Assembly: GCF_000235405.2 (NCBI RefSeq)
Contig: NC_017095.1
Span: 1,451,501-1,515,500 of the forward strand
Direction of reading: 5' to 3'
Origin: Fervidobacterium pennivorans DSM 9078
GTDB lineage: Bacteria > Thermotogota > Thermotogae > Thermotogales > Fervidobacteriaceae
Length of the DNA: 64,000 bases
Both the position numbers and the translations under genes were made by a program. The notes under the pieces are model-generated. The model was not told the DNA's origin. It did not search any database and was given only the letters and a program-made list of their open reading frames with translations. Positions within the stretch are counted from its first letter, which is position 1. Every line of letters begins with the position of its first letter. This document shows, piece after piece, positions 1 through 64,000 of this stretch.

Positions 1-709
1 GTTCAATTCTTCCTGTGACAACCGTACCCCTACCTGTGATTGAGAAAACGTCTTCAACAGGCATAAGGAATGGTTTGTCAACTTCACGAACTGGTTCTGG
101 GAAGTAGTTGTCCATTGCATCGAGAAGTTCCTTAATTGGTTTGAATGCTGGATCATTTGGATCGTTTGCTTCAACTGCTTTGAGAGCAGAACCTCTGATT
201 ACAGGAACTTCGTCACCAGGGAATTCGTATTTGCTGAGAAGGTCTCTGACTTCCATTTCAACGAGGTCAACAAGTTCTGGGTCGTCGACCATATCAACTT
301 TGTTAATGAAAACTATCATTGCTGGAACGTTAACTTGCCTTGCAAGAAGGACGTGTTCTCTTGTTTGTGGCATTGGGCCGTCTGTTGCTGCAACAACGAG
401 AATTGCACCATCCATCTGAGCTGCACCTGTAATCATGTTCTTGATGTAGTCAGCGTGGCCTGGGCAGTCGATGTGTGCGTAGTGTCTCTTCTCTGTTTGG
501 TATTCAACGTGTGTTATGTTGATGGTAATACCTCTTGCTCTTTCTTCTGGTGCCTTGTCAATCATTTCGTATGGTGTGTACTCTGCCCATCCAAAGAATG
601 AACAGTACTTTGTGATAGCTGCTGTAAGTGTTGTCTTTCCGTGGTCAATGTGTCCAATCGTACCGACGTTCATGTGAGGCTTGGTTCTTACAAATTTTTC
701 CTTTGCCAT
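1..709 (-). CDS. tuf: Elongation factor Tu (5' part, runs off left edge)
   Basis: EF-Tu is the GTPase that carries aminoacyl-tRNA to the ribosome in the cytoplasm. About 236 codons are present, covering the G domain and the start of domain 2; the 3' part lies outside the window. The reading frame shows the P-loop GHIDHGKT at residues 19-26, the switch-II motif DCPGH, and the guanine-specificity motif NKVD. The ATG at 709 is preceded by AAGGAGGG at about 718-726, which fixes the start. It is the last gene of the rpsL-rpsG-fusA-tuf str operon, 61 bases after fusA. Identification is secure; only completeness is lacking. Confidence 0.97.
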
Positions 710-770
710 ACCTTTGACCCTCCTTTTTCACCTATGGTGGAGTATAGTTTTTTTGTTAATTGTTCGTAAA

Positions 771-2849
771 TTAAACACCCTTCAGTATCTTTTCCGCAAC
801 TTTGTCAGGTACTTTGTCGTAGTGCGAAAGGACCATTACGTAGTTCGCCCTTCCTTGAGAAAGTGACCTGAGTGTTGTTGCGTAACCAAACATTTCACTT
901 AATGGTACAAGTGCCCTTATAACTCTCAAGTGTCCTCTGTTCTCAAGTGCATCAATATGCGCTCTTCTGGAATTCAAATCTGCAATGATGTTACCCATGT
1001 ATTCTTCTGGTGTCGTAACTTCAACTTTCATTATTGGTTCCAAAAGAACTGGTGCACCTTTTTCCATCGCTTCCTTAAATGCCATGCTTGCTGCTATCTT
1101 AAATGCCATTTCTGATGAGTCAACTTCGTGGTAAGAACCATCAACAAGCGTAGCTTTTACTCCAACTACTGGATAGCCTGCAAGAACACCAACTTGCATT
1201 GCTTCTCTAATGCCTTCTTCAATTGCCGGAATGTATTGTTTTGGTATCACACCACCAACTGTTCTGTCTTCAAATTCAAATGTCTTGTCAAGGCTTAGAG
1301 GTTCGAATTCAACAACAACGTGTCCGTATTGACCTCTACCACCGCTCTGTCTAATGTATTTACCTTCCGCTCTCACAGGTCTGGTTATCGTTTCCCTGTA
1401 AGCAACCTGTGGTTTACCAACCCTGACGTTTACGTTGAATTCTCTTTTGAGCCTATCCACAATGATTTCTAAGTGGAGTTCACCCATGCCTGCAAGAATT
1501 GTTTCTCCAGTCTCTTGGTCAACATATGCTCTAAGCGAAGGATCTTCTTCAAGGAGCGATTGCAATGCTTTTGAAAGCTTTGTTTCGTCGTCTTTAGTTT
1601 CCGGCTCGATAGCGATGGAGATGACCGGCTCAGGAAATTCCATCTTTTCAAGAATCACGTAAGTTCCTTCTTCACATACGGTATCGCCTGTAACTGTGCT
1701 CTTCATTCCGATGACACCAACGATGTCTCCAGCTCTGACATATTCAACGTCTTCTCTCTTATCTGCATGTAAGAATATCAACCTTGAAACGCGTTCTTTT
1801 ACACCTTTAGTAGTGTTGATAACGTAACTTCCTTTTTCCAAACGTCCGCTGTAAACACGTAAGAATGTAAGTTTACCAACGTATGGATCCGTTTGTATCT
1901 TGAATGCATAAGCCACAAAAGGTGCATCTTCTCTTGGAAATACCTGAACCTCGTTACCGTTTTTGTCGTATCCTCTGACAGGTGGCAAATCAAGAGGGGA
2001 TGGGAGATACCTGACAACACCATCCAAAAGTGGTTGAATGCCCACATTCATCTTGGCAGAACCACAGAACACTGGCGTTCCAAGGTTCCCTATCGTAATT
2101 CTTCTTAGAGCATCGTGAAGCTGCTCTTCTGTAGGCTCTTCTCCTTCAAGATAGAGCATCATTATTTCATCGTCTACTTCGGCTATTTTTTCGATCATAT
2201 CTTCTCTAGCTTCTTCTGCCTTCTCGCGCCATTCTTCTGGTATCTCTTCGTAAACATATTCCGTACCTTCTGGATTCAGCCACCTGATGGCTTTCATTTG
2301 AATCAGGTCAATGATACCCTTGAAGTCGCTTTCAGCACCCATCGGAATCTGGACTGGAATAGGATGAGCGCCAAGCCTTTCAACCATAGTCTGGACAGCC
2401 ATCTCAAAATCCGCACCGGTCTTATCCATTTTGTTCATGAACGCAATCCTTGGAACGTTGTACTTATCAGCTTGTCTCCAGACCGTTTCAGACTGTGGTT
2501 CAACACCGGCAGTCGCGTCAAAAACAGCTATAGCTCCATCCAAAACCCTTAGTGATCTTTCAACTTCGATTGTGAAGTCAACATGTCCTGGTGTATCGAT
2601 TATGTTTATTCTGTGACCTTTCCAAAAACATGTTGTCGCTGCCGATGTTATGGTTATACCTCTTTCCTTTTCCTGTATCATCCAGTCCATTGTAGCTGTT
2701 CCATCATCAACACTTCCGATGGTGTGCTTTCTTCCAGTGAAAAAGAGAATACGCTCGGTTGTTGTTGTCTTACCGGCGTCAATGTGAGCCATTATTCCAA
2801 TGTTTCTAAGCTTATCCAAGTCGACATATAAAGCCTTTATCTCTTCCAT
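771..2849 (-). CDS. fusA: Elongation factor G
   Basis: EF-G is the translocation GTPase; it also splits post-termination ribosomes with RRF. The 692-residue product has the full family length. Near the N-terminus it shows the P-loop AHIDAGKT (residues 21-28), then DTPGHVD and NKMD, followed by the domain II-V region with the GMGELHLEI segment. The ATG start is supported by GGAGGAAAC at about 2852-2859, eight bases upstream. It lies between rpsG (39-base gap) and tuf in the conserved str operon and is probably cotranscribed from the promoter before rpsL. Nothing unusual is seen. Confidence 0.98.
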
Positions 2850-2888
2850 AGTTTCCTCCTCGAAGGCACTTTCTTTTTTTGTTTTAAA

Positions 2889-3356
<468 letters not shown>

Positions 3357-3368
3357 TTAATTCCCTCC

Positions 3369-3773
3369 TTATTTCTTACCCTTAGCTGCCGCAGCTGCAC
3401 CCATTTTTGGTCTCTTGGTACCATACTTACTTCTGCTCTGGCGCCTGTTCTCAACACCAGCTGCGTCGAGGGCTCCACGGATTATCTTGTACCTAACACC
3501 CGGTAAGTCCTTAACCCTTCCACCTCTTACAAGCACGATAGAGTGCTCTTGTAGATTGTGCCCTATACCAGGAATGTATGCAGTAACTTCTATACCGTTT
3601 GAGAGCCTAACCTTTGCAATCTTTCTTAAAGCGGAGTTTGGTTTCTTTGGGGTCATTGTGGAAACCCTAACACAAACTCCCCTTTTCTGTGGATGGCCTT
3701 GAAGCGCTGGTGACTTGGATTTCTCCTTAACCTTCTGTCTACCGTGTCTTACTAACTGATTAATCGTTGGCAT
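3369..3773 (-). CDS. rpsL: 30S ribosomal protein S12
   Basis: S12 sits at the decoding centre and controls accuracy. The 134-residue product begins MPTINQLVR and carries the conserved [11 protein letters not shown] loop, where streptomycin-resistance substitutions arise in other bacteria. The lysine there is the wild-type residue. It also has VKDLPGVRY, the segment whose aspartate is methylthiolated in many species. The C-terminus has a short Ala/Lys-rich tail ([10 protein letters not shown]). It is the first gene of the str operon, with ribosome site GGAGGG at 3781-3786 and a strong promoter at 3811-3839. Confidence 0.98.
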
Positions 3774-3810
3774 CTTAACCCTCCCTTCAAAATCTACATT
3801 CGTGAGATAT

Positions 3811-3839
3811 TATAACCATGCGTTTTCAAAAATACAATA
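3811..3839 (-). promoter_or_regulatory. Promoter of the str operon
   Basis: On the minus strand TTGTAT (3834-3839) and a perfect TATAAT (3811-3816) are separated by 17 bases, about 40 bases upstream of the rpsL start. This matches the sigma-70-type consensus well. The transcript would have a leader of roughly 30 bases. Confidence 0.75.
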
Positions 3840-3841
3840 AA

Positions 3842-3879
3842 GCCCGTGTGAATTTTTTGTTTCGAACACTAAGTCGGGC
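3842..3879. other. Inverted repeat upstream of the str promoter
   Basis: GCCCG at 3842-3846 pairs with CGGGC at 3875-3879, and a weaker TGTG/ACAC pair extends the stem inside. The element sits directly before the -35 box of the str promoter and after the tRNA terminator. It could be a back-up terminator for the tRNA unit or a DNA-level structure. Neither strand has a long T tract, so its role is unclear. Confidence 0.35.
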
Positions 3880-3940
3880 GTTTTTGATAAGAGTATAAAA
3901 TATAATTCGAACCATAAAATAGAAAAAATCCAAAATAAAA

Positions 3941-3954
3941 GGCGCGACTGCGCC
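3941..3954 (-). terminator. Terminator of the tRNA-Val/tRNA-Gln unit
   Basis: The self-complementary GGCGC/GCGCC stem with a four-base loop is followed on the minus strand by a T-rich run (TTTTATTTT). It lies 31 bases past the tRNA-Gln 3' end, as expected for an intrinsic terminator. Confidence 0.8.
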
Positions 3955-3984
3955 CGTCATTTTCTGAGCTTCATTTTGGAAAAC

Positions 3985-4059
3985 TGGCTGGGGCGGTAGG
4001 ACTCGAACCTACACAACTGGAGCCAAAGTCCAGGGTCCTGCCAATTAGACGACGCCCCA
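3985..4059 (-). tRNA. tRNA-Gln (anticodon TTG)
   Basis: The minus strand folds into a complete cloverleaf. The acceptor TGGGGCG pairs with CGCCCCA, the anticodon stem CTGGA/TCCAG encloses the loop CTTTGGC (anticodon TTG, reads CAA), the T arm carries GGTTCGAGTCC, the discriminator is G, and CCA is encoded in the DNA. It follows tRNA-Val by 27 bases and shares its promoter. Confidence 0.97.
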
Positions 4060-4086
4060 GCGCTTTTCTAAATGCTCATAAAAAAC

Positions 4087-4161
4087 TGGTGGGTGCGGCA
4101 GGGATTGAACCTACGACCTCTTCCGCGTCAAGGAAGCGCTCTCCCACTGAGCTACGCACCC
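4087..4161 (-). tRNA. tRNA-Val (anticodon GAC)
   Basis: Complete cloverleaf on the minus strand: acceptor GGGTGCG/CGCACCC, D arm with AGCTCAGTGGGAGAGC, anticodon stem CTTCC/GGAAG with loop TTGACGC (anticodon GAC), T arm GGTTCAATCC, discriminator A and encoded CCA. It is the first gene of a two-tRNA transcription unit. Confidence 0.97.
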
Positions 4162-4182
4162 ACACTTCGTCAAGCGATACAC

Positions 4183-4211
4183 ATTTTACTATGATACCCT
4201 AAATCTGTCAA
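4183..4211 (-). promoter_or_regulatory. Promoter of the tRNA-Val/tRNA-Gln unit
   Basis: A perfect TTGACA (4206-4211) and TAAAAT (4183-4188) are spaced 17 bases apart on the minus strand, about 20 bases before the tRNA-Val 5' end. This is one of the closest matches to consensus in the window. Confidence 0.85.
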
Positions 4212-4235
4212 GGGGATTTTTTGATAATCCGAAAA

Positions 4236-5174
4236 TTAAATTAACATCGCAGCTTCTATCTCTTTTATGGCTCTTCTTATAACCGCCTTTGAATATTCAA
4301 GCTTCTCCTGTTCGTCTTTTTCTAACGTTAGATGCATAACCTTTTCGACGCCTTTTCTTCCTAAAACTGCTGGATATCCAATATACACATCCTCTATATA
4401 TACTGAAGGTGTCCAGACTCGTCGCTCGTTTTTCCATATGCTATCTATTAGTTTTGCGGTAACGGCACCTATAGCAAGATTTGTTGCTCCCTTTTTCTCA
4501 ATTATTTTATAAGCTGCCGTTTTCACCTCATTTGCTATTTTTTCGAAAGAGATGCATGGAATTGTATCACCTGCTTTTTTCTCACACTTTTCACAAAAGT
4601 CTGTGAGAGGCACTCCACCAACCATAGCGTTCGAAAGCGGAATAAATTCACTATCGCCATGCTCGCCAATAACATAAGCATGAATACTGGCCGGGGAAAT
4701 GTCTAAATGCTTTGCCAACAAAGCTCTCAATCTTGCCGTATCAAGTGTTGTGCCAGTACCAAATACTTTGGAAGAGTGTAATCCAGAGAATTTCCAAATA
4801 AAGTAGGTTAAAACATCCACGGGGTTTGTTATGTTTATAACCAAGCTATCTTTTGAATACCTTACGATATTCTCTGATATTTCTTTAATTATCCTTACAT
4901 TATCAGCAAGAAGCTCTAGCCTTGTTTCGCCTGGTCTCTGCGCCCTACCAGCGGTGATGATAATAAAATCACTATCTTTGGTATCCTCCGGCTTTCCAGC
5001 GTAGATGTTGCAATATTTGAAAACAGCTGATGCGTGAAGTAAATCTAAAGCCTCGCCTTCAGCCCTGTTTTTGTCAATATCGACAATTACCAGTTCATCT
5101 ACAATACCGTAATGAAGTAAAGAAAACGCTACGCTAATTCCTACACGCCCGGCTCCATATATGCTAACTTTCAT
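4236..5174 (-). CDS. ldh: L-lactate dehydrogenase
   Basis: This enzyme reduces pyruvate to L-lactate with NADH, regenerating NAD+ at the end of fermentation. The 312-residue protein has the Rossmann motif GAGRVG at the N-terminus. The substrate loop reads AGRAQRPGETR: glutamine at the discriminating position favours lactate over malate dehydrogenase, which has arginine there. Further on it has DTARLR and the catalytic GEHGDSE. The arginine of DTARLR and the histidine of IHAY match the fructose-1,6-bisphosphate site of allosteric bacterial LDHs, so FBP activation is plausible. The start is MKVSIYG at 5174, because GGAGGTGAT lies just upstream at about 5179-5187; the frame is open for 12 more codons. 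It is monocistronic. Confidence 0.93.
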   Translation of the reverse strand: MKVSIYGAGRVGISVAFSLLHYGIVDELVIVDIDKNRAEGEALDLLHASAVFKYCNIYAGKPEDTKDSDFIIITAGRAQRPGETRLELLADNVRIIKEISENIVRYSKDSLVINITNPVDVLTYFIWKFSGLHSSKVFGTGTTLDTARLRALLAKHLDISPASIHAYVIGEHGDSEFIPLSNAMVGGVPLTDFCEKCEKKAGDTIPCISFEKIANEVKTAAYKIIEKKGATNLAIGAVTAKLIDSIWKNERRVWTPSVYIEDVYIGYPAVLGRKGVEKVMHLTLEKDEQEKLEYSKAVIRRAIKEIEAAMLI

Positions 5175-5317
5175 GCTTATCACCTCCAGCACCTGTGGGC
5201 AGAAAGTCATAGAATTTTACATAATTGTTCCTTACTATAATTATATCACACTACGTCACTTAGGACTATCTAATTTAAAGATTGGGCTGGAATCTATAAA
5301 AATACAAAATACAAAAA

Positions 5318-5339
5318 GGCGCACTCGAATGAGTGCACC
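5318..5339 (-). terminator. Terminator after the maltosyltransferase gene
   Basis: A nine-pair stem (GGTGCACTC/GAGTGCGCC, one G-T pair) with a four-base loop is followed on the minus strand by TTTTTGTATTTTG. It lies 45 bases past the stop codon. Confidence 0.85.
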
Positions 5340-5348
5340 TCACAACAT

Positions 5349-5377
5349 TTACCTGATTTACCTGATATACCTGTGAT
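5349..5377. repeat. Short tandem repeat of TTACCTGAT
   Basis: Two exact copies and one altered copy of a nine-base unit (TTACCTGAT) lie between the maltosyltransferase stop codon and its terminator. There is no spacer structure and only about three units, so this is probably replication slippage rather than a functional array. Confidence 0.5.
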
Positions 5378-5383
5378 AATCAT

Positions 5384-7390
5384 TTACTCCCAATTAACAA
5401 GAAGAATCACAAAATCGCCAGGCATCAGGTTCACAGGAATGTTGTTGCCAAATGAGAATCCCATTTTCCTTTTCCCATGCCTTGTTACTACAGTTACACT
5501 TCTTACTTCTATGTTCCTACCAACTGTCTCGTTCACAAGAATCTCTATGTACTTTTCGTGTACGAAATCCAGGTTTCCAAGTACTATGACACCCTTGTCA
5601 CCTTTCCAATAACTGTAATTGGCAGTTGTCCCATCTTGGTAATTTAAATAGACGTATCTGAACTCAGAATCCATGAATTCAGAAATCTCATCTCTTATCT
5701 TCAACACCCATTTTAGGAAATTGTACATATCCTCTTTAGCTTTGTCCCAGTGTAGGGCGTAATAATCAAAAAAGGCAAGTTTTCCATAAAATTGATCATC
5801 AGGTGGCAAGAGTGTTTTTCCGTAAATTGTGTTGTCGAGCCCAAGATTCATGGGCTGAATTTCCTCTATTTCCTGACCACTGTTGATGTAAGCTATTGAA
5901 TTCGGTGACAAATACAGCAAAGCAGGTGCAAGATATTTAAGCTTGTTCCCATTTTCTCGTGCAACAATTCTCGGAGTGTCAGGCGTTTCGCATGAGGCTA
6001 TGTAAGGGACCTCAAGATTAGGTATTATTTCTTCAATGAATCTGTAGAATTCCGAAGGTCTTGCGACTGCATACCAACTGTTTCCAAGAATACAATCGTA
6101 ACCTTCAGCTTTTGCTTTCTTGTCATTTTTCATTTCCAGTTCTTCAGCAATAAATCCAAAAGCTGGGTCTATTTCTCTGGCCGCTGAGATTATCATATCC
6201 TGAAGCTGTGGGGGTAGCGCATGTCCCATGTCTATTCTCGCACCGTCTATGCCATATTTTTTCTGATAAGTTGGTATAATGTTCGCTATGTATTCCCAAA
6301 GTTTTTTGTTGGGCTTTCTCCCAGGGAATTTACTTGATTTTATAACATCAAATAATACGTATGGTGGCTGCTCTTTGCTTACATACTTTGCGCTCGCCTC
6401 TGGATGGTCAAGGTATAGCCTAAGAAATGTTACATCGTCCCAAGTCGGTTGTGGGTCGTTCACCCAATCTGAGAAGCCTGGAGGTGTTATAATTCCAAAC
6501 TCTCTGGCTATATTTGAAAGTATATCCCCTTCCATCTTCTTAACCTTTTCCCATTTCTGCTTGTCAATTTTGTCGGGCGATAACGTGAATTTGGATAGGT
6601 GTGTTTTAACTTCATCCGCTGAATATATAACCTCTAAGTCTTCAAGGTCTGGTATTTTAAACGGAAGCTGTGGTATATGTGGTGGTTTGTAGCTTGCCGC
6701 TTCTTCTATTTTAATCCAGTAGAACCAATCAGGATGCGACTTTATTAAATCGCTGTCCCTTGCGGCAGTGCGTGGGATGAAATCCAGTACGACTCTAATT
6801 CCAAGCATATGCGCAGCCTGCACCAATGCTTTGAATTGTTCTTCTAACTTAACCCCTTCAAGGAGTGGATCCGCGTAACTTTCATCTAATTCTATTGGGT
6901 TCTTTACAGCGTATGGCGAACCAACTTCACCTTTTTTGAAAACATCGCTCATCTTGGAGATAGGAAGCATGTAAAGTACGTTTATTCCCATTTCTTTTAG
7001 ATAGGGTAAAAATCCTATCATTTTAAGGAACGTTCCAGATTCTTTGTAACCAAAGATGTCTTCAGGTTCAAAGGCACCAAATCCCTTGTGATTATAAGCT
7101 GTTGTCGCTCTTGGCAACGCGCCGTACATCTTCGCCTTTCTGAGCCAAGTCGCATCCTTTTCCCCGTTCAGCATCGCAAGTGATTTTGAATAATCTAAAC
7201 CTTTGTCGTTTTCTAATATCATATCGATAATTATCGAGTAATATTCATAAGGGTCAACAAAGTACCTTCCATCCTTAATGGAAAGCTTTCCAGGATAATT
7301 GGAAATAACCCACTGACGTGGTAAGGCATACAAGGTCTTCCCGGTGATTTTCCTTTTGAGATACTTACTTAGTTCCCTAAGTTCTTTCAT
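5384..7390 (-). CDS. GH13 maltosyltransferase
   Basis: Cytoplasmic glycoside hydrolase family 13 enzyme that moves maltosyl units between malto-oligosaccharides. The 668-residue protein has no signal peptide. Recalled similarity to the Thermotoga maritima maltosyltransferase is high across the whole length; examples are LPRATTAYNHKG, LDFIPRTAARDSD and NDPQPTWDDVTFLRLYLDH. Conserved regions: GARIDMGHA (nucleophile Asp near 387), FIAEEL (acid/base Glu near 417), and ETPDTPR in place of the usual region IV His-Asp, a feature of this subfamily. The frame opens at 7396, but AGGAGG at 7398-7403 is only one base from that ATG and seven from the ATG at 7390, which I prefer. A terminator follows. It would process glucans imported by systems such as the one at 30-46 kb. 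Confidence 0.9.
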   Translation of the reverse strand: MKELRELSKYLKRKITGKTLYALPRQWVISNYPGKLSIKDGRYFVDPYEYYSIIIDMILENDKGLDYSKSLAMLNGEKDATWLRKAKMYGALPRATTAYNHKGFGAFEPEDIFGYKESGTFLKMIGFLPYLKEMGINVLYMLPISKMSDVFKKGEVGSPYAVKNPIELDESYADPLLEGVKLEEQFKALVQAAHMLGIRVVLDFIPRTAARDSDLIKSHPDWFYWIKIEEAASYKPPHIPQLPFKIPDLEDLEVIYSADEVKTHLSKFTLSPDKIDKQKWEKVKKMEGDILSNIAREFGIITPPGFSDWVNDPQPTWDDVTFLRLYLDHPEASAKYVSKEQPPYVLFDVIKSSKFPGRKPNKKLWEYIANIIPTYQKKYGIDGARIDMGHALPPQLQDMIISAAREIDPAFGFIAEELEMKNDKKAKAEGYDCILGNSWYAVARPSEFYRFIEEIIPNLEVPYIASCETPDTPRIVARENGNKLKYLAPALLYLSPNSIAYINSGQEIEEIQPMNLGLDNTIYGKTLLPPDDQFYGKLAFFDYYALHWDKAKEDMYNFLKWVLKIRDEISEFMDSEFRYVYLNYQDGTTANYSYWKGDKGVIVLGNLDFVHEKYIEILVNETVGRNIEVRSVTVVTRHGKRKMGFSFGNNIPVNLMPGDFVILLVNWE

Positions 7391-7439
7391 TTTCATACCT
7401 CCTTTATCCGCAAGCAGTTTTTGTTTATATACACAGCTA

Positions 7440-7468
7440 TTGACGATACCGAAGAGTTGTTGTATAAT
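7440..7468 (+). promoter_or_regulatory. Promoter of tRNA-Ser
   Basis: TTGACG (7440-7445) and TATAAT (7463-7468) are 17 bases apart on the plus strand, 14 bases before the tRNA-Ser 5' end. Confidence 0.85.
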
Positions 7469-7482
7469 CTTTCGTGCTGGAC

Positions 7483-7572
7483 GGAGGCGTGTCCGAACTG
7501 GCTAAGGAGCCGGTCTTGAAAATCGGTGGTGGTCAAACCACCGTGTGGGTTCGAGTCCCACCGCCTCCGCCA
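7483..7572 (+). tRNA. tRNA-Ser (anticodon TGA)
   Basis: A 90-base class II tRNA with acceptor GGAGGCG/CGCCTCC, anticodon loop CTTGAAA (anticodon TGA, reads UCA), a long variable arm (GGTGGTC/GACCACC-like), T arm GGTTCGAGTCC, discriminator G and encoded CCA. It is followed directly by a T-rich run. It is the only plus-strand gene between two minus-strand genes. Confidence 0.97.
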
Positions 7573-7586
7573 TTTTTTATTGTCCA

Positions 7587-8936
7587 TTACTCCCTTTGTT
7601 CATCACCTGTCTCCACATTAACTACCTGATTAGCTCTTTCCATAGCAAGTGCTCTCATCTTTTTGTTAAGAGCCTCAACTTCTATTTCAAAATACCATGC
7701 TGAGAGCATGAGCAAAAATCCACAAGCAAGCCAAAAATACGCGGTAACTTCCAAAGCTGCTCCAAGCGTTCCTAAAGCTACAGACAAAGAACCTCCAACA
7801 AACCTACCAATTCCAGTTCCTACCGAGTCAGTAAGGTTAAAGATTGAGAAGATACGTCCCCTGTCTTTTGGTTCATTTACATTTAGCAACATCATTTTTA
7901 CGTTAGGTCCCGTGTATGAGTCCATAGCAGCTGCGACAAATCCTAAAATTCCGAACGTCAGAAATCCTAATGCTCCGTTAGACATCTCAGATGTATAAGG
8001 ATATCTGAAGACACTTACAGTTAGGAAAACACCTAATATGGTTGTAATAGCAGATACAAATGGAACAAGTTTTTTTGAACGTTTGTATATTTTTTCTCCC
8101 GTAAAGCCACCTACAATGTTTCCAACTATACTTCCTAATGCAAAGAGCAAAAACATTGTTGTTGCTTGATTCAAATCCATAGATTTTTCTCGCCTAAAGA
8201 ACTCTATCATGAAGTAAGGGATTGCGCCCCATGGTATTGTTCCAGCAATGCCTTGCAGAAACAAAAGCAAATTGGTCTTAACTCTCACCAGTTGCGCGTA
8301 ATCTGAGAGCTTCGTCACATATGAATACTCCACACCAGCTTCAGAAAAACCTTCTTCACTTGCTCCCCGTCTTGGTTCCTCCAGTATGTTGATTATTAAA
8401 GGTATTAAAAGAAGGTTGGGGGCAGAGACAAGAATAAAAGGTATCCTCCAACCAAAAATATTAGCCGTGTAACCTGCCACGAGCATTCCCATTATGCTAC
8501 CAACAGTTGCAGCAAGACCCAATACAGATACTACTCTACCTCTTTCTTTATGGCTAAAAAGGTCTCCAACAAGTGAATAAGATATAGGAAATGAGGCCCC
8601 GATTCCAATTCCAGTAAGCACTCTCCAAAAGAAAAATTCACCGTAAGAACTTGAAATAGCAGTCAGAAGACAGGGAACCTCTCCTACGAGTATGGAAGAA
8701 ACCAAAAGCCACTTCCTGCTGTATTTGTCTGTAAGATAACCCCATATAAGACTAATCAAAGCACCGACTATACTGAAAACCCCACCGACAAGACCTATGT
8801 GAGAATCTGTTATATTGAATTCTTTTTCTATCATCCCAATCACGGGACTCATGACCATCTGATCAGCATTAAGTATTACAAGCAATAAAAAAAGAAAAAA
8901 CACTACTTTTTTCCTGTCTTTCACAACCTCCTCCAT
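7587..8936 (-). CDS. Major facilitator superfamily transporter (Spinster-like)
   Basis: Inner-membrane carrier of 449 residues with about 12 predicted transmembrane helices. The loop between helices 2 and 3 carries the MFS signature GYLTDKYSRKWL, and a related RVLTGIGIG segment follows in helix 4. The layout, including ADQMVMSPVIG at the first helix, resembles the Spinster-like/sugar-phosphate-antiporter branch, but I cannot name a substrate. The start ATG has a purine-rich GGGGGGAAG upstream, a less typical ribosome site for this genome. A promoter lies at 9013-9042. No transporter partner or regulator adjoins it, so the context gives no substrate clue. Confidence 0.85.
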   Translation of the reverse strand: MEEVVKDRKKVVFFLFLLLVILNADQMVMSPVIGMIEKEFNITDSHIGLVGGVFSIVGALISLIWGYLTDKYSRKWLLVSSILVGEVPCLLTAISSSYGEFFFWRVLTGIGIGASFPISYSLVGDLFSHKERGRVVSVLGLAATVGSIMGMLVAGYTANIFGWRIPFILVSAPNLLLIPLIINILEEPRRGASEEGFSEAGVEYSYVTKLSDYAQLVRVKTNLLLFLQGIAGTIPWGAIPYFMIEFFRREKSMDLNQATTMFLLFALGSIVGNIVGGFTGEKIYKRSKKLVPFVSAITTILGVFLTVSVFRYPYTSEMSNGALGFLTFGILGFVAAAMDSYTGPNVKMMLLNVNEPKDRGRIFSIFNLTDSVGTGIGRFVGGSLSVALGTLGAALEVTAYFWLACGFLLMLSAWYFEIEVEALNKKMRALAMERANQVVNVETGDEQRE

Positions 8937-9012
8937 AAACTTCCCCCCGTGTATTATTCGCTTACATCACTTTTTGAAGAGTCCAAAAGAAAACCACAAG
9001 AAATTCGATAGT

Positions 9013-9042
9013 ATTATATCATAACCCAGCTTTTAGAATCAA
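9013..9042 (-). promoter_or_regulatory. Promoter of the MFS gene
   Basis: TTGATT (9037-9042) and TATAAT (9013-9018) are spaced 18 bases apart on the minus strand, about 77 bases before the MFS start codon. Confidence 0.65.
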
Positions 9043-9107
9043 AGGAACATTCAATTCCATAGAAGGATTTCAAAATCCTCAAATGCTTAGGATTCCCCTT
9101 TAAAAAC

Positions 9108-9134
9108 AAGAGGCTCAGGTATCCTGAGCCTCTT
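9108..9134 (-). terminator. Terminator of the glmM-to-rubrerythrin operon
   Basis: A perfect 12-pair stem AAGAGGCTCAGG/CCTGAGCCTCTT with a three-base loop is followed on the minus strand by GTTTTTAAA. It lies 21 bases past the last gene of the long minus-strand operon. Confidence 0.88.
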
Positions 9135-9154
9135 TATCAAGAGTTATTTTTTAA

Positions 9155-9661
9155 TTAGAAGAGAGGTTCAAAGCCTTGCTGACTCCAATAATTTCTCTTC
9201 GCTTCCTCGTAAGCTTCTTCTAAAGCTTTCTTGTGACTGTTTTCCCAAGTTCCAAGTAAGTTCAAAATCTTTTTCATTTCAGGATCCGGTACCTTCTCTG
9301 CACTCTCTTTGTAAAACTTTTCAAAGTCTTCTTCGATAAGGTAAGCCATTCTCAATATTGCAAGGTCGTTTGCCATCTGGTCTAACGAACCATTCACCAT
9401 CTCCGATTTCTCTCTTCCTTCAAAGAAATCAGTTCGAACTATTGCTTGTTGTGCATCGTCAAGAGTCACTTCTACGTTGTTTTCTACTTTTTTCATCAAA
9501 TTTTCAATAAACTTGACGTGGTCCTCCTCCATGTATGCAAGTCCTTCCAGAAGAGCTTTGATTTCTTTACTTGATACCTTCTTTGCTTTCTCCTTGTAAA
9601 ATTCCCTTCCTTCAATTTCTCGCATCAATGCAAATCTTAAGATACCTATCACTTTCTCCAT
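9155..9661 (-). CDS. Rubrerythrin-like ferritin-fold diiron protein
   Basis: A 168-residue four-helix protein of the ferritin/rubrerythrin family. It shows two repeats of the diiron ligand pattern: EIEGREFY with EEDH in the first half, and EEDFEKFY with WENSH in the second. The C-terminal rubredoxin domain of classic rubrerythrins is absent, so an electron donor would have to come from elsewhere. Family members reduce hydrogen peroxide in anaerobes or store iron. It is the last gene of its operon, 38 bases after a CxxC thioredoxin-like gene, a pairing that suggests oxidative-stress defence. The exact reaction is not deducible from sequence alone. Confidence 0.85.
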   Translation of the reverse strand: MEKVIGILRFALMREIEGREFYKEKAKKVSSKEIKALLEGLAYMEEDHVKFIENLMKKVENNVEVTLDDAQQAIVRTDFFEGREKSEMVNGSLDQMANDLAILRMAYLIEEDFEKFYKESAEKVPDPEMKKILNLLGTWENSHKKALEEAYEEAKRNYWSQQGFEPLF

Positions 9662-9699
9662 AAGCCACGCCCCCCTTGTGAAGAGTGAAAAGTTGAGTT

Positions 9700-9993
9700 T
9701 TACTTCTTACCTACTTCTATACCGAGTATGTCATACATTCTTTGAATGTATTCTCTTATTTCAAATTCAGAAAAGTTTCTTGCAAATCTTTTCAACTCAT
9801 TTCCCTCATTGTCAACAAATATTATTGTTGGCACTGTGAAAACCATGTTCTGCCCTGCTATCTCGGGTTTTTCAATCACATCCACAACTTCTAGATCAAG
9901 ATTGTAGTCCTCGGCTATTCTCTTCATTTTTGGTAAAAAAGCAACACATACACCACATTTATCGTTTTTGAAATACAATGCTCTTATTTCCAT
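9700..9993 (-). CDS. Thioredoxin-fold protein with CGVC active site
   Basis: A 97-residue single-domain thioredoxin-like protein. It starts with a beta strand (ALYFKND), then the redox motif KCGVCV at about residues 12-17, and has the cis-proline segment TVPTIIFVDNEG near residue 55. There is no signal peptide, so a cytoplasmic thiol-disulfide role is likely. The motif differs from the thioredoxin WCGPC, so it may be a specialised reductase. It lies between the PBP2 and rubrerythrin genes in one operon and could supply electrons to the latter (inference). Confidence 0.85.
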   Translation of the reverse strand: MEIRALYFKNDKCGVCVAFLPKMKRIAEDYNLDLEVVDVIEKPEIAGQNMVFTVPTIIFVDNEGNELKRFARNFSEFEIREYIQRMYDILGIEVGKK

Positions 9994-10019
9994 AACTTCT
10001 CAATTTCCCTCCTGTTTTC

Positions 10020-11669
10020 CTATTTTTCGTTTTCTTCTTCATCAAAGAAACCATTTTCCAGCATAAAATCGAATACCTTACGAGCTACTGGAGCTGCGGT
10101 TTGTCCTCCACTTCCCCCGTTTTCTACCAATACAGCAACAGAATACTTTGGATTCCTTGAAGGTGCAAAGCCCACAAACCATGCATGGGGAGGACCACTG
10201 TGCGTTTGAGCTGTACCTGTTTTACCCGCAACGGTGATTTTAAAACCTTCGAAACTTTTCGCAGCCGTTCCACCACTGGAAGCGGGTCCTTGTACAGTTG
10301 TCACTTGTTCCAGTCCGTCTATTAAGGTATCCCATACGGGTTCAGGAATGTCTAGCGCTACTTTCTTGGTTAAAATTTCCTCGTTCAAAACAAGTCTTGG
10401 TTTGACAAATATGCCTTTGTTAGCTATCGTGTTATAAAGGCTGAGAATTTGAATGGGTGTAAAATCAAGAAAGCCTTGTCCAATTCCGAAAAGAACAGTA
10501 TCACCAGGATACCACTTTTCGCCGAATCTTTCTAATTTCCACTCTGGTGACGGTAGAGTTCCAGCAACTTCTCCTGGTAAATTAATACCCGTTTTCTGGT
10601 CAAGGTAAAATGCTTTTGCAACATTTACAAGCTTATCAATCCCAACTTCTAAAGCTGCGTTGTAAAAATATACATTACATGATACGCGTATTGCTTTTTT
10701 CAAGTCTACAACTCCATGTCCAGTAATAAACCAATCTTTGTAAGTTGCGGTGATCCTTCCTTTTGAATCTCTGTAGTGAAACACTCCGCTACAAGAAAGT
10801 GTAGATGGATGACCGTAGAGCATCTGAGCGATGGCTGTTATTGCCTTAAAAGCAGAACCTGGTGGATAAACGTTTGAAATGGCTCTGTTAAGCAATGGTT
10901 TCAGCGGGTCATTAACCAGTTTCTCCCATGTAAGTGTATCAACTTCGTTCAAATCCACATCCGGTGAAGGATACGAAACCATTGCAAGGATATCGCCTGT
11001 TCGGACATCACTTACTATGATAACGGAAGGTGTAGCAAGTTCTGTAAGTAAATCGTATGCATACTTCTGGAGCTTAAAATTGATTGTAGTCTGGAGGTCC
11101 AAACCATTTTCTCCAAGATTCTCTAAGATGTCTTGACTATATTTTCCACTCGGCGACCTGATACCGTATGACACTGACAATTTGCCCTTGAGCACCTCAT
11201 TGTAAACATACTCAAGTCCTGCAATACCTTCGCCATCTTTGTTTACACTACCAACAATGTGATAAAGAAAACTATACGATTTGCGCTTTTCAATGGGAAC
11301 TATTTGATAGCCCTTGCTTTGCAAAACAAACGCCTGTTCCCATGTAACTTCTACACTACCGCTGTTTTTCAAAACAGCAATTTGAGAGTCGTCGATGTAT
11401 TTTCTCAGTTGCTTCTCATCTTCCGCTGTGTATTTCTTCAAAACGAGTGTTGGTATCCTTTCACTCCAAGCAAGTTTAACTCCATCTGAGGAATATATCG
11501 TCCCACGAAGTCCTCTGTTGTAAAAGCTTCGAGCAAGTAGGGAGTTCAAGAGTGCTACGTGTTTCGGTCGGTCTATTATCTGAACTTTTACAAGCCCAAA
11601 AATTACATAGAAAAACATGGCAAAAAATATGAAGAATGGTATGTATCTCCTCATCGAACTCTCAGCCAC
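10020..11669 (-). CDS. mrdA: Penicillin-binding protein 2 (class B transpeptidase)
   Basis: Peptidoglycan DD-transpeptidase for side-wall elongation, anchored in the inner membrane. About 549 residues: an N-terminal membrane helix, a dimerisation/pedestal region, and a C-terminal transpeptidase with YPPGSAFK (SxxK serine nucleophile), SCN (SxN) and AGKTGTAQ (KTG). The shape (Thr-Gly-Thr-Ala, no PASTA domains) suits the PBP2/MrdA group better than FtsI. The start is uncertain: TTG at 11675, GTG at 11669 or ATG at 11654. I prefer GTG because GGTGAT lies five bases upstream. The gene follows the CCA fusion by 31 bases. No mreBCD or rodA genes are nearby. Confidence 0.9.
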   Translation of the reverse strand: MAESSMRRYIPFFIFFAMFFYVIFGLVKVQIIDRPKHVALLNSLLARSFYNRGLRGTIYSSDGVKLAWSERIPTLVLKKYTAEDEKQLRKYIDDSQIAVLKNSGSVEVTWEQAFVLQSKGYQIVPIEKRKSYSFLYHIVGSVNKDGEGIAGLEYVYNEVLKGKLSVSYGIRSPSGKYSQDILENLGENGLDLQTTINFKLQKYAYDLLTELATPSVIIVSDVRTGDILAMVSYPSPDVDLNEVDTLTWEKLVNDPLKPLLNRAISNVYPPGSAFKAITAIAQMLYGHPSTLSCSGVFHYRDSKGRITATYKDWFITGHGVVDLKKAIRVSCNVYFYNAALEVGIDKLVNVAKAFYLDQKTGINLPGEVAGTLPSPEWKLERFGEKWYPGDTVLFGIGQGFLDFTPIQILSLYNTIANKGIFVKPRLVLNEEILTKKVALDIPEPVWDTLIDGLEQVTTVQGPASSGGTAAKSFEGFKITVAGKTGTAQTHSGPPHAWFVGFAPSRNPKYSVAVLVENGGSGGQTAAPVARKVFDFMLENGFFDEEENEK

Positions 11670-11700
11670 TGGCAATCACCCACATCAGTTAAGGTAACCT

Positions 11701-14376
11701 TTATCGATTCGTATTTTCAGAAACTTCTGCTTGCTTTATCTTATTTTGAGTTTCTTCAAATATCTTCTCAACAGTCGAAACTTCATCAAGACTTGGGTTG
11801 TCTAATTTCATTGCATACAACTTTTCAAGAATTTCGTTTATCAACGGACCTGACTTGAGGTTGAATTTCTCCATAACGTATTTTCCAGTGACCTTTTCGA
11901 GTTTTGTACTAAGAATAGCATCTATGTACCTAATAAGGTACTGCTGACCATCGTCGTCTAAGTATGCAGAAAGATGTATAAATATATACGGATTGCCCTT
12001 ACCAAGAACTTTGTAAATATCTGAAAAAGCCAGTTTTGATTCAACCATTGATTTCAGTGGTAACATCATATTCTCAGTAAATTTCAAACTCTCTATGAAC
12101 TTCTTAGGATATCCATAGCGATTTCTCATAAACTCTAAAGTTTCCTTGTCGTAAAACTCCAAAAGCACGGTTGATATCGCATAGAAATCGCTTATATTTT
12201 GATACCTTTGCTTAATTAAAGGCAGAAATCTGAAAATTCTCTCCAACTTTTCGTCCATCGTGGGTGTGTAATAAGTTTTTGGAAAGATATGTTTCAAAAT
12301 GCCAAGTTCTGCTAAGCGCCTTACTGCAACCAAAGGTTGCTTTTCTTCCAATATTTTCTCTATCTCCTGTCTTATCCTTGCACCGGATACCCTTTCTAAG
12401 TAATTCGCTTCTAAGTTTCTTTTCAGAATCTCGAGTGTATGCTCTTCTATTTTGAAGTTGTACCTTGTTTCGAATCTAACCGCTCGAATCATCCGTGTTG
12501 GATCTTCGATAAAGCTAAGGTTGTGCAAAATTCTTATGATACCCTCTTCCAAATCTTTCTGACAATTGAAGAAGTCGTAAAGAACTCCAAACTCATTAGG
12601 ATTTAATTTTATAGCCATCGCATTTATCGTGAAATCTCTCCTGTAAAGGTCTTTCTTTATCGTACTCACATCAACTTGTGGTAAATCTCCTGGTTTTTCA
12701 TAGTATTCCGTTCGGGCTGTAGCTACGTCTATTTTAAACCCATCTTTAAAAACAAGCGTTGCCGTATAGAATTTTTCATACGGAACTACAATTGCATTGA
12801 GCTGTTTCGCAGCGTATTTTGCAAATTCTATTCCGTTCCCTTCTACCACTATGTCGATATCGTAGTTCGGAATATTCAAAAGCAAATCCCTGACAAATCC
12901 TCCAACCACGTAAACAGGCATTTTCATCTCATTTCCGTACACACCGATGAGTCTCAATAAATTAATAATTCTTCTATCGAGTCTTTCATAGATAATCTCG
13001 GTAATGTTTTTGAAATTAAAGCTGGGCTCTTGTTCTTGAGACATTTGCACGAGCTGTTTTTGACTTGCTCTTATGATATCGGACCTTGTAACTATTCCAA
13101 CGAGTATATTGTTCTCATCAAGAATCGGAATTCTTCCAACATCGTGTTCAATCATGAGTTTTTTTAGAGTACTCACGGGTGTATCAGTCTTTGCTGTGAT
13201 AAGTTTCGATGTCATCACCGATTTTACAGGTCTTTTACCTAAACCATGGTTAATCGCCTTTTCAATTGTCTTTTTAGTTACGATTCCAACAAGTCGGTCT
13301 CCCTCAACAATAGGTATACCATTGTGACCGGTTACTTCCATTATTTTGTTTACCTGTTCTATAGTCTCGAAGGCCAAAGCTGTTCTAACAGGAGAAGACA
13401 TTATATCTTTTGCCTTGAGACCCGAGGAAATATACTTTGGAAGCAAACTCAATACTTTGTGTATAACCTCTTCAACGGCCACCATTGAAAGGGTAGCGGA
13501 AGCTGCTTGCCTGTGCCCACCGCCTCCAAACTCACTTACCAACCCCCTTATATCCACGTCTGGCGATTTCGTTCGTCCTACAATAAAGACTTTCTTACCC
13601 ATTCTCACCACAACGATGAGTGTTTCTGGTTCTTGTGCATACCAATATTTCGCAACCACTGCCGAAAGTCCACCAATGAATTTCTCTGTTTCCGCATAAG
13701 CAATTGTGATTACATGATTGTCAATTATATGGGTATGAGTGTTTTGAAGAAGATTTTGGAGTAGTAACTTCTGGTCAATTGTCAGGTCGAATTTTACGTA
13801 TTCGGCTACTATCTCTACTTCCAACCCATGTTCGAATAAATACCTTATTGCGTCAATATCATCTAAAGTAGTGCTTGAAAATAGCAAGTTACCAGTGTCT
13901 TCGTAAATACCAATTCCAAGTAACGTTGCCTCCATTTTATTTGGTTTGATTCCAAGTTCTTTCATCATTTTTGTTACTATACTTGCAGCTGCACCTGTTT
14001 GCCTGATAATTTTAGTAAAACTATAAGTAGTGTTACCAACTGAGATTTCCGAATGTTCATCATTTCTAATATCAGGGTGATGGTCAACTATTGTTATCTT
14101 AGCATCAGGCTTCAGTTTTCTTTTAATCTCATCGCCAATTCTCTCTAGACCTGGAGTATCGACAATAATTAACTCTTCTATCCCCTCTTCAACTTTCGCA
14201 ATTTCTTCGCTTGTTAAGTAAGGGAACACGTCCTCGTATAATCGGAGGTATTCTTTGAGGTTTTGCATTGGGACCCCTGAAATGATAATTTCAAAATCAG
14301 GATGGAGTTTTTTCATTCCTACGCAACAAGCAAAACCATCGAAATCAGGATTATTGTGGGTGGTTATAACCTTCAA
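11701..14376 (-). CDS. DHH-CBS-tRNA nucleotidyltransferase (CCA-adding/polyA polymerase family) fusion
   Basis: An 891-residue multidomain enzyme. Residues 1-310 form a DHH/DHHA1 phosphoesterase-like module (HNNPDFDGFA, VDHHPD, EDTGNL, GGGGHRQAAS). Residues about 318-445 are two CBS domains. From about 485 onward it is a class II nucleotidyltransferase with GGFVRDLLL, the catalytic DIDIV pair and RRDFTINAMA, followed by the RNA-binding helical region. The family adds CCA or part of CCA to tRNA 3' ends; the N-terminal DHH part resembles nanoRNase/oligoribonuclease proteins. No separate cca gene appears in the window, although many tRNAs here encode CCA, so a repair role is possible. Translation starts at TTG overlapping the stop of the upstream phosphoesterase gene (TTGA). 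Confidence 0.9.
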   Translation of the reverse strand: MKVITTHNNPDFDGFACCVGMKKLHPDFEIIISGVPMQNLKEYLRLYEDVFPYLTSEEIAKVEEGIEELIIVDTPGLERIGDEIKRKLKPDAKITIVDHHPDIRNDEHSEISVGNTTYSFTKIIRQTGAAASIVTKMMKELGIKPNKMEATLLGIGIYEDTGNLLFSSTTLDDIDAIRYLFEHGLEVEIVAEYVKFDLTIDQKLLLQNLLQNTHTHIIDNHVITIAYAETEKFIGGLSAVVAKYWYAQEPETLIVVVRMGKKVFIVGRTKSPDVDIRGLVSEFGGGGHRQAASATLSMVAVEEVIHKVLSLLPKYISSGLKAKDIMSSPVRTALAFETIEQVNKIMEVTGHNGIPIVEGDRLVGIVTKKTIEKAINHGLGKRPVKSVMTSKLITAKTDTPVSTLKKLMIEHDVGRIPILDENNILVGIVTRSDIIRASQKQLVQMSQEQEPSFNFKNITEIIYERLDRRIINLLRLIGVYGNEMKMPVYVVGGFVRDLLLNIPNYDIDIVVEGNGIEFAKYAAKQLNAIVVPYEKFYTATLVFKDGFKIDVATARTEYYEKPGDLPQVDVSTIKKDLYRRDFTINAMAIKLNPNEFGVLYDFFNCQKDLEEGIIRILHNLSFIEDPTRMIRAVRFETRYNFKIEEHTLEILKRNLEANYLERVSGARIRQEIEKILEEKQPLVAVRRLAELGILKHIFPKTYYTPTMDEKLERIFRFLPLIKQRYQNISDFYAISTVLLEFYDKETLEFMRNRYGYPKKFIESLKFTENMMLPLKSMVESKLAFSDIYKVLGKGNPYIFIHLSAYLDDDGQQYLIRYIDAILSTKLEKVTGKYVMEKFNLKSGPLINEILEKLYAMKLDNPSLDEVSTVEKIFEETQNKIKQAEVSENTNR

Positions 14377-15566
14377 CCAATCACTTCCTTTTTCCTGAGA
14401 TTATTGACTGAGCCTGTAATAATCTCGATTTCTCCAGAATTGTCAACGCGTGCTATTGCATAAAATACCTCATAGTATCTTTGAAATATGTTCCCTGATT
14501 TCCTCTCGACAACTGGCTTCCAAGAACCACAGTTGACATAGAATTTCACGTCATTTTTTATCTTAATCAGTTCAAAACCCGGCTTATGGTTATGTCCCAT
14601 AACGATTCCTTGTATATCATTAAAGTCTTGAATTCCAGTTGTGTCAGCTTTATCCACATACCCATTCATATTGTTGAAAAACCATTCCGGATTAATAAAT
14701 ATCTTAATTGCTGCTTTTTTTAGATAATCGGTTTTCTTTAAGTTTCTGGTCTTCATAACAGCACGTACTAATAGTTCGCCCAGCTTTATGCCACCAATTT
14801 TGTTCAAAAACAGTATCGATAACTTACTCAAGAATGGGTAACTCTTTTTCATCCAATATTTTGCCTCTTCTTCACGCATCATTGTTATAAAATTGTCTAT
14901 CCACAATTTAAGCAAATCAACACCCGTATTATATATTTTCGAGATTTGTTCAAGCCACTGGAAGACATCAAGAATTGGTCTAACATTATCGTAATCACTC
15001 ACCACTTCATCAGGTAAGTACTCTTTTAAGACATCGTCAAAATTTATCATCATATACCTTGATATAAAATCCCCAAGCGGTGGAATTATCTCCCCGTCTA
15101 CCTCCAAAAACCTGTTGATAGCATCGAATTGGTTACCGTGAACGGCCAGGATGTGTGTTTGTTCGTCGTAGTAATACGGAACGATTTCCAAATTTTCTAT
15201 TCGTTCTTTCAAATTTTCTTGCAAATTTTTGTTTTTCAAAATATAGTAGTCATGGTTACCAATTACGTATTTAATCTTCCCCTTGAATTTTGATAGCGCT
15301 TCGAATACCTTTGGATGGACATGCTCTATGAGTTTTATAAGTTCCCCATCGAGTGAATGAACAATCTCCCAGAACGGTCTTAAACCTGCATGACGAACCA
15401 TTTCGGATTCGAGTATTTCGAATCCGTCGCCTACAATTACAAGCTCTGGGTTTTCCAAATCGTTCCACTCGTTTATGAAACTGCTGAAAAGCATATCGTG
15501 GCTGAAATCGTCTTTACTGCTCCCATCACCAATGTGTAGGTCACTTATGAATATTATATTTCTCAA
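14373..15566 (-). CDS. Calcineurin-like metallophosphoesterase
   Basis: A 397-residue cytoplasmic phosphoesterase with the five family motifs: SDLHIGD at the N-terminus, GDGFEI, GNHDYY, AVHGNQFD and MGHNHKP near the C-terminus. A helical insert of about 130 residues separates the fourth and fifth motifs. Such enzymes cleave phosphate mono- or diesters with a two-metal centre; UDP-2,3-diacylglucosamine hydrolase (LpxH) is a relative, but nothing shows lipid A synthesis here. The start is TTG, with only a distant AAGGGG upstream, so translation is probably modest. It is coupled to the downstream CCA fusion by a four-base overlap. Confidence 0.82.
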   Translation of the reverse strand: MRNIIFISDLHIGDGSSKDDFSHDMLFSSFINEWNDLENPELVIVGDGFEILESEMVRHAGLRPFWEIVHSLDGELIKLIEHVHPKVFEALSKFKGKIKYVIGNHDYYILKNKNLQENLKERIENLEIVPYYYDEQTHILAVHGNQFDAINRFLEVDGEIIPPLGDFISRYMMINFDDVLKEYLPDEVVSDYDNVRPILDVFQWLEQISKIYNTGVDLLKLWIDNFITMMREEEAKYWMKKSYPFLSKLSILFLNKIGGIKLGELLVRAVMKTRNLKKTDYLKKAAIKIFINPEWFFNNMNGYVDKADTTGIQDFNDIQGIVMGHNHKPGFELIKIKNDVKFYVNCGSWKPVVERKSGNIFQRYYEVFYAIARVDNSGEIEIITGSVNNLRKKEVIG

Positions 15567-15614
15567 CGCTCAGCTTCAACCCCTTTTACACTTAAAAACT
15601 CCCCACGCGTGTCT

Positions 15615-16451
15615 TCAAAACTCGAACACCCTTTCGGGATGAACATACAAAATCTTTGTACCAGGAATCTGTATTTTCTTGATGACCTTTTCAATGCTCC
15701 TTATATACCTTGAAGATATGTGGTACAGAATAAGTGTTTGAACGTTTGCATCCTTAACAAGTTCTATAACTTCGTCCAAAGAGGCATGGTTGTTAAATTT
15801 TCTGTCCTCTTTTTTCAAAAATGTGCATTCATGAAAGAGAATCTCCGTATCTGCTACATCTTCCTTTTTTAGTAAAATGGTGTCACCAGATATGGTGAGA
15901 ATTTTCTTTTCATAAGTTTCCGTTACACTCTCGCTTCCGTATGATTTTACAAGCCTTGTTATTTCTTCTTTCGGAAGGTTTCTGTATTCTTCCTTCAATC
16001 TCCTGCGGACTTCGATTAGGTGATATCCAAAAGCTGTTTCACTGTAGGTATGAACGACACTGAATGGTTTTATGTAACGATTAGTTGTTGTCGAATTTCT
16101 CAAAAACACCTTTTCTCCATCTTTCAATGGGACAAAATCAAGTTTGAACCGTAGCTCGCTATTTGCTTTCCTAAGGAAGTCCGCATATAATTCAATTCCC
16201 TTGTTACCAGAAGGATAATAAACGGTCAGAGGTTTTTCTCTATCTCCCATTGCGTTGTTTCTGGTATTGATTATTGACCATAAGCCTGCTATATGGTCGA
16301 CGTGTCCATGCGTTAAAAACACGTGTCTAACCGCATAAATTTTGTTTGTTAGCATCGTTGCGACGCCTTCACCAGCATCGAAAAGAATGCGCTCAGGTGA
16401 ATAATAAATCCACGTGGAATAGAGTGCCTTGGAAAAAGCTATTATATTCAT
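15615..16451 (-). CDS. rnz: RNase Z (tRNA 3' endonuclease), short form
   Basis: Metallo-beta-lactamase-fold endonuclease that cuts tRNA precursors at the 3' end. The roughly 278-residue protein has HGHVDH in its N-terminal third, a C-terminal HECTF and LYHISSRY. Recalled similarity to the T. maritima RNase Z is very strong (SKALYSTWIYYSPERILFD). As in that enzyme, the usual glycine-proline-rich exosite arm is replaced by a short basic segment. The T. maritima enzyme can cut after CCA, which suits tRNA genes that encode CCA, as all three here do. The frame opens at 16466, but MNIIAFSK at 16451 matches the family start. It sits between rplI and the phosphoesterase in the operon. Confidence 0.92.
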   Translation of the reverse strand: MNIIAFSKALYSTWIYYSPERILFDAGEGVATMLTNKIYAVRHVFLTHGHVDHIAGLWSIINTRNNAMGDREKPLTVYYPSGNKGIELYADFLRKANSELRFKLDFVPLKDGEKVFLRNSTTTNRYIKPFSVVHTYSETAFGYHLIEVRRRLKEEYRNLPKEEITRLVKSYGSESVTETYEKKILTISGDTILLKKEDVADTEILFHECTFLKKEDRKFNNHASLDEVIELVKDANVQTLILYHISSRYIRSIEKVIKKIQIPGTKILYVHPERVFEF

Positions 16452-16487
16452 ATTTCGACTCTTCAACTCCTTTTTGCATGAGCTTTC

Positions 16488-16940
16488 TTAATCTTCGCTC
16501 TTTACTACCTCCACCTTTATCTTTCCAGAAACACCGCCTGGTAGTTTAACGACTACGTCATAAAGCCCCACGCTTTTTATATTAGATTCAAGAGATATCC
16601 ATCTTTTATCAAATTCCTTTCCTAACACCTTTTCTATCTCTTCTGCGATGTTTGAATTGGTCAGTGAGCCAAATAATTTGCCACCTTCTCCAGCTTTTAC
16701 TTTGATTTTGAAAACATGCTTTTGAAGTTCGGAAAGCAGTTCTTCACTTGCCTTTCTTTGTTCTTCTTGTCTTTTTCTCTCCTCTTCTTTTTGCCTTTCC
16801 AACTCCTTAATAACCTCTGGTGTAGCTTCTTTAGCTAAACCTTTTGGGATAAGGAAGTTCCTTGCATATCCATCAGAGACATTGACAATTTGTCCCTTCT
16901 TGCCAAGTTTGGGAACATCCTGCATTAGAACAATTTTCAT
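16488..16940 (-). CDS. rplI: 50S ribosomal protein L9
   Basis: L9 binds 23S rRNA at the base of the L1 stalk and helps keep the reading frame. The 150-residue protein has full length: N-terminal domain with [16 protein letters not shown] and [15 protein letters not shown], a long charged connecting helix (about residues 40-75, rich in Glu/Arg/Gln), and the C-terminal domain with LFGSLTN. A clear AAGGAGG precedes the ATG. In many bacteria rplI follows rpsF-ssb-rpsR; here it lies instead between prmC and rnz. Confidence 0.97.
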
Positions 16941-16983
16941 ACACGATTTACCTCCTTTTTTCTAGTCTTGTCACTTACCTTGC

Positions 16984-17802
16984 TTAACCCCTCTTGTTCA
17001 CTATCAAATACCTATCTTTCCCTGCGAGGTCTTTCAACACCTCACCACCTGTTAGTGCTTTCAACTTCTCGCCTTGGTCTTCACCTATCTCCATTATAAC
17101 AATTTTACCTGAGGTTTCGTAACGTTTGAAGAATTCTTTGTAAAACTCCAATCCATCTTCACCACCGAAAAGTGCTTCTTGTGGCTCAAATTCAAGTTCT
17201 TTTTGAAGTTGCGTACCTTTTCTCACATATGGTGGATTGGAAACTATAATATCTATACTATCCCAATCATCCTTGAAAGGTTCTGCGTATTCCCCTAATC
17301 TAAAATCGCATTTTATTGAGTATCGCATTGCATTCTTCCTTGCCAACGCTATAGCCTTTTCGTTTACATCTGTTCCAAAAACCTCCACTCCTAGTGCGGA
17401 AAGCTCTTTGTCATTAGTGCATTCTAAGGCTATCGTTATCGCAATAACTCCACTCCCAACTCCGATATCCAAAACTTTTCTCAGCTTGTACTTTCTTATG
17501 TATTCCAAACTCAACTCAACAAGCCCTTCCGTTTCCCACCTGGGAATGAGAACGCCTTCTTCTATGTAGAAAGTCCTACCGTAGAACTCGACTTCTCCTA
17601 TGATATATTGGAGTGGGTATCCTGTGAGTCGCTTTTCAAACAGTGTTATTACAGACTCAAGGAACTCCTCTGGACATTCGTCATAGAAATGTGCAATTAC
17701 GTATTCTTTTTTCTTTCCTAGCACTTTTGCAATCAAAAGAAGAGCCTCCCGCTCGGGAAGCCCTTTGTCTTTGTAAGCCTGCACGATTTGAGAAAATTTC
17801 AT
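16984..17802 (-). CDS. prmC: Release factor glutamine N5-methyltransferase
   Basis: PrmC (HemK) methylates the glutamine of the GGQ motif in release factors RF1 and RF2, using S-adenosylmethionine. The 272-residue protein has an N-terminal helical domain (residues 1-75), the segment VLIPRWETE, a SAM-binding VLDIGVGSGVIAI and the catalytic NPPYV. Length and motifs match the family fully. It lies 43 bases before rplI and 57 bases after the DUF59 gene. prfA, its frequent neighbour, is not in the window. The ribosome site is weak (GAGAAG). Confidence 0.95.
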   Translation of the reverse strand: MKFSQIVQAYKDKGLPEREALLLIAKVLGKKKEYVIAHFYDECPEEFLESVITLFEKRLTGYPLQYIIGEVEFYGRTFYIEEGVLIPRWETEGLVELSLEYIRKYKLRKVLDIGVGSGVIAITIALECTNDKELSALGVEVFGTDVNEKAIALARKNAMRYSIKCDFRLGEYAEPFKDDWDSIDIIVSNPPYVRKGTQLQKELEFEPQEALFGGEDGLEFYKEFFKRYETSGKIVIMEIGEDQGEKLKALTGGEVLKDLAGKDRYLIVNKRG

Positions 17803-17859
17803 AGGGACTTCTCAACACTTGAAATTCTGAATTTGAATACAGGTCTACGGCGTGCTTTA

Positions 17860-18168
17860 CTAAATCCCGAGTTGTTTTCGTATGATAGGGTCTATCCTAT
17901 CTGGTGTCCATGGTGGGTCAAATGTTAACTCGACTTCAACATTGTTCACGCCTTCGATTGTTCTTATTTTCATCTCTGCATCGCTCATAATCCCACCAGC
18001 AAGTGGACACATAGGGGTTGTCATCGTCATAAGCACTTTGACGTTGTTTTGGTCATCGACCTGGATATCGTAAACAAGACCAAGTGTTACTACGTCAAGT
18101 CCTATTTCCCAATCAATGACCTCTTTAAGCTTGTTCCACACCGCTGTTTTCAATTCTTCTTTTGTCAT
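17860..18168 (-). CDS. DUF59/MIP18-family iron-sulfur assembly protein
   Basis: A 102-residue protein of the MIP18 (DUF59, SufT-like) family, whose members help mature iron-sulfur proteins. The family core is visible: PxLGLVYDI-like segment near residue 30 (VVTLGLVYDIQV), then MTTPMCPLAG with the conserved cysteine, and a C-terminal FDPPWTPDRI. The T. maritima homologue is a stand-alone domain of the same size. It overlaps glmM by four bases (ATGA), indicating translational coupling. No suf/isc genes are nearby, so the role is inferred from the family only. Confidence 0.88.
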   Translation of the reverse strand: MTKEELKTAVWNKLKEVIDWEIGLDVVTLGLVYDIQVDDQNNVKVLMTMTTPMCPLAGGIMSDAEMKIRTIEGVNNVEVELTFDPPWTPDRIDPIIRKQLGI

Positions 18169-19469
18169 GCGTTTTCCTCTCCTTTCACAAGTTCCTCTAT
18201 CTTTCCAGCTATCTCATATGCCACGTTGTTGATATATTCTTCGTCCGGTCCCTGGACAAAGACTCTGACAAGTGGTTCTGTCCCAGAAGGTCTGACAATT
18301 ATATCGGTATCCTCTCGCTTGTATTTTTCAATAAGTTCTTTCACATCCTTGTGTTCCACGACGAGTTTGTTTTTGCATTTGATATTAAGCATTACTTGTG
18401 GATAATCTGGAACCTCATCAGCTAATTCCGAAAGCTCCTTACCACTTAAAACCATAGTTCTTATCGTCTCCAACGCAGTTATTAACCCGTCACCTGTCGT
18501 AGACTTATCCAAGAAGATTATGTGCCCGCTTCTTTCACCACCAAGATTTGCTCCATGCTCAAGCATTTGTTCAAGGACGTATCTGTCCCCAACCTTAGCT
18601 CTCAGAAGCTTAACGCCGTGTTTTCTAAGGAAGACCTCGAGTCCCATATTGGAAAGTACAGTTCCTACAACGATGTCGTTTTTCAATCGACCTTCGTTTT
18701 TCATTTGAACTGCGCACATTCCCATTATCTTATCCCCATGGACTTCCTGTTTTCTCTCATCTAACAAGATACACCTGTCAGCATCCCCATCGTGGAGTAT
18801 CGCAAGATTGTGATTGGTCATCCGTTTCATGGCTTGTTCCGGGTTTGTAGAACCGCAATCTACGTTTATATTATAACCATCCGGATTATTATTAATCACT
18901 TCTACTTTTGCTCCGAGTTGTTTTAAAACATAAGGTGTTGTTTCATACGCTGCTCCATTTCCGGCATCAACCAATATCTTCAAACCTGACAAATCTAAAT
19001 TTGGGAATTGTTGAATAACGTAGTTTGCATATTCCTCAAAAGCAAGCTTGTAGTCAACTACGCAACCTATCTCACTGTAAGAAACATAATGAAGCTCTTT
19101 CATCCGTTTTTCCAAATTGTCCTCTACCTCATCTGGCAACTTAAAACCTTTCGAGATAACCTTTAATCCATTGAATTCAGGAGGATTGTGTGAAGCAGAA
19201 ATCATTACCCCTACGGCATCCTCGAGTTTGGTTATAATCGCCAGTGCAGGAGTTGGAAGCACACCACACCGGTAAACTGTTGCACCTGCAGCCGTCGCAC
19301 CAGCTATAATAGCTGCTTCCAACATATCCCCACTTGCCCTTGTATCTTTGGCTATAAATATCCTGTTGCTAACGTATTTTCCAAGCGCATTCCCCAACCT
19401 GAACGCTATTTCCGGAGTAAGCTCCTCGTTAACAACTCCCCTTATTCCATCTGTCCCAAACAGTTTCAT
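18165..19469 (-). CDS. glmM: Phosphoglucosamine mutase
   Basis: GlmM converts glucosamine-6-phosphate to glucosamine-1-phosphate for peptidoglycan precursors. The 434-residue protein begins MKLFGTDGIRG, has the phosphoserine loop ISASHNP (serine near residue 93), the metal site DGDADRC and the C-terminal VRPSGTEPLVRV. The FGTDGIRG start and size fit GlmM rather than phosphoglucomutase or phosphomannomutase. The frame opens 15 codons earlier, but AGGAGG stands just before the ATG at 19469, which fixes the start. It is the first gene of a ten-gene operon with later cell-wall (PBP2) genes. An IS110 element begins about 40 bases upstream and may have altered its promoter. Confidence 0.94.
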   Translation of the reverse strand: MKLFGTDGIRGVVNEELTPEIAFRLGNALGKYVSNRIFIAKDTRASGDMLEAAIIAGATAAGATVYRCGVLPTPALAIITKLEDAVGVMISASHNPPEFNGLKVISKGFKLPDEVEDNLEKRMKELHYVSYSEIGCVVDYKLAFEEYANYVIQQFPNLDLSGLKILVDAGNGAAYETTPYVLKQLGAKVEVINNNPDGYNINVDCGSTNPEQAMKRMTNHNLAILHDGDADRCILLDERKQEVHGDKIMGMCAVQMKNEGRLKNDIVVGTVLSNMGLEVFLRKHGVKLLRAKVGDRYVLEQMLEHGANLGGERSGHIIFLDKSTTGDGLITALETIRTMVLSGKELSELADEVPDYPQVMLNIKCKNKLVVEHKDVKELIEKYKREDTDIIVRPSGTEPLVRVFVQGPDEEYINNVAYEIAGKIEELVKGEENA

Positions 19470-19520
19470 AAGAAGTCCTCCTACGTAAAAGTATGGTATA
19501 AATATTTTAGTCAAAAAATA

Positions 19521-19690
19521 GGCAGGGCAGGACGACTTAGTGTCCCTTGGCTTTCAAGCCATTACGGGAGTCTGTCGCCTGCCTTTAACCATGATAAGTT
19601 GGTTGGGTTTTTAACCCTCGTCACACTGGAGGTTTGGTTCAGCAGGCCCCTGCCCTCGCCTTTTAACCTATTCAATCGAAAGGAGGTTTT
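19521..19690 (+). ncRNA. Candidate IS110 bridge RNA region
   Basis: IS110-subgroup elements are known to encode a bridge RNA in the left end, before the recombinase gene. This stretch is strongly foldable. GGCAGG (19521-19526) pairs with CCTGCC (19578-19583), with inner pairs TCCC/GGGA and GGCT/AGCC. Further hairpins are GGGTT-TTT-AACCC (19605-19617) and GCAG-GCCC-CTGC near 19642-19653. Seven bases (TCCCTTG, 19543-19549) recur at the right end (20913-20919), and TTCAAG at 19553-19558 is complementary to CTTGAA at 20916-20921, as guide segments might be. Boundaries and loop roles are inferred. Confidence 0.45.
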
Positions 19691-19693
19691 AGT

Positions 19694-20911
19694 ATGTCTC
19701 AAAACTTCTCCATCTTTGTCGGTATTGACATCTCCAAGCATAAGTTCAACGCCTGTGCTATCCAAAATCCTAATTCTATCATCTTCGAATCTGCTTTCGA
19801 TATGTCCAAACAAGGGTTTTCCTCCTTTGTTCAAAAGCTCTCCGTTTTCCCTAAGTCTTCTGTCCTTATCGCTATGGAGTCTACTGGCTGTTACCATCTT
19901 AACCTTCTTTCTTTCCTCTCTCTCAATGATTTCTCTTGTGTCGTTCTTAATCCTTTGCTTGTTAACAAATCTCTTCCCGTTGGGCTTAGGAAAACTAAAA
20001 CTGACAAAATCGATGCTCGCTCTATTGCTCTTACCATCTTCTATACCCATCACATTCTTCCTACTTCTTCTTTCCTCAACTCAGATTTTCGGGATATTGC
20101 AAGGAAAAAGGAAAGCATCACTCATCAAATCTCAAGAGTCAAAAACGACATCGAAAAGCTTCTTTCTCTCCTCTTCCCTGAACTTGAAAAAGTGACCAAC
20201 ATCTACAATGATGCTATCTTGGATTTGCTTTCTTCTTTCCCTTCTGCTAAAGCTATCCAAAAAGCCTCCATTGATTCTCTACGTGTTTTCTTTTCAAAAA
20301 CAATCGGTAGAAAGTTAAAACTTACCCCAGAAACTCTTAAAGAGCTTGCTAACAACTCCATCGCTCAGTATTGGCCAGTGAAAGAGAAGATTCTTATTCA
20401 AACTATCAAGGAACTTCGATTTTTACAACAGCAACTTAATGAGTTTGATGAGATGCTCAAAGAATATTGCAAATGTGCTTCGCTTAATCAAGATGTTGAA
20501 ATACTCACGTCCATTGACGGAATTGGTGAAAATAGCGCACTGTATTTTCTTGCCGAAGTTGGCGATATTTCAAGATTTAGCACTTACAAAAAACTAATTG
20601 CCTATTGTGGGCTTGACCCAAGCGTAGATGAATCAGGCAAACACAAAGGAGAAAGCCGTATATCCAAAAGGGGCAATGCACACCTGAGACGAATAATTTG
20701 GCTGATGAGTGTGAATGTAGTGAGACACAACGAATATTTTAAAGCATATTTTCAAAGAAAACGAGCGCAAGGGTTAGTATACAAAAAAGCGATGATGAGT
20801 GTAGCGCACAAATTGCTAAGGACGATATTTGCTATGATGAAAAAGCGCGAGAAATTCAACATCGATCATACATTTTCGTCTTCTACTCAAAATTTAATTT
20901 TACATAGTTGA
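19694..20911 (+). CDS. IS110-family transposase (bridge-RNA-type recombinase)
   Basis: A 405-residue recombinase. The N-terminal RuvC-like (DEDD) domain shows GIDISKH (first Asp), AMESTG (Glu) and KTDKIDARS (two Asp) within the first 110 residues. A coiled-coil linker follows at about 145-255. The C-terminal Transposase_20 domain has SIDGIGENSA and GKHKGESRISKRGNAHLRR, with the serine used as nucleophile in this family. All catalytic positions are intact and there is no frameshift, so the element may be active. AAAGGAGG stands before the ATG. The first half of the gene is unusually pyrimidine-rich (TCT, CTT, TTC codons) compared with the second half and with host genes. Confidence 0.93.
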   Translation: MSQNFSIFVGIDISKHKFNACAIQNPNSIIFESAFDMSKQGFSSFVQKLSVFPKSSVLIAMESTGCYHLNLLSFLSLNDFSCVVLNPLLVNKSLPVGLRKTKTDKIDARSIALTIFYTHHILPTSSFLNSDFRDIARKKESITHQISRVKNDIEKLLSLLFPELEKVTNIYNDAILDLLSSFPSAKAIQKASIDSLRVFFSKTIGRKLKLTPETLKELANNSIAQYWPVKEKILIQTIKELRFLQQQLNEFDEMLKEYCKCASLNQDVEILTSIDGIGENSALYFLAEVGDISRFSTYKKLIAYCGLDPSVDESGKHKGESRISKRGNAHLRRIIWLMSVNVVRHNEYFKAYFQRKRAQGLVYKKAMMSVAHKLLRTIFAMMKKREKFNIDHTFSSSTQNLILHS

Positions 20912-20940
20912 CTCCCTTGAACATATTTTCATTTGTTGTA

Positions 20941-21615
20941 TCACCTACTTCCAGTCTCGCGAGGAACTAGTGATTTTATCCATTCTACAAACGCAGGATA
21001 ATTTCTTGTTTGAACATATATTCTCCCAGGTCCTGTAAAATCGCAGACAAGACCTTCACCACCAAAAAGTGTAGACTTTATCCCGCCAAAAGTTCTAACA
21101 CTGTAGTTAACACTCCCATCAAAGGCTACGACGTGTCCCGTATCAATTGTTATCTTTTCCCCAACTTGCAATTCTAGTATCTTGATAGCCCCAAAGGAAG
21201 AAATGGCAGCATCACCGTATCCTTGAAGCTTAAGCAAGAATATTCCTTCACCTGCAAAGAAGGATTTAAAACCTCCGAATGAAACATCTAAATCCACCTG
21301 AGCATCACAAGCCAAAAATGATGTTGACTGAACAAATAATGTACCATTCACATGAACGGTCTCTATATCACCAGGCAATTCTGGAGCTATACCAATTTCT
21401 CCGTCACCGGATGAATAATACGTGTTCATGAAAAAGCTTTCCCCACCAAGAACAGCTCGTTTCAAAGCTTTCCAAACACCACCTGTCGACGTTTCAACAT
21501 TAACAGGACCCTTCATATAAACCATCGCACCAGGTTCTACCTTTACTCGTTCACCCGGTCCAAGATATACTTTCAAGAGTGCATAACTACCTCTAAATTC
21601 TATCTCGCCTCTCAT
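20941..21615 (-). CDS. AIM24/TIGR00266-family protein
   Basis: A 224-residue protein of the AIM24 (TIGR00266) family of conserved beta-rich proteins with no settled biochemical role. The sequence shows the family pattern of VEPGAMVYM near residue 30, [12 protein letters not shown] near 57-68, and repeated glycine-rich strands such as SSFGAIKIL and [17 protein letters not shown]. There is no signal peptide or membrane helix. Its ATG overlaps the end of pyrR by four bases, so the two are coupled. Immediately downstream is the IS110 element, which probably cuts it off from glmM. Confidence 0.82.
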
Positions 21616-22148
21616 ACATCTTCCCCCACTTTCAATATATAAACGCCGTCTTCACCATCAACCTCTTTCAACCTGACTTTGACAATTTCCAATTCTTTTG
21701 AACTTGGAATGTTCTTACCTACGTAATCTGGTCGTATTGGAAATTCCCTATGTCCTCTATCGATAAGTACAGCAAGCTGAATGGATTTTGGTCTACCACG
21801 CGAGATAATAGCATCCATTGCCGCCCTAACCGTTCTACCTGTAAAAAGGACATCATCAACAAGAACTACCTTTTTGCCTTGCAAACTGAAATTTATGATA
21901 CTCTTATCTTCTTCTTTTGAAGTTCTCTTTTCATCATCTCTAAACGGTGCGACATCTAATGCTCCAACAGGTAATTCCACACCTTCTATCATCGATATAT
22001 TTTTAGCTATCCTCTTAGCAAGATACCATCCGCGTGTGATGATACCTATAATGACCAAATCTTCGGCACCTTTGTTCTTTTCCAAAATCTCGTGTGATAT
22101 ACGCATCAACGACCTTCTTATATCATCTTCACCGAGTATTTTCACCAT
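21612..22148 (-). CDS. pyrR: PyrR bifunctional uracil phosphoribosyltransferase / regulator
   Basis: A 178-residue phosphoribosyltransferase of the PyrR type. It has the PRPP-binding motif [13 protein letters not shown] at about residues 93-105, the N-terminal [10 protein letters not shown] segment, and the conserved VDRGHREFP-like IDRGHREFP. In Bacillus PyrR binds pyr mRNA leaders and attenuates transcription in response to UMP; it also makes UMP from uracil. No pyr biosynthesis genes or leader attenuators are visible in this window, so any target here lies elsewhere. It is the fourth gene of the FTCD-tgt operon and overlaps the AIM24 gene. Confidence 0.9.
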
Positions 22149-22187
22149 GCTTTCTCACTTCCCGTATCTGCATATTTATCTTATGTC

Positions 22188-22961
22188 TTACATATTGAAT
22201 GCAAGGGTTATCTTCAGTCCGTATTTTGATTTCAGTTCTTCGTAATTTGAAATATTCTCGCTTAGGTTGTAAAAACCGCTTAGTTCAAATATGTAGTTAT
22301 CAACTATCACATTAGTCTTACCATAGATACTGTGGTATAGCGTTCCACCCGACAATGAATACACTGGCACGTATGAAAAAATTATTTCGTTGAAAGGTGC
22401 TATTTTAGATATGGCTATGCCCAATGTGAATCTCAAATAATCAACCCCGATGTTACTGACACCAATCTTCACGCCAGTTTGATTTGTTACGGACTGGTTG
22501 AAGACCGCCTCCAAACTAGGTAAAGAGTTCTCTTGCTTTTCAGAATAGAGAACCAAGTTGTATACTGCAAAACTTAGAATTGAAGAATCCGACACCTTGA
22601 TTAATCCGCCTGCGTCCAAACTCAACATTTTTGCATCGAGTGGAAGTATTTTGAACTTAATATTCAGCGCATAGAATTTTGAAATATCCACCAGTCTGTA
22701 ATTGACAACACCAGTCGCATAGGTTGAATCCGTAGTGTAGCCAAGCTCTCCAAAAAGCGTCCGCTCTATTTGTCTCCAAAAAACTCCTAAATTCCAACTC
22801 GCATGTTCCTGCACTGTGACCGAAAACGCAAACGAGCTATTACCAGATAAGAAATAGACAGGATTTTCATTAAAGTACGAGTATCCAATAGATGCTAAAA
22901 TTAGTAAAGACAAAACAACCACATTTTGGTAAAACTTACCCTTCTGAAGCTTGCTTTTCAT
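22188..22961 (-). CDS. Exported protein of unknown function, possibly a small outer-membrane barrel
   Basis: I do not recognise the family. The 257-residue product begins with a basic stretch and one hydrophobic segment (about residues 13-29), a likely signal peptide or anchor. The rest is rich in alternating hydrophobic/polar strands with aromatic residues (for example [16 protein letters not shown]) and ends LKITLAFNM, which resembles the last strand of a beta-barrel. It overlaps the 3' end of tgt by 26 bases, so it is translated from the same mRNA. A role in the outer sheath is only a guess. Confidence 0.6.
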
Positions 22962-24060
22962 ACGCCTTCTTCACCTTCTCTCGAAACTCGTAAAAAGTTC
23001 CATTTTCTATGCTTTCACGCATCTTTTCTCCAAATTCCATCATGAAATGTATGTCGTGAATTGTTAAAAGTATCTGCCCCAATACTTCTTCTCTGTCAAA
23101 CAGATGCCTTATGTATCCTTTTGAAAAATTACGACACGTGTAACATGTGCAGTTTTCATCTATGGGTGTTTTGTCGTATTTGTATCTAGCTGAGCGGATA
23201 TTGAACTTTCCATTCCAGGTAACTGCTAGTCCATGCCGAGCAACTCGTGTTGGAAAGACACTGTCGAAGATATCAACACCACTCGCTACTAAGTCAACTA
23301 ACAAATCTGGGGAACCACCTCCCATGAAATACCTAGGCTTATCTGGAGGCATTTTTGGACCTATAAACTCAACCATCTTTAACGTTACTTCGTGAGGTTC
23401 ACCGACACTTAACCCACCTATAGCAAATCCATCGAAATCAAATTCGGTAATCTCTTTCAAACTCATCTCTCTGAGGTCTTCGTAAATAGCACCTTGGATT
23501 ATGCCAAAAATCGCTTGATGAGAAATCCGTCTCAAATGTTCCAAACTTCGCTTAGCCCATTTTGTTGTAAGCTTAACAGACCTTTTTGCCTCATCGTATC
23601 CATCCTTTGGGTCAGCACAATAATCAAATGCCATAACAATATCAGAACCAAGGGTAGCTTGTATCTCCATCGATAACTCTGGTGTTATATAATGCTTTGA
23701 ACCGTCTATCGGAGACATAATCCATACGCCATCGTCCGTAATCTTCTGACCCTTCTTGAGACTGAATACTTGAAAACCACCACTATCGGTTAAAATCGGT
23801 CTGTCCCAGTTCATGAAGTTGTGAAGCCCGCCAAATTCTCGGATGACATCTAATCCTGGTTTCAAATATAGGTGAAATGCATTCGAGAGAATTATTTGAA
23901 CGTTGTTTTCTTTTAATATATGCGGGGTTACCAACTTCACATTTGCGTTCGTACCAACCGGCATGAATGTAGGTGTTTCAACAATACCATGTGGGAGGTG
24001 CATCCTCCCACGTCTTGCGTTACCAACAGTTTTTAAAACTTCAAATCTTAGTGAACCCAT
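22936..24060 (-). CDS. tgt: tRNA-guanine transglycosylase
   Basis: Tgt exchanges guanine-34 for the queuosine precursor preQ1 in tRNAs with GUN anticodons. The 374-residue protein has the bacterial length. It shows the base-recognition segment TDSGGFQVF, the loop IGGLSVGE, the nucleophile region [12 protein letters not shown], and the zinc site CTCYTCRNF with a histidine downstream. It overlaps the FTCD-like gene by 20 bases and the exported-protein gene by 26 bases, so the operon is tightly packed. queA and yajC, common neighbours elsewhere, are not here. Confidence 0.96.
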
Positions 24061-24673
24061 TTTCTTTTATCAACTCCTGTATTCTTTCGTAGTAAACTTT
24101 TGCTTCTCCCATAACTTCGTACATCTCATCAAGTACTTTGTTTTTGAATTCTTCATCTGTTATTGATTTAAGGTTGATTACTACATTGTACTCACCAATT
24201 TTACATGCAGCCCTTGCTAATTCCGCAGCACTGTACGCATCAGATACCGCATTTTGGTTACCCCATTTTGCAACAATTTCACTGTATTTTAGAATATCTC
24301 TTGCGCACTCAACGAGTTCAAAAGGTGTTTCAACAGCTTTTTTTAGGGCTTCTTGAATCTTTAATTCTCTCTCGGGGTCCTCTTTCGGTAACTTGTAAGC
24401 TTCCATAACTTTATCAAAAGCTTTGACATCTTCAGAAGCCAATCTCAGAGTCTTCTCAAGAACAAGCTCCATGTTTTCCAATACTTCTTGCATAAGCCCC
24501 TCGTAATTTTCGTATTTTTTCTTTCCGAGTGTAAGATTAGCAACCATTGAATTTAGTGCAGCTCCAAGTGCAGCAACAACAGCACCAACTGCTCCGCCAC
24601 CAGGAACAGGGTTTTTTTCCTTCACTTTATTACAAAGTTCCTCAACTGTTAATTTTCTGATATCAATATCCAT
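24041..24673 (-). CDS. Cyclodeaminase-family (FTCD C-terminal type) protein
   Basis: A 210-residue all-helical protein of the formiminotetrahydrofolate cyclodeaminase family. The signature [17 protein letters not shown] is near residue 23, followed by [12 protein letters not shown]. In mammals this domain releases ammonia from 5-formimino-THF; stand-alone bacterial versions probably act in folate one-carbon metabolism. The frame is open from 24784, but AAGGAGG just upstream of the ATG at 24673 and the family start [14 protein letters not shown] decide the start. It is the first gene of the operon with tgt, under an extended -10 promoter. Confidence 0.85.
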
Positions 24674-24731
24674 AGCCTTGCCCCCTCCTTTTTTGATAGT
24701 GACTGTAAAAACGACTTCTTCATACAAAAAC

Positions 24732-24740
24732 ATTATACCA
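24732..24740 (-). promoter_or_regulatory. Extended -10 promoter of the FTCD-tgt-pyrR operon
   Basis: The minus strand reads TGG then TATAAT (24732-24737), a TGn extended -10 element, about 60 bases before the FTCD start. No good -35 box is present, which fits an extended -10 type. It diverges from the SRP RNA promoter. Confidence 0.65.
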
Positions 24741-24752
24741 CAAAATGTACAA

Positions 24753-24780
24753 TTGAAAAATCTAAAAAACGTGATACAAT
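24753..24780 (+). promoter_or_regulatory. Promoter of the SRP RNA gene
   Basis: TTGAAA (24753-24758) and TACAAT (24775-24780) are 16 bases apart on the plus strand and end about six bases before the predicted RNA start at 24786. Confidence 0.7.
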
Positions 24781-24785
24781 TCATT

Positions 24786-25062
24786 AGGGTGCCGTACTAA
24801 GCGGGGGGTTGGTGGTCCCCTGTAACCCGAAACCCACCTTAGCGGGGCTGAATTCCCCGACTGAGGCTGTCCGGGTTCGGTACCGGCACATCCGGTGGCA
24901 ACGAAGGTTGGGTCCCACGCAACAACTGCCTACGAACCGGGTCAGGTCCGGAAGGAAGCAGCCCTAAGTAGGTAAGTGTGTGCCGTGGGGGTGCCCGGCT
25001 GGAGCCATGCAGGATGTGTACGGCCGGGTCTGGACAAGTCGAAGCGGGGTGTACGGCACCCT
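24786..25062 (+). ncRNA. ffs: Signal recognition particle RNA (large form with Alu domain)
   Basis: About 277 bases. The diagnostic domain IV sequence GTCAGGTCCGGAAGGAAGCA (about 24941-24960) is the Ffh-binding hairpin with its GGAA loop. The 5' end AGGGTGCCGTAC pairs with the 3' end GTACGGCACCCT, giving the closed helix of the long SRP RNA. The first 90 bases carry the GC-rich Alu-like fold, as in Bacillus scRNA and unlike the short 4.5S RNA of E. coli. A T-rich run follows at 25063-25072. Confidence 0.95.
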
Positions 25063-25093
25063 CTTTTATTTTATACCCCTAAGATTACTAACT

Positions 25094-25415
25094 TACCCGA
25101 GGGGAGCTGTAAGCCGGATTCTGTTTAGACAGGCATCTGTCTTTGCGGCCTACCCGGGGGAATATGGGCGGAGCCACCCGACCCCCTGCTTGGCCTTGCT
25201 CCGGATGGGGGTTGCCAAGCCGGTGCATCGCTGCACCGCTGGTGAGCTCTTACCTCACCTTTCCACCCTTGCCCTACAAAAGGGCGGTTTCCGTTTCTAT
25301 GGCCCTATCCGTGGCTCGCGCCACCTGGCCGTTAGCCAGCATCCTGCCCACGGAGTCCGGACTTTCCTCAGGTCAGCCATGTGCGGCTGCCCGCGCCTGT
25401 CCGCTCCCCTCGGAA
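25094..25415 (-). ncRNA. rnpB: RNase P RNA (type A)
   Basis: The catalytic RNA that trims tRNA 5' ends. On the minus strand the conserved core elements occur in order: GAGGAAAGTCCGGAC near the 5' end, AGGGTGGAAAGGTG in the middle, the loop AGAATCCGGCTTA and a closing helix CCGAGGGGAGC/GCTCCCCTCGG. The length of about 320 bases and the arrangement suit type A. The 5' end is set by the -10 box at 25422-25427. It converges on the SRP RNA gene with about 30 bases between their ends. Confidence 0.95.
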
Positions 25416-25421
25416 CTTTTT

Positions 25422-25450
25422 ATTATACTCATTTCTTCAAACCCGAATAA
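25422..25450 (-). promoter_or_regulatory. Promoter of rnpB
   Basis: A perfect TATAAT (25422-25427) lies seven bases from the predicted RNA start; a weaker TTATTC (25445-25450) is 17 bases upstream on the minus strand. Confidence 0.6.
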
Positions 25451-25561
25451 TTATATATCGTCCTCATCAATAATTCAAGAAAAATGCTTTTTAGACTGCT
25501 TTAATAGTATTTTCTAGCGATATATTTTTCGTGATTGCTGGCTTTTCAACATCAAAAGGAC

Positions 25562-25591
25562 TTTACCATCTCCCATAACTTATGTTAGAAT
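25562..25591 (+). promoter_or_regulatory. Possible promoter of the MATE-HAD operon
   Basis: TTTACC (25562-25567) and TAGAAT (25586-25591) are spaced 18 bases apart on the plus strand. The match is moderate. A perfect palindrome follows just downstream of the expected transcription start. Confidence 0.45.
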
Positions 25592-25603
25592 AAAAACGCA
25601 TTG

Positions 25604-25616
25604 TTCGTAATACGAA
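25604..25616. promoter_or_regulatory. Palindromic operator candidate before the MATE gene
   Basis: TTCGTA-A-TACGAA is a perfect six-base inverted repeat around one base, located between the putative -10 box and the start codon. This size and position suit a dimeric repressor. No regulator gene adjoins it. Confidence 0.5.
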
Positions 25617-25654
25617 TTATCTAAAATTTTTGATACAAGGGGCGTGTTCTTTAA

Positions 25655-27001
25655 ATGGCTCGTGTTGATGTGTTGAACGAACGAATAGAATACTCCATTT
25701 TTCATTTAGCTTGGCCATTGATAATCTCAAATTCATTTCAAACTATTTACAACATTGTAGATTCTTACTTTCTTGGTAAACTTGGACCAATCCAATTCTC
25801 CGCGTCAACCGTCACTTGGCCTGTTATTTTCACATTCATTTCCCTCGCGATGGGTTTTTCACAGGCAGGCATAGCAATTGTCTCCCAATATGCTGGAAAA
25901 AAAGATGTCTTAGGTGTAAGGAAATCATCCGGTCAATTGTATTTAGTAACGATTATAACGGGGCTTCTATCTACAGTCTTGGGACTTGCCTTCACAAAAC
26001 CTATTATTTACGGCATTGTCGGTTCTAAAAACCCTCAAGTTATTCCATACGCGATTAGCTATTATGTTGTTGACATAATAGGTCTGCCCCTTGTATTCAT
26101 ACTCAACACGACTACTTCCATTATGCGTGCGATAGGAGACTCACAATTCGGAATGCGCATGATACTTTACATGAACGTTATAAACATGATTTTCGACCCT
26201 CTTTTGATTTTCGGAATAGGTCCATTCCCCAGGCTTGGTGTTGCCGGAGCAGCATGGGCATCGAATATTGGCAGGCTCGTGGCAGCAGCAATTAGCGTTA
26301 ATCACGTTTTTTCAGAAAGGGCTGTTGTAAGAATCGAGAGGAAAGATTTCAAACCCGAATGGAGGATGATATCTTTAATCTTGAAGCTTGGACTTCCCAG
26401 TGCAATAGGTATGTCAGTTACGTCTGCTGGTTTTGCGGTTATCATGAAATACGTAGCAATGTTTGGACCTGCAGTGATAAGTGCATACGGTATAGGTAAC
26501 AGGGTTACTAACCTTGTATCAATGATTTCCTTCGGTTTAGCTGGAGCAGTATCAACCATGGTTGGACAATTCATAGGAGCAAGAAGATTCGAAGATGCTG
26601 AAAGGACGGTCAGAACCGCCTTCTTTTGGAACGTTATTATTATAGGTTTCCTTTCTGTCCTCACATTCGCTTACGGAAAGCAAGTAACGAAATTTTTTAT
26701 CAACGACCCTGAAGTTATAAAAATGGGAGACATATTTTTTAAGTACATCTCATTCTCAATGCCGATATTCACATCCTACATGATATACAACAATGCACTC
26801 ATAGGTGCAGGCAAGACCGTGCTAACAATGATAGGTGATATACTAAGGCTGTGGGGGATTAGAATTCCGATAATTGCCGTGCTTGCAACAACCATGGGAT
26901 TCAAGGGGATTTTTGTTGGTATGATAATAAGCAATTTGATAGTCTTCTTTGTAACCTACGCCTTCTTCAAGTTCTCAAATTGGAAGAAAGCTGTTGTTTA
27001 A
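25655..27001 (+). CDS. MATE-family multidrug/cation efflux protein
   Basis: A 448-residue inner-membrane antiporter with about 12 transmembrane helices in two homologous halves. The N-terminal half has SNSFQTIYNIVDSYFLGKLG and the sequence NTTTSIMRAIGDS; the second half repeats the pattern with MSVTSAGFAVIMKYVAMFG and IYNNALIGAGKT. This is typical of the NorM/DinF-like MATE group that expels cationic compounds using sodium or protons. The start ATG has AAGGGG about 12 bases upstream. It is followed 21 bases later by a HAD phosphatase gene, and both end at one terminator. Confidence 0.92.
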   Translation: MARVDVLNERIEYSIFHLAWPLIISNSFQTIYNIVDSYFLGKLGPIQFSASTVTWPVIFTFISLAMGFSQAGIAIVSQYAGKKDVLGVRKSSGQLYLVTIITGLLSTVLGLAFTKPIIYGIVGSKNPQVIPYAISYYVVDIIGLPLVFILNTTTSIMRAIGDSQFGMRMILYMNVINMIFDPLLIFGIGPFPRLGVAGAAWASNIGRLVAAAISVNHVFSERAVVRIERKDFKPEWRMISLILKLGLPSAIGMSVTSAGFAVIMKYVAMFGPAVISAYGIGNRVTNLVSMISFGLAGAVSTMVGQFIGARRFEDAERTVRTAFFWNVIIIGFLSVLTFAYGKQVTKFFINDPEVIKMGDIFFKYISFSMPIFTSYMIYNNALIGAGKTVLTMIGDILRLWGIRIPIIAVLATTMGFKGIFVGMIISNLIVFFVTYAFFKFSNWKKAVV

Positions 27002-27022
27002 AAACTTTAAGGAGGTTAAAGA

Positions 27023-27670
27023 ATGGAGAAAAAAACAATCGATAACGTAAAATACATATTCTTGGACTACGACGGGACTATTATAGAAAACGCAGAATCG
27101 GAGTTTTTGAAAGAATATTTCACTTTACTTTCGAAAAAATCCGGTATTGAATTTAACCAACTCTTGCAATTGGTTATGTCCTCTGTTGAAGAAACTATCA
27201 AAAATACCGCAAATGATAAGAACCTTTTTGAAAAGTTCACCATGGCGATTTCTCAAAGCTCGCGAAAATCCCCAGAGTATTGGATAAAGCTATTCTATGC
27301 TTTCTATGAAACCGAATTCGACCAGCTCTCAAGAATTGTGAAACCTAAGAAAGAACTAATCGAACTGATAAGCAAAACTGATAAAAAGTTGATATTCGCA
27401 TCTAACCCGCTCTTCCCAAAGATTGCAACTTACAAACGTATAAAATTTGCAGGTTTAGAACCAGAAATGTTTTTGTATGTCGCCCATATGGAAAATAGCA
27501 CGTATGCAAAGCCAAATCCAATGTTTTTCAAAGAGATAATGGCAAAACTAAATCTCTCACCAGACGAATGTGTGATGATAGGTGACACAGAATTTGACAT
27601 GGCTTGCGAAAAGGTAGGAATCAAATTTATACATATCAATGAAACAGAAAAATGGAAGCAGGTCTTTTAA
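27023..27670 (+). CDS. HAD-superfamily hydrolase
   Basis: A 215-residue cytoplasmic phosphatase-type protein. The HAD motifs are all present: FLDYDGTI (nucleophile Asp near residue 14), ASNP (motif II), KPNPMFF (motif III lysine) and MIGDTEFDM (motif IV). The helical cap between motifs I and II spans about residues 20-105, a type I cap as in phosphoglycolate phosphatases. The substrate cannot be read from sequence. AAGGAGG stands before the ATG, and the gene is cotranscribed with the MATE exporter. Confidence 0.88.
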   Translation: MEKKTIDNVKYIFLDYDGTIIENAESEFLKEYFTLLSKKSGIEFNQLLQLVMSSVEETIKNTANDKNLFEKFTMAISQSSRKSPEYWIKLFYAFYETEFDQLSRIVKPKKELIELISKTDKKLIFASNPLFPKIATYKRIKFAGLEPEMFLYVAHMENSTYAKPNPMFFKEIMAKLNLSPDECVMIGDTEFDMACEKVGIKFIHINETEKWKQVF

Positions 27671-27680
27671 TAACCCAACG

Positions 27681-27718
27681 AAAAAAGCCCTGAGGATTCC
27701 GCACCCTCAGGGCTTTTT
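27681..27718. terminator. Bidirectional terminator
   Basis: The nine-pair stem GCCCTGAGG/CCTCAGGGC is flanked by a six-base A tract on the left and a five-base T tract on the right. It can end the plus-strand MATE-HAD transcript and the minus-strand small-gene transcript, whose genes converge here. Confidence 0.9.
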
Positions 27719-27763
27719 AATCTATATTTGGTTTAATTCAAACAGATACAAGCACTAGATCAA

Positions 27764-27958
27764 TCAGAATAACACCAACGCCAAGTAATCTATCGCAGAA
27801 GATACAATTAAGTGGTAGACTTCCCTTGGAATTTGGATGTTCAGTTCATCGTAAAGCTCATCCATAAGCTCCATGACTTCAGCTTTCTTTTTTTCTCCTT
27901 CACCAGGTCTTTCAACAAGGTACATGAAGAGCTTGAGAATGTCCCATACCCACTTCAT
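27764..27958 (-). CDS. Small hypothetical protein
   Basis: A 64-residue protein with no recognised family. It begins with an amphipathic, mildly hydrophobic segment (MKWVWDILKLFMYLVE), has a charged middle (GEGEKKKAEVMELMDELYDEL) and a hydrophobic C-terminus (SSAIDYLALVLF). The frame opens at a GTG at 27967, but GGTGA five bases before the ATG at 27958 supports the shorter form. It is third in a cluster with the DUF2922-like and DUF1659-like genes, about 28 bases after the former. In Firmicutes a small membrane protein (YvrJ) often holds this place; this one does not look like YvrJ. Confidence 0.6.
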   Translation of the reverse strand: MKWVWDILKLFMYLVERPGEGEKKKAEVMELMDELYDELNIQIPREVYHLIVSSAIDYLALVLF

Positions 27959-27985
27959 CACACTCACCCACTATTTTTCAAACTC

Positions 27986-28204
27986 TTAGAGAATCAAATT
28001 AACCAAAATCTGCACATTGGTTTCCGTTAGCCTTGCTTCGTCTGGTTCAAATCCCTCCGGTATCACGCCGAGTTGCTTAAGTTGTTGCATGTCTTGTTCA
28101 AGTTCTGCAGGATTAATATTGTCAATAGGTTCTGGGATATTCAGCCTATAGGTCCTCGTTCGAGTTCCTTCGCTTTTCCTAAACATTAATGTGAGTCTTT
28201 TCAT
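27986..28204 (-). CDS. DUF2922-like small protein
   Basis: A 72-residue protein. Its pattern, MKRLTLMFRKSEG followed by YRLNIPEPIDNI and a C-terminal EARLTETNVQILV, resembles the DUF2922 family: small beta-rich proteins known from Firmicutes and without a known role. The match is by pattern only. It overlaps the upstream DUF1659-like gene by four bases (ATGA), so the two are translated together. Confidence 0.6.
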   Translation of the reverse strand: MKRLTLMFRKSEGTRTRTYRLNIPEPIDNINPAELEQDMQQLKQLGVIPEGFEPDEARLTETNVQILVNLIL

Positions 28205-28401
28205 AATCCATCACCCACACTTTCGGTTGTGACAATTTGAGCGCTTTCACACATGTATTTTGAATATTTGTCAAGTATCGAAACAACCGTTTGCGCATTT
28301 TCTGGACTAAAAGCATCCGAAACTGTTATGTTCTGTCTTCTATAGATAGGTTCGTTGTTTTCATCAAACCCTACTACCCATCTCAAAACTAACCTCTTCA
28401 T
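28201..28401 (-). CDS. DUF1659-like small protein
   Basis: A 66-residue protein, MKRLVLRWVVGFDENNEP with YRRQNITVSDAFSPENAQ after it. The strand, turn (DENNEP) and strand pattern resembles DUF1659, which is usually paired with DUF2922. The frame is open 56 codons further upstream, but GGAGGTG just before the ATG at 28401 and the family start decide for the short form. A perfect 16-base palindrome lies 40 bases upstream. Function unknown. Confidence 0.62.
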   Translation of the reverse strand: MKRLVLRWVVGFDENNEPIYRRQNITVSDAFSPENAQTVVSILDKYSKYMCESAQIVTTESVGDGL

Positions 28402-28440
28402 GAATACACCTCCACTCGCAAAAGTTGCATTTATATTTCT

Positions 28441-28456
28441 TTGCCTGCGCAGGCAA
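28441..28456. promoter_or_regulatory. Perfect 16-base palindrome before the DUF1659/2922 cluster
   Basis: TTGCCTGCGCAGGCAA is a perfect palindrome. On the minus strand its first half could serve as a -35 (TTGCCT) for a TATAAA 15 bases downstream, so a repressor bound here would block transcription. It could also form an RNA hairpin if transcription starts further upstream. Confidence 0.5.
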
Positions 28457-28504
28457 TGAGATGTATCTACGTCAAATGGGCCGTTAACATGAAATTTACA
28501 AACA

Positions 28505-28535
28505 AAAAGCCCAGGTTTGTTAATCCCTGGGCTTT
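28505..28535 (-). terminator. Terminator after the small membrane protein gene
   Basis: AAAAGCCCAGG pairs with CCTGGGCTTTT around a nine-base loop; the minus strand continues TTTTTGTTTG. It lies about 20 bases past the stop codon of the gene at 28554-28775. Confidence 0.85.
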
Positions 28536-28553
28536 TGCATATACTCTGTTTAT

Positions 28554-28775
28554 TTATTTTTTCTTCCATCCTTTAACTGCACTGTAGATTATCCAGACCA
28601 AAAATCCTATGGCTATGATAGGCACAAGTGCAGCCAAGAAAAGGGATGCGAGAACAAGTATTAATAGAAAAATAACAATACCTATTATCCAAACCAGCAA
28701 TGGCGTCAAAAATGGAAGCATCGAAATCACTATTAACGCAACAACCAAAATACCTATGAGTGTGAATATCCACAT
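28554..28775 (-). CDS. Small hydrophobic membrane protein
   Basis: A 73-residue protein made almost entirely of hydrophobic residues, enough for two or three transmembrane helices, with a basic tail GWKKK. No family is recognised. AGAGGG about nine bases before the ATG is a fair ribosome site, and a strong terminator follows, which supports a real gene. Its start is 26 bases past the stop of the PPi-phosphofructokinase gene on the same strand, so the two may be cotranscribed. Confidence 0.65.
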   Translation of the reverse strand: MWIFTLIGILVVALIVISMLPFLTPLLVWIIGIVIFLLILVLASLFLAALVPIIAIGFLVWIIYSAVKGWKKK

Positions 28776-28800
28776 GAGTTTTCCCTCTTTTCGTGAGAAA

Positions 28801-29979
28801 TTACTTTAAATCCAACAGCTTGTAATCCGGCAGTCCGTTTCTGAATGGTGGATACGGCTCTCCCTGTATCAATGGTAGTGCGTATTTGAAGAACTTTTCT
28901 GTTACCATGAACTTGTCGAAATAATCTTTTGGGAGCATCCTTGTTTGTTCCGCAACCAAATTCAGAGGAACAGAAGAGTATCTAATTTCATACGGTTCAT
29001 CCGAAACGCGCTCCATAGTAACCATAACACCGTAATTATCCTCCAAAGCATATCTAACGGCCATTCTTCCACACATCTCAGCTTCTTGGACGTCTGTCGC
29101 GCTTGCAATATGTCTCCCACTCCTTTGTAAATAATCTGGGATTGCCACGTGGGTTTTTAGTCCTAACTCAGACCTAACCATACCAGCAATCGTGAATCCA
29201 ACACCTCCAAGTTGGCGATTACCAAAACTATCGGTGTATCCCATATCGGAGACAAAGAACCCGTCCGGATATTTCAAACCCTCCGCAACAGCGATAGCAC
29301 AGTGACCTTTCCTGGAAACAATATTATCTACCGCAGAAATAAATTCATCTTTATTAAACGGCTCTTCTGGTAACAACACAATATCTGCACCGATACCGTT
29401 TACCCAACCTAAAGCTGCGGCAGCTGCTAACCAACCAGCATGTCTTCCCATGATTTCCATGACGAAAACCTGAGTAGAGTCCACATACATGCTTCTTAAA
29501 TCAAGTGCAGCCTCCATCATAGCTATAGCAATATATTTCGCGGCTGAGCCGTATCCGGGACAATGGTCTGTATGTGGAAGGTCATTATCAATAGTCTTGG
29601 GGACTCCAACAACTTTCAATTCGTAACCTCTTTTTTGTGCTTCGGCCTGCAATCTCCAAGCGGTGTCCATAGAATCGTTGCCACCGTTGTAGAAGAAATA
29701 TCTAATATCATTTTTCCTAAAAATCTCAAAAAGCTTCTCTATATCAGCATCACTTTTTAACTTCTTTCTACAAGAACCAAACGCACCTGCAGGTGTGTAC
29801 CTCAAAAATTCTATGTCAAGCTCTGTTGCATCCAGAAATCTCTCCTTCAAAATACCCGTAACACCGTTAATTCCCACGTATATTTCCAAACCGTTCTTTC
29901 TTGCCTCATCTATAACACCATAGGCACTTGCGTTGATAACGCTTGTAACACCACCAGACTGTGCGTACAACGCCTTCAT
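28801..29979 (-). CDS. pfp: PPi-dependent 6-phosphofructokinase
   Basis: This enzyme reversibly phosphorylates fructose-6-phosphate using pyrophosphate in place of ATP, saving energy in glycolysis. The 392-residue protein has the two residues that mark PPi use: NGGNDS (Asp in place of the Gly of ATP enzymes) and PKTIDND (Lys in place of Gly). Further motifs are the GRHAGW segment in MEIMGRHAGWLA and the PDYLQRSGRHIA region. T. maritima has both ATP- and PPi-type enzymes; this corresponds to the latter. A strong GGAGGGG ribosome site and an extended -10 promoter precede it. Confidence 0.92.
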   Translation of the reverse strand: MKALYAQSGGVTSVINASAYGVIDEARKNGLEIYVGINGVTGILKERFLDATELDIEFLRYTPAGAFGSCRKKLKSDADIEKLFEIFRKNDIRYFFYNGGNDSMDTAWRLQAEAQKRGYELKVVGVPKTIDNDLPHTDHCPGYGSAAKYIAIAMMEAALDLRSMYVDSTQVFVMEIMGRHAGWLAAAAALGWVNGIGADIVLLPEEPFNKDEFISAVDNIVSRKGHCAIAVAEGLKYPDGFFVSDMGYTDSFGNRQLGGVGFTIAGMVRSELGLKTHVAIPDYLQRSGRHIASATDVQEAEMCGRMAVRYALEDNYGVMVTMERVSDEPYEIRYSSVPLNLVAEQTRMLPKDYFDKFMVTEKFFKYALPLIQGEPYPPFRNGLPDYKLLDLK

Positions 29980-30023
29980 AAGCTACCCCTCCAATCTACA
30001 TTTTCCACAACACACTTATCGAT

Positions 30024-30032
30024 ATTTTACCA
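30024..30032 (-). promoter_or_regulatory. Extended -10 promoter of the PPi-phosphofructokinase gene
   Basis: The minus strand reads TGG then TAAAAT (30024-30029), a TGn extended -10 element, about 45 bases before the start codon. No convincing -35 is seen. Confidence 0.6.
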
Positions 30033-30054
30033 CAAAAGTCTCAAAGCAAAACAA

Positions 30055-30089
30055 AACCCCGGACTAGTTCCAAAACATAGTCCGGGGTT
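30055..30089 (-). terminator. Terminator of the starch-binding/barrel operon
   Basis: The 12-pair stem AACCCCGGACTA/TAGTCCGGGGTT with an 11-base loop is followed on the minus strand by TTTGTTTTG. It lies 42 bases past the stop codon. Confidence 0.88.
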
Positions 30090-30130
30090 ACAAATTTAAA
30101 GAGTTTTCAAAAACGCTAATTCAGTTTAAC

Positions 30131-32119
30131 TTAGAAATTAACAACACCGGTTAGTATTAGCGTTGTTGCTCCCATTATGTTTTGCAAGTTTGTGTTTCTG
30201 ATGGTCAATTTGACATCAGAAACATCATCAAATCTTCCCAAAACAACTGAAACTGCGTTGGTGGTTGATGACTTTTCGTAACCTATTCCGAATTTGTATT
30301 TGTCTACAGTGATTTGTCCATAAACCGTGTAATTTTTGGAGCCGAGCGTGTATGTGCCGTTAGCATATAGGCCAAACCCAAAAATTCCTGTTTGTCCTTC
30401 TGCGTAAAATTTGTTTCCATCAAAGTTTCCAGAAATCGCAAACTGTTCCGTTGAAAAACTCATAGCGACGTAATATGAGGAGTTAGCCAAGTTATACAGG
30501 CCTTCGACGGAAAGACCGAACGGCTTCTCTATATCGTATCTTGCTGCAACAGAATAACCGGTTGCGTAATAATCAGAAGCCGCCACGAGCGTTAAACAGT
30601 TGTATTCTAAACCACCGACCATCGGAAGTTTGTTGCTCGTGTAGCCCAATCCGAAGATGACAGAAACCTTTTCCATTACTTTATAACTGAAAACTAAGCC
30701 TGTATCCTTGGCTTTGGTTCCGGCGGGCAAATTCCAAGGTGTTTTGTAATGGAAACCAACATTAAGTTTATCGTTCTTTAGGTTAAACAAAGCGCTGTCG
30801 ACAGTTGCTCCACCGTAAACCAAGGACACTGTGATGTCTGAATTTGGAACGAACATCAGTGTCAACTTAGTGGTTGGCGCACCTGTAAAAATCAAATATT
30901 TAGTCGCATCCAACTTAAACGAATAGGTGAACTCGTATTTCCCTTTTACCGGTAGTCCCCCTGCTTGCGATTCTACTCCTTCAATAGCAAGCTTTCCATC
31001 TTTTTCAACGAGTTTGAATACACCGTTCTTGCCACCAAATCCATCTGGCTCGTATGCTGGAGCGAGTGGGTCTTCTTCCCAGACATCGTTTCCACCAATC
31101 ACAAAAACGAATTTATACTTATGCACACCTGGTTGTAGAGCAAGTGTTGTCACCCAATATCCATCGACAAGTTGCATCTTTTGTGCCCTTGGGTTCCATC
31201 CGTTGAACGAACCTGCAAGATAAGCTTCTTGAGCATTCTCTTTTTTTACTGCAAAAACAACCTTACCATCAACGATAGACAATCCCGGTGTGACCTTTCC
31301 TACCGTTGCTGCAGGCTTCTTTTCTTCCACTTTAGATCCTTCTTGCTTTCCTTCCTTAACTGCTGTTGCTGGTGCCTTTACAACAAGTTTTCCACCTTCG
31401 CGTGCAACTTCGATAACTGCATTCAGTCCACCAAAACCATCATCGGTATATGCGAACGCATTTGGGTCGGGTATCCAATTACCGTCAACAACGAATTTGT
31501 ATTCGTATACGCCAGGTTGAAGTTCCAATACTGCTTCCCACCATCCATCCTCGATAAAATAAAGCGGAGTATCGTCTGCTTTCCAATTGTTGAAAGAACC
31601 AGCAATGTAAGGTTGTTTTGCGTCTTTGTTGTAGTAACGGATAATCACATAACCATCAGCATCGACAAATATCGTGTTTTCTCTTTTTTCATTCAGTATA
31701 TACTTCTTTCCGCCTTGCTGAGTTTGTGCTTGAGTTGTTCCTTCCGGAGCTACTATCTTGCCATCATCTGTAAGTGTGAAGATTCCGTTCTTGCCACCAA
31801 ACCCATCATCCACATAGGCTGGGGCTTCCGGGTCTTCTTTCCAGGTCTTGCCATCGATAACAAACTTGTACTGGTAGGTTCCAGGTTTTAATTCCGCTTC
31901 GTAGGTCCAAACCCCATCAACTAACTTCATCGCCCATGCTATTGGACTCCAGTTATTAAATGTACCTGCCAGATAAACAACGTTAGCTTGAGCTTTAAAT
32001 GTGAATATAACCTTTCCGTCTTTGTAAGTAACACCTGCAAACGACAATGTTGAAAGTAGAACAATTAAAGTAACAACAAACAGTGCCTTTTTCAAGTTTG
32101 AAAATATCGAAAGCTTCAT
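30131..32119 (-). CDS. Secreted protein with three starch-binding-like (CBM48/AMPK-beta type) domains and a C-terminal beta-barrel
   Basis: A 662-residue exported protein. A signal peptide (to about residue 28) is followed by three repeats with the same plan: YLAGTFNNW (near 55), YIAGSFNNW (near 171) and YLAGSFNGW (near 300). Each continues to a YKFV strand and ends with an AYxDDGFGGxN segment. These are features of CBM48/AMPK glycogen-binding domains. Linkers are Gln/Thr- or Lys/Glu/Ala-rich. Residues from about 400 to the end are a run of amphipathic strands ending LILTGVVNF, as expected for an outer-membrane barrel. I infer a surface alpha-glucan binding protein fixed in the toga. AGGAGG eight bases before the ATG at 32119 sets the start. 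It is last in a three-gene operon. Confidence 0.8.
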   Translation of the reverse strand: MKLSIFSNLKKALFVVTLIVLLSTLSFAGVTYKDGKVIFTFKAQANVVYLAGTFNNWSPIAWAMKLVDGVWTYEAELKPGTYQYKFVIDGKTWKEDPEAPAYVDDGFGGKNGIFTLTDDGKIVAPEGTTQAQTQQGGKKYILNEKRENTIFVDADGYVIIRYYNKDAKQPYIAGSFNNWKADDTPLYFIEDGWWEAVLELQPGVYEYKFVVDGNWIPDPNAFAYTDDGFGGLNAVIEVAREGGKLVVKAPATAVKEGKQEGSKVEEKKPAATVGKVTPGLSIVDGKVVFAVKKENAQEAYLAGSFNGWNPRAQKMQLVDGYWVTTLALQPGVHKYKFVFVIGGNDVWEEDPLAPAYEPDGFGGKNGVFKLVEKDGKLAIEGVESQAGGLPVKGKYEFTYSFKLDATKYLIFTGAPTTKLTLMFVPNSDITVSLVYGGATVDSALFNLKNDKLNVGFHYKTPWNLPAGTKAKDTGLVFSYKVMEKVSVIFGLGYTSNKLPMVGGLEYNCLTLVAASDYYATGYSVAARYDIEKPFGLSVEGLYNLANSSYYVAMSFSTEQFAISGNFDGNKFYAEGQTGIFGFGLYANGTYTLGSKNYTVYGQITVDKYKFGIGYEKSSTTNAVSVVLGRFDDVSDVKLTIRNTNLQNIMGATTLILTGVVNF

Positions 32120-32162
32120 CAACCGCACCTCCTAATCCTCACTTTTTATTTCTTTCCAAAAA

Positions 32163-33365
32163 TTACCACCAAGCGTTGATTTTAAACGCAACAACAGGTT
32201 TGAATGGATTATCCCCTGCAAAATCTCCATTCCCAATTTGAATTGCAAAATCTGCGTTCTGGAAACCAGTGAACTTAAGTTCTCCAAAGAAAAAGTCCTT
32301 TTCTTCGTAGTAACCAATTATCTTTTGATACTTGGCAAATAAGTTTATATTTCCAAACGAACGGCCAAGTTCTACGTAATAAACTTCTCCGATTGTATTA
32401 ACTACATTGTGTGCAGGTTTTCCGAACGAATAAGCAAATTTTCCCGAGAAGTTCATGAAGCTGAACGTAGTTCCAAGGCTTACATTAAATTTTCCCCACT
32501 CCGTCGGCATTGCTCCTGTAACATCAGCAAAACCTGTCTTTTTAAGGTTGACGAATGCACCACCATAGTTTATATCCATACCAACCTCAGTGTTTTTTAA
32601 CACATCATCGGAAAACTTTTCAAAGCAGAAATTCGTATTCATATATGTGTTAAACGCAGGTTGTGAACCGAATTTGTACCATGCACTCACGATGTTTTGG
32701 TTGCTTATATATTGAGGACTGAGTGCCAAGTTTGTATTCGTAGCACCAGCAAGCAAGTATCTAACACCCCAGTTGTAGTTACCTTCGGCGACAGAAACCA
32801 TTCCAACGGAGTTCTTTATATCGAAATTTTTCACGTCTTGTAATACAAACTCATAGTTGACATTTAACCCAGAAACTTTCAAAAACCCGTACAAAGCTGT
32901 ATCGAACTTTTCATCGCGTTTACCAAATAGTAAGTTTGTGTTCATAAAAGGAATCTTCATATCAGCATACATCACTACGTCAGAGAAAACGACCTTGAAA
33001 TGACTTGTCTGAATTTCTACACCGTCTTTCCCACTGTCATATTTATATAGAACTAATGGGTCTGAGGCCTTTATGAAACCAGTGTTTTTGTAAAGGTTTA
33101 CTTTGGCACCTTCAATCGTGAACGTTAGCCTTGCTGATTCCAGATTCGAACCATTTAAACTTGCTGAAAAATCGAAATCTTTTCCAAGAGCGGAAGGGTT
33201 CATTCTAAACTCCGTAGAGAATGATGTTCCAACATTTTCGGCTGAAAAATCATATGCAACAGAAAAATTTGTAGAAAAACTTGTTTGCAAGGCGAATAAA
33301 TTGTTTGAAGCTATAATCAATATCAGTAACGAAACAAAAAAAATCTTGCACATTAAACTCTTCAC
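32163..33365 (-). CDS. Exported beta-barrel protein, probable outer-membrane porin-like
   Basis: A 400-residue protein. It has a signal peptide (hydrophobic LLILIIASN, cleavage near residue 25 after LFA) and then alternating strands rich in aromatic and small residues without cysteine pairs. It ends VVAFKINAWW, a terminal aromatic strand typical of barrel proteins. I cannot name the family. The GTG start has AGGTGAT upstream. It lies between a two-repeat starch-binding-like lipoprotein and the triple-repeat barrel protein, with gaps of 43 bases on both sides, so the three are probably made together. A pore for oligosaccharides is a reasonable guess. Confidence 0.7.
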   Translation of the reverse strand: MKSLMCKIFFVSLLILIIASNNLFALQTSFSTNFSVAYDFSAENVGTSFSTEFRMNPSALGKDFDFSASLNGSNLESARLTFTIEGAKVNLYKNTGFIKASDPLVLYKYDSGKDGVEIQTSHFKVVFSDVVMYADMKIPFMNTNLLFGKRDEKFDTALYGFLKVSGLNVNYEFVLQDVKNFDIKNSVGMVSVAEGNYNWGVRYLLAGATNTNLALSPQYISNQNIVSAWYKFGSQPAFNTYMNTNFCFEKFSDDVLKNTEVGMDINYGGAFVNLKKTGFADVTGAMPTEWGKFNVSLGTTFSFMNFSGKFAYSFGKPAHNVVNTIGEVYYVELGRSFGNINLFAKYQKIIGYYEEKDFFFGELKFTGFQNADFAIQIGNGDFAGDNPFKPVVAFKINAWW

Positions 33366-33408
33366 GCTATCATCACCTCACAAAGGTAATTCTTTTAGTA
33401 ATTTACAG

Positions 33409-34164
33409 CTACTTCTTCGTGTAAGTTACCGCAAGGATAGAGAACTTAGGATTATACGTAAACTTCAAATCATACGTTCCATCCTCTGGTAACGAAAAGG
33501 AAGCGTCTTGTCCCATCCCTGCATCGTATTTCTTTCCATCGTAGTTCATTTCCCAAGGTTTCCACTCGTTATCTGTTCTTGAGAGTTTGTATTTGTACTC
33601 CTTTTTTTGACCCGCGAAATTCTTCACTTCGTAAACAAAGACCTTGTTCGTATCATCCCAAGTCATTACTCCTTGGGTCAGATTCCAATTATTAATTTCT
33701 CCACCTATTGACCAGTTCTTTTGAGCTGTCTTCATCTTCTCACTATCACCAACCCCAACAGCTAAACCATTAACCATAGCTGTTGGTGTGGCATAAATCG
33801 TAAGCTTTGTATCACTTCCAAGGTTTTCTTTCCAAACAGGAATTGCGGAAGAAACCTTTGTAACTCCACTTTGCCTGTAAATTACCTTATAGTAACCTAT
33901 CAAAAACTGTGGTCCGCCACGGCTCGGATTGAAAGTTATCGAAGCAACTGGTAATTCAAAAACATAAGCGTCCTCTGAGGTGCTGGGTGTCATTTTGTCA
34001 CCTTCCGTTGGCACCCAGTTGTTCCACTCACCTACAACGTAAATGCCATCTGGAAGCTGAAGGTTCAGGAGCTTCATACAACTTGAAACGGTTCCAAGGA
34101 TAAATAAAATTAAAACGGGTACGAAAATGAAGGATATGCTTCTAAAACCAGACAATTTTTTCAA
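33409..34164 (-). CDS. Lipoprotein with two starch-binding-like repeats (SusE/F-like in plan)
   Basis: A 251-residue lipoprotein with a hydrophobic segment and lipobox VSSC near residue 29. Two beta-domains follow. The first has GIYVVGEWNNWVP, the second WSIGGEINNWNL and then VFVYEVKNF and EYKYKLSR. This pattern, N-N-W followed later by a YK strand, recalls starch-binding early-set domains and the repeats of SusE/SusF. The frame opens at a GTG inside the ribosome site; TTG at 34164, eight bases after GGAGG, is the better start. It begins the operon with two barrel proteins. Surface glucan binding is inferred. Confidence 0.68.
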   Translation of the reverse strand: MKKLSGFRSISFIFVPVLILFILGTVSSCMKLLNLQLPDGIYVVGEWNNWVPTEGDKMTPSTSEDAYVFELPVASITFNPSRGGPQFLIGYYKVIYRQSGVTKVSSAIPVWKENLGSDTKLTIYATPTAMVNGLAVGVGDSEKMKTAQKNWSIGGEINNWNLTQGVMTWDDTNKVFVYEVKNFAGQKKEYKYKLSRTDNEWKPWEMNYDGKKYDAGMGQDASFSLPEDGTYDLKFTYNPKFSILAVTYTKK

Positions 34165-34231
34165 AGAGATCACCTCCGAAAAGATAAAAAGATGAGTAAT
34201 CGCTTAGTTTAAGTATAGAAAACTCATAAAA

Positions 34232-34251
34232 GAAGGGGCTTGCGCCCCTTC
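34232..34251 (-). terminator. Terminator of the DOMON/CBM9-like lipoprotein gene
   Basis: The eight-pair stem GAAGGGGC/GCCCCTTC with a four-base loop is flanked by T runs on both strands (TTTTATG on the minus strand). It separates this gene from the downstream starch-binding operon. Confidence 0.85.
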
Positions 34252-34277
34252 TTTTTGGCAATTTAACGATATTAACA

Positions 34278-34985
34278 TTAGTGTTCCGGACTATAAGTAA
34301 TCATACTCTTTAACACCAGTGGGGCTTGATATCCACTATCACCCGACACAGGTGTTGCTTCTTGTTCTGGCAAGAAATCTGCGGCCCACTGGACTGTTCC
34401 ATTATCACTGGTACCCCCTGTCAGGACAAACGCTGCTTTCACTGTAAGCTCTGTCGAAGCTTTAGTTATACCAAATATTTCAAGTGGGATCGCAAACTCT
34501 GCTTTAATGTGTTCACCTGCATTAAAGGCTTTTGAAACACTGTCAGTGATCTTCACAAATCCGTCTGGTGTCACTTTCCAAGCTTCGAAACCATTATCCC
34601 AAGCTTCAATTACAAGGTCGATGTCACCGTTTTCAACCGCATACATCCTGTTTTCCCATTCATGTTGAGCTGTATTCGTCGCACCTTCTACTCCTGAGAT
34701 ATCCACAATAACCATGAAATTGTTGTAACCTTCTTTCGTATACTCTCCACCAATGTAAAGTTGTGTTGCATCAAAGCAAATACCAGCAGCGTAAAGCTCG
34801 TTTGCTGAACCCCATTTGGAATCTGTTGCTAAATCCGTAACAAGGAGTGTTCCCCATTCGGTAAGTGCTCCATCAACAGTTATCGTCTTTCCAATAGGTT
34901 GCGGTTGTGGTTGTGGTTGTTCAACACAACTGGTAACAACTAAAGCCATCAATACCGCAATAAACAACCAAAGTACCTTTTTCAT
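34278..34985 (-). CDS. Lipoprotein with a CBM9/DOMON-like domain
   Basis: A 235-residue lipoprotein with lipobox VTSC (Cys near residue 20), then a short Gln-Pro repeat linker (PQPQPQPQP). The single domain begins TITVDGALTEWG, the usual opening of CBM9/DOMON-type and glucodextranase C-terminal binding domains, followed by LYAAGICFDATQLYIGGEY. Such domains bind sugars or haem; next to amylase and starch-binding genes, sugar binding is favoured. Strong ribosome site GGGGAGG. It is monocistronic, with a palindrome at 35088-35102 over its promoter and a terminator behind. Confidence 0.72.
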   Translation of the reverse strand: MKKVLWLFIAVLMALVVTSCVEQPQPQPQPIGKTITVDGALTEWGTLLVTDLATDSKWGSANELYAAGICFDATQLYIGGEYTKEGYNNFMVIVDISGVEGATNTAQHEWENRMYAVENGDIDLVIEAWDNGFEAWKVTPDGFVKITDSVSKAFNAGEHIKAEFAIPLEIFGITKASTELTVKAAFVLTGGTSDNGTVQWAADFLPEQEATPVSGDSGYQAPLVLKSMITYSPEH

Positions 34986-35062
34986 ACTCCATACCTCCCC
35001 TTTCTGAAGTGTTTTTACAAATCTTCAAGGTTACCAACGCCGCAAATCTTTCCCAAAATCGT

Positions 35063-35102
35063 ATTATACACCTTTCCAATGAAAAAAGTTCCAAGTTGGA
35101 AC
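35063..35102 (-). promoter_or_regulatory. Promoter and palindromic operator of the DOMON-like lipoprotein gene
   Basis: TATAAT (35063-35068) on the minus strand has a perfect palindrome GTTCCAA-G-TTGGAAC (35088-35102) at its -35 region. A second imperfect repeat, ACATTTCC/GGAATGT, adjoins at 35101-35117. The palindrome would let a dimeric regulator control the gene. Confidence 0.55.
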
Positions 35103-35131
35103 ATTTCCACGGAATGTTGCACAACCTTTCG

Positions 35132-37756
35132 TTAGTTTTTCACAAATACATAAACTTGTCTTGGATTAACTGTCCAGTTAGTATCGTTTGTTAATGGACT
35201 TTCACTCTTTGGCCCGAATTCAAACATTGAACCGTTGAAGAACGCATACCACACCCATCTGTAACCTGCAGGCACAGTATAGTTATTGGACCATGTTGGG
35301 TCAAGATTGATAAGGACAAGCACTTCTTGTGTTCCATACACCCGTTTAATCACATATAAATTCTTCCAATCTCTTTCTATTGTCAATGAACCTTTTGCCA
35401 ATGCCGGATAGCTCGCCCTCAAGTTAATAAATTGTTTGAAGAAATTCAGTATACTATAACCTGTTTGTTCTTCTTCCACCGATACTCCATCGTTTGGGTC
35501 ATCATACATCGCTCCGTCTACATTCGCATTCCCAAAGGTTATGTTTTTCTGTTGATATATAGGCTTAGTCCACCATGTTTGTCCTGCACTCTGTTGATTG
35601 GCATACCATTGCATCGGCTCTCTCACTGGTAAATCCCAAGGGTCACTGTTCCATTTCCATCCCCTTAAGCCAATCTCGTCACCATAGTAAATTACTGGCA
35701 TTCCATTAAGTGAGAGTAGTAAAGCATTCGTCAACAGATATTGTCTTATCCCCGCTTGCGTGTCACCTGAATATTTTTGGTCTATCAATACAGAAATCCA
35801 TCTGTTCAAATCGTGGCTATCGATAAACGGGAAGTGTTTTACGTTAAGATAATACGTTGCTCCGTTGACCCAGGAGATTGTCTCTCCAAGCAAATTGTCT
35901 TTTCCTTCGTGATTTCCAGTGATTCCATACATGAACGTGAAATTGAATGCTGGCATTGGAGCAAACTGAGAGAGCACAGATGGATTTCCATCGTATACCT
36001 CACCAACCACTATCGCATCGTTCCCAAGCTTACTTCTGATATAACTTTCTATCTGCTTTGCATAGTATGCAGACCCTGCTATGTCATCATTCCAATCCCA
36101 ACCTTTATAATGCTTTGGTGCGTCAAGCCTGAATCCATCAACACCAACCGTTATCCAAAAATCGACTATCCTCTTTATCTCTTCCATTACCGCGGGGTTA
36201 TCGAAATTCAAATCTGGCATCGACGAATCAAACAACCCAAAGTAATAAACTTTTTGACCTTTAGAGTTTATCTTCCAGTGCCAGTGGTCCCATCCGTCTC
36301 TATTTTCCAATGTCATGATGTAATAATTCCAATATTTCGAATTCGTTGTATTTTCAACCGCATCGAGGAACCACGGATGGGTATCGGAAGTGTGGTTAAC
36401 GACTAAGTCCATAACTACCCTGATGCCGTTTTGGTTGAGCACCTTTATCATGTTCTCAAGGTCTACAAATGTACCATAGTCTGGTTCTACACCGTAGTAA
36501 TCTTCGACATCGTAACCATGGTATGATTTGGCTTTGTTGAAAGGAAGGAACCAAACTGTGTCAACACCCAGGGATTTAAGATAGTCTATCTTTTGAGAAA
36601 CCCCCTTAAAATCACCTATTCCATCACCATTTGAATCGTAGAATGAGCGTATGAAAAGAGTGTACATTGTTGAAGATGTCAATGGTACGTTAATTGACGT
36701 GATATTGACGTTTGATTTGTCAATGTATTCTATCTTGCTTTCCTTTCCATTAACAACCGCACGGACACCAATTTTTTGCACATTCCAAAAATCTACCCCA
36801 AGGAGTTCTTGTGTACTTGAGTGTGAAGTTGTTATGTCCCAAAGAGAAAGGTTGTTGTTTTTATCCAAAAAATAAACGTAAAATTTCGCGTTAGCTATCG
36901 ACGAAGGATAAGACCAATTTATCGTTAATTCGTTCGTATCAACATTGTAGATAGCACCAGTAATTGTAGGAGCGAGTGCCCCGAATTTGTATGTAATCTG
37001 CGGATGACCTTCTGCTGGGTCAAAGAAAATCCTAAATCCATCTAAAACACTTGTAAGTCCAGGTTTTATTTCAACACTTACAGCTATTTCGTCCAGATTG
37101 TTACTCCATTCTTCTGAAGTTGCCTTATTCTTCAGCCTTGCAGAAATACCAACAGAATACACTCTTGGATAGCAGTCAATAGAGATACTTAATCTTGTAG
37201 CTTGTGGTGTTATCTGGAAATTCTCATCTTTGATAACATTACCTGAGCTGTCTTTTAGAAGAGCTCTTAATTCCTGAACATCATACATAACCAACAATTC
37301 ATCATCTAAATCTACAAAGACTGCAAGATAACCATTTACAAATTTTGTATCTATGGAAATTGTGTAACTTTGCCCTGGTTGGAGGGTTTGTGTTTTTTCA
37401 CCTGTAAAGACCAAGCTGTTGTCGTTTCGTTTTCCATTTACAACGAATTTGTAGGTACCACCTCTTGGTAATTCAAATGAAAATGATATATCTTTATTTT
37501 TGTTCACACTCTGCTTAAGAACTTCCGTGTTCGCCGAATCGTAAACAATCAACTCGACACTCGATACTTCGTCGATGTATGCATTAAGACCATGTTTTAT
37601 GTCCTTCGTTTCTACCGATTTGGGAATATTAACATTTATCGAAATTTGTATCTTGCCAGCCGTTTTCAAAGGAGAACATGCTGAAAGACTAAGAACAATA
37701 ATTAAGACAATCAACACTCCAAAAGATAATAAGTCAAGCTTGTTGATTCTGAGCAC
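35132..37756 (-). CDS. GH13 alpha-amylase-type lipoprotein
   Basis: An 874-residue enzyme anchored by a lipobox (LSAC, Cys27). Residues 30-350 form several beta-domains of unknown family. The GH13 barrel starts near 363 (YTLFIRSFYDSNGDG) and has all four regions: DLVVNHTS (near 450), GFRLDAPKH (nucleophile Asp545), VVGEVYDG (acid/base Glu586) and FIDSHDLNR (His648-Asp649). The C-terminal domain ends RQVYVFVKN. It should hydrolyse starch, glycogen or maltodextrin outside the inner membrane. The start is GTG with GGGAGG ten bases upstream. It sits between the ABC importer and the glucan-binding lipoproteins. T. maritima AmyA is also a lipoprotein, but the long N-terminal part differs. Confidence 0.9.
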   Translation of the reverse strand: MLRINKLDLLSFGVLIVLIIVLSLSACSPLKTAGKIQISINVNIPKSVETKDIKHGLNAYIDEVSSVELIVYDSANTEVLKQSVNKNKDISFSFELPRGGTYKFVVNGKRNDNSLVFTGEKTQTLQPGQSYTISIDTKFVNGYLAVFVDLDDELLVMYDVQELRALLKDSSGNVIKDENFQITPQATRLSISIDCYPRVYSVGISARLKNKATSEEWSNNLDEIAVSVEIKPGLTSVLDGFRIFFDPAEGHPQITYKFGALAPTITGAIYNVDTNELTINWSYPSSIANAKFYVYFLDKNNNLSLWDITTSHSSTQELLGVDFWNVQKIGVRAVVNGKESKIEYIDKSNVNITSINVPLTSSTMYTLFIRSFYDSNGDGIGDFKGVSQKIDYLKSLGVDTVWFLPFNKAKSYHGYDVEDYYGVEPDYGTFVDLENMIKVLNQNGIRVVMDLVVNHTSDTHPWFLDAVENTTNSKYWNYYIMTLENRDGWDHWHWKINSKGQKVYYFGLFDSSMPDLNFDNPAVMEEIKRIVDFWITVGVDGFRLDAPKHYKGWDWNDDIAGSAYYAKQIESYIRSKLGNDAIVVGEVYDGNPSVLSQFAPMPAFNFTFMYGITGNHEGKDNLLGETISWVNGATYYLNVKHFPFIDSHDLNRWISVLIDQKYSGDTQAGIRQYLLTNALLLSLNGMPVIYYGDEIGLRGWKWNSDPWDLPVREPMQWYANQQSAGQTWWTKPIYQQKNITFGNANVDGAMYDDPNDGVSVEEEQTGYSILNFFKQFINLRASYPALAKGSLTIERDWKNLYVIKRVYGTQEVLVLINLDPTWSNNYTVPAGYRWVWYAFFNGSMFEFGPKSESPLTNDTNWTVNPRQVYVFVKN

Positions 37757-37803
37757 GCTAACTCAACCTCCCTGGCAATTTATAAGTTTTACCATTTTGT
37801 TAT

Positions 37804-37852
37804 TTTATCATCTTATCAAACCATAATTTCAAGCTCTTGGAACTTTTTCCAA
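37804..37852 (-). promoter_or_regulatory. Possible promoter and inverted repeat of the amylase gene
   Basis: On the minus strand TTGAAA (37827-37832) and GATAAA (37804-37809) are spaced 17 bases apart. TTGGAA-CTTT-TTCCAA (37837-37852) lies just upstream and shares GTTCCAA with the operator at 35088-35102. The promoter match is moderate. Confidence 0.4.
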
Positions 37853-37868
37853 AAAAAAAAAAGAAAAG

Positions 37869-37898
37869 CCCCTTGTTGCCATTTCTGACAACAAGGGG
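37869..37898 (-). terminator. Terminator of the ABC importer operon
   Basis: The perfect 10-pair stem CCCCTTGTTG/CAACAAGGGG with a 10-base loop is followed on the minus strand by CTTTTC and a long T tract (37849-37860). It ends the SBP-permease-ATPase operon before the amylase gene. Confidence 0.92.
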
Positions 37899-37921
37899 AT
37901 TATCATCTAGCACTGACTTTT

Positions 37922-38917
37922 TTATTTTATTTTACCTTCATGCACTAAATAACAAGCAACGTAGTGACCAGGTGCAACTTCTTTCAGTTCCGGGTGCGGG
38001 TCCGTTTTACACCTGTCAACTCTAAATGGACATCTGTCATAGAATCTGCATATTGGTGGTGGGTCAATTGGTGCACTTATATTTCCAATGATATTCGGCT
38101 CATTCCTTTTGTATTCTGGGTCTGGCACAGGAACAGCGTCCATTAAAGCTCGTGTGTATGGGTGCATAGGATGATGTAATAATTCTTCAGTTTCGGCAAG
38201 TTCGACAATCTTTCCAAGGTACATAACCGCTATCCTGTTAACCATGTATCTTGCAACCGCAAGGTCGTGTGTTATGTATAGGTAACTCATTCCATGAATT
38301 TGTTGTAATTCCATCATTAGCTCCATAACTGCTGTTCTGACAGAAACATCCAACATCGATGTTGGTTCGTCTGCGACGATGAGTTTAGGATTCAAAACGA
38401 GTGCCCTTGCGATAGCAACTCTTTGTCTTTGACCACCGGAAAGTTCATGAGGATATCTCCACAAAAAGCTGTCAGGTGGTGTAAGACCAACTTCCTGGAG
38501 TAGTTGTGAGACTTTCTCTTCTCTGTCTTCAAGTGTTCCAACGTTATGTATATTTAGTGGTTCTGCTATTATGTCGAATATAGTCATCCTTGGGTTTAGA
38601 GATTCGTATGGGTCTTGGAATATCATTTGAACCATCGCATGGTATTCCATCCGTTCATATTCATCGATGTTTTTGCCAAGTACTTTTATCGTCCCATCCG
38701 TTGGTGTTTCCAATCTTACAACCATCCTACCAGTCGTTGTTTTTCCACAACCAGATTCACCAACAAGTCCCAGCGACTCGCCTTCCAAAATTTCGAACGA
38801 TACGTCATCTACTGCATGGACAAAATGTTTTGCCCTGGAAAAGAGTGCTCTTTCGGCCGGAAAGTATTTCTTCAAATTCTTTATTTCAAGTAGTACATTT
38901 TTATTTTCTAAACGCAT
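37922..38917 (-). CDS. ABC transporter ATPase (OppF/DppF type)
   Basis: A 331-residue ATPase of the peptide/oligosaccharide (Opp/Dpp) importer class. It shows Walker A GESGCGKTT, the signature LSGGQRQR, Walker B LIVADEPTSMLD and a switch histidine in ITHD. The C-terminal extension has CRFYDRCPF with further cysteines (CKTDPHP and CYLV), the four-cysteine cluster common to this class. It overlaps the OppD-type gene by 17 bases. Thermotogales use such importers for sugars as often as for peptides, so the annotation by name does not fix the substrate. Confidence 0.93.
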   Translation of the reverse strand: MRLENKNVLLEIKNLKKYFPAERALFSRAKHFVHAVDDVSFEILEGESLGLVGESGCGKTTTGRMVVRLETPTDGTIKVLGKNIDEYERMEYHAMVQMIFQDPYESLNPRMTIFDIIAEPLNIHNVGTLEDREEKVSQLLQEVGLTPPDSFLWRYPHELSGGQRQRVAIARALVLNPKLIVADEPTSMLDVSVRTAVMELMMELQQIHGMSYLYITHDLAVARYMVNRIAVMYLGKIVELAETEELLHHPMHPYTRALMDAVPVPDPEYKRNEPNIIGNISAPIDPPPICRFYDRCPFRVDRCKTDPHPELKEVAPGHYVACYLVHEGKIK

Positions 38918-39902
38918 CTCTTCTCACCTCTTCAGTCAGTGGGTGCCAGCATGCTACATAGTGTCCTTTTTCAACCTCTTTGTATTCCGGCTCATCGGTT
39001 CGGCACTTATCCGTTGCCCATGGACATCTTGGTGCGAATCGACATCCTGTAGGCGGATTGAGCAAGTTTGGTGGCTCTCCAGGTATTGTAAATAGCTTTT
39101 TCTTCTCACCAACGTGGCTCGGGAATGCATTCATAAGCAAGAACGTGTACGGATGCATCGGACGTTTGAAGACAGTTGTTGCATCTGCTTGTTCAACAAA
39201 CTTTCCTGCATACATTACAGCAATTTTATCGCTTACTTCTGCAATAACTGCAATATCATGAGAAATGTAAATCATCGCCATGTTCAGTTCTTTTTGAATT
39301 TTCTTCAATTCTCGTAATATCTTGTCCTGAACGATAACATCCAAAGCTGTTGTTGGTTCGTCTGCAATTATAACCTTGGGGTTACAAGATAGCGACAGTG
39401 CGATAACTGCCCTTTGTTTCATACCACCACTGTATTGGTGAGGGTATTGGTCCATACGTTTTGGGTCGAGCGTTACTAATTCAAAAAGCTTTGCAACTTT
39501 CGCTCTTGCTTCGTCGATAGGCGTATCTGGATAGTGGTTGAGTATAGCTTCAACGATTTGGTCACCGACTCTGTACACTGGGTTTAGCGAATTCATTGCA
39601 GCTTGGAAAACCATTGAAATACCTTTCCATCTATAGTGGCGCATTTCTTCTTCTGATAAGCTAACGAGGTCGACCATCTTTCCATTATCATTGAACCATA
39701 CATGTCCACCCTTAAATTCTGCGTTTTCTGGTAGTATCCTTAACAATGTCATTGAAACTGACGTTTTACCACAACCAGATTCACCGACTATACCTAGACT
39801 TTCTCCGGCTTCTAACTCAAACGATATCCCATCAACGGCTTTTACATAGCCCATTTTTGTTTTGTAATGCATCTTTAAGTCTTCAACTTTCAACACTGCC
39901 AC
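38901..39902 (-). CDS. ABC transporter ATPase (OppD/DppD type)
   Basis: A 333-residue partner ATPase. Walker A is GESGCGKTS, the signature motif reads YSGGMKQR, Walker B is VIIADEPTTALD and the switch is ISHD. The C-terminal cysteine cluster (GCRFAPRCPW, KCRTDEP, ACWHP) is also present. The frame opens at a GTG inside the ribosome site; GTG at 39902, a few bases after AGAGGTGAT, is the better start. It follows the OppC-type permease with its start codon just inside or next to that gene's stop region, so translation is coupled. Confidence 0.93.
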   Translation of the reverse strand: MAVLKVEDLKMHYKTKMGYVKAVDGISFELEAGESLGIVGESGCGKTSVSMTLLRILPENAEFKGGHVWFNDNGKMVDLVSLSEEEMRHYRWKGISMVFQAAMNSLNPVYRVGDQIVEAILNHYPDTPIDEARAKVAKLFELVTLDPKRMDQYPHQYSGGMKQRAVIALSLSCNPKVIIADEPTTALDVIVQDKILRELKKIQKELNMAMIYISHDIAVIAEVSDKIAVMYAGKFVEQADATTVFKRPMHPYTFLLMNAFPSHVGEKKKLFTIPGEPPNLLNPPTGCRFAPRCPWATDKCRTDEPEYKEVEKGHYVACWHPLTEEVRRDAFRK

Positions 39903-39907
39903 AACAA

Positions 39908-42394
39908 TCACCTCTTTCTAAGTCTTGGGTTGACTATTTCTTCAAGTCCCCTACCGAGGAAGTAGAAGGCAGAACAAAGAAGCGTGATAGCTCCACCGGC
40001 TGGAACCCACATCCACCAGTAAGCGCCGATGTTACCAGAGCCAAGGTAACCAGAACTCCAAACAGTATTTATCATCAATCCCCAAGACATCCTTACTTTC
40101 ATTAATCCAAAGAAGCTAAGAACCGCTTCTGAAAAGACTGCACCTGTGACATTGAACATCATATACAGGAACGAAAGAGGCATGACATTCGGGATTATGT
40201 GGTTGAATATGATGTACCCATGGCTACCTCCTGAAACTCTCGCTGCATCTATGTAAGGTTTGACCTTAATTGTAAGTGCTTGAGCTTTCAAAACAAGCGT
40301 AATGCCTCCAAAACCACCGAGTAAACCAAGTATGACTGCAAGCTTAAATAAATTCATCGTCATGAAACCAGAGAGGACTATCAAGAACGCTGTTGATGGG
40401 AAGAGCATCATCAAGTCGGCTATGCGCATGAATATAACATCAACAACTCCACCATAGTAAGCTGCCGCAGTACCAATTATCGTACCAATTACAACCGTAA
40501 TGAGTGCTGCAAGCACACCAAGAACAAATTCACTTGGAGTACTTACCATTAGTTGCACCAATACATCCCTTCCAACAGGGTCCGTTCCGAGCCAATGCCA
40601 TCTGTTTGGTGGAAGCGGATGAGCAACACCAATTTTATTGGTAATAGACAGCCTATTGAATAACTCAACAAGCTTTGTCTCAGCAAATTTCTTATCCCAC
40701 TCTACTTTTTTTGGTTGCATTTTTGCAACCGTTTCAGAAGAAATCTTGTCCCAAAGAGTGGTGTCCTCAAGATGCATCTTATGTTCTTCTATCATCCTCA
40801 GGTATATTTCTTCGTTGATATCTCCTTGACCAATCAAAAAGTTCACTGCTTCAATAGGCTCTTTATTTTCGTAGTTTTTCAGTTTTTCAACTATATCTAA
40901 CCGTTTGAAATCATCCAGCTGTGAATTCTCTATGTTGGAAATAACTTTTTGTAGTTTATTCGTTCCTCCAAAGGCGTAGCCCATAAGAGATGCAACTGGG
41001 TCAGATAATACCTTTACAACCTGACTACCAAGTGTTTCGTAACTCTCAGGAACGTTAGTATCGTTCAGAAGTATTGCCATCATTGACCTTGCCATTGCTA
41101 TATCTTTGAATATCTTGTTCAACTCATAGACATATGATTTATGAGTTTCTTCGGAGTATTTTCTTATATCATTCTCAAGTTTCGCTCTTGTTTCGGGACC
41201 GATATCGACAGAAACTTTTGCTAGTTCAAAACCGGCGTATGCTTCCAAGAATTTTTCCACATTCTTGTAAGAAACTTCAACGCCAGCTTCCTTCATTTCT
41301 TCTTCGACTGTTGTAAGCGTTGCCTTAGCCTTTTTCAAAGCAGGTTCAAGTATTTCTTTTCTTGAAAGATCAGAAAGCTTACCCTTTGCAATGTCTACAA
41401 GATGCTTAAATTTGGATGCGTTTAGTTTCTCGGTTATTTCTTTATCTTCGTATCCTACTACTAACAGTTCCTGAATCAACGGAAAAACGGCTGCGTTAAC
41501 CAAATCTGAAATACTAACAATATCGTTGTTCACTATTTCTGAAAATTGTGAGTCCGAAGTTACAAAAAGTTGCTGTCCAGTGCTTTCGGACACTAAAGTC
41601 TTAGCAACTTCTAGCACTTTATTTTCAGCTTCCTCAACTTGCTCTTGTGGATACTCGGCGGATAATTTTGTATTGAAATCCTCAACAACTTCCGACTTAT
41701 CTCTGTTCAAACTCCTAAACCATAGCATTATTCTTGAGACTTCATCTGAATCTTTGTAAGGAGACAAAGCAATTGCCAATGTTATGTAATCAACTTTTTG
41801 GAGCAATTCTGAGAAATTCTGGAAAGAGAATTTATCCCTGTTTCCTATATCTTTAACGCTGACCAGCGCAGAGAATTTAATTATACCTCTCTCAACAAGC
41901 TCTGAAATGCTATTTTGGAAGTACATTCTCTCTTTAAGAGGGATATAACTATCAGCTATTGTATCAAGCAAGTGTCTAAGAGCATCTGGTGCGTAAGTCG
42001 ACATAATTTCATATTGTGAGTTTCTCACTAAGTTTTCCATAGACGATTTGAAAGCTTCTCCTTTGTCCATAAACGAGTAAACCCAAATCTGAGCTGTTGG
42101 AACTTCGATTCCCTTAATTAAGTTCTGAGTTGATAAGTAGTCAGTGATGTACTTACTGGAAAGTATCCTTGGATCAAGACCTGTGACAGGATCGTAGATG
42201 TTCGGATCAAGGATGTTGAGAACAATTGGTGATAGTGCTCCAAATATACCAAAAGCTATGATGACCCAAAGCCCAAACATTCCCATTTTGCTCTCTTTGA
42301 AGAGTGCCCAGTTCTTTTTGAAATTTTTAATAAAAAGCTTAAACTTTATCTTCAATATCGATTCTTTAAGTTCAGTGTTTTTAGTTTGTGCCAT
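39908..42394 (-). CDS. ABC transporter permease (OppC/DppC type) with a ~515-residue insertion
   Basis: An inner-membrane permease of 828 residues, whereas OppC proteins usually have about 300. The first transmembrane helix (residues 40-60) and the C-terminal core (from 595) are normal: HWLGTDPVGRDVL opens the core, and the EAA loop reads DAARVSGGSHGYIIFNHIIPN. Between them (about 75-590) is a helix-rich, charged, cysteine-free insertion with no transmembrane segments, which topology places outside the inner membrane. I recognise no domain in it. The frame is continuous with an AGGTGAT ribosome site, so it is not an assembly artefact of two genes. It may reach toward the toga or help the binding protein. 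Confidence 0.9.
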   Translation of the reverse strand: MAQTKNTELKESILKIKFKLFIKNFKKNWALFKESKMGMFGLWVIIAFGIFGALSPIVLNILDPNIYDPVTGLDPRILSSKYITDYLSTQNLIKGIEVPTAQIWVYSFMDKGEAFKSSMENLVRNSQYEIMSTYAPDALRHLLDTIADSYIPLKERMYFQNSISELVERGIIKFSALVSVKDIGNRDKFSFQNFSELLQKVDYITLAIALSPYKDSDEVSRIMLWFRSLNRDKSEVVEDFNTKLSAEYPQEQVEEAENKVLEVAKTLVSESTGQQLFVTSDSQFSEIVNNDIVSISDLVNAAVFPLIQELLVVGYEDKEITEKLNASKFKHLVDIAKGKLSDLSRKEILEPALKKAKATLTTVEEEMKEAGVEVSYKNVEKFLEAYAGFELAKVSVDIGPETRAKLENDIRKYSEETHKSYVYELNKIFKDIAMARSMMAILLNDTNVPESYETLGSQVVKVLSDPVASLMGYAFGGTNKLQKVISNIENSQLDDFKRLDIVEKLKNYENKEPIEAVNFLIGQGDINEEIYLRMIEEHKMHLEDTTLWDKISSETVAKMQPKKVEWDKKFAETKLVELFNRLSITNKIGVAHPLPPNRWHWLGTDPVGRDVLVQLMVSTPSEFVLGVLAALITVVIGTIIGTAAAYYGGVVDVIFMRIADLMMLFPSTAFLIVLSGFMTMNLFKLAVILGLLGGFGGITLVLKAQALTIKVKPYIDAARVSGGSHGYIIFNHIIPNVMPLSFLYMMFNVTGAVFSEAVLSFFGLMKVRMSWGLMINTVWSSGYLGSGNIGAYWWMWVPAGGAITLLCSAFYFLGRGLEEIVNPRLRKR

Positions 42395-42409
42395 CTGCTA
42401 TCACCTCGC

Positions 42410-43789
42410 TCAGTACCTGATTCTTGGGTCTAAGAATGCGTAAAGTACATCAGCAACCAGGTGGGCGACAAGTACCAAAACACCTGTAAAGACCAGACAA
42501 CCAATAGCTAACGGTGTATCTTGAGAAGTTGTTGCCTCAAGAAGGGTAAGTCCCATACCTTTCCACGAGAACATCGTTTCTGTGATAACTCCTCCGCTTA
42601 CTGTAGAAGCAAGACCTATAACAAAACTGGTCATTAAAGGTAACAAAGCGGTTCTTGCGGCATGCTTATCTCGTATAACCTTATCTGGAAGTCCCTTCGC
42701 CCGGGCGGTTGTAATATAGTCTTCTTTAATGACTTCAAGCATGGTATCACGCATAACAAGCATATCTCCGGCAAAGTGCAATGTCACAAGCGCAATTACA
42801 GGGAGTGCAAGATGGTAGATTATATCAAGAGCATAGCTTCCCATTTTGTTAACACTCCAGTAAATGATTGCAAGAACAACACCTGCTATAACGAACGACC
42901 AAACAGCAGTTTTTTTAGCCTTTATCGTTTTTAACTTCGATGCTACTACGATACCGATAATCCACATAACAAGCAAAAAGAATTCCGTCCACAATAACCT
43001 TATGAATACATCCTGCGCACTAAATGGCGCATTGAACCACTTTGAAGGAGTAACAAAACCAGACAACGGGAACCACTTTAATGTAACAGCAAAGAGCCAT
43101 ATAAGAATAAGCATGTAGAATGGAGTGAAAATCGTCCAAAAAACAATTCCCACAAATGTGGCTGCTTTATCTATTAATCCTCCCCTTCTCCATGCAATTC
43201 TTTTTCCAAGGTCAAAACCAAGTAAAAATGAAAGCACAGAACTTGCAAGAAACAAGAACAAAGTCCTTGGTAACCTTTCAGCGATGATTTCTTCAACTTT
43301 CCTAGGATATTCACTGAATGATATACCCATCTCCAAATTGAAGAAATTTCTCATGTGTTTGTAATACTTAACATACCACGGGTCGTCCACACCAAAGAGT
43401 TTTTTTATTCTTTCATACATTTCAGGATTTCTCATCAACTTTGGATCCAAAAATTTCGTTGTGTAATCACCGGGCATGGCTAAGAAAATAAAGAAGACAA
43501 CGGTTACGTAGATAACAAGCAGAAGGATAATCTGAGCAGTCCTGTTCCTGATGAACTTGGCAAGTCCCGGAAGGTCAAAACCATAGAAGTATACTATAGG
43601 TGCGAGGATAAAATTAAATCTTGGGCTAAAAAGGTAAAGGTATCTCACATTGAAAAGAGCACCATAGTACAGTGCGAGTGAGATTACAAGGAATATGTAA
43701 TTAATAGGTTTTTTACCTTTCTTGAGGGAAAAATAGGTACCTACCAAAGGTATCACGAGTGCGTATAAAACCAGTTCCCAACTTCTCAT
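42410..43789 (-). CDS. ABC transporter permease (OppB/DppB type), enlarged
   Basis: A 459-residue permease; typical OppB proteins have 310-340. The standard start (a helix with a run like FIRNRTAQIILLLVIYV) lies only near residue 80, so there is an N-terminal extension with two or three extra membrane helices. A second extra piece, about 60 residues with further helices (FFLLVMWIIGIVVASKL and on), interrupts the central part. The EAA loop TTARAKGLPDKVIRDKHAARTA is intact. ATG at 43789 is preferred over GTG at 43795 because of AGAGG spacing. It follows the binding-protein gene after 147 bases that contain a strong hairpin. Confidence 0.9.
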   Translation of the reverse strand: MRSWELVLYALVIPLVGTYFSLKKGKKPINYIFLVISLALYYGALFNVRYLYLFSPRFNFILAPIVYFYGFDLPGLAKFIRNRTAQIILLLVIYVTVVFFIFLAMPGDYTTKFLDPKLMRNPEMYERIKKLFGVDDPWYVKYYKHMRNFFNLEMGISFSEYPRKVEEIIAERLPRTLFLFLASSVLSFLLGFDLGKRIAWRRGGLIDKAATFVGIVFWTIFTPFYMLILIWLFAVTLKWFPLSGFVTPSKWFNAPFSAQDVFIRLLWTEFFLLVMWIIGIVVASKLKTIKAKKTAVWSFVIAGVVLAIIYWSVNKMGSYALDIIYHLALPVIALVTLHFAGDMLVMRDTMLEVIKEDYITTARAKGLPDKVIRDKHAARTALLPLMTSFVIGLASTVSGGVITETMFSWKGMGLTLLEATTSQDTPLAIGCLVFTGVLVLVAHLVADVLYAFLDPRIRY

Positions 43790-43882
43790 CTTCACCTCTC
43801 CCTTTAATCAGTTTGGACACGTTTATATTCTTTGGAAAATTTTTCAGCGAGTTTTGAATCTCTCAAGATTTCATTTAATAAT

Positions 43883-43898
43883 CCCCCCTTGCGGGGGG
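43883..43898 (-). promoter_or_regulatory. Hairpin between the binding-protein and permease genes
   Basis: CCCCCC-TTGC-GGGGGG forms a six-pair GC stem with a four-base loop. On the minus strand it is followed by ATTATTAAATG, not a T run. It may slow or partly stop transcription, or protect the 3' end of the binding-protein mRNA, so that more binding protein than permease is made. Confidence 0.55.
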
Positions 43899-43936
43899 AC
43901 ATCGAAAAACTAGTTTTAACTGATACTTAGTTTGTT

Positions 43937-45751
43937 TTATTGAACTTTTTTCACACCTTCTGGGAATCCATAGTAACCTTGAATACCATCAAGCATCTGG
44001 TCAAATGGGAATTTGATTGATGTTCTGTAGGCTTCAATTAATGGGTTCGTGAAGAGAATTATGTATGGCAAGTCTTCTGCCAGAATCCTTTGAGCTTCGA
44101 ATATAGCTTTTCTTGCTTGCTCAAATGTATCTGCGTATTCGAATTCCTCAATAAGTGCATCGAATTCTGGGTTAGAATAACCTGGCGTGTTGAATCCTTC
44201 TGGTGCCATTTCTTCACTGTGCCAGAATGACTTGAAGTATGTTGGAACCCTACCAATTCCCCAACCAAGTATATACATATCAAAGTCAACGTCATCAAAT
44301 GCTTTTGTTACTATTTCGTTGAAGTCTGTGAGTTTCAAATTGAGTGGTATACCGATGTTCTTTGCCCATTGTTCAATGTACATTGCTGTCTGTGCTCTCA
44401 TTGGGTCGTAGTCCATACCAGGTGAAAGGAGCGTGAGTGTTGGTACTGGTTTCCCATCTGGACCTTTCAAGCCTTTACCAGGTGTCTTGACTGGGTTCTT
44501 TGTGTCTTTTGGATCGATAACGGGTTCTGTATCCCATTTGAAGCCAGCTTTCTTGAGCAAGCTGACTGCAAGTTGATATCTTTCACCCATGCTGAGTCCT
44601 TCACCGATGGTCTTAACAGCAGAGTTGTACCAGAAACTATTTGCTGGTGGTACTGGTGTTGCAAGTGGAATTGCTCTTCCTTGGAGCACTTGGTTACAAA
44701 TGAAATCGCGGTCGATAAGTGCAGCTATAGCTTGCCTGAATTCCTTAACATTCATTGGGAACTTTCTCATATTGAATGCAAGGTATCTGAATCCAAGTTG
44801 TGGGTTGGAAACTATCTTTATATCCTTTTGACCTTTGAGTTGTTCAGCCTCACCAGCGGTAAGTCCAACTGGGTTGTAAATATAGTCAATATCGCCAGCG
44901 ATGAGAGCCTGGATAGCAACCTGTTTGTTACCGAATACCTTGTAAACAATTGTGTCTACAAATGGTCCATTCTCCACTTGAAGTGTGACAGGTTGTTTTG
45001 TGTCTCCAGTTGACCATTTGAAACCTGTTTTTGGGTTAACAATTGAGAACCCGCCACCTTTGTAGTAAATGTTCTTTTCACCGTATGCCCAGTATTTGTA
45101 ATCTGGTACCTGTTTTGTAACTTGTACAAACGCACCTTTTTCAATCTTTCCAAGGTTCAATGCAGTTATACCTGGGTCAATAACTTCTTGTGAAAGTAAC
45201 CATTTTACTGGATCTTTTTGCTTCTTTGCCTTTTCTACTATCGGTTTCCAGTAGTTGCTACAAACAATAGCCGTCATGAGCGTGTCATAGTAAATCGTCA
45301 TCGTTTCCTTTTCTTTGAAGTAGAATTTCACAGTCCAAGTGTCAATTTTTTCGACTTTTTCTGGTTCGTATGCTCCAGACCAGTTACCGCCAGGAATTTC
45401 CATTTCCTTAACTGTCATGTAAGTGAAGACAACATCGTCTGCTGTAAATGGAGCACCGTTTGACCAGCGCATGTCTTTTCTGAGTTTCACTGTAACAGTG
45501 TACATGTTCCCTTCTTTGACGAGTTTTGGGATTTCTGTAGCTGCCGAAGGAATAAGAGTACCATCCTTGTTCATACCAAGCAAGGAAGGATACTTCCAAA
45601 GCTGAACAGCGAAGTTCTGAGCGGAAGAACCGGAACCAAGCAAGTTCCAGATGTTGGTCGTTGTAATATCAGCAAAGATACCGTAGTTAACCTGCACTGC
45701 AAAAATAGACAACGCAACGAGTACCAAAAGTCCCACAAGAACCTTTTTCAC
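43937..45751 (-). CDS. Family 5 extracellular solute-binding protein
   Basis: A 604-residue periplasmic binding protein of the OppA/DppA family. A signal peptide (VLVGLLVLVALSIFA) is followed by the family core: WSNGAPFTADDVVFT near residue 105, GFRYLAFNMRKFPMNVKEFRQAIA in the middle, and ILGWGIGRVPTYF near the C-terminus. There is no lipobox. In Thermotoga many family 5 proteins bind oligosaccharides; with amylase and starch-binding genes next door, a malto-oligosaccharide ligand is likely but unproven. The start is GTG at 45751, eight bases after AAGGAGG. It is first in the importer operon, under a strong promoter. Confidence 0.9.
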   Translation of the reverse strand: MKKVLVGLLVLVALSIFAVQVNYGIFADITTTNIWNLLGSGSSAQNFAVQLWKYPSLLGMNKDGTLIPSAATEIPKLVKEGNMYTVTVKLRKDMRWSNGAPFTADDVVFTYMTVKEMEIPGGNWSGAYEPEKVEKIDTWTVKFYFKEKETMTIYYDTLMTAIVCSNYWKPIVEKAKKQKDPVKWLLSQEVIDPGITALNLGKIEKGAFVQVTKQVPDYKYWAYGEKNIYYKGGGFSIVNPKTGFKWSTGDTKQPVTLQVENGPFVDTIVYKVFGNKQVAIQALIAGDIDYIYNPVGLTAGEAEQLKGQKDIKIVSNPQLGFRYLAFNMRKFPMNVKEFRQAIAALIDRDFICNQVLQGRAIPLATPVPPANSFWYNSAVKTIGEGLSMGERYQLAVSLLKKAGFKWDTEPVIDPKDTKNPVKTPGKGLKGPDGKPVPTLTLLSPGMDYDPMRAQTAMYIEQWAKNIGIPLNLKLTDFNEIVTKAFDDVDFDMYILGWGIGRVPTYFKSFWHSEEMAPEGFNTPGYSNPEFDALIEEFEYADTFEQARKAIFEAQRILAEDLPYIILFTNPLIEAYRTSIKFPFDQMLDGIQGYYGFPEGVKKVQ

Positions 45752-45857
45752 AGCCAACCCCTCCTTTTATTGTGGTGTGGGAAGTCCCCCCCTATTTTTC
45801 TCATGAACAATTAAATTTAATGCACAAGAGCCTATCACCTTTACAATTTTCGTATTA

Positions 45858-45887
45858 ATTATACAACATTTTTATCGTCCATTGCAA
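45858..45887 (-). promoter_or_regulatory. Promoter of the ABC importer operon
   Basis: TTGCAA (45882-45887) and TATAAT (45858-45863) are spaced 18 bases apart on the minus strand, giving a leader of about 100 bases before the binding-protein start. It diverges from the HD-protein promoter. Confidence 0.7.
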
Positions 45888-45969
45888 GTAGGTAAAAACA
45901 ATGAATACCCAACCAACAAAAACATTTTTTGCAATTGTTGTGATAATACGTCCAATTTTCGTTGTTATA

Positions 45970-45978
45970 TGGTAAAAT
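45970..45978 (+). promoter_or_regulatory. Extended -10 promoter of the HD phosphohydrolase gene
   Basis: TGG then TAAAAT (45973-45978) forms an extended -10 element about 37 bases before the GTG start codon. The -35 region is poor, in line with the extended type. Confidence 0.6.
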
Positions 45979-46014
45979 AAAAATACGACAAAATTTTAGC
46001 AGGAGGCGATAGTT

Positions 46015-47511
46015 GTGTATCATAAGGTTTCAAGAGACCCAATTTATTCAGAAATCATGCTTTATCCGGTTGAAATATTAATTATCGACACGAAAGCAAT
46101 GCAAAGGCTTAGATACCTCAGCCAATTGGTAGGTGCTGAATATGTTTACCCTGGTGCGACACATACCCGTTTTGCACATTCGCTTGGTGTGATGCACCTT
46201 TCTGGCGTATATGCCGAACATCTTTATGATACACCAGATAAGGTTCGTATTTTACGTCTCGCAGGACTCCTCCACGATATTGGTCATGGACCTTTCAGCC
46301 ATCAATTTGATGATGTCGTTTACAAAAGGCTTGGGTTCAATGATGGACACGATGAGTATCGAACAAGACTATTGAGAGAATACTTTCCAAAAGAGTTAAT
46401 AAAAAAGTACGAAGAAGCTCCATCAACTCTAAAAAAGGCTGTGTTAGAAGATTTGGAGATAACACTTGGTGAACTCTCAACTAACATGGAAGACAACTTT
46501 GCACAGTTGATGGAAGAAGTAATAAAAGTTTACGAAGGTGAAGAAAAAGGAACGATTGAATTTGCAGTTGTCCAGGGTCCACTTGGTGCTGACAGACTCG
46601 ATTTTGTTTTGAGAGATTCATACTATGCGGGGACAAGAGGATTTGGTACGGGTTCTATAGACCGGTTGATTAGGAATTCAAAAATCGTTGAAAAAGATGG
46701 AAAAACTATTCTAGCTTACGATTCAAAAGTTGTCGACGAAATATACACAATCTTGTTTGGCAGATTTATGATGTACAAGAACGTTTACTTCCACAAAACT
46801 TCAAGAGCAGCGGACATGATGATACAAGAACTCTTGGACCTTTCATACAAGGCGCTTAAATTAGACGAACGTGTTTTGGACATTGAAAAATTTTTGGACC
46901 TCACTGATCAAACAATCATTAACGAAGTTATATTCAATTTCTACAATCTCGTTGAACAATACGGTGGTGGAGAGGATACAAAGCAAGCACTTTTAAAATA
47001 CGAAATAGATCTTCAACCTCTCGAACTTGACATTGTAATGGCTTACGAAATTGTCGAGAGATTAAAATCACGAAATTTGTGGAAAGTTGTCTTGGAAACA
47101 CCATTTTCAATAGAAGGTGTCGACCCAACACTCGTAAGCCAAGGTATTGCCGGAGACTTGCTACAAAAAATTCGTCTAAGGCTTGAAAGATGCTTGGAAA
47201 TTGCCGACGAAGAAGACATGAAAACAATCAAGCACATCCTTGGTAACTTTGATGAAATTTTCAAAATAGATACCCCTTACAAACTTACAATTGTTCATCC
47301 CGAAGAGTTTCTGAGAAGTAATATATACATTCTAAAAAAACACAGCCTAATGACCTTTGAAGAATATGTTAGACAGTATCCGGCTTACAACTTCATGAAG
47401 AGCAACCTGATACAAATTGTAAGAATATATGTTACGAAGGATATACGCGAGATACTGGAGAAATACAAGATACTCCCTGAAACAGGTGTGGAAGTAACGA
47501 CGCGATGGTAA
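46015..47511 (+). CDS. HD-domain phosphohydrolase (dGTPase/SAMHD1-like)
   Basis: A 498-residue cytoplasmic protein. The metal-binding residues of the HD superfamily are seen as HTRFAHS (50-56), HDIGHGPFSH (87-96) and later GADRLDF. These positions and the long helical C-terminal half match the dNTP triphosphohydrolase-like COG1078 group. Members hydrolyse dNTPs or other phosphoesters, often under allosteric control; the substrate here is unknown. It starts with GTG after AGGAGG. coaX follows after 40 bases. Confidence 0.88.
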   Translation: MYHKVSRDPIYSEIMLYPVEILIIDTKAMQRLRYLSQLVGAEYVYPGATHTRFAHSLGVMHLSGVYAEHLYDTPDKVRILRLAGLLHDIGHGPFSHQFDDVVYKRLGFNDGHDEYRTRLLREYFPKELIKKYEEAPSTLKKAVLEDLEITLGELSTNMEDNFAQLMEEVIKVYEGEEKGTIEFAVVQGPLGADRLDFVLRDSYYAGTRGFGTGSIDRLIRNSKIVEKDGKTILAYDSKVVDEIYTILFGRFMMYKNVYFHKTSRAADMMIQELLDLSYKALKLDERVLDIEKFLDLTDQTIINEVIFNFYNLVEQYGGGEDTKQALLKYEIDLQPLELDIVMAYEIVERLKSRNLWKVVLETPFSIEGVDPTLVSQGIAGDLLQKIRLRLERCLEIADEEDMKTIKHILGNFDEIFKIDTPYKLTIVHPEEFLRSNIYILKKHSLMTFEEYVRQYPAYNFMKSNLIQIVRIYVTKDIREILEKYKILPETGVEVTTRW

Positions 47512-47551
47512 ATATTGTAACTAGGTAACACGTAAGGAGGTTTTCCAATTT

Positions 47552-48319
47552 ATGGTTTTGTTGTTCGATGTAGGAAATACACATACAACGATTGCTTTAA
47601 CAAGAGAAGGTAAAGAATTCGAAAAATATCGAATTTCAACCTCAAAGTATGAAACAGAGGACGAACTATACGCATTTTTGAAAAGCTTTTTCAAAGACTA
47701 TGTTGAAAATTTGCCTATAGTTGTTTCTTCGGTTGTTCCTTCAGTAAATGTTGTATTTGAATATTTTGCTCAAAAATACGGAAACGGAGAAGTCTATTTT
47801 GTCAGAGCGCAAGATTATGATAAAATAATATGGAACGTGCACTATCCTAAAGAAATAGGTGCAGATAGAGTTTGCGATGTCATAGCTGCCAAAAAAGATT
47901 ACGGGAATAACTGTATCGTTATAGACTACGGAACGGCGATAACAATTGAAGTACTTCGAGACGGTGTTTACGAAGGCGGAGCAATAATGCCAGGTTTTGC
48001 GATGATGGTAAATGCTCTGTTCAAAGGCACCGCGAAGTTGCCATTAGTCGAGCTTAAACCTTATCCAACGTTCATAGGCAAAGACACGGAATCAAATATC
48101 CAAATTGGTGCTATTAATGCAACAATTGGTGCAGTAAAATATGTTATTGAGCACATAGTCAAAGAATTTAGAGAAGCTCCAAGGATAATACATACTGGTG
48201 GTCAGTCTGTTTTTGTAAAGAATATTGTTGATGGAATAATCGACAAAGATTTGACACTGCGAGGGATGTACTACTTCTATGAAGAAAAGAAAAATACTGC
48301 TCGTAAACCCCTGGATTGA
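47552..48319 (+). CDS. coaX: Type III pantothenate kinase
   Basis: CoaX phosphorylates pantothenate, the first step of coenzyme A synthesis; it is not inhibited by CoA. The 255-residue protein has the ATP-binding DVGNTHT near the N-terminus, GADRVCD, the catalytic DYGTAIT (near residue 130) and GGAIMPG. T. maritima has the same type and is a structural reference for the family. AAGGAGG stands upstream of the ATG. Its last 41 bases overlap the next gene in another frame. Confidence 0.95.
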   Translation: MVLLFDVGNTHTTIALTREGKEFEKYRISTSKYETEDELYAFLKSFFKDYVENLPIVVSSVVPSVNVVFEYFAQKYGNGEVYFVRAQDYDKIIWNVHYPKEIGADRVCDVIAAKKDYGNNCIVIDYGTAITIEVLRDGVYEGGAIMPGFAMMVNALFKGTAKLPLVELKPYPTFIGKDTESNIQIGAINATIGAVKYVIEHIVKEFREAPRIIHTGGQSVFVKNIVDGIIDKDLTLRGMYYFYEEKKNTARKPLD

Positions 48320-49649
48320 AGATTTCGCTGCTTACGATTTTTGGTTAAAACCCGTTGGTTTGCTATATGTAGGTAGCTTTTTGAAAAGTCTTGGCATAGA
48401 AGTCGAACTAATAGATTTGATGAACAGGTACGACCCTGAATTGCCGCTGTATACGAAAGTTCCAAAAGACAAATTCTACGGCACTGGGAAGTTTCCACAC
48501 ATAGAGATTAAAAAACCAGACATATTATATTTCATGCCTAGAAAATACAAAAGATACGGAATGCCTGAAGAACTTTTTAGGAAAAGATTGAAAGAAGTTA
48601 AAAATGATATAAGTGCAGTTTTCGTAACATCTACTTTGACTTATTGGTATCCTGGTTATTTTGATACTATACGTGTTTTGAAAGAGGAACTTTCCGTTCC
48701 TGTTGTGCTTGGGGGGTTCTTTGCAAGAAATCAGCTTCACATAGCCAAGAAATCTGGAGCGTATGTTTTCACAAAAACAGACTTGAGTTATCTACCTCGC
48801 TTTCTTAACGATTTACTTGGATGGAATATTCCCAGCACAGATATTGATTGGTTCACAGACCTGTCACCTGCTTATGAGTTGTATAATAATTTAGGATACG
48901 TTGTTTTGTTGACAACACTTGGTTGTCCTTATAGATGTACATATTGTATTGCCCACAGAAATTGGGATAATATGAAATTCAAAGATCCAGAGAAAATATT
49001 AGAAGAGATAGAGCTGTTTTCTGAAATGTTAAAGGTCAAAGACATCGTTTTCTTCGACGATGCGATACTTGTGAACAAAGAAAGGCACTTTAAACCTATT
49101 TTAAGAAAAATCTTGGAAAGAAATTTGCATAAAAGCCTCAGATTTCATTTGCCAAACGGTATACATGCGCGATTGTTAGACCAAGAAACTGCGGATTTAC
49201 TTTTTGAAGCCAATTTTAAAACAATCAAACTTGGATACGAAACATCCGGTAAGCTCCAAATTGCAACTGGTGGCAAGGTTAGAGATGAAGATATCATTCG
49301 CGCATCGGAAATCCTACACAACGCTGGTTTTACACATAAAGAAGTCAGCGCATATATTATGGTTAATCTGCCTGAGCAAAGCGTTGAGGACGTCAAGAAC
49401 GCAATAGATGTTTGTGCGAGTATAGATATAGATTTCTCCGTTAACGAATTTACTCCAATTGTTGGAACGGATATTTGGATAGACCTGGTAAACAAAGGAA
49501 AGCTTACAGGTCTTGAAGATCCATTATTGCTTAACAATACAGTGTTACCTTACTGGTGGAACAATATGAGTTACGAACAGATACATGAAGTGAAAGAATA
49601 TGCTAAACAAAAGAAAATTGAACTTGGGTGGAGTAAAACAGAAGTTTGA
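48279..49649 (+). CDS. B12-binding-domain radical SAM protein
   Basis: A 456-residue protein of the cobalamin-dependent radical SAM class. The N-terminal part has LLVNPWIEDF and KPVGLLYVGSFLKSLGIEVELID, as in B12-binding Rossmann domains. The [4Fe-4S] motif GCPYRCTYC lies near residues 213-221, followed by a TIM-barrel-like region and a C-terminal extension. Such enzymes methylate unreactive carbons or rearrange carbon skeletons; the substrate here is unknown. The start lies inside coaX (41-base overlap), so it is translationally coupled to it. Confidence 0.88.
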   Translation: MKKRKILLVNPWIEDFAAYDFWLKPVGLLYVGSFLKSLGIEVELIDLMNRYDPELPLYTKVPKDKFYGTGKFPHIEIKKPDILYFMPRKYKRYGMPEELFRKRLKEVKNDISAVFVTSTLTYWYPGYFDTIRVLKEELSVPVVLGGFFARNQLHIAKKSGAYVFTKTDLSYLPRFLNDLLGWNIPSTDIDWFTDLSPAYELYNNLGYVVLLTTLGCPYRCTYCIAHRNWDNMKFKDPEKILEEIELFSEMLKVKDIVFFDDAILVNKERHFKPILRKILERNLHKSLRFHLPNGIHARLLDQETADLLFEANFKTIKLGYETSGKLQIATGGKVRDEDIIRASEILHNAGFTHKEVSAYIMVNLPEQSVEDVKNAIDVCASIDIDFSVNEFTPIVGTDIWIDLVNKGKLTGLEDPLLLNNTVLPYWWNNMSYEQIHEVKEYAKQKKIELGWSKTEV

Positions 49650-49716
49650 CAGAGCAAAAGGAAAAGTTATTACGTGCATCTTGTTATAAGTATAAGCGCA
49701 GGGGAGGGGGACTTCT

Positions 49717-50337
49717 TTGAATCAGCTTGTTCTTTCTGCTTTGAAGAACGTTATTTATGGCTTTGCTGCTTATGTCTTAATTAGCTGGCCACGTGAGTTT
49801 TTCAGATGCCTATTTTACAGAATAAGTGTGGAGCGACTAAGTTCTTCGAACAGACTTTTTCCTCTTTTAAAAAAATCACCCATTGGATACATCGACCCTG
49901 TAGGACTATTAACATTTCTATTCTTTGACTTTGGTTGGACTAGGTCTCCTTTAATTGATTACCTCAAAATCAGACGAAAAAAAATGTTCTTTTTCTCAAT
50001 TTACGGTATTGTTGCTAGCTTCTTGCTAGGAATAATATACGGAATGGTGAGTAGGTTTTCCAACTCTCCGATAGTTTTCAACCTCTTTTACATTGCTTCA
50101 AAATGGAGCTTTACTTTATCTATCGTTTCTTTGATACCTCTCCCGCCCTTAGACGGTTCAAGGATAGTCTTGGCGTTTTTGCCAGACAAATCGTATGAGT
50201 GGTACATCAAATTTAATTTTTATGGTATCCTATTCATGCTGGGACTTCTTGTCTTGTGGATTTTACCTATGATAATGCACCCGTTAGTTATTTTTATTAC
50301 AAACGTAACAAACTTTATCATTTTCGGAAACTGGTAA
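49717..50337 (+). CDS. Degenerate M50 (site-2 protease) family membrane protein
   Basis: A 206-residue inner-membrane protein with about four helices. It follows the plan of compact site-2 proteases: IGYIDPVGLLTF in the middle and LIPLPPLDGSRI near residue 142, the second metal-ligand motif with its aspartate. However, the first helix reads WPREFFRCLFY where active enzymes have HExxH. Both histidines are missing, so it is probably not a zinc protease. TTG start after GGAGGGGG. It precedes the division-protein pair, and the three genes are nearly contiguous. Confidence 0.75.
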   Translation: MNQLVLSALKNVIYGFAAYVLISWPREFFRCLFYRISVERLSSSNRLFPLLKKSPIGYIDPVGLLTFLFFDFGWTRSPLIDYLKIRRKKMFFFSIYGIVASFLLGIIYGMVSRFSNSPIVFNLFYIASKWSFTLSIVSLIPLPPLDGSRIVLAFLPDKSYEWYIKFNFYGILFMLGLLVLWILPMIMHPLVIFITNVTNFIIFGNW

Positions 50338-50358
50338 AACGCAAGGGAGCGTGGTATA

Positions 50359-50610
50359 ATGAACGAAAAGGTGCAAGAATTGGAACGTTTGGTAGAGGGC
50401 ATAGTAACAAGTTACGTGGAGCTGAAAAAAGAAAACGAAAAACTATGGAATGAGCTCAATCAAGCGATTGAGAGGATTAGTCAATTAGAAAGAGAAAAGA
50501 ACCATTTAGAGAACCTGCTTAGGAATAACGAAGAAATCATAAACAAGCTTGTTGTCAGAGTCAAAGATTTAATGCGCATATTGGAAGTGAGCGAACATGA
50601 GGAAGGTTAA
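50359..50610 (+). CDS. Small coiled-coil protein
   Basis: An 83-residue protein that is one continuous heptad-type coiled coil (for example LKKENEKLWNELNQAIERI). By size and place, directly before a zapA-like gene and overlapping it by 14 bases, it resembles ZapB-type partners of ZapA. Sequence alone cannot prove homology. It could link the ZapA-FtsZ assembly to other factors. Confidence 0.65.
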   Translation: MNEKVQELERLVEGIVTSYVELKKENEKLWNELNQAIERISQLEREKNHLENLLRNNEEIINKLVVRVKDLMRILEVSEHEEG

Positions 50611-50851
50611 AATATCAGTTTTCGGCAAAGATTACGAATTTGCCACTGATGGCTCTGACGAACTCATAGATTATGTACTCAGAAGACTTAAAGAACTTCA
50701 AATATCTTACAGAAGTCTTTACGACGAGATTCCGTTTGATGAACTGTTAGTTCTTATGCTTTGTGATTTACTCGAAAACGAGTACAACACTCAAAAAGAA
50801 CTTGACCAACTTTATAACAGAGTGAAAGAGAAGCTTAGAACGTTAGGCTAA
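50597..50851 (+). CDS. zapA: ZapA-like cell division protein
   Basis: An 84-residue protein with the ZapA layout. A short N-terminal beta region (VKISVFGKDYEFATDG) is followed by a long dimerisation helix with LLVLMLCDLLENEYNTQKEL. ZapA promotes bundling of FtsZ filaments at midcell. Length is slightly below the usual 85-110. The start codon lies inside the coiled-coil gene. murI follows after 47 bases. Confidence 0.78.
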   Translation: MRKVKISVFGKDYEFATDGSDELIDYVLRRLKELQISYRSLYDEIPFDELLVLMLCDLLENEYNTQKELDQLYNRVKEKLRTLG

Positions 50852-50898
50852 AAACGCATAATCGAAAAAAATCTTACCATGGAGGGGTATAGGAGCAA

Positions 50899-51705
50899 AT
50901 GAGAATTGGACTATTCGATTCAGGAATAGGTGGCCTTTCCGTCCTAAAAAAATTGATTGAAACCCTACCGGCTCATTATATTTATGTTGCAGACACTATG
51001 CGTGCTCCATATGGCACAAAGTCACGTGATACAATAGAAACTTTCAGTAGGGAAATCATAGGTTTTCTAATGGAACGAAAGGTTGAGCGAATATTTGCAG
51101 CATGTAACACTTCAGATTCAACAATGGAGAAATATCGTCATGCTTTCAAAATACCTTATCACAGCATCATACAAGCAGGTGTCAACGCCTCAAAATATGA
51201 GCGAGTTGCAGTTATAGGCACCCATACAACAGTTCAAAGTGGTATCTATAAGCAAGCTCTTGAAGAAAGAGGAAAAAAGGTTGCTCAAAGGCCCGCTCAA
51301 CTTTTCGTTTCATTGGTTGAAGAAGGTATATTCTATGGCAACATGGTTGAGGCTGTTGTTAAATTCTATCTAGAACCGTTTAGAAGGTTTAAACCCGATG
51401 AACTGATTCTCGGATGTACGCACTTTCCATTTCTTAAGGATATAATAGCACGCGTTATGGAAAACGTAAGAATTATCGACCCTGCGGACGAAATGGTTAG
51501 GGAAGTATCACACCTTGTTGGTAGTGGAAAGCCGTTTGCCGAATTTTATGTAACTGGTAATCCGGAAGAGTTTGAGAAAAAGCTTAAAAAAATCGGATTT
51601 AGACATCCTTACCAAGTGAAACATCTTGAGGTTACAGAATTAGAACAGAAGGTGGTATACTTTGAAAGAGCTTGTGATATTGACAGGGTACTCGGGAGCG
51701 GGTAA
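50899..51705 (+). CDS. murI: Glutamate racemase
   Basis: MurI makes D-glutamate for peptidoglycan. The 268-residue protein has the FDSGIGGLSV start, the ADTMRAPYG segment, and the two catalytic cysteines in ACNTSD (near residue 73) and LGCTHFP (near 178). Strong ribosome sites (GGAGGGG, AGGAG) precede the ATG. It overlaps rapZ by 44 bases in a different frame. Confidence 0.95.
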   Translation: MRIGLFDSGIGGLSVLKKLIETLPAHYIYVADTMRAPYGTKSRDTIETFSREIIGFLMERKVERIFAACNTSDSTMEKYRHAFKIPYHSIIQAGVNASKYERVAVIGTHTTVQSGIYKQALEERGKKVAQRPAQLFVSLVEEGIFYGNMVEAVVKFYLEPFRRFKPDELILGCTHFPFLKDIIARVMENVRIIDPADEMVREVSHLVGSGKPFAEFYVTGNPEEFEKKLKKIGFRHPYQVKHLEVTELEQKVVYFERACDIDRVLGSG

Positions 51706-52510
51706 GTCCACCGCTGCTGGTTTGCTTGAAGATTTAGGTTTCTTCTGTATAGATAACCTTCCGCCAGAAGTTACATATCAAGTAGCAAGTCTTGTATTGC
51801 CTAGCATTGATAAATTAGCAATAGTCATAGACATTCGAGGATATATGTTTGGGAATGTAAAAAAAGCAATTGCAGAGGTCAAAGAGAGATTTCCTTTCAC
51901 AAAGGTTGTCTTTTTGACTGCAACAAAAGAAACATTGGTCCAGCGGTTCGCACACACTAGGAGAGCTCACCCACTTTCAAAACAAACCACGTCTATAATG
52001 GAAGCTATAGACTTGGAAATAGAAATGATGAAAGACGTTCTTGAAATGGCAGATATTGTTATTGATACCTCTCAACTAAATCCCCACCAATTACGAGAAA
52101 AATTGACAAAGCTTCTTGGAAACGTCGAAACCAAAGATTTTACCGTACACATTATAAGTTTCGGATTTAAGTATGGAATACCACTTGATGCCGATTTCGT
52201 TTTTGATGTTCGTTTCTTCCCCAATCCTTTCTACATTCCTGAACTTCGCCCAAAAGATGGACGAGACAAAGAAGTAAAAGAATTTTTGAAAAATATCGAC
52301 GGAGTAAACGATTATCTATACAAAATTAAATCCGTTGTCTCCTTTGCTATTAGCCGATACAGTTCAGAAGGTAGGCGAGAATTGGTGGTTGCAATAGGAT
52401 GCACCGGTGGGAAACACCGGTCTGTTTATTTTGCCGAAGAATTGGCTTCCCAACTTGAAAAGGAAAACTTCAAAACAACAATTGAGCACAGGGATGTGGC
52501 GCTTGGATGA
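51662..52510 (+). CDS. rapZ: RapZ/YvcJ-family nucleotide-binding protein
   Basis: A 282-residue P-loop protein. It has Walker A GYSGAGKST at the N-terminus, CIDNLPPE, and the C-terminal domain with DVRFFPNPFY and IGCTGGKHRSV. In E. coli RapZ controls glmS mRNA through GlmY/GlmZ RNA; in Bacillus (YvcJ) it is a nucleotide-binding protein of less clear role. Here it lies with yvcK and whiA, the conserved trio of Gram-positive and related bacteria. The TTG start lies inside murI. The link to GlmM/GlmS amino-sugar supply is an attractive but untested idea. Confidence 0.94.
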   Translation: MKELVILTGYSGAGKSTAAGLLEDLGFFCIDNLPPEVTYQVASLVLPSIDKLAIVIDIRGYMFGNVKKAIAEVKERFPFTKVVFLTATKETLVQRFAHTRRAHPLSKQTTSIMEAIDLEIEMMKDVLEMADIVIDTSQLNPHQLREKLTKLLGNVETKDFTVHIISFGFKYGIPLDADFVFDVRFFPNPFYIPELRPKDGRDKEVKEFLKNIDGVNDYLYKIKSVVSFAISRYSSEGRRELVVAIGCTGGKHRSVYFAEELASQLEKENFKTTIEHRDVALG

Positions 52511-53496
52511 AGGTTGTTGCTGTTGGTGGTGGCACAGGTCTTTCTACGTTGTTAAGAGGCCTAAAAAATTATCCGTTTGAGATAACTGCTGTGGTCACAA
52601 TAACCGATGAAGGTGGAAGTTCTGGGATACTCAGGGAAGAATTGAACGTTCCACCTCCAGGTGATATAAGAAACAACTTAGTAGCGCTTGCAAATTCTGA
52701 AAGCATCTTGAGTGCACTGTTTAACTATAGATTTCAAGATGGTTCTTTGAAAGGGCACAGTGTTGGTAATATTATTCTGGCCGCACTGACAAAGATTACA
52801 GGAAGTTTTGCAGAAGCAGTAGCAAAGGCTTCTGATATTCTTGCGATAAAAGGACGAGTTCTTCCTGTATCCTTGCAAATGGCGAGATTGTTAGCTGTTT
52901 TCGAAGATGGAGCACATGTGGTCGGAGAAACAAACATTGTGGAATACTGCAAAAATACAAAAAAACGGATAGTAGACCTAAAACTACAAGAACCTGCAAG
53001 AATAAACCCAGAAGTTCAAAAAATACTTGAAGAAAGCGATGCAATTATCTTTGGTCCTGGAAGCTTGTACACCAGTGTTATTGCAAATTTAGTCATAGAC
53101 GGCTTTCAAGAAATTCTCAGAAAGTCACGTGCTGTAAAGATATACATAAGCAACATCATGACACAACCAGGAGAAACGTTTGGATACACTCTTAGTGACC
53201 ATGTGGCAGAAATTGAAAGGTATGCGGGAGTGTCTATTGATTACATTATCCACTCACTTCCACCAAGAAATGAAGAAGTTCTTAAAAAATACATCGAAAA
53301 AGGCTCTGAGCCTGTAAAAGTGGATATTAATGACAACCGCATAATTTTAGGTCACTATTCCTCAGTAATATTTGAAGGCGAATATAGAATCCGTCACGAC
53401 CCGATTTTGATATCGGAAATATTGTTTAATTTATTGAGCTCTGTTAAAAACCAAAAACCCGAACGAGAATCATCAGATTTCGAGGTGAGGCTGTGA
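52507..53496 (+). CDS. yvcK: YvcK-family protein (UPF0052)
   Basis: A 329-residue protein of the CofD-like fold. It opens VVAVGGGTGLSTLLRGLK, then has TITDEGGSSG, the PPGDIRN loop, GHSVGNIILAALT and FGPGSLYTSV. In Bacillus and mycobacteria YvcK/CuvA binds UDP-sugars, and it is needed for wall synthesis on gluconeogenic carbon sources. It overlaps rapZ and whiA by four bases each, so the three are coupled. Confidence 0.94.
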   Translation: MKVVAVGGGTGLSTLLRGLKNYPFEITAVVTITDEGGSSGILREELNVPPPGDIRNNLVALANSESILSALFNYRFQDGSLKGHSVGNIILAALTKITGSFAEAVAKASDILAIKGRVLPVSLQMARLLAVFEDGAHVVGETNIVEYCKNTKKRIVDLKLQEPARINPEVQKILEESDAIIFGPGSLYTSVIANLVIDGFQEILRKSRAVKIYISNIMTQPGETFGYTLSDHVAEIERYAGVSIDYIIHSLPPRNEEVLKKYIEKGSEPVKVDINDNRIILGHYSSVIFEGEYRIRHDPILISEILFNLLSSVKNQKPERESSDFEVRL

Positions 53497-54404
53497 AATA
53501 TACGTTCTCTGAAGAAGTTAAAGGTGAATTATGTCAAGTTGATGTTCTCAGCCAAGCTGAGGCACAGGCTGAGATTATTGGTTATTTAAAAGGTAAAGGT
53601 ACTTATGTAAAAACCTCTGTTGATAGTTATGTTTTGCTTGAAGTTGGATTTATACCTGCTGCCAGAAGGGTTATGAATTTGTTACACCTTTTGGGTATAG
53701 ACAAAAAGAAGCTGACACTAATAAAGAACAAACTCCAACGTAAAAGGGTTCAGATTTTTATCCCGACAGACATACTTGAGAAACTTCAATTGTCTATTCT
53801 TTCTATGCCTAAAGAAATACAAGAAGATATTGGATTATTCGGTGCTTTCTTGCGAGGTTTTTTTGTTGCCTCAGGTTCCGTAACAGACCCTGCAAAAAAT
53901 TATCACTTTGAACTTGTTTCTTATAGTGAGCAATTGCTTCATTTTGTTGATGAAAAGTTGGAAGAATTTCTTGGCGTGATTGGAAAAATCACAAAGTTGA
54001 GGTATAATTATAGATACTACTTAAAACGTGGCTACGATATACAGGAAGTTTTGGAATTAATGGGCGCAATTCGTGCCGCAGCACATATAGAGAAAATAAC
54101 AACATCTCGCGAAATAAGAGCGGATATAAACCGCACACTTAATTTTTTAAGTGCAAATGCCAAGAGAACAGGTGAAAGTAACGCGAAACAACTAAAAATC
54201 ATCAATGAAGTCATAGAAAGAATAGGATTAGAAAATTTGCCAGATGAGCTAAGAAAACTTGCTGAGCTAAGATTAGAACACGAAGACCTCCCATTATCCG
54301 AACTTGGGGAACTCTTTGAGCCACCGCTCACAAAAAGTATGGTATACAACAGATTCAAAAAATTGGAAAAACTTTTGGAGAAAGCAAAAGGAAGTGGTGA
54401 GTAA
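53493..54404 (+). CDS. whiA: WhiA sporulation/division-type regulator
   Basis: A 303-residue DNA-binding protein with an N-terminal LAGLIDADG-homing-endonuclease-like fold (residues 1-195; [19 protein letters not shown] in the centre) and a C-terminal helix-turn-helix ([24 protein letters not shown]). The T. maritima WhiA has the same plan and no nuclease activity. It affects division and chromosome segregation in Bacillus and sporulation in Streptomyces; its targets here are unknown. GTG start overlapping yvcK. Confidence 0.95.
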
Positions 54405-54406
54405 AG

Positions 54407-54877
54407 ATGAGGTGCCCGTTCTGTGGATACGAAGACACAAGGGTGCTTGATTCAAGAGAACTTAGCGAAGGAAGAGCGATAAGACGCAGGAGGGAATGTC
54501 CTAACTGTCATGCAAGGTTCACTACATACGAGAGGTATGAAACTGGACCTATTACGGTTATTAAAAAAGATGGTAGAAGAGAAAAATTTGACAGGAGAAA
54601 GATATTAAATGGTCTTCTGAAAGCTTTTGAAAAAAGACCAGTCACATTGGAAGATATAGAAAGGATAGTAGACAACGTTGTTTCCACTTTGCAGAAAAGC
54701 GGAACGGTCGAGGTAAGCACTGAGCAAATTGGAAAAATAGTTATGGATGAACTGAAAAAAACCGACCAGGTTGCTTATGTCCGTTTTGCATCTGTCTACA
54801 AAGACTTCAGAGAAATTGATCAATTTATAGAGGTCATAAAAGAACTACGCCAAGAAGCACAAAAAAGTGGTGAATAA
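54407..54877 (+). CDS. nrdR: NrdR transcriptional repressor of ribonucleotide reductase
   Basis: A 156-residue regulator with an N-terminal zinc ribbon (CPFC at 3-6 and CPNC at 31-34) and an ATP-cone ([18 protein letters not shown] onward). NrdR senses ATP/dATP and represses nrd genes through NrdR boxes. It starts two bases after whiA. No nrd genes or obvious paired NrdR boxes are in the window, so its targets lie elsewhere. Confidence 0.96.
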
Positions 54878-54923
54878 ATCTCTAGGAAAAAAGACTACTC
54901 ACGATTTCAGGAGGGATAAAGCG

Positions 54924-55394
54924 ATGGAAAAAGTTAAGTTGACAAGGGCAGGTTACCAAAAACTTAAAGAAGAACTCGATGAATTAAAACGCCAACTCAT
55001 GTTTGAAATCCCGGAAAGGATAAAGGCTGCAAGAGAGCTCGGTGACCTTTCGGAAAACTCAGAATACCAAGAAGCAAAGAACGAACAAGGTAGAATCGCT
55101 TCTCGTATCAACGAACTTGAACAAATGCTCATGAACGCTGAAATAATAGCCGAAACTTTCGATTCATCAACGGTAAGTCTTGGTGATTGGGTACTGTTGA
55201 AAAACCTTGAAACTGGGGAAGAATTAAAAGTCCAGCTTGTGAATCCACAAGAGGCAGATATATTTGCAAATAAAATCAGCATCGACTCACCACTTGGAAG
55301 AGGAATCAACGGTGCAAAGAAAGGGCAAACGATAAAAATTAAAGCACCAAAAGGAATTGTTAAGTATCAGGTGTTGGACATAACAGCTGAGTAA
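54924..55394 (+). CDS. greA: Transcription elongation factor GreA
   Basis: GreA reactivates stalled RNA polymerase by stimulating transcript cleavage. The 156-residue protein has the N-terminal coiled coil with the acidic tip (ELGDLSENSEYQEAKNEQ) and the C-terminal FKBP-like domain (ISIDSPLGRGINGAKKGQ). The frame is open 19 codons further upstream, but AGGAGGG just before the ATG at 54924 and the family start MEKVKLTRAGYQKL fix it. Confidence 0.96.
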   Translation: MEKVKLTRAGYQKLKEELDELKRQLMFEIPERIKAARELGDLSENSEYQEAKNEQGRIASRINELEQMLMNAEIIAETFDSSTVSLGDWVLLKNLETGEELKVQLVNPQEADIFANKISIDSPLGRGINGAKKGQTIKIKAPKGIVKYQVLDITAE

Positions 55395-55467
55395 AAAGAC
55401 AACAGTTAGACAAAAACTAAGAACGGGCAAAAAGTCAAGAAAACACGGCTTTTAGGAGGGATTTAGC

Positions 55468-56985
55468 TTGCTTAAAGATTTCAGAGAACAGCGAATCAGA
55501 GAAATTGAAGAACTTCGAAAGATGGGTATAAACCCTTATCCATACTCGTATCCAAAAACTCACACAACTGAAGACATAAAGAAACAGTTTGAACACCTTG
55601 CTAACGGAGAAGTCACCGACCAGAGAGTATCTACAGCTGGAAGAATAATGTCTATAAGAGAACATGGCAAAAGTGCGTTCTTCCACATTAAAGATACCTA
55701 CGGGCGAATCCAAGCTTATGTACGCAAAGATAAAACGGAGAACTTCGACTTCTTCAAGGAACATGTAACAGTTGGAGATATCATCGGTGTTGAAGGAATT
55801 GTATTCAAGAGCAATACCGGTGAAATAACGATACTTGTCGAAAAGTTCCAGCTCTTGGTCAAACCACTCAGACCCATGCCTGAAAAATGGCACGGTATAA
55901 AGGACAAAGAAATTCTATACCGTCAAAGATACGTCGACATGATTGCTAATGATGACACCATAAAAAGATTCAGAATACGCTCTGACATAATTAGAATGAT
56001 ACGCGAATTTTTGCACCAGAAAGGGTTCTATGAAGTTGAGACACCTATACTACAATACCTTACAGGTGGTGCATCTGCACGTCCCTTTATCACGCACTGT
56101 AATGCGCTAGATATCGATATGTACCTGCGAATAGCAACAGAACTACATTTAAAAAGATTCATAGTGGGTGGTTTTGACAAAGTTTACGAAATAGGAAGAA
56201 TCTTCAGAAACGAAGGTATTTCCTACAAACACCACCCAGAATTCACTTCCATAGAGCTCTATCAAGCTTACGCGGACTACGAGGATATGATGAACCTCAC
56301 CGAAGAGCTCATAACCTATATTGTTGAAAAACTTTTTGGAACAACAAAAATCACTTACCAAGGTCAGGAAATAGACTTCACAAGACCATGGAGAAGGATA
56401 AAAATGAGAGATTTCATAAAAGAAAATCTCGGTGTGGATATACTTGAAGATTCCGACGAAAAAATGCTTTCTGTTCTAAGGACTCACGGAGTTGATGTCG
56501 AAATTGAAGATAGAGGGCACATGATAGAGAAACTTTGGGACCTTGTAGAAGACAAGGTTATCCAACCAACGTTCCTGCTTGAGCACCCTGTGGAAATTTC
56601 ACCACTCGCCAAAAAACATCGGGAAGACCCAAGGGTTACTGAAAGGTTTGAGTTAATAATTTACGGTCGAGAAATGGCGAACGCATTTAGCGAGCTCAAT
56701 GACCCTGTTGACCAACTCGAAAGGTTTATGAACCAATTAAAATTAAGAGACCTTGGCGATGAAGAAGCGCATATGCTTGATAAGGACTTCATCAGAGCTC
56801 TTGAGTATGGAATGCCACCAACAGGTGGACTTGGAATAGGTATCGACAGGCTTGTTATGTTGCTGACAGATAGTCCTAACATACGCGATGTCATTGCATT
56901 TCCACTTGTTAGGCCTGAAGGCGATATCGACATAGAAGAAATTGAAATCTCTGAGAAAGCAGAAGAAGGGGGAGATAGAGTATGA
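55468..56985 (+). CDS. lysS: Lysyl-tRNA synthetase (class II)
   Basis: Charges tRNA-Lys. The 505-residue protein has an N-terminal OB-fold anticodon-binding domain (about 60-160) and a class II core: FRNEG (motif 2), and [12 protein letters not shown] (motif 3) near the end. Segments such as RYVDMI and [13 protein letters not shown] are typical of LysRS. Start TTG after AGGAGGG. No T-box is present in the short leader. It overlaps the SurA-like gene by four bases (ATGA). The greA-lysS order is common in bacteria. Confidence 0.97.
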
Positions 56986-58697
56986 GCAAAGAAAGCAAAG
57001 ATGTAAAACTCAGAAAGCACATAAGTAAGTGGCAGCAAGTATTCATCTGGATTATAGCTATCGCATTTATCGCAGGTATAGCCTTGTGGGCACTGGCAGT
57101 CAACTACACACCTGGTTCAAAAAATATAAAAAGAACGTTAGAAGAAACTGTAGGATACTTAACCAAAGATGGAACACCCCTGAAAAACGAAACATATTGG
57201 GTATTTCCAGAAAATGTTGAAGAAGTCTACGGTAATCTTTTAGCTCAATACGGTAATCCATCGCTTGACCCTGTAATTGAGGAACCATATGTCAAAACGT
57301 TAATCACCGTCGATTTGCTCAACAGAAAATTGATGCTCTACTATGCCGAAGTTAACAAAATCAAACCGGACAAAAATAAAGTAAAAGAAGAAGTCAAAAA
57401 GGTCATCGATGAAGTAAAGAAAGATAATGCTAAACTCCAGCAAATTAAAGCCCAATACGGAAGCCTTACAAACTATGAAAAAGAGCTTACGCGCCAAAAG
57501 GAAGAAGAATTGACAATACAAGCTGTAAAAGACAAACTTGGAATGGTTACTGATAAAGAAATTCAGGACTATTACAACGAAAACAAGCAAGATATTATAC
57601 AACAATACACAAAGGCAGAGATATCCTACGTTACGTTCTCTACCAAAGAAGAGATGGAAAAGTTTGTCAAGTCGGCGATGGAAAAAGGCATAACTGAAGC
57701 TGCATCTGAAGCATCCTTGACAATGACAGATTACACATTGAACAAAGGTACACTTCCCGAAGAGCTTGAAAACATGATTTTCGATGCTACATCAACACTT
57801 GTTTCATTCCCATATAACGACACTTACTTCGTTTTTAATGTTAAAAGTGTGCAAAAAGTCGATACGTTTGAGAACTTCAAAAAATCAGATGCATTCAACG
57901 AAATCGTTACGAACCTAAAGAATGAGAGATTCGGGGAAAACTTCAAGAAATGGAAGGAAGAAAACAAAGTGGCTTTTGAGATAAGGGACCCGGTTTACAA
58001 AACATGGTACGAAGCACTAACAGCTGAAGGCAAAGATTTGCTCACTACTTACAAGAAACTCTACGAAGAGTTATTCACGGAACAAGAAGAAGTAAAAACT
58101 GACATTCCAGCCGAACAAAAGGCAGCATTCTTGGTAGTTGCTGATAGAATTGCAGCTAGCACAGATACATCATTCGATGCAGTAAGGGAAGATGTTAAAG
58201 AGTTTGAAAAGAAGATAGTCCTATCCATCTACGACCAAGTAAAAGGTTCTTCTCTCGAGATACTAAGAAGGATGAAAGAATACTTCCCGGACAAGAAAGA
58301 TGTAGCATTTGATTATTACGCAAAATTGTATGACACAATCAAACCATATCTCTCAGTAGGTGGAGCTTATTACGTAATGAACGAACTCTTCGAAGTTTAC
58401 CAAGGCTTTGCAGACCTTGCTGAGGCAACAGATGTGGATATTAAGATACGAGCGGACTCTTACTACAAATTGTACGAAATGAACAAGCTTCTCGACGACC
58501 CAACAACTGCTAAAGGATACTTACAAAAGCTTAAAGAGCTAAAACCAGATTACAGTATAAACTTTGATTCAGCTGAAAAAGAACTTGAAGATATGATTAA
58601 ACAAAAAGAAGCAGAAGCGACACAACAATCCACAGAAACAACAAACGAGTCGACACAGACAACCTCTGAATCTACACAAAATGCAAATAACGAATAA
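56982..58697 (+). CDS. Membrane-anchored SurA/PpiD-like protein
   Basis: A 571-residue protein. One N-terminal transmembrane helix (about 23-41) is followed by a long charged, mostly helical region outside the inner membrane. Residues 75-200 ([20 protein letters not shown] and the [11 protein letters not shown] segment) look like the chaperone part of SurA/PpiD/trigger-factor-like proteins. The part from about 205 to 310 resembles a degenerate PpiC domain ([18 protein letters not shown]). The tail is Thr/Ser/Gln-rich ([15 protein letters not shown]), likely disordered. It may help fold exported proteins. A related gene follows at 58802. It ends at the hairpin at 58707. Confidence 0.7.
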
Positions 58698-58706
58698 CAG
58701 CGAGAA

Positions 58707-58733
58707 TATCCCCCGCAAAATCTGCGGGGGATA
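58707..58733 (+). terminator. Probable terminator after the lysS/SurA-like unit
   Basis: The 10-pair stem ATCCCCCGCA/TGCGGGGGAT with a five-base loop lies 10 bases past the stop. The following AATTTCATTT is only moderately T-rich, so termination may be partial. Confidence 0.65.
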
Positions 58734-58801
58734 ATTTCATTTGGCAAGTTACACTTTGTTCATAAGATTCGGTTTCAAAAAAAACTACTGGAGGCGTTAT
58801 T

Positions 58802-60127
58802 ATGAAAAGATATTTTAGGATTTTCAATCTTTTACTAGTATTTAGTGTGTTGTTTGTAAGTTCTTTGGTATCAGCAAACGACTTACAGAAATTTGCAGCA
58901 TACCTTGAAAAAAACGGAACCATTGTCGCTGGAATTAGCCAAGAGGATATCGATGAGTTGTATCAGCTTTACGAGGCATACTATGGTTCCTTTGACCCTC
59001 TATTCGAAAAACCTTACGTTGAAGCTCTGGTAATGAAAAGACTTTTAGAAGATAAATTCATCGAGTATCTATCTAATGCGGAAGGTTTATCCCCGGAAGA
59101 TTTCAAATCTTCTCACTCGGATGTTTCAGAAGAAGAGATGAAAGAATATTACGAAAATAACCGTGAGGAAATACAACAAGAAGCATACGTTGATTTTGAT
59201 TACGCCGTTTTCGAAACTGAAGAAAAAGCTAGAGAATTTTACAGCAGAGCGAATGAAGTTGGTTTCGAAAAAGCAGTCCGAGAGCTCTCTGAAGCTTCTC
59301 CTTCAGAACTTTTGGACACAAATACTTACTCAGGACTTAAAAAATCTGAGACCTCCGAGGCGTTCGTTGATGTTCTCTTCACACCATCAGATAAACCACT
59401 CAGAATGCATACAACTGACAATGCCAGTTTTGTATTCTACATAAGAAATCTGAACGACCTTTCAACATTTGAAAAGTTCAAAGCTTCCCCAATGTATGAA
59501 GAAGTTCTGATCAACCTTTCAGAAAACAAGTTCCAAAAATATGTGGAAGAAAAAATTTCAACTGAAGATATAAAATTCGTAGTTCCTCCACAATACACAA
59601 TCTGGTTTGACACGGTCCAAAACGTTCCTGCTGAAGAATTAGTGGAAAAATACTACTCCGCTGTGTTTGACAAATCAGGAAATCTCCTTTCAGTTGAGCC
59701 GATAGAAATCTCAGGATTCATCACAGCTATTGATGACGCTAACCTAATTGAAAAATACAAAAGAGAATACGAAATAGCTATAAAGAAACTTTATGATATG
59801 GGATACAAATCATTCTTAGTTCTTGCAAGACTTAGGAATTTCGACAATTCCGAACGTGTTGTGCTAGAATACAATGTAGAACTTTCAAAGATTTTGATGG
59901 GGTACATAAAGAATGGTGACACACTTTCCGTACTCCAATACATATACTCAAACCTTTCCGAACTTGAGGAATTGAGCAACTCTGAAAATCCCGAGGTAAG
60001 ACAAAAAGCTCTTGAGTATCTATACAAAATGAACAAAGTGCTCGGTGATGAAGAAAGCGCAAATAAATACTTAGAACAACTACTTGAGGAAAACCCAAAT
60101 TACGAAGTCGAAGACGAAGAGAAATAA
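58802..60127 (+). CDS. Exported SurA-like protein, paralogue of the preceding gene
   Basis: A 441-residue protein with a signal peptide (LLLVFSVLFVSSLVSA, cleaved near residue 25). The mature part shares its plan with the 571-residue neighbour: FDPLFEKPYVEALVMKRLLED corresponds to [19 protein letters not shown], and EEEMKEYYENNREEIQQ corresponds to the [11 protein letters not shown] segment. It has a shorter, less conserved PpiC-like part and an acidic end, and lacks the membrane anchor and the Thr-rich tail. I infer duplication and divergence into a soluble periplasmic form. A fair ribosome site (CTGGAGGCG) precedes the ATG. Confidence 0.7.
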   Translation: MKRYFRIFNLLLVFSVLFVSSLVSANDLQKFAAYLEKNGTIVAGISQEDIDELYQLYEAYYGSFDPLFEKPYVEALVMKRLLEDKFIEYLSNAEGLSPEDFKSSHSDVSEEEMKEYYENNREEIQQEAYVDFDYAVFETEEKAREFYSRANEVGFEKAVRELSEASPSELLDTNTYSGLKKSETSEAFVDVLFTPSDKPLRMHTTDNASFVFYIRNLNDLSTFEKFKASPMYEEVLINLSENKFQKYVEEKISTEDIKFVVPPQYTIWFDTVQNVPAEELVEKYYSAVFDKSGNLLSVEPIEISGFITAIDDANLIEKYKREYEIAIKKLYDMGYKSFLVLARLRNFDNSERVVLEYNVELSKILMGYIKNGDTLSVLQYIYSNLSELEELSNSENPEVRQKALEYLYKMNKVLGDEESANKYLEQLLEENPNYEVEDEEK

Positions 60128-60162
60128 ACAAGTATAAAAACTTAAAATTTAGGAGGGAGAAT

Positions 60163-60807
60163 ATGCACTGGGTCATCACAGGTGCAAATAGAGGTATTGG
60201 ATTAGCTCTGACAAAACAGCTCCTATCACAAGGGGAACGTTTGACAGTCGGTGTCAGAACTTCTATGCCTTTTGAACATGAAAACCTCAAAGTATTAAAA
60301 GTTGATACATCCAATCCTGTTTCCATAGAAGAATTCGTTTCACAAATAGAAGAACCTATAGACGTTCTCATAAACAACGCGGGTGTACTTATCGAAGAAA
60401 AATTTCCCGAAGTCACAGAAGAAGGGATGCTCTTATCATTCAAAGTAAACACAATGGGTCCCTATATGCTTGTACAAGAATCTTATAAGCAAGGTAAACT
60501 TAAGGCTGGTGCCAAGATAATTAATATTTCCAGTATCCTTGGTAGTATCGCAAGCACAGGAGGAACCACATCGATTCCATATTCCATTTCAAAAGCTGCC
60601 CTAAACATGGCGACAAAATTGCTTGCTCACAGGCTAAAAAATATGTACGTTGTCTCTATCCACCCAGGATGGGTAAAAACAGATATGGGTGGTCCTGAAG
60701 CACCTCTGCTCCCAGAAGAGTCGGCTGATGGTATAATCAAAGTGATTCGCAATTTGAACCAGTCTGGAGTTTTCCTCGACTATACGGGTAAAATTCTCCC
60801 TTGGTGA
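60163..60807 (+). CDS. Short-chain dehydrogenase/reductase
   Basis: A 214-residue Rossmann-fold oxidoreductase with the SDR motifs GANRGIG (residues 7-13), NNAGV, ISSILGS (catalytic Ser) and YSISK (catalytic Tyr and Lys), plus HPGWVKTDMGG. The protein is shorter than most SDRs and of the C-factor/sniffer-like type. Substrate unknown. AGGAGGG precedes the ATG. It lies 35 bases after the SurA-like gene. Confidence 0.88.
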   Translation: MHWVITGANRGIGLALTKQLLSQGERLTVGVRTSMPFEHENLKVLKVDTSNPVSIEEFVSQIEEPIDVLINNAGVLIEEKFPEVTEEGMLLSFKVNTMGPYMLVQESYKQGKLKAGAKIINISSILGSIASTGGTTSIPYSISKAALNMATKLLAHRLKNMYVVSIHPGWVKTDMGGPEAPLLPEESADGIIKVIRNLNQSGVFLDYTGKILPW

Positions 60808-60883
60808 ATTTTGTAGGATCTACTTCTAAAGAACCCCTATATCACCACTAACAGCAGGTAAATGTTGTCGAGGAGGGGGGCAT

Positions 60884-62908
60884 ATGAAAACTTTTTTGAC
60901 AAAGAACATACTTATAGCTTTGCTTGGTTTGCTTACCATATCCTTGATAGTTGCATTCATGGGGGCTTACAGAAACGTTCCAGGAATAGAGGAATTTAAT
61001 GATGCAAAAGTTATAGTTAATGGCGAAGAAAAGCCATTCCCTTACTTCGTTGCAGACAAAGAGAACAACCATTACACCATGCAAATCAAGATAGATGGAG
61101 CCAAATACAAAGGAAAAACCTTAGCTTTTTCGGTAACAGCTAATCAGTATGTAAAGGTCTACCAGAATGGTATGTTAATCTATTCTATTTCGTCAGACAA
61201 AGGGAGCGTCAATCCATGGCATAGGTATTTTGCTCTACCCTTACAAGGAGACGTTATCATTGAGCTTTCCTTCATTTCAAATGGTGGTATTGAACGAAAA
61301 TTCTACATAGGCGAACATGATGATATTATCAAATTCATCGAACGTGCTAACCTTATTGAAGAGTCGATGTTTTACTTAGGCTCAGGCTTCATGATAGGTC
61401 TTTTCATTATCGTGCTTTTATTAGCGCTTGCTCTCAAAGAAAAGACGTTCTTATATGGAGCCATAGTGGTAATCTCACCATTATTGACGAGTATAGATGA
61501 GATGAACCTGTTTTTGCATCCTTTCATACTCTGGAAAAAACTGGCCATACTGGGAGCAGCACTCAGTATGTATTTTGCATATCTATTCACAAACGAAATT
61601 TTCAAAAGACGGCCTACGAAACTTGAAAAGGTTTACATTTTGCTTTATTGGTTGCTGTTTCTCCCGGTAATCTTAGCCCGAAGCATGACACAGCTAAAAA
61701 ATTCCTATGCAATTTTCTATCTCTATTCACTCATTTTACTCTTGTCGGTTCTTGTAATACTTGTTAAACGAGTCAAGACCAAACAAGAACAATTGATACT
61801 CTTTGGATTCTCAGCTGTTATAGGTGCAACGTTCTTGTCATTACTTTCTGTAGCCAACATTGTTAAGATAGAATTTATGTTCTTCAACATAGGTCAAGTT
61901 TTCTTTGGGCTCACCATAGCTATATACGTTTCGGCAAGAACTATAGAAGTCTTTAGGAATACACAAAGCATGAACGAAGCTATCAGCAAACTTATGGATG
62001 AACAAACAAACTACATCCAAAACCTCGTCGCTTCAAGGGATAAAGTGAACGAACTTTCAGCATCTTCTGTAAAGTACTTTGAAGAAATCGAAGCACTATA
62101 TAAAAACCTCAGTTCTTCGGTGCAAAATGCAGGAAACACTCTTGAGAAACTGCAAAACACGGTTGAATACTTCGAAAGTTTCTTAGATGAAATGGTAAAA
62201 ACCTCTTCTTTGCTGGAAGAAACCGTTGGTAAATCAGATAAAGTTATGTCCGATATTATCTCTATATCGGAAAGCAGCAAAGAAAACTTTTCCGAAATCG
62301 AAAATATAGTCACAAACTTTAATCAAATGAGCAATAAATTGAAATCAACATTCGATGAGCTTTACAATGACTTTGCAAAAATAAAAGACATTTCGAACCT
62401 TATAAAATCCATAGCAGTTCAAACCAACTTACTCTCCCTCAATGCATCTATCGAAGCAGCAAGAGCTGGAGAAGCAGGAAAAAGCTTTGCGGTAGTTGCG
62501 AATGAAATTAGAAAACTGGCAAACGAGGCATCTGAGTTCGCAGAACGAATAGAAAACAACATCACATCTATCTCAAACAGATTTGAAGGTTTTTCAGCAG
62601 AACTGCTCAATTTGTTTAAAAATGTAGAAATCATAAGCGAAAGTAACAGAAAGTTCTCGGAAGCTATTTACCGATTCTTTGATAGCGTACAGTTGCTAAC
62701 CCAAGATTTCGAGAAAGTAGAAGAAACATTTGAAAAACAGTCGTCTGAAATCAGCAATTTAAAAGACAGCATATACGAGATAACAAAAATCTCAGAAGAA
62801 TTAAAGCAGGCTTTAGATTTATTTGGCGAAACACAAAAGAAGATAGAAGAAACATTCTCCATCATCATGAACCAAATCGTGGAGGTTCAAAACGCTTTGA
62901 AAATTTGA
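60884..62908 (+). CDS. 7TM sensor fused to a methyl-accepting chemotaxis domain
   Basis: A 674-residue membrane protein. After an N-terminal hydrophobic helix (about 9-27), residues 35-160 form a beta-rich extracellular domain like those of 7TMR-DISM proteins. About seven membrane helices lie between 165 and 370. The C-terminal 300 residues are a chemoreceptor signalling domain with the conserved hairpin [18 protein letters not shown] near 505-525. No HAMP domain is seen, and classic methylation sites are not obvious. It should signal to CheA/CheW. GAGGAGGGG is a strong ribosome site. Confidence 0.82.
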
Positions 62909-62934
62909 AAAATCAACGTGGGGGTGACTTTTTC

Positions 62935-64000
62935 GTGAATATCAAAAGGGCTTTGATAAGTGTCTCTGATAAGACCGGTGTTGTTGAATTTGCGAAAGAA
63001 CTCCATGCTCGAGGTGTGGAGATAATAAGCACAGGTGGAACGGCAAAACTTTTGGCAGATGCAGGTATCCCTGTGAAGCAAGTTTCAGAAGTAACAGGCT
63101 TTCCTGAAATCCTTGGTGGTCGCGTAAAAACTTTGCACCCTTTTATTTTCGGCGCTATTCTTGCTAACCTCGATGAACAGTCCCATATCGCAGACTTAGA
63201 AGAACACTCCATCGTTCCTATTGATATGGTAGTCGTTAACTTGTACCCATTTGAAGAAGTTCAAAAACAGACACGCGACGAAGATACTTTAATAGAAAAC
63301 ATCGATATCGGCGGCGTTGCACTGTTAAGAGCAGCCGCAAAAAACCACAGAAACGTAGTCGTTGTGTGTGACCCAAACGATTACCAAAAAATCATAAAAT
63401 TGATAGATTCTTGTGGGGACATTCCTCTTCACGATAGAAGAATGTTCGCTCTTAAGGCATTTTATTACACCATGAAATACGATGCCACAATCCATAAAGT
63501 TCTCTCGGAACTATTCGCTTCTGAAAAATATGAACACATGACATTTGAAAAATTCTCCAGTCCTCAAACTAGCTATGAAATCCTCGACGACGTGAACGAA
63601 AAATTTGTAAAGCTCAGTAAATACACAAAACAAGCCACTGCAATAACACTGGGAGCCATTGTTGTTGCAAGTGAACCAGATTTGGTTATTGGATTTAATG
63701 ACTCACTTCCGCTCTCCATGGTCAACTTAAAAGCCTCTGGAGGAAGAATATGCGACCTTACAGGGTCAACGCTTGTTTTGAGAAAACTTACAAACGACAT
63801 GGCGAGGAAACTCAGAGAAAGTACATTCACCACAATCGCATTTGAAGAAATCGAGGATGAAGAATACGCAAAAGATACGCTCAAAGGAAAAGAACTAATT
63901 AGATTTTCTTACACAATCGATATCACTGAAGTTGATAAAATACCGATTGCACAGATGGTTGGAAATATGATGTTGAAAAAAATTGTAAAACCGTGGAATG
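62935..64000 (+). CDS. purH: PurH: AICAR transformylase/IMP cyclohydrolase (5' part, runs off right edge)
   Basis: PurH catalyses the last two steps of IMP synthesis. About 355 codons are visible. The N-terminal cyclohydrolase (MGS-fold) domain shows ALISVSDKTG, STGGTAKLL, GGRVKTLHP and NLYPFE, then NIDIGGVALLRAAAKN. The transformylase part begins near residue 200 but lacks the full-length spacing seen in E. coli, in line with the compact (about 450-residue) Thermotoga form. GTG start after GGGGGTGA. The remainder, with the folate-binding region, lies outside the window. Confidence 0.94.
   Translation, partial: MNIKRALISVSDKTGVVEFAKELHARGVEIISTGGTAKLLADAGIPVKQVSEVTGFPEILGGRVKTLHPFIFGAILANLDEQSHIADLEEHSIVPIDMVVVNLYPFEEVQKQTRDEDTLIENIDIGGVALLRAAAKNHRNVVVVCDPNDYQKIIKLIDSCGDIPLHDRRMFALKAFYYTMKYDATIHKVLSELFASEKYEHMTFEKFSSPQTSYEILDDVNEKFVKLSKYTKQATAITLGAIVVASEPDLVIGFNDSLPLSMVNLKASGGRICDLTGSTLVLRKLTNDMARKLRESTFTTIAFEEIEDEEYAKDTLKGKELIRFSYTIDITEVDKIPIAQMVGNMMLKKIVKPWN

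Follow-up and report, generated by a model that had tools for sequence, protein, structure and literature searches.

Related transport systems

Type I importers are usually pictured as an invariant core with minor additions. The Opp/Dpp/App importers (E. coli OppBCDF, 8z21, and DppBCDF, 8z1v; M. tuberculosis OppABCD, 8j5q) share with the importer described here the gene set, the OppB/OppC core, the ATPases and the family-5 binding protein. This importer lies in a window of 64,000 nucleotides (the whole stretch of DNA that was analysed) from Fervidobacterium pennivorans DSM 9078, a heat-loving bacterium, and differs from those systems by extra OppB N-terminal helices, a central OppB hairpin and a domain of about 530 aa between TM1 and TM2 of OppC. 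The importer belongs to the Opp class, and its additions make it a variant of that class.

Enlarged permeases are described in the maltose-type systems. According to the available parts of PMC8134467 and PMC2246101, E. coli MalF has 8 helices and a large periplasmic P2 loop that lies against the binding protein. MalF thus has both features in one subunit, whereas the window importer splits them over two. In the case of the Thermotogales proteins MalG1 and MalG2, the available text of the 2008 report (PMC2246101) describes a giant hydrophilic TM1-TM2 region of about 500 aa, function unknown, in proteins that are paired with an enlarged, eight-helix MalF. These proteins resemble the window OppC in having a large TM1-TM2 domain in the second permease and an enlarged partner, but they belong to the maltose-type family; as far as that text goes, they are the closest precedent for the window OppC/OppB pair. 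The genome under study also encodes two second permeases, 719 and 803 aa long (L031:3621-5780 and L032:2640-5051), with TM1-TM2 domains of about 490-560 aa, which we take to be MalG-like by gene order. When the ectodomains of L031 and L032, which are only MalG-like candidates, were compared with the OppC ectodomain as single sequences using phmmer, no match was found to E 10.

Among the matches listed, the titles and abstract openings of open-licence PubMed Central articles gave no description of enlarged OppB/OppC in Thermotogota. ABC transporters are named for keratin use by Fervidobacterium in the available part of PMC13157175, which does not name the window operon.

Gene, operon and class

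The OppB-type permease ORF (P0001) occupies positions 42410-43789 on the minus strand, with an ATG at 43789, and encodes 459 aa. The stretch GGGAGAGG stands just before this ATG and could act as a ribosome site; an alternative GTG start at 43795 would give 461 aa. The gene order is family-5 binding protein, OppB, OppC, OppD, OppF and then a GH13 gene (Pfam). The features are as follows.

42410..43789, minus strand: OppB-type permease, 459 aa (Pfam, alignment to solved OppB)
43568..43789, minus strand: OppB N-terminal extension, residues 1-74, predicted helices 3-24, 28-45 and 56-68; in f1 and f11 members only
42827..43054, minus strand: OppB central insert, residues 246-321, hairpin helices 258-284 and 289-314 with a Lys-rich tip; in every orthologue analysed
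39908..42394, minus strand: OppC-type partner permease, 828 aa
40625..42208, minus strand: OppC ectodomain, residues 63-590, in the TM1-TM2 interval, all-helical in the model
41582..41872, minus strand: putative FliG_C-like part of the OppC ectodomain, OppC residues 175-271, with weak sequence support
43937..45757, minus strand: family-5 solute-binding protein, 606 aa, of ordinary size
38901..39911, minus strand: OppD-type ATPase
37922..38917, minus strand: OppF-type ATPase

As the OppB half, the gene belongs to an ordinary Opp-type ABC importer of five genes (type I, family-5 binding protein), and it stands with OppC, two Opp-type ATPases and the family-5 binding protein. In the Pfam scan, the OppB N-terminal domain covers residues 78-176 and BPD_transp_1 covers residues 298-458; PF00528 and PF19300 were found in order at 99.6 and 38.0 bits, respectively, against cut-offs of 26.4 and 23.8. 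NCBIfam calls the protein an OppB relative at scores below the cut-off of all 12 models matched, and it falls outside the Opp4B equivalog NF045472 (197.6 bits, 450 needed). Residues 77-456 showed the core fold of E. coli OppB (8z21_A; Z 17.0, rmsd 4.1, 277 aligned).

A standard core with two additions of different age

The window OppB consists of a standard core and two additions that differ in age. The initial annotation had described it as an enlarged protein of 459 residues, with an N-terminal extension of about 80 residues carrying two or three helices and a central insert of about 60 residues with further helices. The ORF, Pfam and the alignment to solved chains all bore out this anatomy. 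The alignment with solved OppB/DppB chains begins near residue 76 and runs to residue 459, with a gap in mid-protein; residues 1-74 (about 75 residues) therefore precede the standard protein. In the centre, residues 246-321 make up 76 residues where three ordinary OppB proteins of the same genome have 15, 34 and 15; thus, measured from landmark to landmark (76 vs 15-34), the true central surplus is about 40-60 residues.

AlphaFold2, run with a 44-row alignment, predicted helices 3-24 and 28-45 and a short helix 56-68 in the extension (block pLDDT 68-85) and helices 258-284 and 289-314 in the centre (block pLDDT 79-92), in a middling single-chain model (mean pLDDT 68, pTM 0.56). A hydropathy scan, which is stricter than AlphaFold2, gave one segment in the window extension and two in the centre, and one to four segments in the extension of the f1/f11 relatives in which it is intact. 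Lys and Arg abound at the tip of the central hairpin, both in the window OppB and in the relatives displayed, so this tip is probably cytoplasmic by the positive-inside rule; the hairpin would then add two membrane passes in the outer TM3-TM4 loop and leave the remaining topology unchanged. As a Lys-rich stretch sits between helices 1 and 2 of the extension, the sequence suggests three passes with the N-terminus outside in this genus. Four relatives (L049, L051, L054 and L055) have an additional hydrophobic stretch at the OppB start.

The Pfam scan of the extension in five members returned no recognised family, with stray matches only (the best, MASE6, at E 0.045 in one member). The MalF-type family PF16296 (TM_PBP2_N) did not match the extension of the window protein and four relatives to E 10 with the HMMER filters on; a permease of the same genome (L032:5054-6757) does match this family. 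A copy of the TM2-TM3 region was considered as the source of either addition and rejected: for the central insert, as an older copy, the profiles reached 33% over 30 columns and HMM scores of at most 2.8 bits, which is within the control range, and for the extension the best scores were -6.6 to 3.4 bits in three members.

The central insert is widespread and occurs also beside ordinary OppC

A phylum search of 103 Thermotogota genomes gave 46 orthologous loci, of which 45 were analysed (G073, at a contig end, was omitted); the alignment A1 holds 44 rows, as L044/G069 was left out for its broken frame. The central segment is 76-87 residues long in 45/45 of these orthologues. No other OppB enlargement was present in 23 of the 45, whose OppC proteins are 323-360 aa long.

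Of 113 confirmed relatives in named genomes, the best 80 were used, and 19 of these 80 loci repeat loci of the Thermotogota set. Among the best 80 of 113, there were 67 OppB ORFs outside Thermotogota with a centre of at least 70 residues, in 60 loci (Chloroflexota 47, Bipolaricaulota 11, Actinomycetota 7, a contig labelled Campylobacterota 1 and unassigned 1). A complete adjacent OppC was found for 62 of the 67, again among the best 80 of 113; it was 313-429 aa long, with none over 450 aa, and the other five ORFs have no complete adjacent OppC under the pairing used. The unlabelled locus L099 is the f8 Thermotogota locus L072 and was excluded from the counts 67, 60 and 62.

At L111, L128 and L157 the OppC ORFs measure 553-607 aa with a leftmost start inside OppB. 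The distance from OppC TM1 to the GTD..GRD motif, which does not depend on the start, is 32 and 36 residues in L111 and L157, and L128 is without the motif. This distance, measurable in 72 of 92 OppC ORFs, agrees with the lengths: only L085-L088, which belong to Thermotogota, exceed 78. Four Bipolaricaulota OppB proteins reach 448-456 aa, yet their OppC is only 342-348 aa.

The central insert is thus unlinked to OppC size. Judged from these sequences, the central TM hairpin is an ancestral mark of an OppB subfamily of Thermotogota, Chloroflexota, Bipolaricaulota and some Actinomycetota. The initial annotation had proposed that the two enlarged permeases evolved together, and had named the wide occurrence of enlarged OppB with normal OppC as what would refute this. 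Since a widespread insert pairs with ordinary OppC, its proposal falls for the central insert; the N-terminal extension behaves differently.

The N-terminal extension occurs with a large OppC ectodomain

The extension and the f1/f11 OppC ectodomain were each searched alone over the 103 Thermotogota genomes (E <= 1e-4). The extension was found in 18/103 genomes and the ectodomain in the identical 18, both in this gene pair. Among the 18, the extension is cut by a contig end in G073 and has a broken frame in G069; weak matches at E 0.003-0.009 (G086, G050, G039 and a second place in G075) were treated as noise. Of the 44 orthologues with a complete OppC, all 21 with OppB residues beyond the central hairpin have an OppC of 823-960 aa, and all 23 without further OppB enlargement have one of 323-360 aa. 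The N-terminal extension is a later, lineage-specific gain, present only with a helical OppC TM1-TM2 domain of about 530-640 aa. For this addition, and for the parallel pairing in the f3 lineage (see below), the claim of joint evolution stands.

In the close relative G069 (L044; G069:C1:68767-68995) the extension is divided between two overlapping frames; the remainder of OppB is uninterrupted, as is the OppC ectodomain. This is either a true loss by frameshift or a sequencing error.

A second joint gain in the f3 lineage

In the f3 lineage, 5/5 loci have an OppC ectodomain of about 670 aa and an OppB that is enlarged differently, with no N-terminal extension and about 130 additional residues after TM3. 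This insert matches the TM2-TM3 hairpin of the family twice in tandem (9.0-12.0 and 3.6-12.0 bits), and the control of 109 membrane windows reached at most 3.4 bits. The second copies, at 3.6 and 4.5 bits in 2/5 sequences, are hardly above the controls, and profile-profile comparison of the two insert copies with TM2-TM3 gave 62% and 20%. The f3 insert is likely to represent two extra copies of the TM2-TM3 hairpin, and we call this duplication likely, not proven, because of the weak second copies and these profile probabilities. Homology between the f3 and the f1/f11 OppC ectodomains was considered and was not detectable (hhalign probability under 13%).

When a tree was drawn by a quick method from the core columns of OppB, OppC, OppD and OppF (44/45 rows, L056 omitted), f1 with f11 and f3 formed separate starred clades, and the enlargement amounts to two changes in all. 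On these sequences, additional OppB helices thus seem to have been gained twice together with an OppC ectodomain, with non-homologous parts. As there are only two such co-gains, they are too few for statistics and the association may be due to chance.

OppC ectodomains beside a plain OppB

A third set of OppC ectodomains was observed in importers with an OppB of about 320 aa; the gap from TM1 to the GTD-type motif was 230-618 residues in 10/10 loci fetched. The OppB of L169 is a 323-residue frame. In the genome under study, L033 has an OppB of 321 aa with an OppC of 571 aa that carries an ectodomain, and further Opp pairs among the matches listed likewise combine an ectodomain with a plain OppB. 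An OppC ectodomain therefore does not demand extra OppB helices. The L033 insert matches 8/10 of the other third-set inserts at E <= 1e-3 and does not match those of L167 and L173, so the set may comprise more than one family.

A second Opp importer in the f3 genome G099 (L165:1430-5093) has an OppC of 907 aa and an OppB of 321 aa. Two further permease ORFs were seen in the genome under study. A solitary OppC copy of 522 aa (L034:2327-3895), without an OppB, has an insert close to that of L033, and the two ORFs beside it resemble an insertion-sequence pair. At L035:2316-3887, a single ORF of 523 aa has two BPD_transp_1 matches and represents fused permease halves.

Fold of the window OppC ectodomain

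A basic stretch lies ahead of OppC TM1, and for this reason the 528-residue insert that follows TM1 is probably extracytoplasmic. In the predicted model of OppC, the ectodomain is all-helical and modelled with confidence (block pLDDT 70-96 over residues 81-590). Foldseek returned no match to the OppC model at E <= 0.001. In a structural second look confined to Foldseek's own list, OppC residues 175-271 matched the C-terminal domain of T. maritima FliG (1qc7_B; rmsd 2.9, 85/89 residues) with a Z of 9.1, which was obtained on a predicted model and, being under 13, can reflect a common helical arrangement.

The window OppC stays below the cut-off of FliG_C (PF01706; 13.6 vs 23.3 bits, E 0.084), and DUF2551 matched its ectodomain better (E 0.0066); Cyclin_C was found in one ectodomain member at E 0.0036. 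FliG_C is the Pfam family that matches most ectodomain members (9/16 at E <= 10, best E 0.0045). When whole genomes were searched for FliG, OppC was listed in 14/15 of the f1 genomes that carry the ectodomain, at similar profile positions, as the best non-FliG match in 11 and the second or third in 3, with scores about those of the other domains of FliG itself. Profile comparison with 15 FliG proteins gave 51% for ectodomain residues 116-225 and 16.5% for the whole ectodomain. A model of the FliG-like segment was run against 5,637 ORFs, a set enriched in FliG because FliG loci had been fetched earlier by the FliG search; the first 15 matches outside the family were FliG C-domains (E 0.08-0.6). 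With the whole-ectodomain model on the same 5,637 ORFs, three non-FliG matches ranked above FliG.

From the model and these weak matches, part of the OppC ectodomain may resemble the FliG_C protein-docking helical module. It has the fold match and the weak reciprocal sequence matches in common with the ARM-like FliG_C/MgtE_N domains; unlike in those proteins, the module sits in the loop of an ABC permease and scores below the family cut-off. As given in the available parts of PMC13023049 and PMC11870540, FliG/MgtE_N ARM-like modules stack, oligomerise and occur in the periplasmic proteins FlgY/FlbB. We also considered four tandem FliG-like repeats in the ectodomain and rejected them (other segments 0.2-3.3%; non-overlapping segments at most 23% to each other), as well as a FliG relationship of the f3 ectodomain (0.1%).

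Possible role of the added parts

Type I importers have TM1 of one permease packed against the other permease. In the explanation that we prefer, with a probability of roughly one half, the window OppB is a standard core with two additions and the OppC domain is a docking arm braced by the extra OppB helices. The arm would stand outside the cytoplasm above the pore and would capture or orient the binding protein or another envelope protein, a role comparable to that of the MalF P2 loop for MalE. The extra OppB helices, which are attached to OppB TM1, would brace the membrane base of the arm. A wider form of this proposal is more doubtful: that Thermotogota Opp importers twice gained a giant OppC arm, each time with different bracing OppB helices, and that the window arm contains a FliG/MgtE_N-like docking module put to extracytoplasmic use in an ABC importer. 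If paired enlargement was repeated with non-homologous parts each time, it would point to a real mechanical need, for example for docking or tethering where the cell envelope is unusual, and the plain and enlarged orthologues of one importer provide an evolutionary comparison for testing such a need.

The main rival of the docking arm is independent neutral growth, in which both permeases of some fast-evolving Thermotogota lineages acquired dispensable additions whose joint occurrence is coincidence or shared laxity. We regard it as unlikely, though well ahead of the other alternatives. The existence of only two co-gains is compatible with it, and so is the ectodomain set that has a plain OppB. 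The added parts also evolve faster than the core: between the window and L043, identity is 66% in the ectodomain, 73% in the extension, 82% in the centre and 92-97% in the cores. However, the extension and the centre are under purifying selection, with non-synonymous change far below the near-saturated synonymous change in same-genus pairs, and neutral growth would not lead one to expect that extension and ectodomain were kept together in 18/18 genomes. It is also at odds with the conservation of the ectodomain, in which 34 positions of residues 63-240 are invariant over 16 sequences, compared with 10 in residues 241-570; the first third is the conserved part.

It is improbable that, as the initial annotation had suggested, the two permeases grew to suit a special binding protein. 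The joint occurrence of extension and ectodomain would agree with such a fit, but the central insert is independent of OppC size and the binding protein is ordinary. When 40 binding proteins were aligned and runs of at least 4 residues were counted, f1/f11 had one specific insert of 4 residues and f3 one of 6. The ATPases had no lineage-specific inserts in runs of 4 or more. Against solved structures, the binding protein matched AppA best, followed by assorted peptide and sugar binders.

There is similarly little to recommend the proposal that the N-terminal helices are a separate module (a sensor, or an assembly or quality-control anchor) which acts apart from the OppC ectodomain. Three or four helices that belong to no recognised family in the five members scanned could be such a module, but the extension is confined to this gene at E <= 1e-4 over the 103 genomes, and 0/18 of the genomes that have it are without the ectodomain. 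A lengthening of OppB through a wrong start codon or an assembly error is very improbable, since the extension is alignable, conserved and constrained over 18 genomes and a ribosome-site-like stretch stands at the ATG, even though alternative upstream starts exist and the G069 frame is broken.

Neighbouring genes

The GH13 alpha-amylase behind OppF (window 35132-37756) has a lipoprotein-like start and is a possible component of the importer. A GH13 gene in this place was also found in a few members of the genus (L041, L042, L044 and L045) and not in the other loci compared.

In the loci L054-L078 and in Bipolaricaulota loci, a small gene with a probably membrane-anchored product lies directly behind OppF. 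No clear homology links the versions of different lineages, and those scanned had no Pfam match at E 0.01. We considered this gene as a partner that was replaced and set the idea aside, given the doubtful homology and the presence of the gene in f11. It was absent from f1 (0/14), f3 (0/5), f4 (0/1) and f6 (0/1), and was present in f2 (10/11), f8 (9/10), f11 (2/3) and Bipolaricaulota (7/11).
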